A DNA stretch of 47,242 nt. It comes from a bacterium (GTDB lineage Bacteria > Bacteroidota > Ignavibacteria > SZUA-365). Position 1 is the first letter of the stretch; the number at the start of each line of letters is the position of its first letter. The position numbers and the translations under genes are program-made. The DNA lies in contig JAHLLD010000018.1 in assembly GCA_020444325.1 (NCBI GenBank), positions 1-47,242 on the forward strand, in the 5' to 3' direction. The notes under the pieces are model-generated. The model was not told where the DNA came from and ran no database searches. It saw only the letters and a program-made list of their open reading frames with translations. Of this stretch, positions 1-47,242 are shown piece after piece.

Positions 1-146
1 GGCACGCGGGAGTGCCTGCGGCACGCGGGAGTGCCTGCGGCACGCGGGAGTGCCTTGCGGCACGCGGGAGTGCCTTCGGCACGCGGGAGTGCCTGCGGCA
101 CGCGGGAGTGCCTTGCGGCAAGCGGGAGTGCCTTCGGCACGCGGGG
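1..146. repeat. Tandem array of a 19-20 nt palindromic repeat
   Basis: Seven full copies and one partial copy run head to tail from the window edge. The unit is GGCACGCGGGAGTGCCTGC (19 nt), with variants ending in TTGC (20 nt) or TTC. Each unit contains the inverted repeat GGCAC-N6-GTGCC, so the array can form serial hairpins. Copies begin near 1, 20, 39, 59, 78, 97, 117 and 136; the copy at 117 has one substitution and the last breaks off after 11 nt. The array continues to the left edge, so its full size is unknown. It lies beyond the serC terminator. A degenerate relative in the opposite orientation occurs near 38765-38912. Confidence 0.95.
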
Positions 147-183
147 AAGAACACGCGTCTCGCGTAGCGAGATTCATGCGCGA

Positions 184-218
184 AAAAGCCCGATACGGAT
201 CAACCGTATCGGGCTTTT
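184..218. terminator. Bidirectional intrinsic terminator after serC
   Basis: A perfect 15-bp stem (184-198 with 204-218) closes a 5-nt loop. The arms start with AAAA and end with TTTT, so it can act on either strand. It lies 59 nt beyond the serC stop codon on the minus strand and separates serC from the repeat array. Confidence 0.9.
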
Positions 219-276
219 GAGTTCCTGCGTGCAGCGAAAGCTGTACTCTCGCGTCCTGTCACCAGCGGTGGCAGGA

Positions 277-1362
277 CTATTTGTTTGCGGTGTAGAATTG
301 CTCCATGAAACGGGCGAGGGCTTCGACACTGTCGACGGGACAGGCGTTGTAAATGGACGCGCGGCAGCCGCCAACGGAGCGATGGCCCTTGAGTCCAAAC
401 ATTTTCTGCTCCTTCGCTTCGGCAATGAACTTCGCTTCGAGTTCTTCGCTCGGGAGGCGGAAGGTCACGTTCATGAGCGAGCGATCATCCGGATTGGCCA
501 CAGTACCCTTGTAAAAGTCTGCGTGCGCATCAAAGAGATCGTACAAGAGCGCTGCCTTCTTCTCGTTGCGCTCCTGGATGGCACCGAGTCCGCCTTCCGC
601 GAGGATCCACTCGAGCGTTTTCCCCAGCACGAAAATCGGGAACACCGGCGGCGTGTTGAACATGGAATCCTTATCCACATGCGTACCGTAGCGCATCATG
701 GTCGGGATGTCTCCCTTTGCCTTCTCTTCAATCCAGGACTTCTTCACGATGACGAGAGTCACGCCCGAAGGACCCAGATTCTTCTGTGCACCGGCATAGA
801 TCAGGTTGAAACGGCTGTAATCCATCTCGCGGCTGAGCATGTCAGAAGACATATCACAGACAAGCGGCACGTTTCCGACATCCGGAATACTCTTGAACTC
901 CGTGCCGAAAATGGTGTTGTTCGAGGTGTAATGCACGTAATCCGCATCCGCGGTGAGCTGCATCTCTTTCGGGATATAGTTGAAATTCTGATCCTCGGAC
1001 GTGGCTGCGACATTGCATGCACCGAGCATCTTCGCTTCCTTGATGGCCTTCTTCGACCATGCGCCGGTGTTGATGTAGTCGGCCTTGCCATGCAGGAAAT
1101 TCATCGGAACCATGGCAAACTGCGTACTAGCACCGCCGCCGAGGAAAAGCACGGCGTAGTCGTCCGCAGACAGTCCCATGATCTTCAGCGTATCACTCTG
1201 CGCTTTCTGAATGACCGCGTCGAACTCCTTCGAACGGTGACTGATCTCCATGATGGACATACCCATTCCGGCAAAATCGAATGCGGCGTCGCGTGCCGCT
1301 TCGATCACGGGCAGAGGCAGGACGGCCGGGCCGGCAAAGAAGTTGTGAGAACGCATAGGCAT
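277..1362 (-). CDS. serC: Phosphoserine aminotransferase
   Basis: PLP-dependent enzyme that converts 3-phosphohydroxypyruvate and glutamate to O-phosphoserine and 2-oxoglutarate, the second step of serine biosynthesis; cytoplasmic. The 361 residues match the family's usual length. The N-terminus NFFAGPAVLP is typical, and the PLP lysine is K194 in YAGAQKNLGPSG. The C-terminal part has KGHRSVGGCRASIYNA, the SerC substrate-binding region. The ATG at 1362 is preceded by AGGAG at good spacing, and an alternative Met two codons later is less likely. It is divergent from serA, which makes the preceding acceptor of the same pathway, so the two probably respond to related signals from the shared 301-nt intergenic region. 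Confidence 0.97.
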   Translation of the reverse strand: MPMRSHNFFAGPAVLPLPVIEAARDAAFDFAGMGMSIMEISHRSKEFDAVIQKAQSDTLKIMGLSADDYAVLFLGGGASTQFAMVPMNFLHGKADYINTGAWSKKAIKEAKMLGACNVAATSEDQNFNYIPKEMQLTADADYVHYTSNNTIFGTEFKSIPDVGNVPLVCDMSSDMLSREMDYSRFNLIYAGAQKNLGPSGVTLVIVKKSWIEEKAKGDIPTMMRYGTHVDKDSMFNTPPVFPIFVLGKTLEWILAEGGLGAIQERNEKKAALLYDLFDAHADFYKGTVANPDDRSLMNVTFRLPSEELEAKFIAEAKEQKMFGLKGHRSVGGCRASIYNACPVDSVEALARFMEQFYTANK

Positions 1363-1524
1363 GTGAAACTCCTGAATGTAATGTGCGGAAAGCTACGTAG
1401 TTGGCGCCGCGCACGGCGGCTTAAACACAAACATACAACTAATTCCCGAATTCGCCATACACTACTCCCGTAAGGGACTGCGCGGCTTCGGTCTACCCCG
1501 AGTACAAGGCAGAAAGGACGATGT

Positions 1525-1553
1525 TTGTGCCTGCATTCCCTTTTCGCTAATTT
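1525..1553 (+). promoter_or_regulatory. Candidate promoter for serA
   Basis: TTGTGC (1525-1530) and TAATTT (1548-1553) are separated by 17 nt, in the serC-serA intergenic region (1363-1663). The region holds no other gene that I can see. Transcription would start near 1560 and give a leader of about 100 nt. The call is by eye only. Confidence 0.5.
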
Positions 1554-1564
1554 AGTTGGACAGT

Positions 1565-1618
1565 CGGGAAATGGACCCGAAACGCCTCTGCATACAGGGT
1601 GCGGAGTCCGATTTCCCG
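1565..1618 (+). promoter_or_regulatory. Long-range inverted repeat in the serA leader
   Basis: CGGGAAAT at 1565-1572 is complementary to ATTTCCCG at 1611-1618, across a 38-nt loop, within the predicted serA 5' untranslated region. It could be a leader structure or an operator half-site pair; nothing in the sequence distinguishes these. Confidence 0.3.
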
Positions 1619-1663
1619 GCTTCAATTCGATCCTTTATCACAACGCAGAATACGGAGTTCGTT

Positions 1664-2572
1664 ATGAAGATCCTGATCACTGACGGAATATCCGAAGCCG
1701 GAGCCAAAATGCTCCAGGATGCCGGACATGAGGTCGTCCAGCAAAAACTCGATCCCGATCAGCTGTTGCAGCAGATCGGTGAATATGAAGCCATCCTCGT
1801 CCGTTCCGCCACCAAGGTGCGTCAGGATGTCATTGACGCCGGAAGCAAGCTGAAAGTCATCGGCCGTGGCGGTGTGGGGCTCGACAATATCGACGTTGCC
1901 TACGCCAAAGAGAAAGGCATTGCCGTCGTAAACACGCCGGGCGCATCTTCAATTTCCGTCGCCGAGCTGGCTGTCGCCCACATGTTCGCTGTCAGCCGCT
2001 TCCTGCCTGCCAGCAATATCGAAATGCGCAACGGCGAATGGCCGAAGAAGGCCTTCAGCAAAGGCATGGAACTGACGGGCAAGACTCTCGGACTCATCGG
2101 TTTCGGCAATATCGGCCGCGAAACCGCGAAACGCGCCCTGGGACTGGGGATGAATGTCGTCGCGTATGATCCTTTTGTAAAGGAAACCGATATGGACGTG
2201 ACCCTGATGAGCAAAGACGATCTGCTCGCAGCAGCTGATTACATCAGCCTCCATATCCCCTTCATCAAGGAAGAGGGGCCGACCATTACCGCCGCTGAAT
2301 TCGCAAAAATGAAGGATGGTGTCGTGCTGGTCAACTGCGCGCGTGGCGGCGTCGTTGCGGAAAGCGACCTGCTCGAAGCCCTCAACAGCGGCAAGGTCCG
2401 CGCTGCGGGAATCGACGTCTACGAAAACGAACCGGTGACGGACGCACAGACCGCACTCATCAACCATGCAAACGTCTCCGTGACTCCGCATATCGGCGCC
2501 TCCACCGTTGAGGGACAGGCCCGTGTCGGCATTGAAATCGCCGAACGTGTCATCGATGCATTGAAATCATAA
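1664..2572 (+). CDS. serA: D-3-phosphoglycerate dehydrogenase, short form
   Basis: NAD-dependent oxidation of 3-phosphoglycerate to 3-phosphohydroxypyruvate, the first committed step of serine synthesis; cytoplasmic. The 302 residues comprise only the substrate- and nucleotide-binding domains. The regulatory ACT domain found in the long forms is absent, so feedback control through that domain is not expected. The nucleotide-binding loop is GFGNIG (146-151), and the catalytic triad is seen as R228 (CARGG), E256 (NEP) and H276 (PHIG). The frame is open further upstream, but the ATG at 1664 fits the family N-terminus (MKILITDGIS) and has GGAG just before it. The gene is followed 24 nt later by a DUF1015 gene, probably in the same transcript. 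Confidence 0.95.
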   Translation: MKILITDGISEAGAKMLQDAGHEVVQQKLDPDQLLQQIGEYEAILVRSATKVRQDVIDAGSKLKVIGRGGVGLDNIDVAYAKEKGIAVVNTPGASSISVAELAVAHMFAVSRFLPASNIEMRNGEWPKKAFSKGMELTGKTLGLIGFGNIGRETAKRALGLGMNVVAYDPFVKETDMDVTLMSKDDLLAAADYISLHIPFIKEEGPTITAAEFAKMKDGVVLVNCARGGVVAESDLLEALNSGKVRAAGIDVYENEPVTDAQTALINHANVSVTPHIGASTVEGQARVGIEIAERVIDALKS

Positions 2573-2596
2573 CGCAAAGAAGGAAAGACAATATTC

Positions 2597-3838
2597 ATGG
2601 CAACGCTTCGACCCTTCAAGGCCTATCGCCCCAAACCCGAACTCGCCGCGGAAGTCGCCGCGAAACCGTATGACGTGCTCAACTCCGACGAAGCCCGTGA
2701 GGAAGTCAAGGGACATCCCCTTTCCTTCCTGCATATCGGGAAACCGGAAGTCGATCTCGATCCCTCCCTCGACATCCATGATGCCGCCGTGTATGAAAAA
2801 GGCCGAGAGAATCTCCAGAAGCTCATCAGCGACGAGGTCCTCGTCGAGGACGCTGCGCCGAGCCTCTATCTCTACGCCCAGACCATGGGTGAGCATACAC
2901 AGTACGGACTCGTCGGCTGTGCCGCCGTGGAAGAGTACTGGGACGACACGATCAAGAAACATGAATACACGCGCAAGGATAAGGAAGAGGATCGCTGCAA
3001 CCACGTCCGCGTGACGAATGCACATACCGGTCCCATCTTCCTCACGTATCCCGACAATCCGGATGTCGATGCGATCGTCGACGGCGTGCGCGCACAGCCT
3101 CCCGTCACCGACCACGTCGCGGCGGATGGTATTCGTCACCAGACCTGGGTGATCAACGACGCGGATACGGTCGCACGGCTCTCCTCGCTGTTCGAAACCA
3201 TTCCCAATCTTTACGTCGCAGACGGACATCACCGTTCCGCTGCCGCGGCGATTGTGGGACGCGAGCGCGCGAAAGCCAATCCCGAGCATCGCGGCGACGA
3301 AGAATACAATTTCTTCCTCGCGGTGTACTTCCCCGCAGGTCAGCTCCGTATTATGGATTACAACCGCGTGGTGAAGGATCTCAACGGTCTGTCGGAGGAG
3401 CAGTTCTTCGAAAAACTCGGAACACTGTTCACCGTCACTCCCGCCGACGCCCAGGTTCGTCCTGAAGCCAAGGGCAGCTTCGGGCTGTATATGGACAGCA
3501 AGTGGTATCACCTGCGGGCCAATGACGAACTGCTCAACACGGCGGATCCCGTCGAACGTCTCGACGTGGCCATCCTCCAGAATAAGGTGCTCAGTCCAAT
3601 TCTCGGCATCCAGGATCCGCGCACGGACAAACGCATCGATTTCGTGGGGGGCATTCGTGGCCTCGATGAGCTTGAGCGTCGTGTGAACTCAGGCGAAATG
3701 AAACTGGCCATTTCCATGTTCCCAACGTCCATCGAAGAACTCATGGCCATCGCGGATGCCGGAAAAGTCATGCCGCCGAAGTCCACCTGGTTTGAGCCCA
3801 AACTGCGTGACGGACTGTTTGTCCATTTTCTCGACTGA
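2597..3838 (+). CDS. DUF1015 family protein
   Basis: A 413-residue soluble protein of the DUF1015 family. It is recognised from the N-terminal pattern RPFKAYRP...AAKPYDVLNSDEAR and the central VADGHHRSAAA motif. No signal peptide or membrane segment is visible. It starts 24 nt after serA with AAGGAAAG upstream of its ATG, and a strong terminator follows, so serA and this gene form a two-gene operon. From general knowledge, DUF1015 genes often accompany serA/serC in Bacteroidota and Clostridia. A role in serine metabolism is therefore a reasonable guess, but no reaction can be read from the sequence. The conserved GHHRS motif suggests a ligand- or metal-binding site. Confidence 0.88.
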   Translation: MATLRPFKAYRPKPELAAEVAAKPYDVLNSDEAREEVKGHPLSFLHIGKPEVDLDPSLDIHDAAVYEKGRENLQKLISDEVLVEDAAPSLYLYAQTMGEHTQYGLVGCAAVEEYWDDTIKKHEYTRKDKEEDRCNHVRVTNAHTGPIFLTYPDNPDVDAIVDGVRAQPPVTDHVAADGIRHQTWVINDADTVARLSSLFETIPNLYVADGHHRSAAAAIVGRERAKANPEHRGDEEYNFFLAVYFPAGQLRIMDYNRVVKDLNGLSEEQFFEKLGTLFTVTPADAQVRPEAKGSFGLYMDSKWYHLRANDELLNTADPVERLDVAILQNKVLSPILGIQDPRTDKRIDFVGGIRGLDELERRVNSGEMKLAISMFPTSIEELMAIADAGKVMPPKSTWFEPKLRDGLFVHFLD

Positions 3839-3870
3839 CGTTCAACGCCGTATCTTCGACCAGAAACGCA

Positions 3871-3902
3871 GAGGGGCGATCGTCATGATCGCCCCTCATT
3901 TT
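3871..3902. terminator. Intrinsic terminator after serA-DUF1015
   Basis: An 11-bp perfect stem (GAGGGGCGATC, 3871-3881, with 3887-3897) and 5-nt loop are followed by ATTTTT. It lies 32 nt beyond the DUF1015 stop and 20 nt beyond the end of the convergent minus-strand gene. Confidence 0.9.
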
Positions 3903-3922
3903 TGTATCCTGCCTGCCAGGAA

Positions 3923-4840
3923 TTACTTACGGATGGTATAGCGGATTTCTTCAGGATCGGTTTTCAGCAACCGAAGTCCCGCCGGGAAGTGCACCGTTGG
4001 CATGATCGTTCCGGAGGTATCCGCCACGATGTCCCTGAATGAAATTTCTGCACTGAAGTCATCAGCCGAAATCAGGGAAAGATAATTCACCCCACCCCGC
4101 ACCGACACCGTAATGCTCTGCTGTCCGAGCAGCACTTCCCTGTCTGGCGGGACCCCTTTGATTTCAACACGGATGTCGTCGAAGCTCACATCCGCAAGCT
4201 GTTCCGTGGCGATGTGCAGATTTACTTTGTCTGTACTCAGTCGAACCACCCCGGGCAGGGAATCCAGCACGGGAACTTCCTCCGCCACCGGCAACGCGAG
4301 ATCTTCATAACTGCGAGCTGCAATGGGCCAGGAGGTGATACCGCGCAACACACGTTCCGCGCCCTCGAGGACGATGGAATCCGGAGAAATCTCAATATCC
4401 CGCATCAGGCCAAAATCCGGTTTGAAGGAAACACTCAGAGAACGGAAATGCAGAGGGACCTTTTTCTTGACAAAGCGATCGACCTGCACGAAGAGTGTTT
4501 CCGGATACGCACGAATTGCTTTCACACCTACGGGAAGTACCATGCTTTCGGTCAGTGAACGGTTGGTCTGGATCACTCCTGATCGCAGTCTGCTACCCGG
4601 GATCTCGTACCGCAGCTGCTTGCCGGCGGACAGCCACAGAAGCTGCCAGCCGCGTGCTTCAAGCAGGACGTTGATCTCCCTGGGCAGCGGCTTTACGAGC
4701 GCCAATCCTTTCGGCATATTGCTGACGGAAAGCGGCACGTCGAGACGTGTCCGGAATGAACCTCCCATGGTGACGGAAAACCAGAACATCGCCGCGACCA
4801 GGAAGGACCCGATTAAAATGTGATAACGGCCTTTTCTCAT
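3923..4840 (-). CDS. YbbR-domain (CdaR-like) membrane-anchored protein
   Basis: A 305-residue protein with one N-terminal membrane segment (about residues 9-27) followed by an extracytoplasmic region of repeated YbbR-like beta domains. The repeats are suggested by recurring patterns such as PDSIVLEGAERVL and by the alternating hydrophobic strands. In Firmicutes, YbbR/CdaR proteins regulate the diadenylate cyclase CdaA from outside the membrane, but no cyclase gene is adjacent here, so that role is only a family analogy. The start is the ATG at 4840; no good ribosome site precedes it. It runs convergent to DUF1015, and its own candidate promoter lies upstream at 4868-4896. Confidence 0.75.
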   Translation of the reverse strand: MRKGRYHILIGSFLVAAMFWFSVTMGGSFRTRLDVPLSVSNMPKGLALVKPLPREINVLLEARGWQLLWLSAGKQLRYEIPGSRLRSGVIQTNRSLTESMVLPVGVKAIRAYPETLFVQVDRFVKKKVPLHFRSLSVSFKPDFGLMRDIEISPDSIVLEGAERVLRGITSWPIAARSYEDLALPVAEEVPVLDSLPGVVRLSTDKVNLHIATEQLADVSFDDIRVEIKGVPPDREVLLGQQSITVSVRGGVNYLSLISADDFSAEISFRDIVADTSGTIMPTVHFPAGLRLLKTDPEEIRYTIRK

Positions 4841-4867
4841 GAACGGAGCACCAGTGTGTGAGACCGC

Positions 4868-4896
4868 AACTTAGTGAGCACGGGTCAAAATTTCAA
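4868..4896 (-). promoter_or_regulatory. Candidate promoter for the YbbR-domain gene
   Basis: On the minus strand, TTGAAA (4891-4896) and TAAGTT (4868-4873) are separated by 17 nt, in the gap between the lipoprotein gene and the YbbR-domain gene. Called by eye. Confidence 0.45.
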
Positions 4897-4925
4897 CGCA
4901 GATCAAGGGTTTGACGATCACTATC

Positions 4926-5474
4926 TCACGGACTCATCGGTGCAAGCGAGAGCGTGAGCCATTGTCCGCCCTCTTTCTGCACGCGCTGAATGGAAAGTTC
5001 GTATGCAGTTCTGCGCATCCACTGCCAGGCGACTTCATTCTCTCCCTTTTCCTTCATCTCACCGAGGTTGCTCTTCTGCACCTTTGCAACGAAATCCCTG
5101 TATTCCGGAAACGCGTCGGACTCATTTTCCCCTACGGGCCGCTGTGCGAAAACGCGCATGAGAAAGGGACGATAGTAGCGGTCGACGTCATAGTCGAGCC
5201 ACATCGTCCAGCCATCCCCGCTGTCAGGCGACAGACGCATGCTGAACCCGATACAGGAAGATCCGGTAAACAGACTGTCTACCATCTCCATGTGCATATT
5301 GCCAGGCACACGGACATTCCCATGACCGAAACGCTGATTGATATGAACGGAACCGAGAAATACGGCAGGATCGAAGCGCTGTGGCTGAACGACCTGTGGC
5401 TCTTCCTGCTGCGCATGCGCACAGCCGGACATGAACATCACAAGCAACAGCGCTGTCATTGCGATATGTCGCAT
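4926..5474 (-). CDS. Putative lipoprotein of unknown function
   Basis: A 182-residue protein with a lipoprotein signal: a short hydrophobic stretch (about residues 6-15) leads to the lipobox FMSGC, so Cys17 is the likely lipidation site. The mature part contains one Cys, many aromatic residues and a WTMWLDYDVDRYYRP segment. I do not recognise a family. The start has GGGGA five nt upstream. It lies 45 nt downstream of feoB on the same strand, with a short GCCGCC/GGCGGC hairpin (5498-5512) between them that lacks a U-tract, so read-through from the iron operon is possible. It is probably periplasmic and membrane-tethered. No direct link to iron can be shown. Confidence 0.7.
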   Translation of the reverse strand: MRHIAMTALLLVMFMSGCAHAQQEEPQVVQPQRFDPAVFLGSVHINQRFGHGNVRVPGNMHMEMVDSLFTGSSCIGFSMRLSPDSGDGWTMWLDYDVDRYYRPFLMRVFAQRPVGENESDAFPEYRDFVAKVQKSNLGEMKEKGENEVAWQWMRRTAYELSIQRVQKEGGQWLTLSLAPMSP

Positions 5475-5519
5475 AATTATCCCCAGAACATGTGGCGGCC
5501 GCCTCTGGCGGCGAAACTG

Positions 5520-7547
5520 TCAGATCAGTACCTGTGAGACCACACCACCGATAAAGAGCGCAAGCACGAGGCTGCCCACCCAGATGAGCATGCCTTCACG
5601 CAGTCCACGCTCCTTGAGCATCACCATAAGCGAGGCGACACAGGGCACGAACAGTGTAATGGTAATCAATGCGGCAACAATCTGAAAGGCAGAAAGGTCG
5701 AGGTGGTAAAGTCCGGCGGCGCCAAAGTCCCTGCGCACCAGTCCCATGACGAATGCCGTCGCAGCCTCACGGGGGAGCTGCAGCCAGTCAACCACCAGTG
5801 GCTGCAGTGCATCCATGATCACGGAAAGCGCACCGGTAACCTGCAGCACACTTACGACGAGCGCGCCGATAAAGAACCATGGGCTGGCTTCCTTCATGAA
5901 AAACCAGGTCTTGAACAGGGTTTTCTTGGTGACGTTGTTCAGCTGCGGCAAGCGCATATGCGGCAGGTCAATGAGAAGGGGTGATGTCTCGCCGGGCAAT
6001 GCGCGGTGCATGACCGTACCAACAGCGACCAGGAAACTGAAGATGACGGCTGTGTAGATAACGGTCGCAAGAGGTCCCGCAGTTGCCAGCAAAGCGGCGA
6101 TCACACCGAGCTGTGCGGAACATGGGATGGCGAGCTGAAGGATGGTGGTGGCGATGGTCTTTTCCCGCTGCGTCCCGAGCAGGCGCGTCGTGATGGTTGC
6201 CATGGTCACGCAGCCAAAACCCAGGATAAGGGGGATGACTGCCCGGCCGTTGAGTCCGACAAAACGCAATGCCCGATCCACCAGTGTGGCAAGACGCGGC
6301 AGATACCCGCTGTCCTCCAGCACGCTCAGGGCGAAGTAGAAGCCCAGTACAAGCGGCAGAAGCAGGAACAGCAGATATGTCAGTGTCATCGACACTGCTC
6401 CGAATTCACCAAACATGATGACGAGCCAGGGATTATCGAAGGAAAAATGATATTCCGCGTCCCGATCTCCCGGCAGTGCACGCGCCTCCTTCCACAGTGC
6501 CGGGTTCCCCCGCAATCCTTCATCAAAACGGAAAGACCTGCTCTCCGCCACTTCTCCTTCCGCGTCAAGAACGTCGACAGTCACTGTCGTGGCCGCATGT
6601 TCGGCCACCCACGATTTCATGTGGAATTCGACGATGCCTTTTCCAATTCGTCCCTCGGTAAGTTCAACCAGGTCCTGCGCGACAAGTACACCTACAAACA
6701 GGTATACGAGGTACAGCACCACGGCAAGAATGGGAAACCCGAACCATGGACTCACCGACCAGCGTCCCAGCATAACGGCAAGGCGTTTTCCGGTTTCGCG
6801 ATCCGACACCGCGTGTTGCAGTATCCTGTTGACACGATTTCGTCTGTCAATGTAAATGGCCTCGCGTTCGCTGATATCAGCAGGCGGCACGCCATGACGC
6901 TCCGCGATCACCTCATCGCCTTCGAGAAGCAACAGCGCCTCGCCCTGCGAGCCGACCGTGCTGAGCGCTTCGTGCAACTGCGCGTGCAGCTTGCGGTTCT
7001 GCGAGCCTTCCCGGGCACGAACGACCAGTTCATGCACGGCGTCAAGGCCCTTGTTCTTCACGGCGACCGTTCCGATCACCGGCACACCGAGATCCGCCTC
7101 GAGCCGCTCGAGATCAACGGCGATTTTCTGCCGCCGGGCTTCATCGAGCAGGTTCACGACCACGCCGACACGCTTTCCCATATCGATGAGCTGCTGCGTC
7201 AGGAACAGGTCGCGCTCAAGATGTACCGCATCCACGATATTGATGATAATGTCACCATTGAGGATGATATCGCGGGCGACGCGCTCCTCGTCGTTGAAGG
7301 ACGACACGCCGTAAATGCCCGGCGTATCGAAAAGCTCATAATTCAGGTAGCTGGCTTTGGATACTTCGACAGTCGTACCCGGAAAATTCGAAACGTCAAC
7401 GTAGAGTCCACTCAGATAGTTGAATACTACGGATTTTCCGACGTTCGGATTTCCAACGAGCACGATACGCGGTTTAAGAGGATCGGTCGGAAGGGGTTCC
7501 GTACGGAGATGCTTATGCGGTCTGTGTGTGGTCGTCACTTCATCCAT
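5520..7547 (-). CDS. feoB: Ferrous iron transporter FeoB
   Basis: Inner-membrane Fe(II) importer with an N-terminal GTPase. The G1 loop is GNPNVGKS (about residues 32-39), the switch threonines lie in FPGTTVE, and G3 is DTPG followed by IYG. Membrane segments from about residue 270 form the transport part, with the conserved Cys motifs GFGC, AIPCSAQ and FVPCVAS. At 675 residues it is slightly shorter than the E. coli protein (773). It has the GFGC-x-TMAT / IPCSAQ version of the gate motifs rather than GCNVPA; this is a known FeoB subclass, not a defect. It follows feoA by 25 nt in the order fur-feoA-feoB, so it should be repressed by Fur when iron is plentiful. Confidence 0.96.
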   Translation of the reverse strand: MDEVTTTHRPHKHLRTEPLPTDPLKPRIVLVGNPNVGKSVVFNYLSGLYVDVSNFPGTTVEVSKASYLNYELFDTPGIYGVSSFNDEERVARDIILNGDIIINIVDAVHLERDLFLTQQLIDMGKRVGVVVNLLDEARRQKIAVDLERLEADLGVPVIGTVAVKNKGLDAVHELVVRAREGSQNRKLHAQLHEALSTVGSQGEALLLLEGDEVIAERHGVPPADISEREAIYIDRRNRVNRILQHAVSDRETGKRLAVMLGRWSVSPWFGFPILAVVLYLVYLFVGVLVAQDLVELTEGRIGKGIVEFHMKSWVAEHAATTVTVDVLDAEGEVAESRSFRFDEGLRGNPALWKEARALPGDRDAEYHFSFDNPWLVIMFGEFGAVSMTLTYLLFLLLPLVLGFYFALSVLEDSGYLPRLATLVDRALRFVGLNGRAVIPLILGFGCVTMATITTRLLGTQREKTIATTILQLAIPCSAQLGVIAALLATAGPLATVIYTAVIFSFLVAVGTVMHRALPGETSPLLIDLPHMRLPQLNNVTKKTLFKTWFFMKEASPWFFIGALVVSVLQVTGALSVIMDALQPLVVDWLQLPREAATAFVMGLVRRDFGAAGLYHLDLSAFQIVAALITITLFVPCVASLMVMLKERGLREGMLIWVGSLVLALFIGGVVSQVLI

Positions 7548-7572
7548 AACAGCGGGATCGCTTTCCGGCAGT

Positions 7573-7800
7573 TCAGAGTGGACTCACCTCAATCGTCGAG
7601 GCGAGTTCACCGCTCAGTGCCACTTCCTGATGGTGAAAGACAAGAACGATGGTTCCCCCGGGGAGTTTCTCGAGACAGGATACCACGGCACCTTCCATGA
7701 GTCCGATACGGATAAAACGTGAGCGCATCTCCCCGGCAGGGAGCTGTGCGATTCTCGCGCGGCCGCCCTTGCCAAGGGCACTTAATTTCATGTCAGTCAT
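7573..7800 (-). CDS. feoA: FeoA domain protein
   Basis: A small SH3-like cytoplasmic protein (75 residues from the ATG at 7800) that assists FeoB in Fe(II) uptake. The pattern LSALGKGGRARIAQLPAG...RFIRIGLMEGAVV is characteristic of FeoA. A longer reading from 7851 exists, but that start would lie deep inside fur. The ATG at 7800 has GGAAG seven nt upstream and gives a standard FeoA length. The start overlaps the end of fur by 8 nt (ATG-AC-TGA), which suggests translational coupling. FeoB follows after 25 nt. Confidence 0.93.
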   Translation of the reverse strand: MTDMKLSALGKGGRARIAQLPAGEMRSRFIRIGLMEGAVVSCLEKLPGGTIVLVFHHQEVALSGELASTIEVSPL

Positions 7801-8239
7801 CTTTCGTCTTCCTGCACTTTTCACAGAGTCCGTAAATGTGAAGGACGGCATCCTGGAACTGGTAATTCAACGAACGTGCGGCATCTCTCGCGAGACGCTC
7901 AACGCGCTTGTCCACGAATTCCTCGATCGTACCGCAGGATCTGCAGATGACGTGATGATGATGCTCGTTACCGAACATGATCTCGTAGCGTGCGAGACGC
8001 TCACCAAAACGGTAACGTGAAACAATGCCGCACTCGGTCAGCTTGTCGAGCGTGTTGTATACCGTGGCACGGGATACTTTGCTTCCGAGCGATTTCATTT
8101 TGAGAAAGAGCTCATCCGCGTCGAAATGACCGTTGCACTCGAGTACCGCATCCAGAATTTCAAAACGTTCCGGTGTGACGCGGTACTTGTTGCGTCGAAG
8201 ATACTGTGTGAAAAACTCTCTGGGATCTGTCTTTTTCAT
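7793..8239 (-). CDS. fur: Fur family transcriptional regulator
   Basis: A 148-residue metal-dependent repressor. The N-terminal winged helix (about 1-85) has the family pattern RVTPERFEILDAV and the recognition segment SKVSRATVYNTLDKL. The C-terminal dimerisation and metal domain has the regulatory site EHHHHVICRSCG and two CxxC pairs (CRSC, CEKC), the structural zinc site. Being the first gene of fur-feoA-feoB, it is best read as the iron sensor Fur rather than PerR or Zur, though sequence alone does not settle this. No Shine-Dalgarno precedes the ATG at 8239; the upstream sequence is AT-rich and contains a perfect palindrome at the presumed promoter, which suggests autorepression. Confidence 0.92.
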   Translation of the reverse strand: MKKTDPREFFTQYLRRNKYRVTPERFEILDAVLECNGHFDADELFLKMKSLGSKVSRATVYNTLDKLTECGIVSRYRFGERLARYEIMFGNEHHHHVICRSCGTIEEFVDKRVERLARDAARSLNYQFQDAVLHIYGLCEKCRKTKDD

Positions 8240-8244
8240 AATTT

Positions 8245-8263
8245 ATTTAGATAAAATCTAAAT
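8245..8263. promoter_or_regulatory. Perfect 19-bp palindrome, probable Fur operator
   Basis: ATTTAGAT-AAA-ATCTAAAT, two 8-nt arms around a 3-nt centre, begins 5 nt upstream of the fur start codon and just downstream of the predicted -10 box. The 7-1-7-like, AT-rich form resembles Fur/PerR-type boxes. A bound dimer would cover the transcription start. Confidence 0.75.
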
Positions 8264-8265
8264 AG

Positions 8266-8294
8266 AACATACGGCAAATTTTAATTCAGGTCAA
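8266..8294 (-). promoter_or_regulatory. Candidate promoter of fur-feoA-feoB
   Basis: On the minus strand, TTGACC (8289-8294) and TATGTT (8266-8271) are separated by 17 nt. The start site would fall within the palindrome at 8245-8263, leaving a very short leader without a Shine-Dalgarno. Confidence 0.65.
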
Positions 8295-8369
8295 GAGAAA
8301 AGCGATAATACTGTGCGAAAAAAATCCTTTTTGCTATATTTTTCCATCTTCCACTAGCCAGGATCAGCC

Positions 8370-8828
8370 ATGATACGCAGATTTTTCCTTCTTATCCTCT
8401 TTCTGATGGCATGTACTGCGGACATGCACGCGCAGTCAAATGAAGCGGATGGCATCGTTGGCACCTGGCTGGTGCAGGATGGGAAGGCCAAGATCAAAAT
8501 TTACAACAAAGCCGGGAAATATCATGGGAAAATCGTCTGGTTGAAAGAACCAAATGATGCCCGGGGAAATCCGAAACTGGACAAGGAAAATCCCGAAGAG
8601 AACCTGCGCAGCAAGCCGATCATGGGACTCGTACTGCTCCACGGGTTTGAATACGATGAGGATAATGTCTGGGAGGATGGTGAGATCTATGACCCGAAAA
8701 ACGGGAAGACCTATTCCTGCGAGCTGACACTTTCCGAAGACGGCAATACACTGGATGTGCGCGGATACATCGGTTTCAGCTTTATCGGCCGCAGCCAGAC
8801 ATGGACGCGCATCGACGGGAAAAAATAG
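8370..8828 (+). CDS. DUF2147 family secreted protein
   Basis: A 152-residue protein with an N-terminal signal peptide (about residues 1-21, ending MHAQS). It then has the DUF2147 pattern: GIVGTWL, a KIKIY strand, GKIVWLKEPND, and a C-terminal YDPKNGKTYSCEL...LDVRGYIGFSFIGRSQTW. The family forms a small lipocalin-like beta-barrel of unknown function in the periplasm. The ATG at 8370 has AGGA six nt upstream. It is transcribed divergently from fur, across a 130-nt region containing the putative Fur operator, so iron control is conceivable but unproven. A Cys at about residue 15 (LMACTAD) could be a weak lipobox, but an ordinary signal peptide looks likelier. Confidence 0.88.
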   Translation: MIRRFFLLILFLMACTADMHAQSNEADGIVGTWLVQDGKAKIKIYNKAGKYHGKIVWLKEPNDARGNPKLDKENPEENLRSKPIMGLVLLHGFEYDEDNVWEDGEIYDPKNGKTYSCELTLSEDGNTLDVRGYIGFSFIGRSQTWTRIDGKK

Positions 8829-8930
8829 CCGCGCAACGTCTCTGGGTGGCGATAGTCTTCCCTCGCTGCAGGAAAAACAGATACGCTTGCCCAGTATTTG
8901 CCGGGGAGCGTATTTTGCAGGATGCAGAGA

Positions 8931-9992
8931 ATGGACCATATCTCTAATATTATCAAAGGGAAAGCACTGCTGGCGCCGATGCTGGCCGTTACGGATATCC
9001 CTTTTCGGTCCATCTGCAGGACGTTCGGAGCTGCGCTTACCTATACCGAGATGGTCAGCGCGGCAGGCATCGTGAACTCCTCTTCGCAGAGCTACCGCAA
9101 CGCAGTCTTTCCCGGGGATGAACATCCCGTGGCACTGCAACTTGTGGCCGCGGATCCTGAACTTGCCAGAGCCGCGCTGCGGCTGCTGCAGCCGATGCAG
9201 CCCGACCTCTTCGACATCAATTGCGGGTGTCCGAACGAACGCATCTGTGAAGCCGGCGCCGGCGCGCAGCTGCTCGATGACCTCCCCCGCTTCGCCGCGG
9301 TCATAGAAGCGAGTGTTCGTGCAACGGATATTCCTGTGACAGTGAAAGTACGGATGAAGGGGCTGCAAGCCCAGACCGATGTACGGAGCATCGTCCGCGC
9401 CGCCGAAGACAGCGGCGCATCCTTTATCACAATACACGCACGCGAACGCAACGCGGAATACAGCGAAGCGGCGAACTGGGAGATGCTCAGCCTCGCGGCC
9501 TCGGTGGCATCCATTCCCGTGGTGGGCAATGGCGATATATTTTCCGCCGATGACGCCTTTCGCATGATGGAGGAAACCGGAGTGGACGCCGTCATGGTGG
9601 CGCGCGGAAGCCTGGGCACGCCATGGATCTTTCGCGACATCAACCTGCAGCAGCGCAATACCGTGCACGAGGCTCCACCTCCCAACAACGAGCTGGTCAG
9701 CGTCGTGCGCAGGCATCTCGAGCACCTGCTGAGGGAATTCGGCGAGGTACGCGCTCTCCCCCGCATCCGAAAACATGTCCTCTGGTACGCCAGGCCATAC
9801 GAAGGCTTTGATGAGATCAGGCGCGACGTGTTCCAGACCGATACAGCAGAGAATATCATAGCGCGTGCTATGGAGAATTTTGAAAACGCAACGCCGCTTC
9901 CTGCGGACAGCACTCTCCTGCTCGAAAGGGAAACAGCCTTTCGCGAGCGGGTGCTGTTCTGGGCACGTGGCGTTCTCCGTGCGGAAGGGTAA
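8931..9992 (+). CDS. dus: tRNA-dihydrouridine synthase
   Basis: FMN-dependent enzyme that reduces uridines in the tRNA D-loop to dihydrouridine, using NADPH; cytoplasmic. The 353 residues form a TIM barrel (about 1-240) and a helical C-terminal tRNA-binding part. Visible motifs are the N-terminal LLAPMLAVTDIPFR, the catalytic C100 in NCGCP, K139 in VTVKVRM, and the FMN phosphate site VVGNGDI...VMVARGSLGTPW. ATGs occur at 8898, 8922 and 8931. The last was chosen because AGGA lies eight nt before it and it opens directly into the family sequence; the 8922 start would add three residues. The subtype (DusA, B or C) is not resolved by eye, though it resembles DusB. Confidence 0.92.
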   Translation: MDHISNIIKGKALLAPMLAVTDIPFRSICRTFGAALTYTEMVSAAGIVNSSSQSYRNAVFPGDEHPVALQLVAADPELARAALRLLQPMQPDLFDINCGCPNERICEAGAGAQLLDDLPRFAAVIEASVRATDIPVTVKVRMKGLQAQTDVRSIVRAAEDSGASFITIHARERNAEYSEAANWEMLSLAASVASIPVVGNGDIFSADDAFRMMEETGVDAVMVARGSLGTPWIFRDINLQQRNTVHEAPPPNNELVSVVRRHLEHLLREFGEVRALPRIRKHVLWYARPYEGFDEIRRDVFQTDTAENIIARAMENFENATPLPADSTLLLERETAFRERVLFWARGVLRAEG

Positions 9993-10095
9993 CAGGTTAC
10001 GGTTTAACGCAACGCAACTCCGCCGTGCGGTTTGCGTATAGCACAGCACGGATTACATCTCGCATCCTGCAATAGTGACAACAACTGGGAACTTC

Positions 10096-11262
10096 ATGCT
10101 TCAGGTATCGCATCTCCACAAGGAATTTTCAAGCGTCACCGCTGTGGATGACGTGTCGTTTGAGGTCCGCCCGGGACAGATATTCGGTCTTATCGGACCG
10201 AACGGTGCAGGGAAATCTACGACGATTCGCATGATCATGGATATTATTCAGCCTGACCGCGGCCAGGTGCTTCTCGACGGTACGGTGATGCGTGAAGAGA
10301 TGAAAAACATGGTCGGCTATCTGCCGGAGGAGCGGGGGCTGTACCGGAAAAACAAACTTCTCAATGTCATTTCGTACTTCGGTTCCCTCAAGGGGATGTC
10401 GCAGGCTGAAGCACGCGAAGCGGCGCGTCCCATGCTCGAGCATTTCTCCCTGCTTCCATACGAAAAACGCAACGTCGAGGAACTGTCGAAAGGCAATCAA
10501 CAGAAAGTGCAGTTCATCATATCCATCCTGCATCAGCCCCGCCTGCTCGTGCTCGATGAGCTGTTTGCGGGTCTCGACCCGGTCAACCAGGAGCTGATGA
10601 AAGAGGCCCTGCTGAAGCTTCGTGAGGAAAATCGCGCCATCATTTTCTCCACGCATCAGATGGAACAGGCGGAGAAGCTCTGCGACGAACTGCTGATGAT
10701 CAATCATGGCACCACAGTGCTTCATGGAACCCCTGCCGAGATCAAGCGCGTGCATGGAAGGAATGCCGTCCATGTTGAATACACCGGTGACGCCGGCGTC
10801 CTCCAGCAGCTCGACGGTGTACGTATTACGGATCGCGCACGCAATTACGCTGAACTGGAACTCGACGAAGGCGTGCGCACGAACGACATCATCAGCGCTC
10901 TCCTCCCGCATGCGGATATTCACCGCATCGCCCGCATCGAGCCTTCGCTTCACGCAATATTTCTGCAGGTGGCAGCGCAGCAGGATGACCCGGTCCGGCC
11001 CGCGTCCGATACTCATGTCCCCCCTCCTCCGCGACTGAAAACAAAGGAGCCCCGTGTGCGCAGACAGTTTTTAAACATGCTGATTTTCCTCACCGTCGCC
11101 GTCGTTATCATGCTCGATTTTCGCAATGGCTTCGAGCCGATGAAAGGGGTGTTCGTGCTCCTTGCTGTCGCCGCCGCCGGTTACTCCTTCATCCGTTTCC
11201 AGAGATTCAAAAAGGAAGCTGAGCAGGGGGGCAATGGAGACCGACAGGAGGATGGGAAATGA
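10096..11262 (+). CDS. ABC transporter ATPase (NatA-like) with C-terminal membrane anchor
   Basis: ATPase of an ABC-2 exporter. The nucleotide-binding domain occupies about residues 1-225: Walker A GPNGAGKST near 34-42, signature LSKGNQQK, Walker B LLVLDELFAGLDP (Leu where Pro is usual), and the switch histidine in STHQMEQ. A DUF4162-like C-terminal domain follows (about 230-310). The last 60-70 residues are unusual: a Pro-rich linker, then two hydrophobic segments (near 331-346 and 354-371) and a charged tail, which should place the ATPase on the membrane. A GTG at 10075 would add seven residues; the ATG at 10096 has GGGA nearby and fits the family. The stop overlaps the permease start (ATGA). 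It may be related to sodium or drug efflux (NatAB). Confidence 0.9.
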   Translation: MLQVSHLHKEFSSVTAVDDVSFEVRPGQIFGLIGPNGAGKSTTIRMIMDIIQPDRGQVLLDGTVMREEMKNMVGYLPEERGLYRKNKLLNVISYFGSLKGMSQAEAREAARPMLEHFSLLPYEKRNVEELSKGNQQKVQFIISILHQPRLLVLDELFAGLDPVNQELMKEALLKLREENRAIIFSTHQMEQAEKLCDELLMINHGTTVLHGTPAEIKRVHGRNAVHVEYTGDAGVLQQLDGVRITDRARNYAELELDEGVRTNDIISALLPHADIHRIARIEPSLHAIFLQVAAQQDDPVRPASDTHVPPPPRLKTKEPRVRRQFLNMLIFLTVAVVIMLDFRNGFEPMKGVFVLLAVAAAGYSFIRFQRFKKEAEQGGNGDRQEDGK

Positions 11263-12512
11263 GACTCACCAGCAAGGCACTGCGCGTTGCCAGATGGGAA
11301 TTCATCGAGCGTGTAAAGACGAAAAGTTTTCTGATCGGACTGTTTCTCACTCCTGGCATCATGGTGCTCTTCGCCGCGGGGCCAGCTCTGCTCAAAGATT
11401 CGCTGGAGCACGAAGAACCCCAGCGTATTGCAGTATATGATATGAGCGGCATCGTCTACGACACGCTGGCCGCCTCGCTGGCCGATTCGCCAAAACTCAA
11501 CAACGGGAAACCGCGCTACGAGCTCGAGCGCGTTGAAGCCGCAGGCCGCAGCCTGCAGGGCGTGAAGGCCGACCTCGACAGCGCACTCCTACGTGAAAGT
11601 CTTGTTGCGGCCATTCTGATCCCGGAGGACGTCACCGATTCGCACAGTATCGAGTATCGATCGATGAACGTTTCCGACATCGAAGGCATAAGAAGGCTGG
11701 AACGGCGCATCAGCACAATTGTCTCCGAGTACAAGATTGCGCATGCCGGACTCGATCCCGATCGCGTACGCGAACTGAGCGAATCCACCGACATGCGAAC
11801 CGTACGAATTTCTGAAAAAGGCGAGGAGGAATCCGGTTTCCTTGAATCGTTCGGCCTCTCGTACGTCTTCCTGATTTTCATGCTCATCATGATCCTTTCG
11901 TCGGGACAGATGCTTGTCCGCAGCATGGTCGAGGAAAAGAGCAACCGAATCGTGGAGGTGCTCATTTCTTCCTGCTCTCCGATGGACCTGATGTTCGGAA
12001 AAATTGTCGGCATCAGCATGCTGGCGCTTGTGCAGGTGCTGTTCTGGACCTCGATCGGGGTCACGCTCGTGATGGCAGCGGATATCTCAAACCTGCCGCT
12101 CGACAATCTCTGGCTGATGATGCTGTATTTCTTCCTCGGCTTCCTTTTCTACGCCGGGATATTTGTGGCCTTCGGCAGTCTCGCCTCCACCGAACAGGAA
12201 GCGCAGCAAATGACAGGATATCTCTCGATGCTGCTGATGCTGCCGATCGTCATTGCGGTGATGGCCACACAGAGTCCGAACTCTCCCCTGCTCGTCGTTC
12301 TCACCATGATCCCCCTGATCACACCGCAGATGATGTTCGTGCGCCTGCCCATTACATCGCCACCGACCTGGGAAATTGCGCTCAGCCTTCTCGTCCTCAT
12401 ATCAGCAATTGTCTTTACCATCTGGATCGCAGCGAAGATCTTCCGAACCGGCATTCTGCTCACAGGCAAGCGCCCCGGCCTTACGGAGATCTTTCGCTGG
12501 ATTCGCTCCTGA
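11259..12512 (+). CDS. ABC-2 type permease (NatB-like)
   Basis: A 417-residue inner-membrane permease that pairs with the preceding ATPase. Topology: one N-terminal membrane segment (about 24-42), a large extracytoplasmic domain (about 45-195), then about six membrane helices to the C-terminus. The segment EEKSNRIVEVLISSCSP before the second helix is the family's conserved coupling region, typical of NatB/YhaP-type proteins. It overlaps the ATPase gene by 4 nt, indicating translational coupling. A 53-codon ORF for a two-helix protein follows 9 nt later. Substrate is unknown; NatAB of Bacillus exports sodium, but related systems export drugs or peptides. Confidence 0.9.
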   Translation: MRLTSKALRVARWEFIERVKTKSFLIGLFLTPGIMVLFAAGPALLKDSLEHEEPQRIAVYDMSGIVYDTLAASLADSPKLNNGKPRYELERVEAAGRSLQGVKADLDSALLRESLVAAILIPEDVTDSHSIEYRSMNVSDIEGIRRLERRISTIVSEYKIAHAGLDPDRVRELSESTDMRTVRISEKGEEESGFLESFGLSYVFLIFMLIMILSSGQMLVRSMVEEKSNRIVEVLISSCSPMDLMFGKIVGISMLALVQVLFWTSIGVTLVMAADISNLPLDNLWLMMLYFFLGFLFYAGIFVAFGSLASTEQEAQQMTGYLSMLLMLPIVIAVMATQSPNSPLLVVLTMIPLITPQMMFVRLPITSPPTWEIALSLLVLISAIVFTIWIAAKIFRTGILLTGKRPGLTEIFRWIRS

Positions 12513-12521
12513 GGCTCACTC

Positions 12522-12683
12522 ATGAAAGATCTCCTGTTTATTGTCGCACTGATCGTACTCATTATCGTCGCGCTGAAGATTCTCTTCTGGACCATCAGCA
12601 AGGCGATTACCATCGCCATCTTCGCTGCCGTCGTGTATATCGTATTTCGCATCGTCACCGCACGGAAGCGCAAGGGCACCTGA
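12522..12683 (+). CDS. Small two-helix membrane protein, 53 residues
   Basis: An ORF starting 9 nt after the permease stop encodes MKDLLFIVAL followed by a hydrophobic helix (about 4-22), a short polar turn (WTISK), a second helix (about 28-45) and the basic tail RKRKGT. The positive-inside pattern and amphipathic spacing look like a genuine membrane hairpin. No obvious Shine-Dalgarno is present (CTCACTC precedes the ATG), so translation could depend on coupling to the permease. I do not recognise a family. It could be an accessory subunit of the exporter, but the size alone leaves a chance of a spurious ORF. Confidence 0.6.
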   Translation: MKDLLFIVALIVLIIVALKILFWTISKAITIAIFAAVVYIVFRIVTARKRKGT

Positions 12684-12784
12684 CAGGGCAGCCGCCAGGT
12701 GGAAATACCTCTCCCCAGGTGCTTCGTGCGATTGAAAATCGTATGTTGCATAGGTTACATCGGGATTTCCCCGGTGATCATTCG

Positions 12785-12812
12785 TAGGACAGCAACCCTG
12801 TCCTATGTTTTT
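12785..12812 (+). terminator. Hairpin plus U-tract immediately upstream of der
   Basis: TAGGACAG (12785-12792) pairs with CTGTCCTA (12798-12805) around a 5-nt loop, followed by TGTTTTT. It has the form of an intrinsic terminator for the ABC exporter operon. It ends 2 nt before the GGAG of der, so it may instead, or also, act as an attenuator in a der leader. Confidence 0.7.
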
Positions 12813-12826
12813 ACGGAGCCAAGCAG

Positions 12827-14146
12827 ATGAACAAACCCATTGTGGCCATCGTGGGACGCCCGAATGTCGGGAAGTCCACCCTCTTCAACCGCATCATCGG
12901 GGGACGCAAGGCCATTGTCATGGACCAGCCGGGCGTAACGCGTGACCGCCACTATGGCGAATCCGACTGGGCGGGACGCGATTTCATTCTGATTGATACC
13001 GGTGGGTATGTTCCCGAATCAGACGATGTATTCGAGCGTGCCATCCGTGAGCAGGTGCGCATCTCCATCGAGGAAGCCGCCGTGATTGTATTTCTCGTCG
13101 ATGGACAGGAAGGGCTGTATCCCATCGACATGGAACTGGCGAACATGCTTCGCAAGAGCAACAAGAAAGTCGTCCTCGCAGTCAATAAGATTGACAGTCA
13201 GAAGTACGCGCTGAATCATACTGAGTTTTATTCCCTCGGATTGGGAGACCCGCAGTCCGTGAGCGCGATCAGCGGACGCAGCACGGGCGATCTGCTCGAC
13301 ATCATTGTCGAGGGCTTCCCTCCTCCCGTTGAGGAGGAGGAGGAGGAACATCTTCAGCTCGCCATCATCGGGCGGCCCAATGTCGGGAAATCGTCCATCA
13401 CCAACGCTCTGCTCGGCAGGGAACGCTCCATTGTAACCGACGTGCCGGGTACCACGCGCGATGCGATCGATTCCCGACTTGACTACAAGGGGAAGCGCAT
13501 CACACTTGTCGATACGGCCGGACTGCGCCGGAAGAGCAAGGTGCGGGAGAACGTGGAGTTTTTCTCCACCCTGCGTACCATCAAAAGCATTCAACGCTGC
13601 GATGTCGCCCTCTGTCTGCTCGATGGGTCGGAAGGAATGACGCATCAGGACATTGACGTTCTGAGCGAAGCCGTCCGCTTCAACAAGGGTGTCGTCATCG
13701 TGGTCAACAAATGGGACCTGGTGGAAAAGGATCACCGCACCGCCGATCTGATCACGAAAGACATCTATGCCCGTGTGAAGATGTTCGATTACATCCCGGT
13801 GATTTTCGTTTCCGCAATGACGCAGCAGCGCGTGTTCAAAGCTTTGGACCTCTGCCTCGAGGTTTACGAGGAACGCAACAAGCGCATCCCAACCTCAGAG
13901 CTGAATGATCGCATTCTGGAGATCCTCCGGGCGACACCTCCCCCGGCAACACCAACCGGGAAGCAGGTAAAAATCCGCTACGCCACGCAGGTCCGTGAAT
14001 CTCCCCCTGTCATCGTGCTGTTTGCCAACGAGCCGAAATACATCCCGGAGAGCTACAGGCGCTTCGTAACACGGCAGATTCGCGGAATCTGGACATTCAA
14101 AGGGGTTCCACTCACGGTGCAATTCCGCAAGACCACACCGGAATAA
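12827..14146 (+). CDS. der: Ribosome-assembly GTPase Der (EngA)
   Basis: Essential tandem-GTPase protein that acts in 50S ribosomal subunit maturation; cytoplasmic. The 439 residues contain two GTPase domains, each with G1 GRPNVGKS (10-17 and 182-189) and DTGG/DTAG, with NKID/NKWD, followed by a C-terminal KH-like domain (about 350-439). An acidic linker of six Glu (from GAGGAGGAGGAGGAG) joins the two GTPase domains. The start ATG is preceded by GGAG at 8 nt. The hairpin-U-tract directly upstream raises the possibility of attenuation. It is followed by ftsH after 102 nt. Confidence 0.97.
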
Positions 14147-14177
14147 TTCTTTCGAGGAAATTTCCTGGCACGTTTTG

Positions 14178-14214
14178 GTGTTGCATCATGGGGACGGGAG
14201 TGCCGGGGCAACAC
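14178..14214 (+). promoter_or_regulatory. Inverted repeat between der and ftsH
   Basis: GTGTTGC (14178-14184) is complementary to GCAACAC (14208-14214) across a 23-nt loop, 35 nt upstream of the ftsH start. It could be a leader hairpin or an operator. No convincing -35/-10 pair was seen here. Confidence 0.25.
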
Positions 14215-14248
14215 GACCCGGCTGTATGTATGAGAACAAGAGTACAGC

Positions 14249-16189
14249 ATGAGCAAAGAGAAGCAGCAACGCGAACAGCAGGAACAACAGGGACCACAGT
14301 TCCCGATGAAGGGAATGAACATGTATCGCTGGTTCCTCATCGCCCTCATCCTCATTTTCGGCCTGCAATTTTTCTGGAACTGGTCGCAGCAGGGTTCGAC
14401 ACTGCCGTACAGTCGGTTCAAGGAACTTGTGGCCAGCGGCAAGATTGCAAAAGTGGAAATCGATCAGGGAGTATTGGCCGCGTACAAGGAAAACAAGGGC
14501 GACAAGAAGGAAAACACCACCACCCCTGCATACACTGTGGTTATTCCCACGTCCATCCCTGATGACAATCTTATGAAATTGCTCGATGAGCACGATGTGA
14601 CCGTCGTCGCGGTGCAGGACAACAGTGGCGTATGGACAACGATCATCTGGTTCATCCTCCCAATCGTCATCATGCTCGGTTTTTTCATGTTCATGAGCTC
14701 ACGCCTCCGCGGCGGAGGCGGTGGAGCCGGCGGACTGTTGTCGATGGGTAAAATGAACGCGCAATCCTACACCAAGGAAAAAGTCAAAACGACGTTTGAT
14801 GATGTTGCCGGCGCAAAAGAGCAGAAAGAAGCGCTGTACGAAATCATCCATTTTCTGCGGCGGCCGCAGGATTTCCATCGTCTCGGCGGACGTGCACCGA
14901 AAGGCGTGCTGCTTGTAGGTCCCCCGGGTACAGGGAAAACGCTGCTTGCCCGCGCCGTTGCAGGTGAGGCCGGAGTGCCGTTTTATCATGTCTCCGGTTC
15001 CGCCTTCCTCGAGATGCTCGTCGGCGTCGGGGCCAGCCGCGTTCGCGACCTTTTCGCCACGGCGAAGAAAAACGCACCGTGCATCATCTTCGTCGATGAG
15101 ATCGACAGCATCGGTCGCCGCCGTGGGGGCATACAGGGATTTTATGGCGGCGGTGCCAGCGAGATGGAACAGACACTGAACCAGATGCTCTCGGAAATGG
15201 ACGGCTTCGAACCGAATGAGGATGTCATCGTCATGGCGGCAACCAACCAGCCCGATGTGCTCGATCCCGCCCTGCTGCGTCCCGGACGCTTCGATCGCCG
15301 CATCACCGTTGACCTCCCCAACCTGCAGGAGCGCGAGCAGATACTCGGTGTGCATACACGCAAAGTGCCTCTGTCCGAGGATATCAATCTGAAAGATATC
15401 GCCCGCAGCACTCCGGGCAATTCCGGGGCAGACCTGAAAAACCTTGTCAACGAGGCGGCCATCCTGGCATCAAAGAAGCGGAAGGACCAAGTTGAGAAGG
15501 AAGATTTCATGAACGCACTCGACACCATCATTCTGGGACACGTGCGTTCGAGTATCATCCTCAGTGATGAAGAGAAACGACGGACGGCCTATCATGAAGG
15601 TGGCCATGCGCTGATCGCGAAGCTCACCCCTGGCTCCGATCCCGTCACCAAGGTTTCCATCGTGCCACGGGGACGCGCTCTCGGCGTTACGATGCAGACC
15701 CCGCTTGACGAACGACATAACTATACAGAGGATTATCTGCTCTCACGCCTTGCCGTACTTTTCGGCGGTCGCGCAGCAGAAGATATCGTGTTCGGCACGA
15801 TCAGTACGGGTGCGGAAAACGATCTCATGCACGCCACGACACTGGCACGCAACATGGTCGCACGATACGGGATGAGCGAACGTCTCGGCCATATGTCGCT
15901 GATGGACGGCAACGAATCATATATCAACGACAATCCCTTTTCGCAGCGCAATTTCAGTGAGGAGACGCTGCAGCTCGTCGACGGGGAAACGCGCAGAATG
16001 ATCAAGGAAGCCTATGACCGCGCACGTGAGCTGCTGACCCGTGATCGTGCCACGCTCGACTTGATTGCCGAAGCCCTCATTATCCAGGAGGGACTCGAAG
16101 GCGAGGAACTCGAGTACATCATCCGGGAGAAAGCCATCCCTCCGCATTTCGGTGAGAACGGGCACGGGACTGAGAAGGCGTCCGACTGA
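14249..16189 (+). CDS. ftsH: ATP-dependent zinc metalloprotease FtsH
   Basis: Hexameric AAA+ membrane protease that removes damaged or regulated membrane and cytosolic proteins. Its 646 residues include two membrane segments (about 27-45 and 131-149) around a small periplasmic domain. They also include an AAA module (Walker A GPPGTGKT 224-231, Walker B IIFVDEID 279-286) and an M41 protease domain with HEGGH (449-453) and third zinc ligand D525. Four usually conserved positions differ: the pore motif is L257-V-G where Phe-Val-Gly is usual, the second-region motif reads SEMEQTLNQ rather than [17 protein letters not shown] has Asn for Phe, and the zinc motif is HEGGH rather than HEAGH. The ribosome site is weak. 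It may be one of several FtsH paralogues; a second copy is not in this window. Confidence 0.95.
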
Positions 16190-16211
16190 CCGTGCATTGA
16201 TCTGCATTTGC

Positions 16212-16244
16212 AAAAAGCGCATCCCCGAAAAGGATGCGCTTTTT
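16212..16244. terminator. Bidirectional terminator between ftsH and rsmB
   Basis: A 13-bp perfect stem (AAAAAGCGCATCC, 16212-16224, with 16232-16244) and 7-nt loop, flanked by A- and T-runs, serve both convergent genes. Confidence 0.92.
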
Positions 16245-16267
16245 GTTTGCCTGGCAGAGAAAAGACT

Positions 16268-17650
16268 TTATTCGCTGGGCGATTCCTGATCGCTGCGCTT
16301 CACCATGCGGGCGCCGAACGCGCCGTCCATGCGGTGCTTGTGCGGATAGGTGGCAAGGAAACCGTCGCGATCGACAACCCTGTTGGGGACAAATTCCGCG
16401 GCATGCACGAGGGAGAATTCAGGGTGCGCCTTGAGGAACGCGCGGACGATCTCGTGATTCTCCTGCGGTTCGACGGTGCAGGTACTATAGACGAGCACGC
16501 CACCGGGCTTGACGAGTTTCGCCGCGTTGTCGAGAATGGCCGATTGCGTCTTCGTCAGGTTGACGATATCGTCGGAATCACGTTTCCACTTGATATCCGG
16601 CTTTTTGCTGAGCGTCCCGAGACCGGAGCATGGAGCATCGACCAGAACCTTGTCCGCAGGTTCAAGCTCGATCGTCGTGGCATCTCCTTCCACTGTCTCA
16701 AGAATTCCAACACCGATGCGTTCGGCATACTGCTTGACGAGGTTCAGGCGCACATCATAACGATCGACAGCAATGATGCGTCCATTGTTCTGCATATTCT
16801 CCGCGGCATGCAGTGCTTTGCCTCCGGGAGCAGAGCAAAGGTCTATGACGGTCTCTCCCGGCTTCGGATCCAGAAGCGTCCCAACAAGTCCGGCACTCTC
16901 ATCCTGAATGCTGAACAGTCCTTCCGTGAACAGCCGCGCGTGGCGGATATTGGGGAGATTACGGACGGTCACATAATCACGCATGTAGAAACAGCGACGG
17001 TAGTCAATACCGACTTCCACCAACTCGTTGACGAACTCCTTGTAGTTCGTCTTCAGACGGTTCGGGCGCAAAGTGAGGAACGGCCGCATGTTGTTTGCCT
17101 TGCACAGTGATTCCGTTTCCTCGAACCCGTAGCGTGCATGCCACCGCTTGACGATCCAGGATGGATGCGAATGAACAACGGAGAGATACTGTACCTCGTC
17201 GTTTGTCGCCAGCGGATAGCGGATGTTCTCTACATTCCGGGCGATGTTCCGAAGAAGTCCGTTCATCGTATCTGCCAGGCGCTGGCCACGGTATTTCTTC
17301 ACGAATTCAACCGCCTCATTCACTGCCGCATGATGCGGAATGCGCGTGAGAAAGAGGATCTGGTACAGAGCCACACGCAGAGCATTGCGCACGTTCGGTG
17401 CGACTTTCGAATACTGTCCGTGATAGAAACCCGTAAGCACCCAGTCGAGCTTCGACTGATTGCGCAGCACACCGTGCACGAGTTCGTTGAGCAGACGTTT
17501 GTCCGGGGGATTGAGATCGCCGGTTTCCAGTTCGATATCCAGCAGTTTGTCCAGATAGGCATCCGTACGCTCAACCCGCGTAAGGATTTTCACGGCGATG
17601 CCGCGCACCCCCGTGTAAAGTGGGGGCAGGGAATGTGAATCGTTCGTCAT
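16268..17650 (-). CDS. rsmB: 16S rRNA (cytosine-967-C5)-methyltransferase RsmB
   Basis: S-adenosylmethionine-dependent rRNA methyltransferase; cytoplasmic. The 460 residues comprise an N-terminal NusB-like RNA-binding domain (about 15-140), a linker with ferredoxin-like part, and a Rossmann-type catalytic domain (about 250-450). Motifs: the SAM-binding VIDLCSAPGGKALH, C341 in DAPCSGLG and the catalytic C391 in YSTCTVEPQENH. Length and both cysteines match the RsmB/Sun family. It follows the GlmU-like gene by 21 nt on the same strand, so they are likely co-transcribed. The convergent ftsH shares a terminator. Confidence 0.93.
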   Translation of the reverse strand: MTNDSHSLPPLYTGVRGIAVKILTRVERTDAYLDKLLDIELETGDLNPPDKRLLNELVHGVLRNQSKLDWVLTGFYHGQYSKVAPNVRNALRVALYQILFLTRIPHHAAVNEAVEFVKKYRGQRLADTMNGLLRNIARNVENIRYPLATNDEVQYLSVVHSHPSWIVKRWHARYGFEETESLCKANNMRPFLTLRPNRLKTNYKEFVNELVEVGIDYRRCFYMRDYVTVRNLPNIRHARLFTEGLFSIQDESAGLVGTLLDPKPGETVIDLCSAPGGKALHAAENMQNNGRIIAVDRYDVRLNLVKQYAERIGVGILETVEGDATTIELEPADKVLVDAPCSGLGTLSKKPDIKWKRDSDDIVNLTKTQSAILDNAAKLVKPGGVLVYSTCTVEPQENHEIVRAFLKAHPEFSLVHAAEFVPNRVVDRDGFLATYPHKHRMDGAFGARMVKRSDQESPSE

Positions 17651-17671
17651 AGGTACTATATCGCTCTGGGT

Positions 17672-18952
17672 TTATGGTGCTGAACTGCGCTGACCGGAGG
17701 TGCGAACGAATACGTCGCGGAGCAGCCTGGTTTCTGCTTCGGTCATCGAGATGTTACGGCGCTGCATAACGACTGCCGCGGTTTCTGCAAAGCGGGCGAA
17801 TTCGTATTCCTGCAGTCCTTCCGCTCCCCCCCAGCTGAAACTGGGAAGGAACTTGGGTGGGAAACCACCACCGAAAATGTTACAGCCGACGCCGGCAACG
17901 GTACCGGTGTTGAGCATGGTGTTGATCCCGCACTTGCTGTGATCTGCCATGATCGTGCCGAGAAAAGTCAATCCAGTATCGCGGGACTCTCCTTCCAGCG
18001 TCGCACGTATGCGAGAATAATTATTCTTCAGATCGCTGGTATTCGTGTCGGCCCCGAGGTTCGTCCATTGCGCGAAGTAGGAATGACCGACGAATCCATC
18101 GTGCTGCTTATTTGCGTACGAATGGAAAATGCATTCCTCAACTTCGCCGCCAACCTTGCAGACCGGACCGATACTGCTGCCTTCATATATCTTGGCGCCG
18201 GCCTTGATGCGGCTGCCCGCGCCGATGTAGGCGGGACCCATAATCAGCGCCTGCGGCATGATCACTGCGTCTTCATCTATGACAATGGGACCGTCACTGG
18301 CATCAAGAATGACTCCCGCACCGATGTTCGCACCTCGTGAAATGCAGATGCTGCCGGCTTCAACCAGCTCCGCCGATGCTGCGACCCGGGCCGAACTGTC
18401 GACGCTTCCGATCGGAAAGAGCGCAGCATCGTCCCTGAGCAACGCAACATTATTGAGTAGCAGATCCCAGGGCCAGGTAAACGGCGCTTCCTCCACGTCC
18501 TCCGTCACCGTATCGAAAGTATCGAGTGCCGGCAGCGTACCGGAATCATGCGCGAGTTCTTCACGCAGCAGGCCGGATGTGAGCCATGCGTGCAGCTTTT
18601 CCCGCAGTGCATCACTTACCACGGTTGCAGCAACCAGCCGTTGCCCGTGAACGAAGAGCCTGTCTTTGTCACGATGTTTTTCAATGCGCGTGACAAGAGC
18701 GGGGCGCAGGATGGCGGAGCCACTGATATAGAGATCCGCATCTGTTTTCGCATTCACCGGCAGACCGCTCCGTTCCTCCATCACCGCCCGCAGGCCCATA
18801 CGGGTGAACAGGCGAAGTTCTTCATTCCCGAAGTACTTTGCGATTCTCTCACGCAACGTGAATATCCCGCTGCGAAGATCAAAATCAGGATTGACGTGTG
18901 TCAGCGGCAGCAGTGTTGAAATAGAAACGTCTTCGAAAAGACAGATGGCCAT
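17672..18952 (-). CDS. GlmU-like sugar nucleotidyltransferase/left-handed beta-helix protein
   Basis: A 426-residue two-domain protein. The N-terminal part (about 1-170) resembles the atypical nucleotidyltransferase domain of Bacteroidota GlmU-family proteins, with LLPLTHVNPDFDLRSGIFTLRER, but the usual GxGTR nucleotide loop is not seen. The C-terminal part (about 210-400) is a hexapeptide-repeat beta-helix: AELVEAG, GANIGAG, IDEDAV, GPAYIGAGSRIKAGAKI and later GKCGINTMLNTGT-like turns, as in acyltransferases. A longer reading from 19087 exists; the ATG at 18952 was chosen because the family signature starts right there (MAICLFEDV), although no Shine-Dalgarno is present. Probably cytoplasmic sugar-nucleotide metabolism; the substrate is unknown. 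It is downstream of the FecR-domain gene and upstream of rsmB. Confidence 0.75.
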   Translation of the reverse strand: MAICLFEDVSISTLLPLTHVNPDFDLRSGIFTLRERIAKYFGNEELRLFTRMGLRAVMEERSGLPVNAKTDADLYISGSAILRPALVTRIEKHRDKDRLFVHGQRLVAATVVSDALREKLHAWLTSGLLREELAHDSGTLPALDTFDTVTEDVEEAPFTWPWDLLLNNVALLRDDAALFPIGSVDSSARVAASAELVEAGSICISRGANIGAGVILDASDGPIVIDEDAVIMPQALIMGPAYIGAGSRIKAGAKIYEGSSIGPVCKVGGEVEECIFHSYANKQHDGFVGHSYFAQWTNLGADTNTSDLKNNYSRIRATLEGESRDTGLTFLGTIMADHSKCGINTMLNTGTVAGVGCNIFGGGFPPKFLPSFSWGGAEGLQEYEFARFAETAAVVMQRRNISMTEAETRLLRDVFVRTSGQRSSAP

Positions 18953-19047
18953 GGGGGTTACGCGGTTCTGTGAGAAAGAAATGTAAGCATCTGTAAGCGT
19001 AATGACAACAGCAAGATAGCTCCATTCTCCCCTGCCCCCCAACAACA

Positions 19048-19081
19048 CACCGCCTTCCTGTGTACAAACAGAAAGGCGGTG
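19048..19081 (-). other. Imperfect stem-loop between the FecR-domain gene and the GlmU-like gene
   Basis: CACCGCCTTCCTGT pairs with ACAGAAAGGCGGTG (one mismatch) around a short loop within 18953-19120. No U-tract follows on the minus strand, so a processing or partial-termination role is only a guess. Confidence 0.35.
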
Positions 19082-19120
19082 GTGCATGCTCTGCTACTGC
19101 AGCATCCCGGGGGAGACTGC

Positions 19121-20047
19121 TCAATCGAGGAGATAGTCTTCCTCGGAGTACAGTTTCATGGTGAACAGGAGATTTCGCATGATTTCGCGATACTCCTGCA
19201 CCTCTGGCGCGAGGCGAATGGTCTCCTTGTACTCAAGAAACGCATCGGTGTAGAGTCCGCGCTGCTCAAAATAGATGCCGCGAATCAGATGAAGTGTGAC
19301 CTCGTCTGCTCCCATGGAGTTGAGCTCGGTATCGAGATTCTTCAGTTCCTGGTTGATTGCCGCCACGGTGTCTTTTGCGAGGATGCGAAAACTCTGGATA
19401 TCGCTTTCCATACCATCACTCAGACGGGTAATACGCCAGTGGTAGTGTTTCTCGGGTTCGAGGGGAGGAAGCTCAGACGGCATGTAGCGAAAGCGGTCGT
19501 CCCCAAAACGTGAGCGCGCGATAATATTGAACGCATCATCAAGCAGAATGAACTCGTACTGCTTTGCATCTTCAGCATCCACCCACTGAAACAGAGGCTC
19601 AGGGGTCATGACAGCGTATTTGGGAAATACTGCAGAAAATACATCGAGATTGCCACGTACGGCGCCATACACCGGAGCATCCTTTTTGTCACGGGATTTC
19701 TTCATCTGCCGGGCCGCGTACTGCATGATGGATCCCGTTGCCATTTCGCCGGCATTTCTACCCTTGATGGCTTTGAAATCCTTCAAAACCCGTTCCTCAT
19801 GCGCATCAATACTGACCAGCCGGGTCTGGTCCATCATCAGCTTGACATAACTCGCGTAGGCAGTGCGTACCCTGTCACTCTTCCCCAGCACATCACCGAC
19901 GCGCACCTTGCTCCATTCACCTTTCCCACCTTTCTTGAACGTCACATCTCCTTTCACGCTCATCACGAGAAAGGAATCCTGTGCCATCGCATGCTGCACG
20001 AACAACAGTGCTGCAACAAGTATCAGACTAATTCTCAAACGTTTCAT
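19121..20047 (-). CDS. FecR-domain periplasmic protein with TPR-like C-terminus
   Basis: A 308-residue secreted protein. The signal peptide covers about residues 1-22 (ending HAMAQ). Next comes a FecR-like domain (about 24-115: VKGDVTFKKGGKGEWSKVRV...LGKSDRVRT...SYVKL), then a fibronectin-like segment with PEPLFQWVDAEDAKQYEF. The C-terminal stretch ELNSMGADEVTLHLIRGIYFEQRGLYTDAFLEYKETIRLAP resembles TPR helices. GGAGAG precedes the ATG at good spacing. It lies immediately downstream of the CHASE2 gene. Genes with these two domain types are often neighbours, suggesting a shared envelope-sensing or scaffold role. It is not a sigma-factor regulator of the FecR type, since no ECF sigma gene is adjacent. 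Confidence 0.8.
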   Translation of the reverse strand: MKRLRISLILVAALLFVQHAMAQDSFLVMSVKGDVTFKKGGKGEWSKVRVGDVLGKSDRVRTAYASYVKLMMDQTRLVSIDAHEERVLKDFKAIKGRNAGEMATGSIMQYAARQMKKSRDKKDAPVYGAVRGNLDVFSAVFPKYAVMTPEPLFQWVDAEDAKQYEFILLDDAFNIIARSRFGDDRFRYMPSELPPLEPEKHYHWRITRLSDGMESDIQSFRILAKDTVAAINQELKNLDTELNSMGADEVTLHLIRGIYFEQRGLYTDAFLEYKETIRLAPEVQEYREIMRNLLFTMKLYSEEDYLLD

Positions 20048-20117
20048 TCTATTCTCTCCAAGCAGTGTACGTCAAGTTCCGTGGAAGCTCGTCTTCTTCA
20101 TTTCATCAAATCCCGAT

Positions 20118-20171
20118 ATGCAGTTTCTGCATAATTGCTCTCCTCATAATGGAATTATGCAGTTTCTGCAT
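20118..20171. repeat. Two copies of a 15-bp palindrome
   Basis: ATGCAGTTTCTGCAT occurs at 20118-20132 and again at 20157-20171, 39 nt apart start to start. Each copy is a perfect inverted repeat (ATGCAG-TTT-CTGCAT). The second overlaps the last codons and stop of the CHASE2 gene; the first lies in the gap before fecR. On the minus strand the first copy also holds an 8-codon ORF (starting MQKLHIGI) preceded by AGGAGA. Possible roles: operator, tandem binding sites or a duplicated remnant. Confidence 0.8.
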
Positions 20172-22161
20172 AAAAATCCAGGATTTCGACTACAGTCGAC
20201 CGGGACAAAACGGGTTCGCAGTTGGGACCGACACCGAAATACGCGGGATAAGGCTGCAATCCGTGCTGTTTTCGCATCAATCCGCCCAGAACAAAGAGCT
20301 CGTTTTTTCTGTGAAGTTTGCATTCCGCGTGGACACAGAGCGGTGAAAGACGGACTGGATGCGATTGATGTGTTCCTTTACGATAGACACCGGCACGGAG
20401 TTCCCGAAAAATGCCCTCTTCCTCCGGGGACAGGGTGAGTGTACCGAGTCCATGAGAGCGCCCATTATCATCAACCGTGAACAGCGGCACATCCAGGTAA
20501 CTACGAAGCAGCTGCTCCCAGAGCATGCGTACGCGTGGCAGCAGCAGTTCCCATTCGTCGAACACTACGAATTCATTGAATGTCTGCAGCTCAGTGGAAA
20601 GAAAGGCCTCCTTCACTGCACTTTCCCGCATACGTTCCTCTTTCTTTCCATCGAGAAAGAGCAGGAAATGTCGCAGTTCCCGCGCCATGTCGGTATCTGC
20701 CTGCAAACGTGCCGATAGCTCCGGGATGCGCTGCTGCCAGTCATCGAGCCTGGAATGCAATGCGGACGGTTTCCAATCCTCACGTGCTTCGGCTTCTGCG
20801 AGACAAACGGCATGTGCGAACACCGGCAACACCTCCGCTGCATGCAGCAGCCGCGTGTGTGCGATGAATGGCTCGTTGTCTTCAAAAGCGACACACATGA
20901 CTTCGGACAGCGGATTTGCCGTGTGGCACAGCGCGCGCCGTGTACTGTATTCCCGAATGCGAAAACGCAGCCACGTCGTAAACGCATTAGCCGGGATAAA
21001 CAGCAGTACGGCAGTCGCCATGAGGTTGTAACTGATCTTCAGATCGAAGTAGAAAAACGCGATAAGCGGCAGGAAAAAGACGATCACCGCTTCGGTAAAC
21101 AGTACCGTCGTGATCAAGACCGCAACGCCAAAGCGACCCGGTGGCTTGGTGCGCAGGATGCGGTACAGGGCGATACTGATATATGAGAGCAGGAAGGTCA
21201 ACAGCCAGTCTACCCATGGAGCCACGGGATGAATGAAACGGTGCTTGAGCAGCATGTCAATGACATTGGCATGAATCAGGACACCCGGCATGTCGGGACC
21301 TTCAATGCCGACTTTCTTCCCCATCGGTGTCTTATGCGTATCATCGAGAAAAAACAGTCCGCCTTCGTTGACATACCCCACGAGAACGATCGCATCTTTG
21401 AAAAATGAATCATACATGTTTCCCTGGAGCACATCGTCGATGGGGACACTGGGGATTTGTGTGAATGTCGAGCTGTAGTATATCACCTGCGGCTCTGAAG
21501 GCAGCGAGAGTACAGCCTCTGTAGCGGAGGGCTGCACCATGTCCAGCACTTTGACCGGGAAGCTCATCCAGCGTTCACCGTCCACTTCCGCCCATGGAAG
21601 GAAACGGCGGATGACACCATCGCGATCGGGCACGAGGTTCGCGAAGCCATAATTGTCGCACGCAGCACGAATCGGTGGTATTATTTCGAACGTGGGCTCA
21701 CAGGTCTCGAGATCAATGCCGCTTACAAGGACGGTATTCGGCACATTCTGCAGCGCAAGACGCAGGGCCTCAACCTCCATGAGGCGATCCTCTGGGAAGC
21801 GTTCGACGTGTAAATCATCGAGAATGATATCGAGTCCCACAACCGCCGCGCCGAGATCCTGCAACCGGTACAGCAGCGCAGCAATCTTGCCATCTGGCGT
21901 CGGAGCCACCTCCCCGATATTCACAACCTTGATGCGTTTGTCCGGAAACTCGGCGTAACGCACAGCGAAGATGGCGTCGAGACTGACGTCCGCAATATTG
22001 AGGAAGTCGATACGATCGAGGATAGGATTGAGAAAGGAGGTTTCATCCGCATCGGGCAACTGTTGCGAGATCATGATCATGACCTGCACGAGCAGCAGCA
22101 CAAGCAGTGAGGCCGCCAGATATTCCAGTCGGAAGAAATACTGGATCAGGCGCTTACGCAT
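20155..22161 (-). CDS. CHASE2 membrane sensor with unrecognised C-terminal domain
   Basis: A 668-residue membrane protein. One N-terminal helix (about 12-31) leads to an extracytoplasmic CHASE2 domain (about 40-310), recognised from RIKVVNIG...AALLYRLQDLGAAVVGLDIILDD, NYGFANLVPDRDGVIRRFLP and FKDAIVLVGYVN. Three membrane helices follow (about 316-334, 344-371 and 376-393). The remaining 270 residues should be cytoplasmic but contain no kinase, cyclase, GGDEF or HD motif that I can see. They carry a Cys/His cluster near the end: C609, H611, C614, H617 and C648, which might bind metal. Start at the ATG at 22161, weak ribosome site. The FecR-domain gene follows. A good promoter candidate lies upstream at 22198-22226. 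Confidence 0.8.
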   Translation of the reverse strand: MRKRLIQYFFRLEYLAASLLVLLLVQVMIMISQQLPDADETSFLNPILDRIDFLNIADVSLDAIFAVRYAEFPDKRIKVVNIGEVAPTPDGKIAALLYRLQDLGAAVVGLDIILDDLHVERFPEDRLMEVEALRLALQNVPNTVLVSGIDLETCEPTFEIIPPIRAACDNYGFANLVPDRDGVIRRFLPWAEVDGERWMSFPVKVLDMVQPSATEAVLSLPSEPQVIYYSSTFTQIPSVPIDDVLQGNMYDSFFKDAIVLVGYVNEGGLFFLDDTHKTPMGKKVGIEGPDMPGVLIHANVIDMLLKHRFIHPVAPWVDWLLTFLLSYISIALYRILRTKPPGRFGVAVLITTVLFTEAVIVFFLPLIAFFYFDLKISYNLMATAVLLFIPANAFTTWLRFRIREYSTRRALCHTANPLSEVMCVAFEDNEPFIAHTRLLHAAEVLPVFAHAVCLAEAEAREDWKPSALHSRLDDWQQRIPELSARLQADTDMARELRHFLLFLDGKKEERMRESAVKEAFLSTELQTFNEFVVFDEWELLLPRVRMLWEQLLRSYLDVPLFTVDDNGRSHGLGTLTLSPEEEGIFRELRAGVYRKGTHQSHPVRLSPLCVHAECKLHRKNELFVLGGLMRKQHGLQPYPAYFGVGPNCEPVLSRSTVVEILDFYAETA

Positions 22162-22197
22162 CCCGCATCAACATGGGTTCAACGGCAGAATTGACCC

Positions 22198-22226
22198 AGT
22201 ATAGAATTTCCCCCCAGCAAATCCAA
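22198..22226 (-). promoter_or_regulatory. Candidate promoter of the CHASE2-FecR genes
   Basis: On the minus strand, TTGGAT (22221-22226) and TATACT (22198-22203) are separated by 17 nt, in the 144-nt gap upstream of the CHASE2 gene. This is one of the better matches in the window. Confidence 0.6.
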
Positions 22227-22305
22227 GGCGAGCAGAGGTGTAACGGGAATCGAATGCCTGCACACCTGTCGCAGCCCGGAGCGCCAGCACCCCCCTTGCA
22301 ACTGA

Positions 22306-25300
22306 TCAGAATCCGTCGGAGAGGTCAAATCCGAACAGCATGCCGAAGTACCAGCGCCATTCCTTCCCATAGGTCACGTTGGCAAGCTGGAATTCGCGTG
22401 TAAACTCATCAATGCCGTAGGCACCGCTGAAAAAAATACGCGTCGGATACATGGAAAAGCTGAACGTCTCGAGCCGTAGTTCAAAGCCTACGTCCTTCTT
22501 CATACCTGAGACGGTGAACTGATCCGGAGCCATCACGGCATCGCCGACGTCCGCGAACACGCCTCCATATAGCTTGTCGAACAGGATATGACCGAGTCGA
22601 AGATCCATGCTCGATACAATCGGGAAACGGTAGGTCACCTGCGCGGTGGCGAGTTCGTTGCCGCCGAGTGCGTAATAGGTGTAACCCTGCATCCCGGTAA
22701 TACCGCCCGCGTAATAATTGAAGAAGTCGTCAACCTCTGGCCCGAGAATACTCGCGCCACGCAACCGGAGGGTAACGGAATGTCCCTGCCATGGCATTGC
22801 CGCGGCGAGCATCAAATGTCCGTCGAAACGGTGGAAATTGAAGTCCGTGTATATGGGAACAAGAATGCCGTTGCGAACTTCGGAATCCCCATTGGGATTG
22901 AAATTATTGAACTCGTAATCGTAATACAGTGTGAAACGCACACCGACGGGATTGATTTCGCGGTCGCGTGTCGGTACGAGATTGCGGTAGCGAAACACCG
23001 CGCTCAGGTCATTGCCGACAAAATACAGGTTGTCAGAGGCAGGGACGAGCTGGTCCGTGGTCGGCAGGCGGAACTGGCCGATGGTGCTGGTATAGCGGCT
23101 GTGCGTGTATCCCACCTCGAGCCGCATATGATTGTCGAAGAGGTTGTGCCCGAGTTTCGCGGAAAATGCAAGGAGGTTGAAATCCGCGTCGACACCGACG
23201 GTATCCCTGCTTCGAAGCTCGATATCGGTGGACGTGCCGCGCGTGACGTTGAACACTTCCAGTGAAAGATCAGGATACAGTCCCATACTGCTGAACAGCG
23301 GCAGGTCGTCGCGGAACGTGATATTCAGGTACAGGTCGCGTTCACCTTTGATGTTGATGGAACCGCTGGCCATGAATTCCACACGGTTCAGTACATCGGA
23401 CGAGTACATCATCAGTCCGGGCTTGAGCAGTTCAACACCGCTGTTGTCAGGATTGAACTCATCGATGCGAATCGTCGGAAAGTACATCATGCTCTGGAAC
23501 AGCCGTTCGTACGTGCTGGTCTCCTCGTACTTTGGCACCGATGAATCGTCAAAACTGTTAAGCGCCTCCCAATCCCATTCCGTGGGATCGACCGAAGCGA
23601 TCGGTGAAGAATACATTCCGGAAGGAAGATAGGTGTGCCCCGCAACGTCCAGCGGTTGTGCGTCGGGCAGTGATGCGATGCGGTATCCTCCTGCCGTATA
23701 TGCTGCATACAGCAGATCGCCATCAGCATTGACGGCCGGCATGAAGGCGCCGCCAACAACATTGGTGAGCACCGCATCCTCGCCGCGGTCTCCGAGCTCA
23801 TGGCGGTAGATGTTGAAAATCCCTGTCCTGTCCGAGGCGTAATAGATGGACCGGCCATCCTTACTGAAATGGGGATTCCGGGCATCCGCATGCATTTCCG
23901 CGATGAGTGGTTCGAAGCCGCTTCCGTCAGGATGCACACGGGCAATACCGCGCTGTACGCGTGGCGCATAGCCAAATACGATCCACTTCCCATCCGGCGA
24001 CCAGGTCGGTGTGAAGATCTGCTCGCCCGAGACAAAGCCGGTGACATTACGGAAGTTGCCGCCGTCCGCATCCACCAGCCCGAGATTCACCGTCCCGTCA
24101 TTTGCGAAGGCAAAGGCAATGCTGCTGCCATCCGGCGAGAAGCTCGGATTGAATGCGCGCAGTCCATTAGTAATTCGCGTCTCTTCCTCCGAATCGAGAT
24201 TGTACTCGTAAAGATCGTAGTAGAGATGACCGTAGACGGAGGGATCGTTGTAACGCGAGTACAGCAGGCGCTTGCCGTCGGGCGACCACGAGACGGTGGA
24301 CGACACGCCGGGCGTGAGCATACGCTCTTCCCCGCTTTCGATATCGTGGAGATAGATGGCAGACTGCCCGAAATAATCCGCGTACTTATTGGAGACGTAG
24401 GCGAAGGATTTCCCGTCCGGCGCCCAGGTGGGATAGAAGTTTCCGAACCCCACATCCGCGATGAGGTTGCCCTCCACACGCTTGCTCATCACCGGGGCGA
24501 TACGTTTTTCATATTCGGATTGAAGGTGCGTTTCCCAGTCATCATAAAGCTCCTGCCCCGAGACACCAAGTACGTCTTTGATGGCGGCATCCACCGTGAA
24601 GACAAAAGGATCGCTCATGTCACGTGTGATTTCCGGCAGCTTCTCTTCCCCGTACTTCTGCGCAATGTAGCGCGTGAGATTGTATCCCGCGTTGTACACG
24701 CTTTCGTTGCCGAGACTGGTTTTTCCAAAAGCGCTCATCTCACCCCAGGTGAGCATGCTGTCACTGAGCACATAGCTGCGAAGGATCATATCGCGATGCG
24801 AATCCCAGCTCTCATAGCCCAGGAGTCCACGCTGAAACTGCGCCGTCCCTTCCGCCATCCAGGGGGGTACGATGACGCCCGGGAAGGGATACGATACGAG
24901 TAGATTCGGATAGCCGTACAACACGTCGCGCCGTCGTTCCTTCTCGTAGCCAAACCATTGGAAGGTCAACGCGGGTATGCGGCGCCCGAATTTCATCGCC
25001 GCCTGTATCTGGATGATATGCGTAAACTCATGCGCGATGACATTCCGCAGCCAGTTGTGCGTGCCGCGAAGGTCGAAATCCAGCGGCGAAGCCCAAATCT
25101 CGATCTTGTTATTGAAGAAATACGCAGCGCCGTTCGAGTAATCCGAAATGTCCTTGACGATGAAACTCACGCGCGTGTCGGGTTCATGATCATACAGCGA
25201 GGTGATCGGACCGTACACATCCTCCGCCACCTTCGCGATGACGCGCGCCGTGCGCTCCGCGCCCTCGTGGTAATGCACGTAGAAATGCTTCGTGGTGATG

Positions 25301-25407
25301 GTGAACCAGTCCTTCTCCGGCGCGGAGTAGCTGTCGGGCTGCGCCAGCAGTGTTGCGGACGAGAGGGATATGACAAGGAGGGTCAGGAAAAACGTGCGTA
25401 ATTTCAT
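22306..25407 (-). CDS. Surface metallopeptidase-TolB propeller-outer membrane barrel fusion
   Basis: A 1033-residue protein with a signal peptide (about 1-22). A gluzincin-type peptidase domain follows (about 30-300): zinc motif HEFTH at 126-130 and WMAEGTAQF, which supplies E185 as the probable third ligand. A TolB/WD40-like beta-propeller comes next (about 320-600), with repeats such as FYPTWAPDGKSFAYVS, VSWSPDGKRLLYSR and NPSFSPDGSSIAFAF. The last 370 residues are rich in amphipathic strands and end WYFGMLFGFDLSDGF, typical of an outer-membrane beta-barrel. Together they suggest a peptidase tethered to the outer membrane by its own barrel. It begins 45 nt downstream of the M6-like gene and may share its transcript. 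Similar fusions occur in FCB genomes; substrate unknown. Confidence 0.8.
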   Translation of the reverse strand: MKLRTFFLTLLVISLSSATLLAQPDSYSAPEKDWFTITTKHFYVHYHEGAERTARVIAKVAEDVYGPITSLYDHEPDTRVSFIVKDISDYSNGAAYFFNNKIEIWASPLDFDLRGTHNWLRNVIAHEFTHIIQIQAAMKFGRRIPALTFQWFGYEKERRRDVLYGYPNLLVSYPFPGVIVPPWMAEGTAQFQRGLLGYESWDSHRDMILRSYVLSDSMLTWGEMSAFGKTSLGNESVYNAGYNLTRYIAQKYGEEKLPEITRDMSDPFVFTVDAAIKDVLGVSGQELYDDWETHLQSEYEKRIAPVMSKRVEGNLIADVGFGNFYPTWAPDGKSFAYVSNKYADYFGQSAIYLHDIESGEERMLTPGVSSTVSWSPDGKRLLYSRYNDPSVYGHLYYDLYEYNLDSEEETRITNGLRAFNPSFSPDGSSIAFAFANDGTVNLGLVDADGGNFRNVTGFVSGEQIFTPTWSPDGKWIVFGYAPRVQRGIARVHPDGSGFEPLIAEMHADARNPHFSKDGRSIYYASDRTGIFNIYRHELGDRGEDAVLTNVVGGAFMPAVNADGDLLYAAYTAGGYRIASLPDAQPLDVAGHTYLPSGMYSSPIASVDPTEWDWEALNSFDDSSVPKYEETSTYERLFQSMMYFPTIRIDEFNPDNSGVELLKPGLMMYSSDVLNRVEFMASGSINIKGERDLYLNITFRDDLPLFSSMGLYPDLSLEVFNVTRGTSTDIELRSRDTVGVDADFNLLAFSAKLGHNLFDNHMRLEVGYTHSRYTSTIGQFRLPTTDQLVPASDNLYFVGNDLSAVFRYRNLVPTRDREINPVGVRFTLYYDYEFNNFNPNGDSEVRNGILVPIYTDFNFHRFDGHLMLAAAMPWQGHSVTLRLRGASILGPEVDDFFNYYAGGITGMQGYTYYALGGNELATAQVTYRFPIVSSMDLRLGHILFDKLYGGVFADVGDAVMAPDQFTVSGMKKDVGFELRLETFSFSMYPTRIFFSGAYGIDEFTREFQLANVTYGKEWRWYFGMLFGFDLSDGF

Positions 25408-25452
25408 GCAGGACCGTATTGCTCTGATGCGCTGATTCCAGGAACAGCAGTG

Positions 25453-28400
25453 TTATTTGACAACTGCGATTTTGATGATTTTCTCTTCACTGCGGGATCC
25501 GGCCGTCACCTTCACGTGTGCGAGGTAAACATCGCTCTCGATGCCGCTGACATCCCAGGCGAGATCCGTGTCCACGCCACCGACGGCGGAACCGTTCACC
25601 TCGTCAACCTTGTCGCCGGCGAGATCATAGATTTTTACGTTGACGTCAGCGTCAACCGAGACATAGACGCGAATGTAACTGATATTATCGTATGTCGGAT
25701 TCGGCCAGGGATAACAACGCTGTTCGGGGAAGAAGTCCTCGGTGGGATTGCTGGCATTCGTCGTCTGAAGCACCGCGCAGTTGTTTCCGGCATTGGCCTG
25801 ACGCGAGCGCCACAGCAACTGATCGTCCGTCACAGCGTTCGCCGTCTCGAAAAGCAGGAGATTCCCGTTTGGCGAAGCCGCGGCAATGCCGAGCTTTCCG
25901 GAGGCGGTGCGCAGCAGTGCGACATCAGCCAGTGAAGGAATCGGTACGGGAAAACCGTCGGCATGATGAGCACCGGTCCTGAACTGCCAGACCTGCCGTT
26001 CGCCTACGCCGAACACCGCGTCACCTTCCTGTGATCCAAGATTCGCCGAAAGTGCGAAACGAATATCCTCTGAGACGGGATAATTATTGACGGTCGAGTA
26101 CGCATAATTCAGTGCGCGCAATTCGGTTCCACTGCTGAGCAGCGCATCCATGCGGCCGTCCCCGTCGACATCCGCCGCCGCGACATGAGGGATCGTAACG
26201 TTGTAAGGAAGTTTTGTTCCGAAGTCCTGAGAAGTCCGGACATTCTGGTCATCTGGACGGCTGAACAATACGGGATCTCCCCTCACAAAGTACATCGTTT
26301 CGATGTTGCCATCCCCGTCATAATCTGCTGCAGCTGAACTATGGTACGAGAAGATCGGGGCGTACGGCGTTTGAATACCGACATCATCATGCGCATCGAC
26401 GACACTCCCGTTCGTGACATCAAAGAGCACCGTAGGATATCCGCCTATCAACAATGCGAGGTGTTCATTCATCGCAACGATGCGATGCCCCGCGAACGGC
26501 GTGCGTACGCGAGGCAGATCCGGAGACCACAGACTCGCTGCTGTGGGATAGCGTGTGATATCGGAGGTAACGACATACATCGTGTCGTTGTCCGCACCCG
26601 CTGAGCGAAACAGAAGATGATTACCGACAAGCGTCGGCGGACAGAGGAGATAATTCCCGTTCTCCGCGGGGAACAAAAACTGCCGATCGATATCGAACAT
26701 GCCATCGTTATCGCTATCATCCGGAGAAAGCAGCCAGACATGTGCATCAACGTCGGTCAATACATCATTTTTCGTCACCAACGCAATTTCGGCGACACCA
26801 TCGCCGTCCCAATCTCCAACTGTGGGAGTCGTTGCGACACGCGCTGGGGAATCCACGAAACACAGCGCACCCGTGGAAAGAAATGGCGTCCCATCCTGCC
26901 GCAGAACGAACAGTTTTACACTGTCCGGCGGTAGTTCAGTGGTGGACGCCCCAGGCAGTGAATCACTGGCGAAGACGGCAAGAATCTCATCAATGCCATC
27001 CGCATCGAGATCCGCTGTCGTGATTGACACGCTGCGATTCTCGGCGAGAGAAGTGGACAGGTCCACCGGCCATCCTTCGAGGGGAGCGATGGTGTTGTCG
27101 CCGAGCGCGACATCGAGGGACATGATGGGGGCACTGGACGAAAAATTGTCCATGGTCACATGCGTGAACGCGCCGCTGTTTGCGCGGGTGTTCGGGGCGG
27201 TGAACATGCCGAAACTGTTGGTGTACACCGGGGAGATATTGTCTCGCCTCCAATAATCCAGTGCCGACCCGGTCCCGGTTTCGGTACCGAATACTGTTTC
27301 GATGTCTTCACCGATATCCTGTGGTCCACCGGCCTGCTCAAGGTCGACGCCCCGGGGATGGTCGCCCGTGTTGACGGAGTTCGATGACCGGTACGCAGTA
27401 ATGACACTTTCATCGATATGCCAGATGAGCAGTCCGCCGTTAATCCGCGCTTCCCTGTCGTCGGTCAGCACGCGTCCGCCCGGGAGGGACCAGTCAATAT
27501 CTTCGACATCGATGATGACACCCTTGAGCTGCGAGACGTCGCTGTTCTGAAAACCCGTGGTGTCTTTCGGGAAACGCAGCGTCTGCGTCTGTCCGCCCGA
27601 TACGATGGTCACACTCTGTCCGTTGCCGCCGAGATCACGCTGACGATTCTCCACCAGCCAGTACTCGTCGCCGCTGATCGGCACACGCAGCACATCCGGC
27701 GTGGTCAGCGAGTCGGATGCTGTCATCAGGTAATTGTTCTTTCCCGGCATGGCTTCGCGGGGAATGGTCCAGCCCAGCAGCTGTTTTTCCCAGGCTGAGG
27801 GTTCGGGGGGACAAATGCCGCCGTATGCGAAAATTCCTTCACCATCCATCAGTCCGAACCGTCCGATGCCCGTCTTCCCGGTCTCCGTGTCGAAGAGGTC
27901 GGGGAGACCGGCCCAGGTACCGAAACTCGCGGCGAGCAGTCCATTGGTGGTCAACTCCAGTAGTCCCGTCGATCCATCGATCAACGGGATTTCCCTGTTG
28001 TTGGTCGTGGGAATCACTGCGCAGTTGTTGATGGACGATCCATCCGGCATGGAAATCCCGCTGAAGCTGCTTCCCAACAGCCGCTGGAAACTTTCCATTG
28101 TAAACGAAAGCGACGGGATGTCGAGCGGTGTGGGATCATAGCCCTGGATGCTTACCAGGTCAATGTCTCTCCCCCGCCCGGCATGAAAGACGACGAACAT
28201 GTCATAGGCGCCGAAGGGGAAGGACGCAAACTGCTGTCCCGCTGCGGTCCATGCATCGACCGCCAGCTGCGCGACCGGGGATTCCGATTCCCCATCCTTG
28301 AAGCTGTATTCCCCGAGCGGCTTGTCCACGGTCACGATGCCGTCAAGCACAGTTCCTTTGAGGATGGTGCGACGACCGGAAACCTTACGTACATAGTTTT

Positions 28401-28731
28401 CGAGGAACAGCAGGTGCTGCTGAAAGAACGCCCTGTCGTGCGGCATGGGATCAAGGATTTCCGTGCCATAATCGTACTGGTATATCGTTCCGAATTTCCC
28501 CGTGCCGCTGGTGCGGTCATCCGCATCCTCCTGGAATTCAACCATGACGGCGAGAAGCCGGATGGTATCAGGCAGCGCTGCAGTCATCGCGACATCGGCA
28601 GTGCGATGGGGACTGAACGCATGGCTCAGCCGGGGTACCGCCCGTTCGGGCAACGGCTGTTGCTGCGCATGCAGCGAGACTGCTGCGAGAAGAATAAGGA
28701 GAAGGAAACCAAAGCCACGGATACGGAACAT
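25453..28731 (-). CDS. M6-type peptidase homologue with lost zinc motif, T9SS cargo
   Basis: A 1092-residue secreted protein. Signal peptide about 1-23; an M6 (immune inhibitor A-like) domain about 55-560; FG-GAP/VCBS-like beta-propeller repeats about 570-990, with calcium-loop-like DLDADGIDEI and DWDGDGVAEI; and a T9SS C-terminal sorting domain (about the last 85 residues: YPWPNPTYDN...KIYDLAGDKV, ending KIIKIAVVK). The segment equivalent to HEFGH-xxGLPDLYD reads A268-S-F-G-T272-WAGLPDLFD, so both zinc histidines and the catalytic Glu are absent, although the flanking family sequence (GLPDLFD, RFGLMDGEG, PSAWEKQLLGW) is kept. It is likely an inactive surface protein that binds rather than cuts. 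A ribosome site GGGA precedes the ATG. It lies downstream of the porV terminator. Confidence 0.85.
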   Translation of the reverse strand: MFRIRGFGFLLLILLAAVSLHAQQQPLPERAVPRLSHAFSPHRTADVAMTAALPDTIRLLAVMVEFQEDADDRTSGTGKFGTIYQYDYGTEILDPMPHDRAFFQQHLLFLENYVRKVSGRRTILKGTVLDGIVTVDKPLGEYSFKDGESESPVAQLAVDAWTAAGQQFASFPFGAYDMFVVFHAGRGRDIDLVSIQGYDPTPLDIPSLSFTMESFQRLLGSSFSGISMPDGSSINNCAVIPTTNNREIPLIDGSTGLLELTTNGLLAASFGTWAGLPDLFDTETGKTGIGRFGLMDGEGIFAYGGICPPEPSAWEKQLLGWTIPREAMPGKNNYLMTASDSLTTPDVLRVPISGDEYWLVENRQRDLGGNGQSVTIVSGGQTQTLRFPKDTTGFQNSDVSQLKGVIIDVEDIDWSLPGGRVLTDDREARINGGLLIWHIDESVITAYRSSNSVNTGDHPRGVDLEQAGGPQDIGEDIETVFGTETGTGSALDYWRRDNISPVYTNSFGMFTAPNTRANSGAFTHVTMDNFSSSAPIMSLDVALGDNTIAPLEGWPVDLSTSLAENRSVSITTADLDADGIDEILAVFASDSLPGASTTELPPDSVKLFVLRQDGTPFLSTGALCFVDSPARVATTPTVGDWDGDGVAEIALVTKNDVLTDVDAHVWLLSPDDSDNDGMFDIDRQFLFPAENGNYLLCPPTLVGNHLLFRSAGADNDTMYVVTSDITRYPTAASLWSPDLPRVRTPFAGHRIVAMNEHLALLIGGYPTVLFDVTNGSVVDAHDDVGIQTPYAPIFSYHSSAAADYDGDGNIETMYFVRGDPVLFSRPDDQNVRTSQDFGTKLPYNVTIPHVAAADVDGDGRMDALLSSGTELRALNYAYSTVNNYPVSEDIRFALSANLGSQEGDAVFGVGERQVWQFRTGAHHADGFPVPIPSLADVALLRTASGKLGIAAASPNGNLLLFETANAVTDDQLLWRSRQANAGNNCAVLQTTNASNPTEDFFPEQRCYPWPNPTYDNISYIRVYVSVDADVNVKIYDLAGDKVDEVNGSAVGGVDTDLAWDVSGIESDVYLAHVKVTAGSRSEEKIIKIAVVK

Positions 28732-28795
28732 GCTGTTATCCCTTGCAATAAATCTGGCGTCGTGCTTGAACCTGTCGTCACGTTCAGGGGGAAGA

Positions 28796-28834
28796 AAAAC
28801 GGCTCACCCCCTGCACAGAGGGTGAGCGCGTTTT
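28796..28834 (-). terminator. Terminator after porV
   Basis: The arms GCTCACCC (28802-28809) and GGGTGAGC (28820-28827) are extended by AAAACG/CGTTTT pairing with one bulged base. On the minus strand the hairpin ends in CGTTTTTC. It separates porV from the M6-like gene. Confidence 0.85.
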
Positions 28835-28866
28835 CAGGTGATGCTCTGCGGATACACTCCGCTCTG

Positions 28867-30039
28867 TCAGTTCGCGGCGTCGTCAGCAGGAATACGCGTA
28901 CCGTCGTCTTCCGGTCCGCCAGCGCGGTTCCAGTTGACGGTGAGCGTAAAGCGCAGCGTTTCCGAAAGCGGACTCGGCGTGTCGTCGTCGGAAATCGCCG
29001 TGGAAATGTAGCTGAAGTCGAAACCGTAAATGTCGTAGCGCACGCCGGCACCGAAAGTCAGGAAGCGGCGGTTGCCCTGGGAGGGATCCTCATGGAAGAA
29101 TCCGAAACGCAGACCGACGAGCTGTGAGTACCAGTACTCAAAGCCCGTACCGAGCGTAAAGGTATTGAACACGTTGCCCGGTGTATCCCAGCTGCGGTAA
29201 ATCGCCTTGTAGAAGGGATCCGGCTGATCTTCGTCGTTCCTGCTGACGAGAAGTTTGGTCACATCCGTCGTCCAGGTGAGCGTATTGTACTTCTCATGCA
29301 CGAGATCGTACGCGAAGCCGATACGGAGTGCCGTGGGAAGAGGATCAGACTGCGCTTCGTCGATGTAACTGAGCGAAGGACCGATGTTGGTGATCGAGGC
29401 GCCGATCGCAAGCCTGTTGCCGATATCCGTATCGCTGAACGGCAGCGTGAGCTTCGAGGGACGATAGAGCACGCCGATATCGCCAGCAACTGCCGTCGCC
29501 GTACCGGAACCGGATTCGTGCGCGGTACCGATCTGGGAAAGACTCGAGTGGATCAGGCGAAGACCGACACCGATACCGAAGTCCTCATCCAGACGCGTGC
29601 CGTAGGATGCGGTGAAGGCGATCTCATAGCTCTTGAACGTTCCAAGAGAATTGTTACCCTCATCACGGCGCTCGAATTCACCGAGATTAAGATAGGTCAG
29701 CGCCGCACCGAGCGTACCGCCGGTGGAGGGCACATCCATCTTGTAGCCGGCGTACTCGAAAAAGAGATCACTCTGCTGGAACTGAGGGAGCCAGTTCGAG
29801 TGATTGAGACTGAGTTCCTGGCCTTTCTGGAAACCGAGACCGGCGGGATTCCAGAAAATTGCTGAAACGTCGTCCGCGATCGCAACACCGGCCTCACCCA
29901 TGGCGCTGTTGCGCGAGCTGGGGGAGATCAGCATGAAGGGCACGGCCGTGTTCGTTTGTGCCATCGCATCCTGCGCCAGGGGAAGCAGCAGCAGAAGCAC
30001 TGCGACGGAACAAAGAAGGGATTTGCTCTTGCGAATCAT
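28867..30039 (-). CDS. porV: Type IX secretion outer membrane protein PorV
   Basis: Outer-membrane beta-barrel of the T9SS. It shuttles cargo from the translocon to the PorU sortase and is needed for surface attachment. The 390 residues have a signal peptide (about 1-27, ending AMAQ) followed by the PorV/LptO-family N-terminus PFMLISPSSRNSAMGEAGVAIADDVSAIFWNPAGL and alternating barrel strands. The gene sits directly downstream of porU, the arrangement known from Porphyromonas gingivalis. GAGGA precedes the ATG, a candidate promoter lies 35-63 nt upstream, and a terminator follows, so it can be expressed independently of porU. Confidence 0.93.
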   Translation of the reverse strand: MIRKSKSLLCSVAVLLLLLPLAQDAMAQTNTAVPFMLISPSSRNSAMGEAGVAIADDVSAIFWNPAGLGFQKGQELSLNHSNWLPQFQQSDLFFEYAGYKMDVPSTGGTLGAALTYLNLGEFERRDEGNNSLGTFKSYEIAFTASYGTRLDEDFGIGVGLRLIHSSLSQIGTAHESGSGTATAVAGDIGVLYRPSKLTLPFSDTDIGNRLAIGASITNIGPSLSYIDEAQSDPLPTALRIGFAYDLVHEKYNTLTWTTDVTKLLVSRNDEDQPDPFYKAIYRSWDTPGNVFNTFTLGTGFEYWYSQLVGLRFGFFHEDPSQGNRRFLTFGAGVRYDIYGFDFSYISTAISDDDTPSPLSETLRFTLTVNWNRAGGPEDDGTRIPADDAAN

Positions 30040-30073
30040 GTAATTCCTCGTAAAACCTTATGACAGAACAGTT

Positions 30074-30102
30074 AATTTATTACCATTTTCTTGCAAATTC
30101 AA
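30074..30102 (-). promoter_or_regulatory. Candidate promoter of porV
   Basis: On the minus strand, TTGAAT (30097-30102) and TAAATT (30074-30079) are separated by 17 nt, in the 69-nt gap between porU and porV. Confidence 0.6.
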
Positions 30103-30108
30103 TACATC

Positions 30109-33100
30109 TCAGCGTACCACGACCAGCCGGCCACTCACCTCGCTGCCCAGTGCGCCATCGGCAGTACGGCAGACGATACGGTAGAGGTACAGGTTGTTCG
30201 CGAGCGGTACACCGTCCACGCTGTTTCCATCCCACGGAATTTCCACCACACGGGTGGTTATCTCACCGGTGCGCAGATGCCTCACCAGCTGTCCGCTGGT
30301 GGCGTAGATCAGCACATCGACGATGACCGGGTCGAGCACGTTGTGCCGGAACGAGAAGGTGGTTCCACTGGAGACGGGATTGGGGTAGTTACTGATATCC
30401 TGTAATGACAGGCCACCCGTGACGTTGAACGCCGTTTCCACCGTGGTGGAGTTGTTGAAGATGTCCCATGCGCGCATGCGCAGCGTGTGATATCCCGGCG
30501 TGAGGTCGCGCATGCGAAACTCCACCGTCCCCTGCTGATAGGAGTCGATGTCTCCCCTGTAATAGCTGTTGAGCACGGTTCCCTTGCTCGAACCATCCAG
30601 CCAGATTTCAATGTCATGGCCGATACCGAGACCGGTCGTATTAATACCGCTCTCGTCGAACAGGTCGGCGATGAGCAGCGGATCCGTGCCGGTTTCATCG
30701 TCGCGCTGGAAGCTGCGGGTATCGAGGAAGACCGAAACATTCGGACCGGCGTTATCCGCGGTGGCACTGCTGTCTGAGCCGCCGACACGGAGGTCGAGAC
30801 TGAATCCTGCCCCGTCCACTTCGCCGTTTTCGAAATACATGGCGATGCGGCCGTTGTTGTTCTCGTAGCTGATGTCTTTCGGGACGATGAAATTGACCGC
30901 GAAACGGCCGTTGTCGACACTCGCCTGTCCGCGATACAGCAGTCCCCCAGGCATGGTGTATGTGAAATTATTCCAGCCGGGATCCTGTACCACGACGCGC
31001 CGCTGCGCATCGAAAAGACTCACTTCCGCGGTACCGTCGAAATCCATCCATACGCTGTCGTCAGGCTTCAGTATGCTGCCTTCGAGCGTGACGTTGCTCA
31101 ATGCCCGAAGCTGCACGGTGTCGGAGACTGCCGGCACGCCATTGATGAGGATGCGATCGACACGGGCGCGATAGCGCGGGAGCGCCAGCCGCAATCCAGG
31201 ATCCGCGAAGAGATGGAATTTCGCATATCCATCCACGCTGGATCCGAGGTTGACCTTCGCCGCATAAATGGCATCGCCCAGGCGCCGGGGCCGACCGTCC
31301 GATTCCCTTCCTTCATTGAGCAGACGCTTGAAAAATTCCGTATTGAAGGCGCTGTTCTCGGAAGAGAAGACGACACGCGGAGCGGAGAGCCCGCCGATGG
31401 AGCCGCCATGCTCATGCAGAAGCAGACGCTCTGTGCCGCTGCGGATTCCCGGTGCATCATACAGTCCGAAGGTGCATGTCGCAGCGGTCACGAAAGTAAG
31501 ACGATCATAGTTATTGAGCTGCGGTACGGTCACATCGGATACGAACACGCGTTCATGTGCCCAGATGTCGTGCGCGCCGTGCCCGGTGTAATTCATGATC
31601 AGCGTACCCTCGTTGATGCGATCGATAATCGCGGCATTGACGTCGGGTTTGCGCCTTCCCTGCGTGGTGATTTCCGTGCGGTATGACACGAGGTAAATTT
31701 TCTCCTGCTCGAGATCCGCCGGGATCATATCAGCGAGAGATTCTGACTGTCGTGTGTGCTCATTGGTGTCGGTATCGGCGGTGGACGTCCAGCCATCATC
31801 GCCAACGAACGTCACTTTGTTCTTCCACACCGCAAAATCGGGATCGGTCTCATAATGAATGATCTTGTCGATCACCGTATTGGCCTCTTCAACGGTCAGC
31901 ACGGTGATGCGTCCCGTTGCCAGATCGACCCTGGAGTCCGTCCCCACCACCATGGCGTAGTAATCGTCACTCGCATAGGTGCCGATACGGCTGGTGGAAT
32001 TTTCCGACTCCCAGACAGGAACGATGATGGGTTCCGGTGTCGTATGGTTACGGTAATCGAAATGTCCGTCACCGAACAACAGCACGTATTCCGGAGCGGT
32101 ACTCCAGTTCTCGACGGCCCAGGCCAGGAAATCCCTGATCGCCGTCGGATCCTTCACCCCGCTGTTGAAAGAATTGTAGATATCCTCAACCGTCACGACC
32201 ATGCTGCTGATGGGATCCTCTGCGCGCTCGCGGTGGGTTTTCAACCGCTGTGCCGGCTGTGCCAGCTCCCGGTTGGTGATGATCAGGTAGCGTGCGCCAC
32301 TGCTGCTCAGCAAATCGTTGTTCGCCACCTGTGCCGGAGCGCCGGGGGTTTTCATCGCCGGCGAAGCGACGGCAAGGAAGCGTCGCGGCGCGCCATTGTC
32401 AACGGCAACACGAAAACGCACCGTCCCGCCGGAGATATCCACGCCGGACATACGGCGGACATTCCGGTAATCGGTCACATCGTAGACGATGATGTCAGAC
32501 ATGGTATAGCCGTTGAGCACGAAAGCGATGTTCCCGGCCGTATCAGGCGATGAGAACAGCAATTCGTTGTTGAGTGGCTCAAAACGCCGGGCATAATGCC
32601 ACTCCACCCAGTCGACATATCCACCTCGAACGCTCTCTGTGTTTGCGGCCTGGTAGGTCATGGTCAGTGTTGATCGGTCGTCGGCAAGATTCCCGCTCCC
32701 TTCGAGATCACGCGTCACGATCTTTGCGAGAGATCCGGTCTCGGTGCCGAAATCGACCGTCCCCATTCCGATCACGCTGAGTGGCTGGTCATTCGCACGC
32801 ACACTGAAGCTGTTCTCGACTTCGGAGCTCGAAACGAGCCGCAGACGATACCCCACCGGCCGGGTGGAGACAAGTCCGTGCAGTTTCCGCGTCAGGACGA
32901 GATCGGAAGCACTGCCCGCGTTGGGTACGAGGCGCTTGCCGACCCAGAGCCTCCCGGAATTCAGCAGATTGTTTTCCTCGGATTCATCGAACAGAACTTC
33001 GGGAAAGTTCTGCGGGGTTGCGGCTTCGGTCTGCGGATCGAGAACGTCCTCATATTCCATGCGCCGCCCCTCGGCTCCGCCGAAGGTCAACAGATAGCGG

Positions 33101-34104
33101 TTCGTCTCATCGAAACGGTGAATGTAATGTGCATAACGCCTTTCAGAGGGATTCCATTCGAGTCCGCTCAGTCCCTGCCCGTAAAATTGAATGTAATCCT
33201 CACCATCGAACCGGCCGTCTTCTTCACCGATCACTTCGATGGGAATTTCCTGCAGGGGATCGGGACGGGACGCAGCGAGGTCAGGATTCCTTTCCTTTCC
33301 GCCATTACTGTAAATCTTTAAAGTGCGCGGATCGAAGCTGCCGGGATCAATACCCGCATCACGGAACCAGTTCGCGTAAATGCGGTACATTCCTGTTTCC
33401 CCGATCTCAAAACGATACCACTGTCCGTCCGCCATGGTTGGTGATGCGGTGCTGCGCAACAGGTTGTGCTGGCGTGGGACATTCCATGCTGCGGCCTGTA
33501 CGGGATTGAGAACATCCACGATAGGTGCGCTTCCCTGCTGGAGGCCGCTCTCGGCCGTGCCGAAATGCAGACGGAAGCGAATGCGCGTGTACACCCTGGC
33601 GATGCGGGTTACGGGATTCCACCGCACGGGATACAGCTGAAGATCTGCGATGATATGCGAACGGGACCTGCCCAGATTCGCAACCTGCACGCAGTTTGCA
33701 GGCAGAAGCCCGTCAATCTGGTAGCCGAGGCCCTCCTCGTAGATGTATTCTTCCTTCCCCTCTGGTGTCAGGCGAATGTCCGCAACGGGAAGAAGATTGA
33801 GAGGACCTTCCTCGCGGTAATCCACCTGCAGAATATCAATGTCGGGATTTGCCATGGACGGCAGTGCAACCAGTTCCTTCCTGTAGCGAAGGTCTGGCAT
33901 GCCGGCCCTTGAAATGTCGCCGGTGACGGAACCGTTGAAAGTGAATACCACACCATCCGCATCAGGGTGATCCATGGAAACTGCAGGACGATACTCCACG
34001 ACCATACTTTCAGTATCCGCTGAAAGCACGACCACTTCCTGTGCGGCCAGCTGACCGCTGAGGACGAGGGAAAGGGGAAGGACCAAGAGCAAAGACTTCA
34101 GCAT
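30109..34104 (-). CDS. porU: Type IX secretion sortase PorU (C25 family)
   Basis: Surface cysteine peptidase that removes the C-terminal sorting domain from T9SS cargo and links the product to a lipid-carried glycan. The 1331 residues from the ATG at 34104 include a signal peptide (about 1-21, ending LAAQ) and a long beta-rich N-terminal region. The C25 catalytic domain has H842 in NYTGHGAHD and C877 in TAATCTFG, followed by GGSIGGLSAPRVVFSS. The C-terminus carries a sorting-domain-like segment beginning YPNPVSSGTTFSF. A longer reading starts at 34242 inside the flippase gene, but the signal peptide and AGG ribosome site favour 34104. It is 73 nt downstream of the flippase gene and upstream of porV. 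Confidence 0.93.
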   Translation of the reverse strand: MLKSLLLVLPLSLVLSGQLAAQEVVVLSADTESMVVEYRPAVSMDHPDADGVVFTFNGSVTGDISRAGMPDLRYRKELVALPSMANPDIDILQVDYREEGPLNLLPVADIRLTPEGKEEYIYEEGLGYQIDGLLPANCVQVANLGRSRSHIIADLQLYPVRWNPVTRIARVYTRIRFRLHFGTAESGLQQGSAPIVDVLNPVQAAAWNVPRQHNLLRSTASPTMADGQWYRFEIGETGMYRIYANWFRDAGIDPGSFDPRTLKIYSNGGKERNPDLAASRPDPLQEIPIEVIGEEDGRFDGEDYIQFYGQGLSGLEWNPSERRYAHYIHRFDETNRYLLTFGGAEGRRMEYEDVLDPQTEAATPQNFPEVLFDESEENNLLNSGRLWVGKRLVPNAGSASDLVLTRKLHGLVSTRPVGYRLRLVSSSEVENSFSVRANDQPLSVIGMGTVDFGTETGSLAKIVTRDLEGSGNLADDRSTLTMTYQAANTESVRGGYVDWVEWHYARRFEPLNNELLFSSPDTAGNIAFVLNGYTMSDIIVYDVTDYRNVRRMSGVDISGGTVRFRVAVDNGAPRRFLAVASPAMKTPGAPAQVANNDLLSSSGARYLIITNRELAQPAQRLKTHRERAEDPISSMVVTVEDIYNSFNSGVKDPTAIRDFLAWAVENWSTAPEYVLLFGDGHFDYRNHTTPEPIIVPVWESENSTSRIGTYASDDYYAMVVGTDSRVDLATGRITVLTVEEANTVIDKIIHYETDPDFAVWKNKVTFVGDDGWTSTADTDTNEHTRQSESLADMIPADLEQEKIYLVSYRTEITTQGRRKPDVNAAIIDRINEGTLIMNYTGHGAHDIWAHERVFVSDVTVPQLNNYDRLTFVTAATCTFGLYDAPGIRSGTERLLLHEHGGSIGGLSAPRVVFSSENSAFNTEFFKRLLNEGRESDGRPRRLGDAIYAAKVNLGSSVDGYAKFHLFADPGLRLALPRYRARVDRILINGVPAVSDTVQLRALSNVTLEGSILKPDDSVWMDFDGTAEVSLFDAQRRVVVQDPGWNNFTYTMPGGLLYRGQASVDNGRFAVNFIVPKDISYENNNGRIAMYFENGEVDGAGFSLDLRVGGSDSSATADNAGPNVSVFLDTRSFQRDDETGTDPLLIADLFDESGINTTGLGIGHDIEIWLDGSSKGTVLNSYYRGDIDSYQQGTVEFRMRDLTPGYHTLRMRAWDIFNNSTTVETAFNVTGGLSLQDISNYPNPVSSGTTFSFRHNVLDPVIVDVLIYATSGQLVRHLRTGEITTRVVEIPWDGNSVDGVPLANNLYLYRIVCRTADGALGSEVSGRLVVVR

Positions 34105-34177
34105 ATGCACCTGCTTTTTCCGTTGTGACGACACCCCGCAACCTGCCATATCAATTGACATGAAACAATTCCAAAAC

Positions 34178-35575
34178 TCATCCATGACGCATATCCTCCT
34201 CCGTGTGTGCAAACGCCTCCGATGGCGCTGCAGCCCCCCCACCGACTGTACGCCGATAGAAATACAGGTTCATGACGATGTTCACTGCGTAGGTCGCAAC
34301 GAACGCGATTGCCGCACCTGTCATCGCGAGAATCGGGATCAGAACAATGTTGAGTGCGATATTGACCGAGGAACTGCTGATGGACATGATGCGGATGGCG
34401 CGTCCCTGCCGGTGCGCCGCCAGGAAGGAATGAAACGGGTGGTTGAGTCCCGCCAGTCCGAAACCCGCGGCTATCCATGGCAGCACTGTCAGAGCTTCGT
34501 CGTAACGGTCTGTAAAGAAAAGCGGTACCAGCACCTGTGCGGCAGCCCAGAGAAGAAGTGCACCCAGTGTCGACCAGGCCACGGTTGCGGCGAGCAGGCG
34601 GCCCGGGATGCGCTGTTCGACGACGAACCGCTTGTAGGCACTATGCGAAACAGCCTTGCTGAACATCCCTATCGGCGTGCTCATCGTCATGGCGATGGCA
34701 TAGAAGCCGACAGGACTCATACCGTGGAAAAAACCGAGCAGCAGCTTGTCGAGTCCCGTGGTGAGTCCGTCCACCACGCGTCCCGCGTAGACTTCCCTGC
34801 CGAATTCCCGGACTTCCCTGCGGATGCGTTTGAATTCCTGTCCCAGTCCCCGGAACGACGGGGTCATGAAACTGATTGCGATACCTATCGCGGCGCCGAG
34901 GGACATCAGTGTGGCGAACACCGCCGTGCGCACGTCTATCCCTCCCTGCCAGACGAGCACGAGCAGGAGTGCGAGAAGCAGTATTCGAGGAAGCAGGAGG
35001 AAACCGCTCATCAGTTTCATGCGACTGCTGCCCTGGCTGATGCTGAGCACCATTTCCTGCAGGGGATACACCGCCGCCAACGGCGCGGCCAGCCGCAGGA
35101 TGCTGCCTGCTTCCCCATGCGGCCACCAGGCATCGATGCCGAAAGAAATACCGAACACGGCAACGGCAAAGAGAATGCCTATTCCCGAGGAAAGCATCAG
35201 CAGCGCACCTGCGCGCAGTGAGAACGAAGCTTTATCCTCGACCATCGCCATAAGGCGCATGCCGGCAGGAGCGAGTCCGAAATCGAAAAACACGCCTGAG
35301 AAAAGGAATACCGCCACGATGAAACTGTAGGTCCCGAAGCTCTCAACCGCCATCGACCGCGTCAGTATCATGTACACCAGCAGTCCCAGTACCATGTTCA
35401 GCGCGAGTGCCGCAAAGTACATGGAGGATTTCCTCCCCAGCTCCGTGCGGAAAAGCGCGGGTATGTCACGTGGTCCGATCATGCGTACGGGTGCGAAGCT
35501 CGCATGACGCGGGAGCCGTGAAAATATCCAATGTGTTCGGAGTACTTTCCGAAATACGACAGGTACAGTAGACAT
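34178..35575 (-). CDS. Polysaccharide/oligosaccharide flippase family membrane protein
   Basis: A 465-residue inner-membrane protein with about 12-14 predicted helices, of the Wzx/MATE-like flippase superfamily that moves lipid-linked glycans across the membrane. The N-terminal LNMVLGLLVYMILTRSMAVESFGTYSFIVAVFLFSGVFFDFGL is characteristic. The start is uncertain: an ATG at 35575 with GGA close by gives an extra polar N-terminus, while the ATG at 35482 (MIGPRDIPAL) would remove 31 residues and look more like the family. It precedes porU by 73 nt with no terminator between them, so co-expression is likely. PorU ligates cargo to an A-LPS-type glycan in P. gingivalis, which makes an adjacent flippase functionally suggestive, though unproven. 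Confidence 0.82.
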   Translation of the reverse strand: MSTVPVVFRKVLRTHWIFSRLPRHASFAPVRMIGPRDIPALFRTELGRKSSMYFAALALNMVLGLLVYMILTRSMAVESFGTYSFIVAVFLFSGVFFDFGLAPAGMRLMAMVEDKASFSLRAGALLMLSSGIGILFAVAVFGISFGIDAWWPHGEAGSILRLAAPLAAVYPLQEMVLSISQGSSRMKLMSGFLLLPRILLLALLLVLVWQGGIDVRTAVFATLMSLGAAIGIAISFMTPSFRGLGQEFKRIRREVREFGREVYAGRVVDGLTTGLDKLLLGFFHGMSPVGFYAIAMTMSTPIGMFSKAVSHSAYKRFVVEQRIPGRLLAATVAWSTLGALLLWAAAQVLVPLFFTDRYDEALTVLPWIAAGFGLAGLNHPFHSFLAAHRQGRAIRIMSISSSSVNIALNIVLIPILAMTGAAIAFVATYAVNIVMNLYFYRRTVGGGAAAPSEAFAHTEEDMRHG

Positions 35576-35665
35576 CCGTTCCAAACGGTGCGTGATTCGT
35601 AGTTCTCAGCAGGTAACGATCTGTCTATGGCACTCTCGGAAAGTTGAGATGGGCGGTAATAAGTG

Positions 35666-35694
35666 AAATTAGGGAATTCACGACGTTTTGTCAA
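35666..35694 (-). promoter_or_regulatory. Candidate promoter of the flippase-porU genes
   Basis: On the minus strand, consensus TTGACA (35689-35694) and TAATTT (35666-35671) are separated by 17 nt. The -35 box lies inside the 3' end of the msrC coding region. The leader to the flippase start at 35575 would be about 85 nt. Confidence 0.65.
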
Positions 35695-36193
35695 GCGGGA
35701 AAATGCGTCCCCCCGCCGCGATGCAGCGATGCTGCACGAGTTCGGCCGCGTGCTCGAGAAAGCGAACATCTTCGTTTGAAAAACGCGCATGACGGGGACT
35801 GTCCACATCAAGAACGCCCCAGACGCGTTGTTCCGCATCGAACAGCGGCACGACCACCTCCGAGTTCGACGCTGCATCGCAGGCGATATGTCCCGGAAAG
35901 CTGTGCACATCATCGACATGCTGCGTTTGGCCATCTGCGGCCGCTGTGCCGCAGACTCCGCTGCCGATCGGGATCAACGTACAGGCAGGCTTGCCGTGGA
36001 ACGGCCCCAGATAGAGCACATCACCCTCAGCGAGATAGAAACCAAGCCAGTTCACCTCCGCCATCGACCAGTACAGAAACGCTGCAGCGTTCGCAAGCTG
36101 TGTCAGAAGTGGTTCCGAAGGCTGCATCAGCGCATCGAGCTGTGCGAGCAGCGCTTCAGGTGTCGAATCCTGTGATACTGGAGTGTCGGTCAT
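35678..36193 (-). CDS. msrC: Free methionine-R-sulfoxide reductase (GAF domain)
   Basis: Cytoplasmic GAF-domain enzyme that reduces free methionine-R-sulfoxide with thioredoxin, protecting against oxidation. The 171 residues match the family. The three cysteines are C71 (KPACTLIPIG), C81 (GSGVCGTA) and C105 (GHIACDAASNSEVVVP). Their spacing (10 and 24 residues) equals that of C84, C94 and C118 in the E. coli enzyme, where C118 is catalytic. The 3' end of the gene contains the -35 box of the next gene's promoter. The gene is divergent from the outer-membrane protein gene at 36272. Confidence 0.93.
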   Translation of the reverse strand: MTDTPVSQDSTPEALLAQLDALMQPSEPLLTQLANAAAFLYWSMAEVNWLGFYLAEGDVLYLGPFHGKPACTLIPIGSGVCGTAAADGQTQHVDDVHSFPGHIACDAASNSEVVVPLFDAEQRVWGVLDVDSPRHARFSNEDVRFLEHAAELVQHRCIAAGGRIFPLDKTS

Positions 36194-36211
36194 GATGTGG
36201 GATGCTCCGAT

Positions 36212-36217
36212 TTGACA
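36212..36217 (+). promoter_or_regulatory. Possible -35 box of the small outer-membrane protein gene
   Basis: TTGACA at 36212-36217 is a perfect -35 hexamer 55 nt upstream of the start at 36272, but no convincing -10 box lies 16-18 nt downstream (AGCTTT at 17 nt). Confidence 0.3.
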
Positions 36218-36271
36218 ATTAGCCGAAAATACCTAGCTTTACTTATTCTCACAACTATGAGGGTCTTCAGC

Positions 36272-36811
36272 ATGAACCGCCGCTTCATTTCGATTTCGTT
36301 GATCGTCCCCGCACTTCTTCTCATCGCTGCGGGCAGCCTTCAGGCACAGTCTTCAGGCGAACGGCACTATTACATGAGCAAGTCGCACTGGGGCGTGGGT
36401 GCCCAGGCGGGACTGATGTCCGGCATGGGCGTCGGCGTGCGTTTCCACCCACTCGGACGCTTCGGTGTGCAGCTGGCAGGTGGACTGCTGGCCGGTGAAA
36501 AAACCATGGCATCCGTCGGATTTGAAGGACAGTTCGATCTCGACTGGCGTCACCGCTCCCGCTTCTTTGCATTCGTTGGTATGGGGTATTATACGAACGG
36601 GGAAGACGAACTCACCGTGGCTGACGGCACCTGGGAACCGGGAAAAGAAGATCCCCGCCTTGTGTCGCCGTTCCGCGCAGGACTCGGTCTCGGCTATGAA
36701 TGGGATATCTCGAACACGCTGATCTTCACCGGAAGCATCGCATTTACGTATTTCTCTGAAGGGACCTTCCTTCCGCTTCCGCAGGTTGGCCTGTACTACC
36801 TGTTCGACTGA
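36272..36811 (+). CDS. Small outer-membrane beta-barrel protein
   Basis: A 179-residue protein with a signal peptide (about 1-25, ending SLQAQS). Alternating strands follow that are rich in Gly and aromatic residues: WGVGAQAGLMSGMGVGVRFHP, GVQLAGGLLAG and LGLGYEWDI. It ends in YYLFD, consistent with an eight-stranded outer-membrane barrel. Function unknown. An upstream ATG at 36257 is in frame, but the ATG at 36272 has GAGGG eight nt before it and directly precedes the basic n-region of the signal peptide. It is convergent with the HAD phosphatase gene, 44 nt apart. Confidence 0.75.
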   Translation: MNRRFISISLIVPALLLIAAGSLQAQSSGERHYYMSKSHWGVGAQAGLMSGMGVGVRFHPLGRFGVQLAGGLLAGEKTMASVGFEGQFDLDWRHRSRFFAFVGMGYYTNGEDELTVADGTWEPGKEDPRLVSPFRAGLGLGYEWDISNTLIFTGSIAFTYFSEGTFLPLPQVGLYYLFD

Positions 36812-36855
36812 TACGGCTATTCGATTGATACGGGACAGATACCAACAGCCCCGGA

Positions 36856-37500
36856 TCATCTCAGATCAGAAATTTCCTCGAAGGCGCTGCACATCCTCTC
36901 CGGATGCAGCGCCTTCAGCTTTTCTACGGGTTGGAATCCCCAGGTTACTGCCGCAGTACGCACGCCGGCAGACTTCCCCGCCTCGATGTCATACACCGAA
37001 TCCCCTATCATCCAGGATTCTTCCCCATGCGCACCCACCAGTTCCATCATTGACAGCAACGGTACAGGCGAGGGCTTCATGGCGGAATAACTGTCTCCAC
37101 CCGCAATATGTACAAAGTGCATGTCGAGTCGCAGCGCCTCGAGAATGGCACGCGACGCCTGCTCCGGTTTGTTGCTGATTACCGCCATGTTCACATCCAG
37201 GCGATCAAGCGTTTCACGCACGCCCGGATAGGGCTTGGTGGTATCAAGGGCATGCGCCGCATAGAGTTCACGGTAGCGTGGGACGGCCCCCGCCGGGATG
37301 TCCGCGTTCCATCCGGAAGCAAGCAGAATGCCATGGACAAGGTATTCCACTCCCCTTCCAATGCAGGGACGCAGACGCGCAAGATCTATTTCCGGCAAAC
37401 CGAATTCAGCCAGAAGCAGGTTGGAGGCGATATGGATGTCACCCATCGAATCCACCAGCGTTCCATCGAGGTCAAACATCAAAAAAAGCGGCACAAACAT
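36856..37500 (-). CDS. gph: HAD-family phosphatase, phosphoglycolate phosphatase-like
   Basis: A 214-residue cytoplasmic haloacid dehalogenase superfamily enzyme with cap domain. Motif I is FDLDGTLVDS (nucleophile D10, acid D12), motif II lies in VISNKP, and motif IV is IGDSVYDIEAG. The GRGVEYL segment of the helical cap (around residue 48) resembles the phosphoglycolate phosphatase Gph/PGP group, but other small phosphates remain possible. The start gives the usual N-terminus. The 3' coding end contains a strong hairpin (36880-36916) near the stop codon, which may also serve the convergent gene. Confidence 0.82.
   Translation of the reverse strand: MFVPLFLMFDLDGTLVDSMGDIHIASNLLLAEFGLPEIDLARLRPCIGRGVEYLVHGILLASGWNADIPAGAVPRYRELYAAHALDTTKPYPGVRETLDRLDVNMAVISNKPEQASRAILEALRLDMHFVHIAGGDSYSAMKPSPVPLLSMMELVGAHGEESWMIGDSVYDIEAGKSAGVRTAAVTWGFQPVEKLKALHPERMCSAFEEISDLR
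36880..36916. other. Strong hairpin inside the 3' end of the phosphatase gene
   Basis: GAAGGCGCTGCA (36880-36891) pairs with TGCAGCGCCTTC (36905-36916), and the stem is extended internally by CATCC/GGATG. It lies 69 nt downstream of the convergent barrel gene's stop codon and is followed on the plus strand by CAGCTTTTC, a weak U-tract. Confidence 0.6.
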
Positions 37501-37605
37501 CCCTTCTTGCTATGGAACAAACGTCCTCTCTGGCAAGTTACAGCTATATGCCGCGACGAAACACCCCCTTATTCATAAAAAAACGAAGAGAATGCGGCGT
37601 CAGAC

Positions 37606-37634
37606 TTGCACTGCAGATAAAAATCATTTAGATT
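37606..37634 (+). promoter_or_regulatory. Candidate promoter of the tRNA genes
   Basis: TTGCAC (37606-37611) and TAGATT (37629-37634) are separated by 17 nt, 20 nt upstream of tRNA-Lys. Both tRNAs lie in one orientation 11 nt apart and are probably cotranscribed. Confidence 0.6.
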
Positions 37635-37654
37635 TAGAGACCACTTTTTGTGGA

Positions 37655-37729
37655 GGGGCTGTAGCTCAGTGGTAGAGCATCTGCCTTTTAAGCAGAGGGT
37701 CGATGGTTCGAGCCCATCCAGCCTCACCA
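37655..37729 (+). tRNA. tRNA-Lys (anticodon TTT)
   Basis: A complete cloverleaf. The acceptor stem is GGGGCTG/CAGCCTC (one G-U pair), the anticodon stem TCTGC/GCAGA closes the loop CTTTTAA with anticodon TTT, and the T stem is GATGG/CCATC with loop TTCGAGC. The 3' CCA is encoded. Confidence 0.96.
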
Positions 37730-37740
37730 AAAAGTTGAAT

Positions 37741-37824
37741 GCGGAAGTGGTGAAATTGGCAGACACACCATCTTGAGGGGGTGGCGCTCGAAAGGGCATG
37801 CGGGTTCAAGTCCCGCCTTCCGCA
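37741..37824 (+). tRNA. tRNA-Leu (anticodon GAG)
   Basis: A class II tRNA with a long variable arm. The acceptor stem is GCGGAAG/CTTCCGC, the anticodon stem CCATC/GGTGG closes loop TTGAGGG (anticodon GAG), and the T stem is GCGGG/CCCGC. The discriminator A is followed by CAA, so the 3' CCA is not encoded and must be added enzymatically, unlike the tRNA-Lys next to it. Confidence 0.95.
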
Positions 37825-37902
37825 CAACTCTCTTTTACACTGCAAGTCTCGCCGAACTGCTCTTCAATGTTCCACAGCAAGAAGGCGTAAGGAGTCAGAA
37901 TC

Positions 37903-38655
37903 ATGCTCAAGCGGATCATGTTCCTGTCCATTATTATTCTGGCAATTGCCGCGACATCGGCATTCGCACAGGACAATAACGAGGCAAAGAAACTCTTCAA
38001 CGAGGGCAATGCCCTTCTGAAGTCCGGCGATTTTGCAGGCGCCATTACGAAATACGATGCTGCACTGAAGCTCGAGAAACACGAGTTCTACTATTACCAG
38101 AAGGGACTCGCGCTGAAGAAGTCGCGTAAAACCGACGAAGCGCTTGAAGCATTCAAATCGGCCGTCAAAACCAATCCCGAATGGGCCATTGGTTATTTTG
38201 CACTGGCAGGCGCCTATTTTTCCGATGGAAAGTATCAGGATGCCATCGAGAACTACGAACTCGCACTGAAGAAAAATCCCACACTCGGTCAGGCGAAAAA
38301 AGGTCTGGCGGCCGCACAGACGGCACGTGCTCAGCAGCTGCTCACCAAAGGTGAAACCGGCAAGGCCGCCGAACTGGCTGCAAGTGCTGTCGAGAACGAT
38401 GAAAGCTATGACAAGGCGTATGTGATCATGGCGCAGGCTTACAACAAGGATGGCAAGTACAATGACGCCATCAAGGCCGCTCAGAATGGGATCAAGTACA
38501 ACAAAAGCCCGCGTAAGGGCGCCGCGTACTTCGAGCTCGGCCTCGCTTACCGCAACCTCGGTAGCACCGCGAAAGCGAAGGATGCGTTTACCAACGCGAA
38601 AAAAGATCCCTCCTACGCACGAAACGCCGACTACGAGCTGAAAATGCTCAAGTAA
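37903..38655 (+). CDS. Secreted TPR-repeat protein
   Basis: A 250-residue protein with a signal peptide (about 1-23, ending SAFAQ) followed by five to six tetratricopeptide repeats, for example NEGNALLKSGDFAGAITKYDAALKL and YFALAGAYFSDGKYQDAIENYELALK. The repeats form a periplasmic helical scaffold for protein-protein interaction. AAGGAG precedes the ATG at 8 nt, and a strong terminator follows. It lies 78 nt after tRNA-Leu, so read-through from the tRNA promoter is possible. The partner protein cannot be inferred. Confidence 0.85.
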   Translation: MLKRIMFLSIIILAIAATSAFAQDNNEAKKLFNEGNALLKSGDFAGAITKYDAALKLEKHEFYYYQKGLALKKSRKTDEALEAFKSAVKTNPEWAIGYFALAGAYFSDGKYQDAIENYELALKKNPTLGQAKKGLAAAQTARAQQLLTKGETGKAAELAASAVENDESYDKAYVIMAQAYNKDGKYNDAIKAAQNGIKYNKSPRKGAAYFELGLAYRNLGSTAKAKDAFTNAKKDPSYARNADYELKMLK

Positions 38656-38672
38656 AGCCCACACAGAGCTTC

Positions 38673-38708
38673 AAAAAAATCCCTCCGTAAACACGGAGGG
38701 ATTTTTTT
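38673..38708 (+). terminator. Terminator after the TPR gene
   Basis: A 15-bp perfect stem (38673-38687 with 38694-38708), loop TAAACA, with a run of seven A on one side and seven T on the other. It could work in both directions. Confidence 0.93.
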
Positions 38709-38764
38709 TATGGAACACCGTAGGCGCCTGTCTCGGCGTAGTTGAGTATGACGAGACGAAGCCG

Positions 38765-38912
38765 GGAAGCTCCCGCGCACCGCAGGTGCTCACGCGCTCG
38801 TCCCGCGCTTGCGGGACGAGCTCATGCGTGCCGCCAGGCACTCCCGCGCGCCGTAAGGCGCTCAAGCGCAGCGAAGCTGCTCACGCGCGAGTCCCGCGCT
38901 TGCGGGACGAGC
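38765..38912. repeat. Degenerate copies of the palindromic repeat family
   Basis: A GC-rich patch between the TPR terminator and the stop codon of the TonB receptor gene. It contains two near-identical copies of a hairpin-forming segment (GTCCCGCGCTTGCGGGAC, copies at about 38799-38818 and 38891-38908) interspersed with 19-20 nt units such as GGCACTCCCGCGCGCCG. Read on the minus strand, these resemble the units at 1-146 (GGCACGCGGGAGTGCC), so both patches belong to one family. The minus-strand hairpins start directly at the receptor gene's stop codon and could help terminate its operon. Confidence 0.8.
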
Positions 38913-38913
38913 T

Positions 38914-41136
38914 CTACATGCTTGCTTCGAGCATCAGGCGGAAACGGCGCATGGGAGCGATGTTGGCAACGACTTCAGTGTAATGATACTGGAATACGTT
39001 ATCGACGAGGAAACTCAGACGCAGCGGGAGTCCGACCGAGCCGCCTTCCAGCGCGAGACGCAGATCGGTCACGTAAGCAGCCACGCGTTTCTCCGAATCC
39101 GGAATGACGATGGTCAGCTCGCGGTCAATGTTCTCCATGCGTGAGACATAGCGGAAATCCGCACCGAGACTGACGGGACCAAGGGTGAGATTTCCCGAAA
39201 GATACACGAGATGGCGTGGACGGTATTTGAGAATGGACTCCGTACTCAAATCCCGGGGATAGAGGTAGGTGTAACTGGCGGTCATCGTAAAAAGATCAGG
39301 CAGTGGCTGCAGGTCAAGCGCGATTTCATATCCGATGATACGGGCGCGCGTGATGTTGCGAAATGCGATGCGGCCGTCTGCGGGATCAATGCGCGGCTCT
39401 ACGAGATTCTCGTAATCATTCCAGAACAGCGCGGCATCGACACTGCTTCCGAAGAGGAAGTCCTGTTTGAATCCCAGTTCATATGAGGTACTGCGCTCGG
39501 CCTTCAGGTCTGGATTCGGTTTGGTGAGAATGCCACCCGCGCTGGCGGAGGTAAAACGTTCGGCGATGGAAGGCGACCGGAAGCCCCAGCCATGCGATGC
39601 GCGCACGAGTCCACCGCTCCACGGGACGTAGGTGAGTCCCACACGTGGATTCAGCTGAGCATCGATATCAAGCGAGTCGATTGCGGTCAGGTCATACCTC
39701 GCACCGAGCGAGAGATGCCAGTCCTTCCCCAGGGAAAGGTCGTCCTGTGCATACCAGGCAACCGTCACACCGTCACGCAGGCCAAAGGTGCGGGAATCCA
39801 CGGTGCTGTAGGACGCATCGACACCGAAGGTCAGGAAATTATCCTCGTTGAGTGTGTAACTCCCCTGGTATTCCCCGCCAAGCAGCCACGCGGTGGATTG
39901 CGTCTGATCGGTAGGACGAAAACGGAAATCCGACGTGTCGCTGGTAGTCTCATACGCGGTGCGGTAGGCGTTGAGACGAAACATGGAGGCAAAACGCGAG
40001 CTGTGTGTATGACGGTACTGCACGGAGGCCTGCGTTTTGAGGCTGTGAATATGCTCGGACAGGTCCGCGTTCACCGGTGGCTGAAGTGCATGCTCGAGAT
40101 CCCGCCAGTATACCCAGTTGCCGTGGTCATCATCGCTGTGATTGATGGAAACATTGAGGTTCCCTGACGGCGACATGCAGTACCAGGCCCGTCCGTTGAG
40201 ATTCCATCGCACAAAATCCGCGTTCTGACGATACGACTGATCGTTCCGCAGTCCACCGGTGAGCAGATAGCTGAAATCACCGTGTGCATCGCCGTGCTGG
40301 AGGTCTACCCCGTTCATGTATCGCGGACTCTCACCCCACCATTTCCACTGCTCCCACTGCGGTGTATCCCAGAACCCGCTGTACAGTCGCACCCTGGTAA
40401 CGCGTTCGCGTGGCTCACGCGTCAGCACGTTGATGACGCCCCCGAGCGCGCTTGAGCCATACAGCGCGGATCCCGCCCCCTTCACAACTTCTATGCGGTC
40501 AACAGCAAACATCGGCACGACATCGAACTTGATTTCCCCGGCATCGCCTGCGAGCACGGGCGCCCCATCGACGAGCAGGAGTACCCTGCTCCCGAGGGCC
40601 CTGCTGTAGCCACTTGAACCGCGGATATTCACCTGGTCTTCCGTGATGTTCACGCCCGAAACCTTGCGCAGGGCGTTGTCCAGCCGGTAAATGCCGCGCG
40701 CTTCGATATCGTCCGCGTCGAAGATCGCAATGCTGACCGGGATTTCCTCGAGACTCTGCGCATGCCGCCCCGCAGTGACAATCACCTCCCCGGTTTCGAT
40801 CACACTCTCGATCAGTGTGAAGTTGTGCACCGCAGTTTCGCCATCACTGATATCGACTACTACTGTTTTGCGCGAATAGCCGATCATGCTGCACTGCACG
40901 GTATAACTTCCGGCGGACAGCTGGGTAATACGATATTTACCCTCCGCATCCGTCGCGGCGCCGAGAACAGTTCCACGGATCGCAACATTGGCTCCGATCA
41001 GCGGCAAGCCCTCGGCATCGGTAACGCTTCCCTGCAATGTTGCGTTCTGCGCGTCCGCGCCTGCGGGAAGTGTGGCCAGAAATAGCACAGTCCAGACGAG
41101 AAGCTGGACTGCTATCCTGAAAGGGATTGTTTTCAT
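38914..41136 (-). CDS. TonB-dependent outer membrane receptor
   Basis: A 740-residue outer-membrane receptor. Signal peptide about 1-29; carboxypeptidase-regulatory-like domain about 33-110 (ATLQGSVTDAEGLPLIGANVAIRGT); plug domain about 120-235, with the motifs VRIEVVKGAGSALYGSSALGGVINV and LLLVDGAPV; then a 22-strand barrel to the C-terminal Met. It is the last gene of a five-gene operon (thioredoxin-like, MauE-like, cobalamin adenosyltransferase, deoxynucleoside kinase, this), starting 3 nt after the kinase gene. That context makes cobalamin or another corrinoid a plausible ligand, but the sequence alone does not specify it. No cobalamin riboswitch was seen upstream. Confidence 0.9.
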   Translation of the reverse strand: MKTIPFRIAVQLLVWTVLFLATLPAGADAQNATLQGSVTDAEGLPLIGANVAIRGTVLGAATDAEGKYRITQLSAGSYTVQCSMIGYSRKTVVVDISDGETAVHNFTLIESVIETGEVIVTAGRHAQSLEEIPVSIAIFDADDIEARGIYRLDNALRKVSGVNITEDQVNIRGSSGYSRALGSRVLLLVDGAPVLAGDAGEIKFDVVPMFAVDRIEVVKGAGSALYGSSALGGVINVLTREPRERVTRVRLYSGFWDTPQWEQWKWWGESPRYMNGVDLQHGDAHGDFSYLLTGGLRNDQSYRQNADFVRWNLNGRAWYCMSPSGNLNVSINHSDDDHGNWVYWRDLEHALQPPVNADLSEHIHSLKTQASVQYRHTHSSRFASMFRLNAYRTAYETTSDTSDFRFRPTDQTQSTAWLLGGEYQGSYTLNEDNFLTFGVDASYSTVDSRTFGLRDGVTVAWYAQDDLSLGKDWHLSLGARYDLTAIDSLDIDAQLNPRVGLTYVPWSGGLVRASHGWGFRSPSIAERFTSASAGGILTKPNPDLKAERSTSYELGFKQDFLFGSSVDAALFWNDYENLVEPRIDPADGRIAFRNITRARIIGYEIALDLQPLPDLFTMTASYTYLYPRDLSTESILKYRPRHLVYLSGNLTLGPVSLGADFRYVSRMENIDRELTIVIPDSEKRVAAYVTDLRLALEGGSVGLPLRLSFLVDNVFQYHYTEVVANIAPMRRFRLMLEASM

Positions 41137-41139
41137 GTA

Positions 41140-41757
41140 TTACCTGCGGTTTTTTCGCACAGCCTGGTCAATGCGGTAGAGAATCTCTTCCTGCTTCTGC
41201 ATGTCGTGCACGAAATCCGTTTCGTCACTGTCAAGCGTCAGCACCTCCCCGGCGTCATAGCGTGAAATCCAGTCCTCGTACAGCACGTTGAGCTGTTCGA
41301 GATAGTGCAGGTCGATCCCCTGCTCGAAATCGCGTCCGCGAAGCCGTATCTGCCGTTGCAGTGTCGGGATACTGGCGCGGAGGTAGATCAGGAGATCCGG
41401 GGGACGAAGGTAGGATGTCATCGCAGCGTACAGGGCACGATAATTTTCATAATCCCGGTCATCCATCCTTCCGAGGTTATGGAGATTGACAGCGAAGATC
41501 TCCGCGTCCTCGTAAATCGACCTGTCCTGCACCACGGAACGCGACTGCTCAGAAATATCCCGGTGCAGCGTAAAGCGTTTGGAAAGGAAATACACCTGGA
41601 GATGGAAAGACCATCGGTTCATATCCCTGTAAAAATCGGGCAGATAGGGATTGTCATCCACCGATTCAAAATGTGGCTCCCAGCCGAATTTCTCGTGCAG
41701 AAGCGAGGTGAGTGAGGATTTTCCCGAGCCTATATTTCCGGCGATGGCGATAAACAT
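41140..41757 (-). CDS. Deoxynucleoside kinase
   Basis: A 205-residue cytoplasmic kinase that phosphorylates deoxynucleosides in salvage. Motifs: P-loop GNIGSGKS (7-14), VQDRSIYED (the deoxynucleoside kinase DRS signature), and an arginine-rich lid RQIRLRGRDFEQGIDLHYLEQLN. It resembles the bacterial deoxyadenosine/deoxyguanosine kinase group. The frame is open far upstream, but the ATG at 41757 directly precedes the P-loop and follows the adenosyltransferase stop by 1 nt, with AGGACG at good spacing inside the upstream gene. The receptor gene follows after 3 nt. Confidence 0.9.
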   Translation of the reverse strand: MFIAIAGNIGSGKSSLTSLLHEKFGWEPHFESVDDNPYLPDFYRDMNRWSFHLQVYFLSKRFTLHRDISEQSRSVVQDRSIYEDAEIFAVNLHNLGRMDDRDYENYRALYAAMTSYLRPPDLLIYLRASIPTLQRQIRLRGRDFEQGIDLHYLEQLNVLYEDWISRYDAGEVLTLDSDETDFVHDMQKQEEILYRIDQAVRKNRR

Positions 41758-41758
41758 A

Positions 41759-42307
41759 TCAAGCGTCCTGTTGCCAGTGCAGATCTTTCTGGCCCGCGGT
41801 GTGGTTGGCATAGCGGGCAAGGACAAAGAGGAAATCAGAAAGTCGGTTGACGTACTGCAGATCGAGTTCGTTGATGTCCTCAAGCGTGGAGAGATGCACG
41901 AGCAGCCTCTCTGCCCGTCGGCATACAGTCCGCGCCATGTGCAGGCGGGCAGCAGTCTCGGTCCCGCCCGGAAGGATGAAAAACCGAATGGGCTCAAGTT
42001 CTTCCTCGAGTCCATCAATACGCTGCTCCATGGTATCGATATGCTGTTGCTCTATGCGCGGAACGCTGACATTCTCGCTGTCGAGCGGTGTGGCCAGGTC
42101 GGCCCCGAGTGTGAACAGTTCGTGCTGCAGCGCCACGATTAGGCCGTGCACGGTCTCATGTACGGCCGAAGCGCGGGCGAACCCGAGCAGCGCATTGAGT
42201 TCATCGACCGTACCGTAGGCATCGATGCGGGCGCTGTCTTTTCCCACACGCCGCCCCCCGAAGAGTGCGGTTTTGCCCTGGTCTCCTGTTCTCGTGTAGA
42301 TTTTCAC
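41759..42307 (-). CDS. Cob(I)alamin adenosyltransferase, PduO type
   Basis: Transfers the adenosyl group of ATP to cob(I)alamin, making adenosylcobalamin; cytoplasmic. The 182 residues begin MKIYTRTGDQGKTALFGG, the PduO-type ATP-binding N-terminus, and include RIDAYGTVDELNALLG and RTVCRRAERLL, which contribute conserved cobalamin- and ATP-binding residues. Its start overlaps the stop of the MauE-like gene by 4 nt, and its stop lies 1 nt from the kinase start. The tight packing implies translational coupling. Adenosylcobalamin may serve class II ribonucleotide reductase or other enzymes not in this window. Confidence 0.94.
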   Translation of the reverse strand: MKIYTRTGDQGKTALFGGRRVGKDSARIDAYGTVDELNALLGFARASAVHETVHGLIVALQHELFTLGADLATPLDSENVSVPRIEQQHIDTMEQRIDGLEEELEPIRFFILPGGTETAARLHMARTVCRRAERLLVHLSTLEDINELDLQYVNRLSDFLFVLARYANHTAGQKDLHWQQDA

Positions 42308-43239
42308 GATGCGGAATCTTCCTTCCTGAAGGGTTTGAGTGCGGAAATCACATCAGCCGGAGTGGGTATATCCGACCAGGTGGCTTCCACCGTGCCGTTA
42401 TGCAGGATGAATACGCGTGGCAACGTCCTGTAAAGGGGACGCGCAAATCGCGGCTCAATTGCCGCAACGGGAAATGCGGCCGCGTATTCGAACATGAGCG
42501 AAGTGAGATGCTCGGTCCCGTCGATAATGAGTCCGACCGCAGAGGCGACTTCATCCTTCTGCGCGATGTCATTCATATGCTGCACCTGCGAGGCGACATC
42601 GTCTGCCTTGACGGTGAAGAGGAACACGACATGCGTCCCCTGGTTCAGATCCTTTCCGTACAGTCCATCGACGGGCCAGGTGTCAAAATGGCTTCCCGGA
42701 CTCAGCTGTGTTACGAGGTCGTCCGCGGGAATAGCCGGACTCGCGGCCGTGACTCCGGCAGCAATCAGGCCAACGGCGAGCGATACGGCCAATCGCGGCA
42801 TCACACGTTCCACCTTATGCTTCCACAGCACGACGGCGGCAAAGAGGACGGCAATGAGCATGAGGCTGTCCTCAATGATCACCATCTCGGGTCCGCGGTG
42901 ATACAGATTCCCGAAGCAGCCGCAGTTTTCTCCGAGTCCGATAGACATCCCGTACACGGTGATGGCAATGAAGAACAGGAGAATCCCCGCGGTGAGCAGC
43001 GGCACAATCTTCGGATACAGGTTGACGATGAGACCAGCGGCCAGGATACATTCGACAATGATCAGTGACCATGCCGCAACCGGCGCGAGATCCGGGAGGA
43101 TCTGATACTCCGCAATCTGTTCGACGAAGGCCTGTGGGTCGAGGGCCTTCATCACTGCGGCCAGCAGGAATACCAGGGCCACGATAATTTCAAGAACACG
43201 TGCGATACTGAAGAGCACGCGGTTGGATGAAAGCTGCAT
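42304..43239 (-). CDS. MauE/DoxX-like membrane protein with C-terminal thioredoxin-like region
   Basis: A 311-residue inner-membrane protein. The N-terminal half has four membrane helices (about 10-32, 53-75, 78-100 and 121-140) and the conserved Cys pair C106/C108 in GENCGCFG, as in MauE/DoxX-type proteins that pass electrons or support disulfide chemistry. The C-terminal half (about 175-311) looks like a degenerate thioredoxin fold with ending PRVFILHNGTVEATWSDIP, but lacks a CxxC. It starts 8 nt after the secreted thioredoxin-like gene and overlaps the adenosyltransferase gene by 4 nt. Possibly a redox partner of the upstream protein. Confidence 0.78.
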   Translation of the reverse strand: MQLSSNRVLFSIARVLEIIVALVFLLAAVMKALDPQAFVEQIAEYQILPDLAPVAAWSLIIVECILAAGLIVNLYPKIVPLLTAGILLFFIAITVYGMSIGLGENCGCFGNLYHRGPEMVIIEDSLMLIAVLFAAVVLWKHKVERVMPRLAVSLAVGLIAAGVTAASPAIPADDLVTQLSPGSHFDTWPVDGLYGKDLNQGTHVVFLFTVKADDVASQVQHMNDIAQKDEVASAVGLIIDGTEHLTSLMFEYAAAFPVAAIEPRFARPLYRTLPRVFILHNGTVEATWSDIPTPADVISALKPFRKEDSAS

Positions 43240-43247
43240 GAATGGTA

Positions 43248-44033
43248 TCAGCGTAGAATGTTAACGATGCGGTCCTCTATGGGGTTGTTCGGTTCCCCGA
43301 TAATGCGGTCAAGTTCCTTCCCATTCTGCATGATGATGACCGCAGGATAATCGTGACCATATTTCTCCAGCTCCGCAGCCGGCTCGTTCCCGCCCATCGC
43401 AATACCGATATACCGCACGTTGAATGCCTCGTTGTTGGCATCGTCAAAGACGCGCAGTACGGTGGGAAGCACGACCTTGCAGGTCGAGCACCAGGTGGCG
43501 AACATCACGACGACGTCCGTTTTCTTTTTGTACGACTTGAGAAAGCTGATGGACTTGCTGTTGGGCTTGTACGCTTTCTTCCGCACAGCATAGTCGGGAC
43601 TGTGCGCGAGGATAATTTCAGCAGGAGTTTCGCCGACCAATGTTTGCCGTATCGTCATCGCCACTTTTTTGCCATCCACCTTGAACGTGCTGGCACCACC
43701 GTGCATACGGTACTTGCTGATTGAGCTTCCCCGCGGGATACCGCTGGTGGAAATGAAACTGCCATCGACCTTGATGGAAGTCGTCTTGAGACGATAGACT
43801 TTCTTTTTCCCGAGATCGATGAGCACAGGATGTTTCAGCCGCTCAGAGGTAAGAATCAGGTATGGCTGATAGTTGGTAGGCTGAAATACCTGGGCGGAAA
43901 TATCAATGTCGCCACCAATTTCCACGCCGAATTGCGCGTTTTCCTCCCACTCGAGCGAACCCTGTCCGGCAACACTGCTGAAAACCAGACTCACGGCGAA
44001 GACTGCGGCGAGTGTCAGTCGAAATATGTTCAT
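43248..44033 (-). CDS. Secreted thioredoxin-like protein
   Basis: A 261-residue periplasmic protein with signal peptide (about 1-23). A unique middle part of beta strands (about 30-150) precedes a thioredoxin domain (about 158-261) with active site C182-S-T-C185 in VVMFATWCSTCKVVLP, and a YPAVIIMQNG cis-proline region. It resembles TlpA/DsbE-type reductases. The long open frame reaches back to 44339, but the ATG at 44033 has GGAG upstream and begins the signal peptide. It is the first gene of the five-gene operon and is divergent from dapD, 170 nt apart. Confidence 0.85.
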   Translation of the reverse strand: MNIFRLTLAAVFAVSLVFSSVAGQGSLEWEENAQFGVEIGGDIDISAQVFQPTNYQPYLILTSERLKHPVLIDLGKKKVYRLKTTSIKVDGSFISTSGIPRGSSISKYRMHGGASTFKVDGKKVAMTIRQTLVGETPAEIILAHSPDYAVRKKAYKPNSKSISFLKSYKKKTDVVVMFATWCSTCKVVLPTVLRVFDDANNEAFNVRYIGIAMGGNEPAAELEKYGHDYPAVIIMQNGKELDRIIGEPNNPIEDRIVNILR

Positions 44034-44203
44034 GCTGTTTTCTCCATTGAAACAAGTTACGAAAAGCCCTCTGGCGGCGCAATGCAGAGCGCTGTCCTGC
44101 AATCGAAAACGGGCGCATATCCTGTAAACCCGGGCTTGTCCCGCGTTGTTCCGCAAGCGATATTTAGAATCAAGACATTGCCAACAACATAGACTGCATA
44201 GCC

Positions 44204-45028
44204 ATGAAGGAAACCATACAGACACTGCTCGCTGCTGATCCGTCACACGCCGGTACAAAGGAACTCGCCCTGCTCGACGAGGTCTGGCATGCGATGCGCG
44301 AGGGACGCATTCGCGCCGCCAGCAATATCGAAGGCGCATGGGTCGCCAATACGGAAGTCAAGAACGTCATTCTCTGGGCATTTCGTGCCGGAGTGCTGCA
44401 GGATGTTCCTGCAGGTGAGACATTCCATTTCACCGACAAACACACATTGCCGGTCCAACGTTTCAGCGCGGAGAGCGGTCGTCGCATTGTCCCGGGCGGG
44501 ACCACCGTGCGCGACGCTTCGTATCTCGCTCCCGGTGTCATCATCATGCCGCCCGCCTACGTCAACATCGGCGCTTATGTAGACGAGCAAACCATGATCG
44601 ACAGCCACGCCCTCGTGGGCTCCTGCGCGCAGATAGGGAAACGTGTCCACCTGAGCGCCGGGGTCCAGGTAGGTGGCGTACTCGAACCCGTCGGTGCTGT
44701 CCCTGTGGTGATAGAAGATGACGTCATGGTAGGCGGAAACAGTGGGATCTATGAAGGCACCATCGTGCGCCGCCGCGCGGTCATTGGAACGGGCGTGATT
44801 CTCAATGCATCCACGCCGGTATACGATTGCGTTCACGGCCGCATACTGCGGCGCAGCAATGATGGTCCGCTCGAAATTCCGGAAAACGCCGTCGTCGTTG
44901 CCGGCTCTCGTCCCGCGCGCGGCGAATTCGCCCGCACGGAAGGATTACAGATGTACACCCCGCTGATCATCAAGTACAGGGATGAGAAGACCGACGCCGC
45001 CACCGCGCTCGAGGAAAGCCTCCGCTGA
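44204..45028 (+). CDS. dapD: 2,3,4,5-Tetrahydropyridine-2,6-dicarboxylate N-succinyltransferase
   Basis: Acyltransferase of the succinylase branch of lysine/diaminopimelate biosynthesis; uses succinyl-CoA; cytoplasmic trimer. The 274 residues equal the usual DapD length. The N-terminal helical domain is followed by a hexapeptide beta-helix (about 100-230) with [35 protein letters not shown] and [15 protein letters not shown], the DapD catalytic region. It is divergent from the thioredoxin-like gene. The upstream region 44034-44203 contains no recognisable promoter that I would defend and no riboswitch motif. Confidence 0.96.
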
Positions 45029-45079
45029 GTGCCACGCTGCCTCAGACCCGTATCCCGGCACCGCAGACGCTGGCGATAC

Positions 45080-45108
45080 TTGACACTGTAGCGGACAATT
45101 TCCATATT
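45080..45108 (+). promoter_or_regulatory. Candidate promoter of the S1-like gene
   Basis: Perfect TTGACA (45080-45085) and CATATT (45103-45108) are separated by 17 nt. The leader to the start at 45252 would be about 137 nt, unusually long for this window. Confidence 0.6.
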
Positions 45109-45159
45109 GCCATTTCAACAGTAATTCACTACTTTTTCAGTTCACTATCGGTGTGAAGG

Positions 45160-45225
45160 ATGAGGATGCACGGACTCCCATCCGTCGTATCGATGCAGCT
45201 CTGGACAGAGGCACTCGGTGCCTGA
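45160..45225 (+). promoter_or_regulatory. Leader with 21-codon ORF and hairpin upstream of the S1-like gene
   Basis: A short ORF (45160-45225, 21 codons plus stop, starting MRMHGLPSVV) is preceded by GAAGG. It ends in the hairpin AGGCAC-TCG-GTGCCT (45209-45223), which is followed by GATTTTAT. The whole lies in the leader of the S1-like gene. A leader peptide or autoregulatory site is possible; ribosomal protein S1 represses its own translation in E. coli. Confidence 0.35.
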
Positions 45226-45251
45226 TTTTATCACTATTAGCGGAAACCACA

Positions 45252-47242
45252 ATGACTGACGAGTCCACCCGGAACGAGACTCCCGAGAACCTCCCCGACA
45301 ACAGCGACCAGGATCAGAACGCTGCCGCACCCCAGGGTAACGAAGCAGCGGAATCATCCACCGACCAGCCGCAGAATGCCACACCGGAAACACCGGCAGA
45401 GTCCGCGGAAAGCACCGAAGCCGCAGCAAGCACCGAAGCCGCAGCAAGCACCGAAGCCGCAGCAAGCACCGAAGCCGCAGCAAGCACCGAAGCCGCTCCT
45501 GCCGCTGTCGACCAGCCAGCCGAAGAAACCCCGGCTGCCGAAGAAACCCCGGCTGCCGAAGAAACCCCGGCTGCCGAAGAAGCAAAGCCTGCAGAGAGCT
45601 CCGAGCCCACAGCGGAGGAAAGTGTGAAACCGGAAGTGACCGCAGAGCAGACCGCGGATGCACAGGGCGACACGGCTGCCACAACCGCTCCCGCAGCGGA
45701 GGCGGCGACAGACGATGCAGCACCGGCAGCTCCCGCAACTGAAGCAGCAGCAGCCGGAGCCACTGCAGCAGTTGCTGCAGACGGCACGAAGGAAGCGGAA
45801 GGTGATGCGGAGAAAGCGGAAGGTGATGCAGGAAGTGACGCCGCGTCGGCCGCACCTCGCAAGAAGAAACTGACGGACGAGGAAGCGCAGCCCATCTGGG
45901 ATGAACTCAAGAAAGCGCATGATGAAAGCGACATGCTGACGTTTACCGTGAGCCGGGCCATTCCGGGTGGCGCCATTGTCAGCTACAAGGGTCTGGAAGG
46001 GTTCGTTCCGCGTTCACAGTTCCTGCTTTCCGGGCGCGCGGAACAGTCGGACATCGAACCGCTGGTAGGACAGGAAGTTAATCTCGTCGTTATCGAAATG
46101 ACGGACTTCTCAAAACGCAAGTACGTGTGCAGCCGCAAGCGCGCACTCAAGAAAGAACGTATGCGCGAGCTCAAGAAAGGCTCGGTCGTCGAAGGCAAAG
46201 TGACTTCGATTACAAGCTATGGCGCCTTCGTCGATCTCGGCGGCGTTGACGGGCTCATTCACATCTCCCGTCTGAGCAAAGTACGCGTAAACACGCCGAA
46301 CGAAGTCGTCAGCATGGGCGAGACGGTGAAGGTGCGCATTGTCGACATTAACGAGAAGGACGAACGCATCGCCCTCAGTATGAAAGAATTTACCGAATCG
46401 CCCTGGGCCCACGCCGAGGAGCATTACAGCGTCGGCAACACGGTAGCGGGAAAGATTCGGAACATCACCGATTTCGGTGTCTACGTGCAGCTCGAACCCG
46501 GCATCGTCGGCATGGTGCACATTTCAGACCTTTCGTGGACCAAACGCATTCAGCACCCGACGGAAGTCGTCAAAATGGGTGACGATATTGAAGTTCGCAT
46601 CATGGATGTGCGGCCGAAAGACCGCCGCATCGCACTCAGCCTCAAAGATACGCAGCCGGATCCGTGGCCGCGCCTTGCGAACATTTATCCCCCTGATACC
46701 GAAGCCGATGGCAAAATCAAACAGCTGATGGAAGCCGGCGCTATCGTGGAACTCGACTTCGATATCGACTGCTTCGTTCCTCGCGGCAAGATGGGCGGAC
46801 GCCGCCGTCGTGGTCAGAGCGCTCCAACCTACAATGTGGGTGACGCAGTGCGCATCAAGGTCGTCGAAATGGACACCGAGAAGCATTCCTTCATCGGCTC
46901 CATCGTCCGTGAAGACGGCGGCGATCCGGAACCGCGTGACCGTGATCATTCCCGTTCCGATTTCAAGGTACCCCACGGCAACACCGGCGAATCCGGCTTC
47001 ACGCTCGGTGACGAGCTCGACAGTCTGAAAGAGCTGTTCGGAAATTCTGCAGCCGAAACCGACAAACCGGCCGAGGACGCCTCTGCAAAGGAAGAAGCAC
47101 CCGCAGAGAAAATCGTCGAAGCATCAGCCGAAGCCGCTCCTGCCGCTGTCGATCAGCCGACCGAAGAATCCCCGGCTGCCGATGAGACCCCGGCTGCCGA
47201 TGAGACCCCGGCTGCCGATGAGACCCCGGCTGCCGATGAGAC
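45252..47242 (+). CDS. rpsA: Ribosomal protein S1-like RNA-binding protein, partial (3' end outside window)
   Basis: An open frame from ATG 45252 to the window edge (663 codons, no stop). It encodes a repetitive, acidic Ala/Glu/Pro-rich N-terminus (about 1-205) with 4.8 copies of STEAAA and 3 of EETPAA, and a lead-in PIWDELKKAHDESD (214-227). Four S1 domains follow: a degenerate first (about 228-295), second (310-380, GSVVEGKVTSITSYGAFVDLGG), third (395-466, GNTVAGKIRNITDFGVYVQL) and a degenerate fourth (about 486-555). A linker containing a LGDELDSLKELFG segment leads into an Ala/Glu-rich tail with EESPAA and DETPAA repeats. The S1 core fits ribosomal protein S1 of the FCB group, but length beyond the window and number of domains are unknown. 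No strong Shine-Dalgarno (GCGGAAA) is present. Confidence 0.85.
   Translation, partial: MTDESTRNETPENLPDNSDQDQNAAAPQGNEAAESSTDQPQNATPETPAESAESTEAAASTEAAASTEAAASTEAAASTEAAPAAVDQPAEETPAAEETPAAEETPAAEEAKPAESSEPTAEESVKPEVTAEQTADAQGDTAATTAPAAEAATDDAAPAAPATEAAAAGATAAVAADGTKEAEGDAEKAEGDAGSDAASAAPRKKKLTDEEAQPIWDELKKAHDESDMLTFTVSRAIPGGAIVSYKGLEGFVPRSQFLLSGRAEQSDIEPLVGQEVNLVVIEMTDFSKRKYVCSRKRALKKERMRELKKGSVVEGKVTSITSYGAFVDLGGVDGLIHISRLSKVRVNTPNEVVSMGETVKVRIVDINEKDERIALSMKEFTESPWAHAEEHYSVGNTVAGKIRNITDFGVYVQLEPGIVGMVHISDLSWTKRIQHPTEVVKMGDDIEVRIMDVRPKDRRIALSLKDTQPDPWPRLANIYPPDTEADGKIKQLMEAGAIVELDFDIDCFVPRGKMGGRRRRGQSAPTYNVGDAVRIKVVEMDTEKHSFIGSIVREDGGDPEPRDRDHSRSDFKVPHGNTGESGFTLGDELDSLKELFGNSAAETDKPAEDASAKEEAPAEKIVEASAEAAPAAVDQPTEESPAADETPAADETPAADETPAADE
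45411..45581 (+). repeat. In-frame 18-nt tandem repeats in the S1-like N-terminus
   Basis: AGCACCGAAGCCGCAGCA (STEAAA) is repeated 4 times at 45411-45482 plus a partial copy to 45497. After a spacer, GAAGAAACCCCGGCTGCC (EETPAA) occurs 3 times from 45522 to 45575 plus a partial copy. Both repeats are 18 nt and in frame; copies are near-identical at DNA level. Confidence 0.93.
47181..47242 (+). repeat. In-frame 18-nt tandem repeat in the S1-like C-terminal tail
   Basis: GATGAGACCCCGGCTGCC (DETPAA) is repeated from 47181, three full copies and a partial one running off the window edge. It follows a near-copy of the N-terminal module (the same EAAPAAVDQP lead at 47130), so the two ends of the protein share one repeat module. 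Confidence 0.9.

Follow-up and report, generated by a model that had tools for sequence, protein, structure and literature searches.

The window, that is, the whole 47,242-nucleotide stretch of DNA analysed, carries on its minus strand the genes porU, porV, M6i and MAprop, in this order. M6i (25453–28731, minus strand) is a protein of 1092 residues with an ATG start, an M6-like inactivated metalloprotease homologue of the family NF052323 and a T9SS type A cargo. Directly upstream lies porV (28867–30039, minus strand), which encodes the T9SS outer-membrane carrier or shuttle, preceded by porU (30109–34242, minus strand; the start is as listed and the gene may begin later), which encodes the sortase, a C25 protein. 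Downstream of M6i, MAprop (22306–25407, minus strand; 1033 residues) combines a Peptidase_MA_2 domain with a TolB-like propeller and a barrel resembling that of BamA. A CHASE2-domain protein, in which Pfam recognises no output domain, is encoded downstream of MAprop (20155–22161, minus strand), and adjacent tRNA-Lys(ttt) and tRNA-Leu(gag) genes are found on the plus strand at 37655–37825.

All the features of M6i lie on the minus strand. By inspection, the protein starts with a signal peptide of 22 residues (28666–28731), MFRIRGFGFLLLILLAAVSLHA|QQQ, with a predicted cleavage LHA|QQQ; residues 5–21 form a helix in the structural model. The M6-fold domain (residues 53–545, 27097–28575), as aligned with immune inhibitor A2, is followed by a poorly conserved FG-GAP β-propeller (residues about 546–1000, 25732–27096), which the domain search and the model place at about residues 546–966. 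The C-terminal T9SS sorting domain (residues 1001–1092, 25456–25731) is as conserved as the M6 domain, and its WPNP motif is conserved across the family. It scores 23.0 bits against TIGR04183, which is just the cut-off of 23 for a type A sorting domain, and 22.1 bits against Pfam PF18962, under the cut-off of 27.

At residues 268–281 (27889–27930), M6i reads ASFGTWAGLPDLFD where M6 peptidases have HEFGHxxGLPDLYD, with ASFGT in place of HEFGH. An earlier reading of the sequence alone (the sequence-only reading) had noticed this replacement of the zinc motif within 27880–27940, and it is borne out. Since that reading left room for an HExxH elsewhere in the fold, the whole protein was scanned: it contains neither an HE dipeptide nor HxxxH, which rules out a displaced motif and leaves M6i without the HExxH of active M6 proteins. 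The other reservation, that the change could be an isolated mutation, was addressed with 129 aligned homologues, which span the phylum from the genus of the window out to remote families. None of them keeps either zinc histidine or the catalytic glutamate. The position of the first histidine is occupied by Ala (115), Ser (8), Gly (5) or Asn (1), that of the glutamate by Ser, Thr, Met, Asn or Gln, and that of the second histidine by Ser (91), Thr (19), Asn (18) or Gly (1). As all 129 copies agree and the reading frames are intact, an isolated mutation or a recent pseudogene is ruled out.

The surroundings of the lost site are retained. The aspartate of GLPD (Asp278), which we take to occupy the place of the third ligand in metzincin-type HExxHxxGxxH/D motifs, and the upstream Asn263 are each found in 129/129 homologues, and the methionine of the Met-turn is kept in 126 of them. 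The zinc site is lost across the whole family; the loss is old and fixed, and the fold is still constrained. As the sequence-only reading had proposed, M6i is, as far as its sequence tells, a maintained pseudoenzyme with a site predicted to be inactive: the fold is kept, the loss is family-wide, and the signal peptide, the propeller and the T9SS sorting domain are all present.

The AlphaFold model of M6i (55 sequences, mean pLDDT 88, pTM 0.86) preserves the motif helix (residues 263–273). Its top Foldseek matches are immune inhibitor A2, on which residues 32–544 superpose with a Z score of 21.6 and an rmsd of 3.2 over 372 residues (4YU5, 19% identity). A sequence-profile search of solved structures returned nothing relevant, so that immune inhibitor A2 is reached by fold comparison only. 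The M6-domain model TIGR03296 matches M6i with 41.7 bits (E 1.2e-10), under its cut-off of 110.8 bits, and PF05547 (Peptidase_M6) is not listed at E values up to 1, whereas bona fide M6 proteases from this clade exceed both cut-offs. Related genomes encode active-type M6 proteins with HEFGHIFGLPDLYD and a sorting domain of their own, which align with M6i over the whole domain. The alignment of M6i with M6 proteins is therefore not due to chance, considering these same-clade proteases, the TIGR03296 match and the alignment of the model with immune inhibitor A2. M6i shares with the M6 peptidases (PF05547, TIGR03296; immune inhibitor A2, PDB 4YU5/4YU6) the fold, the aspartate of GLPD, the Met-turn, HAG and WHxD, but it lacks HExxH, falls below both curated cut-offs, has GRD instead of GAE and LMD instead of LMA, and contains a conserved insert of its own (about residues 368–415).

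The pseudoenzyme family is not new: it is already named 'T9SS-dependent M6-like inactivated metalloprotease' (NCBIfam NF052323, T9SSA_dep_M6i), and the whole of M6i matches it with 716.9 bits (E 4.2e-215, cut-off 600). The signal peptide, the degenerate M6 domain and the sorting domain are those of the family, with no difference at the family level; M6i belongs to it and comes from a lineage related to Ignavibacteria, and the family name carries no function. A search for publications on the function of M6i, or on the PorU2 and PorV2 families, found none among the papers covered. Four loci of one family (L151–L154, f22) encode divergent homologues that score under the NF052323 cut-off (e.g., 441 of 600 bits for L151); the operon and the lost motif are the same as for M6i, and the curated model misses this branch.

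What is new is the near-constant tie between M6i and porV, together with a distribution that matches that of MAprop. The gene neighbourhood was compared at 80 named M6i loci, from MAGs labelled Ignavibacteria, Chlorobiota, Bacteroidetes and relatives. In 75 of the 76 loci with enough flanking sequence (75/80 overall), porV is immediately upstream of M6i; of the five others, four end at a contig edge and one (L064) has porU and no porV frame. PorU is encoded at all 66 loci with more than 2 kb upstream. MAprop is the next gene after M6i in 62/80 loci by the cut used, which missed a few more through overlap. The order porU–porV–M6i–MAprop is found in five families (f21, f22, f32, f33 and f41) and also, with a wider gap ahead of MAprop, in f29 (G087) and f4 (G141). 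In f25 and f40, porV and M6i are paired in three of four loci and MAprop is elsewhere. In G064 (L142, 295–8990), the porV–M6i pair is inverted with respect to porU, which suggests that it travels as a unit. Since the pair persists in f25 and f40 without an adjacent MAprop, and is inverted as a pair in G064, porV–M6i is the tightest gene link. Gene association with porU and porV, as expected of a part of the T9SS attachment complex, is thus found for M6i.

MAprop has an intact HEFTH (residues 126–130), and HExxH is present in 67/67 copies. Its C-terminal barrel resembles BamA (8XNB, TMt 0.64); from this Omp85-like barrel, the peptidase domain would be expected to face the periplasm. No NCBIfam equivalog names MAprop, which has no curated family name; within the cluster, it may be the gene of greater interest.

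M6i is encoded in 61 of 148 genomes of the phylum, as a single copy, and MAprop is found in exactly those 61. All 61 encode the SprA translocon; both proteins are absent from the 31 SprA-negative genomes (31/31) and from 56 of the 117 SprA-positive ones. The match between M6i and MAprop also holds in a set of 61 closer relatives if weak partial matches (~110–130 bits) in genomes without M6i are disregarded; five genomes, G019 and four of f15, carry the two genes on different contigs. Among SprA-positive genomes, Fisher's test for the association of M6i and MAprop gives 9e-35, with genomes that are not independent. Indeed, one or two changes on a PorU tree suffice to explain the absence of M6i within the class, and the SprA-less family f27 adds one more: the co-occurrence is clade-structured, and the pattern across the 148 genomes goes back to no more than a few independent gains or losses. 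M6i is not a core part of the T9SS, since many T9SS genomes lack it. Nor is it present wherever PorU works, many PorU-positive genomes being devoid of M6i.

Four genomes of f33 that are 99–100% complete (G108, G127, G152 and G163) encode SprA, M6i and MAprop, with porV seen in G152 (L136), but PorU was not found in any of the four. A strict dependence of M6i on PorU is thereby ruled out. A PorU2-like protein (NF052324) acting as a substitute was sought in the same four genomes, and none was found at E 1e-30. They still encode 7–33 sorting-domain proteins each, which rules out a T9SS that exports M6i alone; G108 has 8, compared to 66 in G134, which is of the same genus. A role of M6i that is limited to PorU-dependent attachment does not fit with these four genomes, which keep M6i and MAprop without PorU. 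They argue that M6i would serve the carrier or the translocon rather than the sortase step.

The constraint on each protein was compared by mean pairwise identity at 66 loci that have all four genes. In M6i, the M6 domain has an identity of 0.46 and the sorting domain one of 0.48, compared to 0.43 for the catalytic domain of PorU, 0.51 for PorV and 0.60 for the peptidase domain of MAprop. The fold and the sorting domain of M6i are thus kept like machinery proteins, given that their identities are comparable to those of PorU and PorV. With an identity of only 0.20, the propeller is the sole part of M6i that drifts.

As judged from sequence comparisons, the distribution and the linkage of M6i would be the pattern of a part of the machinery. 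PorV is the carrier for type A proteins (PMC5562754, PMC10994853), and the sorting domains of PorU and PorZ stay on the proteins (PMC11285876, PMC8545088). We propose that M6i belongs to the PorV/T9SS surface machinery, either as a structural, docking or adaptor component that holds a ligand uncut or as a partner of MAprop; we put this at somewhat better than even. M6i would be exported through the SprA translocon by means of its own sorting domain. PorV and this conserved C-terminal domain, retained as in PorU and PorZ, may then hold it at the outer membrane. The emptied protease cleft could bind a peptide or a surface ligand without cutting it, and M6i would serve newly exported proteins as a docking site or adaptor, or else be the partner of MAprop. 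In the latter pairing, the proteolysis would be supplied by MAprop.

The sequence-only reading had favoured a binder, a decoy or an adhesin. M6i would then be ordinary T9SS cargo, binding external ligands at the cell surface via its cleft and its propeller. A signal peptide, a type A sorting domain and an FG-GAP propeller are indeed an architecture common in displayed cargo; the propeller varies freely, as a ligand-facing part might, and part of the observed pattern would also be expected from a cargo gene located in the operon by chance. However, M6i is a single-copy gene with a fixed place next to porV, absent from SprA-less genomes and co-inherited with MAprop, with an identical distribution. 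Its core and its sorting domain are conserved, unlike a fast-evolving display module, and it is kept in genomes with just 7–8 sorting-domain proteins (G108, G127). This part of the earlier proposal therefore does not hold up well, and we consider ordinary cargo unlikely. Rather improbable, too, is a role of M6i devoted to MAprop alone, as a regulator that restrains it or as a receptor that binds its substrate, the link to the T9SS being indirect. The closest gene link of M6i is with porV and not with MAprop, and the BamA-like barrel would put the MAprop peptidase in the periplasm, while M6i is expected outside the cell. This must be set against distributions that match exactly in 148 genomes, including the unlinked cases, and against the presence of HExxH in every copy of MAprop examined and never in M6i.

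It is very unlikely that M6i has kept an enzymatic activity by means of a different metal arrangement or a different chemistry at the altered site. The strict or nearly strict conservation of Asn263, Asp278, Asp296 and Glu361 could be read in this way, but the site has not gained a conserved His, Cys or Glu, small or non-ligand residues occupy the three lost positions, and the conserved H183 and H438 are common to active M6 proteins. Least credible of all is a replacement of PorZ by M6i as the part of the attachment complex that delivers LPS. The two proteins have a similar type of architecture (propeller and sorting domain), and PorZ (5M11) is among the Foldseek matches of the M6i model, but the domain search does not detect the N-terminal propeller of PorZ (PF21544) in M6i, and 56 of 61 genomes, among them the window's own (G000:C2:171062-171517), have a separate PorZ (PF21544) at another locus in addition to M6i, which rules out M6i as a PorZ substitute.

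M6i, as the proposed docking or adaptor part, resembles the components of the T9SS attachment complex (PorU, PorV, PorQ and PorZ) in that it adjoins porV and porU and has its own sorting domain, like PorU and PorZ. It differs from them in that it is not among the known components, is missing from many T9SS genomes and is kept in four genomes without PorU. A precedent for the structural use of an enzyme fold in the T9SS is PorK (PMC12421860), which has the repurposed fold of a formylglycine-generating enzyme and belongs to a periplasmic ring, whereas a structural role of M6i is inferred only. If the proposal is correct, M6i would follow PorK as a second example of an enzyme fold co-opted by the T9SS.

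Nearly all knowledge of the T9SS comes from Porphyromonas and Flavobacterium. Should M6i and MAprop belong to the T9SS elsewhere in the phylum, its outer-surface half would differ between lineages. In the four genomes devoid of PorU, a type A pathway would have to keep its cargo or let it go in the absence of the known sortase. The genome of the window itself encodes two more large C25 proteins of ~1780 residues (G000:C2:216887-219430 and G000:C4:76224-78677), which match PorU2 (NF052324) with 276–308 bits, under the cut-off of 450.

Follow-up and report, generated by a model that had tools for sequence, protein, structure and literature searches.

A dispersed family of tandem palindromes with GCNNGA linkers, often in contact with stop codons, in the genome of a bacterium of the Ignavibacteria

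REP/BIME repeats, which are associated with TnpA-REP (RAYT) proteins, are short extragenic palindromes that occur in many copies, are clustered, and in some cases lie close behind stop codons. The features we used as definitions come from excerpts of three reports (PMC12306157, PMC3733652, and PMC8266576): for a REP, a short extragenic palindrome in many highly similar copies with a common consensus; for a REPtron, GTAG beside the palindrome and a RAYT gene flanked by the repeats. According to an excerpt of PMC8266576, a group-3 REP can take the form of a perfect palindrome of 5 bp with a loop of 4 nt, located 2 bases from GTAG. Among the systems described in such excerpts, RAYT group-3 REPs (Marinomonas REPtron Mb and S. 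maltophilia REPtron Sm) are nearest in geometry to the repeats reported here, with short perfect palindromes, loops of 3-4 nt, and, next to the stem, a short stretch that is constant. CGTC-tagged palindromic repeats occur in Bacteroidetes and Chlorobi, among others, and the part of PMC3733652 that deals with them reports no dedicated transposase found adjacent. A different precedent is offered by template-switch (quasipalindrome) mutations: template switching can create and repair hairpin stems, leaving perfect stems in which both arms have changed together (PMC8794818). Our literature searches, a weak negative, found no described family of the kind presented below.

The stretch of DNA analyzed here (the window) is 47,242 nt long and is the entire contig C18 of a genome of 4,646,367 bases in 25 contigs. 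Its relevant features are the following:

38771-38912, minus strand: array of six tandem hairpins with 6-nt GCNNGA linkers, from reading the sequence and the hairpin chain
38887-38912, 38868-38880, 38848-38861, 38828-38841, 38796-38821, 38777-38789, minus strand: the hairpins of this array
38914-41136, minus strand: TonB-dependent receptor gene, which the array follows
38914-38916, minus strand: stop codon TAG of the receptor, at the same protein end position in genus relatives
38673-38709, no strand: terminator-like palindrome (A-run, stem, T-run) between the array and a convergent TPR gene, from reading the sequence and from relatives
1-146, plus strand: related array of GTGCC-TNC/TNNC-GGCAC hairpins with GCGGGA linkers, broken off by the contig end
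223-277, minus strand: two-hairpin array opposing the 1-146 array, its first base being the last base of the serC stop codon
277-1362, minus strand: serC (phosphoserine transaminase), whose stop codon adjoins the 223-277 array

Two other repeats were seen in the window. A stretch of the form GCCTGTC.CGGCGTAGTTGAG...CGA.ACGAAGCCGG at 38713-38765, found also at about 640-690 of L063, is apparently another dispersed repeat beside arrays, and 18-bp tandem repeats lie within a long open frame at 45410-45581 and 47170-47242, the contig end falling inside one of them.

On the minus strand, the linkers of the patch behind the receptor gene read, in order, GCGTGA, GCTTGA, GCGGGA, GCATGA, and GCGTGA, followed by a terminal GCGGGA (38771-38776). 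A preliminary description of this DNA had reported two copies of a hairpin with arms GTCCCGC and GCGGGAC and a GCTT loop, and both are present: GTCCCGCGCTTGCGGGAC lies at 38800-38817, inside a perfect 11-bp stem with a 4-nt loop, and again at 38891-38908, where a 7-bp core is followed outward by a TC/CT mismatch. The patch, given there as 38765-38912, was also said to begin exactly at the receptor stop codon. The first hairpin does start at 38912, one base past the TAG, but the family members end at 38771 and not at 38765.

Local alignment of the patch with the array at 1-146 gave a score of 55 on the minus strand and 24 on the plus strand, in agreement with the earlier claim that the two loci match on opposite strands. 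The maximum was 38 among dinucleotide shuffles and 41 among random palindromes that copied the geometry but had random linkers, so that none of 1000 in either control attained 55 and a chance-level likeness of GC-rich palindromes was ruled out. Controls that kept only the real linkers or only the real stems attained 55 in 3 of 1000 cases each, and hence both linkers and stems contribute to the alignment.

The supposition, drawn from these two loci, that the palindromes belong to a dispersed family held on a genome-wide scale. A covariance model made from 30 units found at least 83 units (E<=0.1) in 27 clusters, a lower bound with 150 of 4513 candidates scored; 41 of the 83 are located within the first 190 kb of contig C1. 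Reading 978,040 bases, i.e., 21% of the genome and partly picked for containing model matches, yielded 47 arrays having two linkers or more, whereas a single dinucleotide shuffle of the same bases contained not one two-linker unit. Under a stricter rule, there were 24 arrays against 0.0 per shuffled set (five sets). Arrays were found at or near an end of contigs C2, C9, C12, C18, C21, and C22, which suggests that the assembler stopped within them; the array at 1-146, in particular, is cut off by the assembly, since the window is a whole contig starting within it. Array lengths at such contig ends are unreliable, and this is what could be said for a chance likeness of GC-rich palindromes or an assembly artefact. 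We regard that explanation as scarcely credible given that the patch at 38.7 kb sits inside the contig, that no control in 1000 reached the alignment score, and that the stricter rule left nothing in shuffled sets. As an account of the whole family, chance is refuted by the shuffles and the random-palindrome controls.

Each unit has three parts: a stem, 5 to 14 bp long in the cases seen, with G as its first base and C as its last; a loop of the form T-N-C or T-NN-C; and the 6-nt linker GCNNGA. The spacing is exactly 6 nt in 62 of 72 gaps between adjacent hairpins of intergenic chains, and every stem used for the covariance model has the opening G and the closing C. In the 75 units flanked by linkers on both sides, GCGGGA, GCTTGA, GCGTGA, and GCTGGA are the commonest linkers, and the loops are almost all T-N-C or T-NN-C. 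Only the linker, the loop ends, and the closing pair are constant between units: among 78 distinct linker-to-linker segments, there are 27 distinct outer 5-mers. These segments are intergenic ones with at least 60% Watson-Crick pairs, a set biased towards pairing, and were used because a pairing-free search for linker runs was noisy (78 runs against 10 per shuffled set, with 104 of 175 distinct segments not hairpin-like).

Two further hairpin types were noticed alongside this family. A second class of hairpin arrays has the linkers AACACC, AACCAC, or GGTGTT (L071:5655-5777, L053:15-92, L053:1921-2002, L132:11584-11732, and the end of L216), and its placement seems unlike that of the GCNNGA arrays. 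In addition, a hairpin with arms like CGTCCCCACGC and GCGTGGGGACG recurs, mostly in single copies, in genomes G000 and G002, at sites that include:

L130:4256-4323, hairpin with arms of this type
L137:18620-18689, the same
L067:14847-15170, the same
L172:19015-19087, the same

Compared with the definitions given above, the GCNNGA repeats are short extragenic palindromes (46 of 47 arrays lie between called genes) in many copies (at least 83 matches), but they show neither highly similar copies with a common consensus (27 outer 5-bp stems in 78 segments) nor either REPtron feature, GTAG beside the palindrome or a RAYT gene flanked by the repeats; they differ also in their fixed linker and long runs in the same direction. 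The tetranucleotide GTAG occurs once on either strand in 2763 bp of arrays. CGTC occurs 30 times on either strand, but in the units of the window it sits within paired arms, whereas the tag of CGTC-tagged repeats is unpaired, as far as the excerpt cited above describes it. The genome has one Y1 transposase gene (C4:175149-175373), with Y1_Tnp above the Pfam cut-off. Its match to the REP-associated transposase model, although below the cut-off (49.2 against 80 bits), together with the similarity in geometry to the group-3 REPs of the PMC8266576 excerpt, could mean that these are true RAYT group-3-type REPs in which GCNN replaces GTAG and which are moved by this transposase. We consider this improbable: group-3 REPs have GTAG on one side, whereas here GCNNGA stands on both sides of stems that vary freely and have no consensus; no array lies in the 20 kb around the Y1 gene (C4:165001-185000); and 11 of the 12 genomes of the family carry Y1 genes, the majority giving no covariance-model match. 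We read the GCNNGA family as REP/BIME-like, yet without the three tested REP/REPtron features, namely consensus, GTAG tag, and linked transposase.

Placement was counted relative to genes called with a home-made gene caller. On their 5' side, the 46 intergenic arrays have the 3' end of a same-strand gene in 26 cases, the start codon of an opposite gene in 17 (11 of these in divergent regions), and a contig edge in 3. The preliminary description, which had placed the family at gene ends, was therefore right for the 26 and not for the 17. Where arrays do follow a gene, however, they adjoin the stop codon more tightly, and do so more generally, than that description could have known. The nearest arrays at 19 same-strand gene ends lie at -21, -6, -5, -1, 0, 1, 1, 1, 7, 13, 16, 17, 23, 41, 77, 87, 94, 108, and 171 nt from the stop codon, 8 of the 19 counting as within 1 nt, and by eye several of the more distant ones are connected to the stop codon via weaker units. 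Some stop codons form the end of a linker (GCGTGA, GCTTGA, or GCTAGA) or lie within a loop (GCTCGC-TGAC-GCTCGC). Start codons are kept at a distance: none of the 17 arrays with a start codon on the 5' side is closer than 60 nt to it (63 to 435 nt observed), and none of the 24 with one on the 3' side is closer than 130 nt, all keeping at least 140 nt. Among 30 array-bearing intergenic regions, nine hold both directions, and the arrays face each other in all nine. In tandem intergenic regions, 12 arrays are sense and 4 antisense (5 and 1 under the stricter rule).

The density of GC-rich hairpins peaks in convergent regions, at 15.6 per kb; it is 4.4-5.0 per kb in divergent and in tandem regions and 3.1 within coding sequence. 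Such a distribution might be seen if the arrays served as transcription terminators or roadblocks between convergent genes. We find that role very unlikely, however, since the units lack a following T-run, a separate terminator-like palindrome exists at the receptor and serC sites and in most relatives read, and Rho is encoded. The sequence of the patch array contains no T-run. An intrinsic-terminator scan of 38500-39000 returned nothing, and it also missed the palindrome at 38673-38709, whose T-run is inside the stem. Two other candidates were rejected: a loss of Rho as the reason for the hairpins, because Rho is encoded, and a known RNA family, as the window contains none, only two tRNAs being found at the gathering score.

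The arms are perfect in 37 of the 78 distinct segments. Over the whole set, 88 of 583 pairs on the GCNNGA strand are non-standard, including 57 T.C/C.T, 10 C.A/A.C, and 7 G.T/T.G. The T.C/C.T pairs make up a recurrent two-by-two internal loop, e.g., GCTCG...CTCGC, that could be a recognized structure. Since G.T is not favoured over C.A, which differs from the expectation for RNA selection, the pairing looks as if it were kept on DNA, small as these two counts are. A covariation table was excluded as evidence of pairing because its units had been selected for perfect stems.

These data bear on the possibility that the family is a selected RNA element, i.e., that the hairpin ladder immediately following the stop codon serves as a functional 3' UTR, stabilizing the mRNA or slowing ribosome release, and is maintained by selection. 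Contact with the stop codon within 1 nt at 8 of 19 gene ends is in line with it, and so is the excess of sense over antisense arrays in tandem regions, a bias that might reflect selection acting at the 3' ends of mRNAs. The patch RNA folds better than shuffles (minus strand, -92.3 kcal/mol, z -3.9; plus strand, z -3.2), and an excerpt of PMC12306157 reports lowered translation where a REP lies within 15 nt of a stop codon. On the other hand, G.U is not preferred in mispairs, 17 of 46 intergenic arrays begin behind a start codon rather than a gene end, and the receptor and serC sites have no array in the relatives read (see below), so that we hold this explanation to be doubtful.

At the 3' site of the receptor, no such array was present in the 11 relatives read (G003, split between contigs, was left out, and 28 other genomes were outside the comparison); most of them have a short 3' end and a terminator-like palindrome. 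Likewise, the serC site has no array in 10 relatives with the same protein end (partial G011 dropped), and a separate terminator-like palindrome lies at the same place in most of those read. The absence of arrays at both sites in relatives indicates that these arrays are young. A different picture was seen in G002, whose rpe and clpX genes have hairpin arrays of their own at or near the stop codon, with the linkers GTATTTG or GCTTGG/GCGAGG, where G000 has GCNNGA (the rpe comparison was made without the incomplete G007, and that of clpX without G004, which gave no full match). At the clpX 3' end of G002 (L237), it is a GTATTTG-linked array that lies close behind the stop codon, the array of G000 there being a GCNNGA one. 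In G011, the last 20 or so bases of the receptor gene, together with the stop codon, are repeated several times in tandem (L083).

The proteins of the receptor gene, serC, and clpX end as in relatives, which ruled out truncation of these genes by inserted stop codons; rpe ends in LRGA, as in G001, and in LRG in G006, G008, G009, and G011, with no clear sign of truncation either way. Across 149 genomes, the covariance model had matches in five: G000, G009 (3), G002 (2), G083 (1), and G104 (1). By eye, those in G083 and G104 and one of those in G002 fall in coding DNA. An exact pattern scan of named genomes gave a match in the MAG 'Bacteroidetes bacterium isolate MAG20', and a third match, a single unit in a Clostridia MAG, is probably due to chance.

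What we observed is the grammar of the units, their dispersion, their contact with stop codons, the order in which they face each other, and the lack of arrays at two orthologous gene ends; template switching, slippage, spread, and function we infer. The reading we put forward, at about even chances, is that the tandem DNA palindromes form a young family, restricted to its lineage, which works in the manner of a REP/BIME repeat, its stems made by fold-back template switching and its arrays grown by slippage. Stems would be created, and kept complementary, on DNA through fold-back template switching at replication; arrays would lengthen by slippage and by exchange between loci. They would spread through unconstrained intergenic DNA until they came up against sequence under constraint, namely the stop codon at one edge and the promoter or leader at the other, and selection at the first constrained base would halt them. 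Once transcribed, an array would form a ladder of hairpins between stop codon and terminator. Such a ladder would presumably impede 3'-to-5' RNases and possibly also the ribosome at termination, either incidentally or in a secondary capacity. The arrays might have a role in protecting mRNA or in ribosome release.

A trace of such copying may be preserved at uvrB (L053:5887-7902, minus strand) and in the bases before it. There, a perfect 25-bp inverted repeat has one arm made up of the gene's final codons plus its stop codon, and the other arm runs into the linker of an array. Constraint acts on the coding arm, so the most plausible reading makes the outer arm the copy and the repeat, judged from the sequence, a footprint of fold-back copying. 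In the sample, 1 of 612 stop codons had a long inverted repeat of which one arm was coding; the fold-back step accordingly rests on one case, and fold-back with a coding arm is unsupported as a general rule. Template-switch mutations as described in the PMC8794818 excerpt are isolated events, whereas here they would have formed a dispersed tandem family with its own linker.

The filling of free space alone leaves unexplained why stop codons are frequently in linker or loop register and why arrays face each other. One could suppose, tentatively and against the probabilities as we see them, that it is the architecture and not the sequence that is inherited: arrays would be seeded in the register of the stop codon, which would supply the last bases of the linker or the loop, and would grow, always pointing inward, by fold-back copying of local DNA, so that sister species rebuild them at the same gene ends with different linkers (clpX and rpe in G000 and G002). 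An enrichment at the replication origin or terminus was considered and set aside, the GC skew of the sampled stretches not being decisive.

Compensatory changes in stems commonly count as proof that an RNA is under selection. If the DNA-based reading preferred here is right, this family would be a compact natural case of dozens of perfect, fully covarying hairpins that seemingly arose on DNA with no G.U intermediate step. It also shows how such repeats can end up exactly at stop codons, and, through comparison of strains, it makes the origin of REP-like elements testable.
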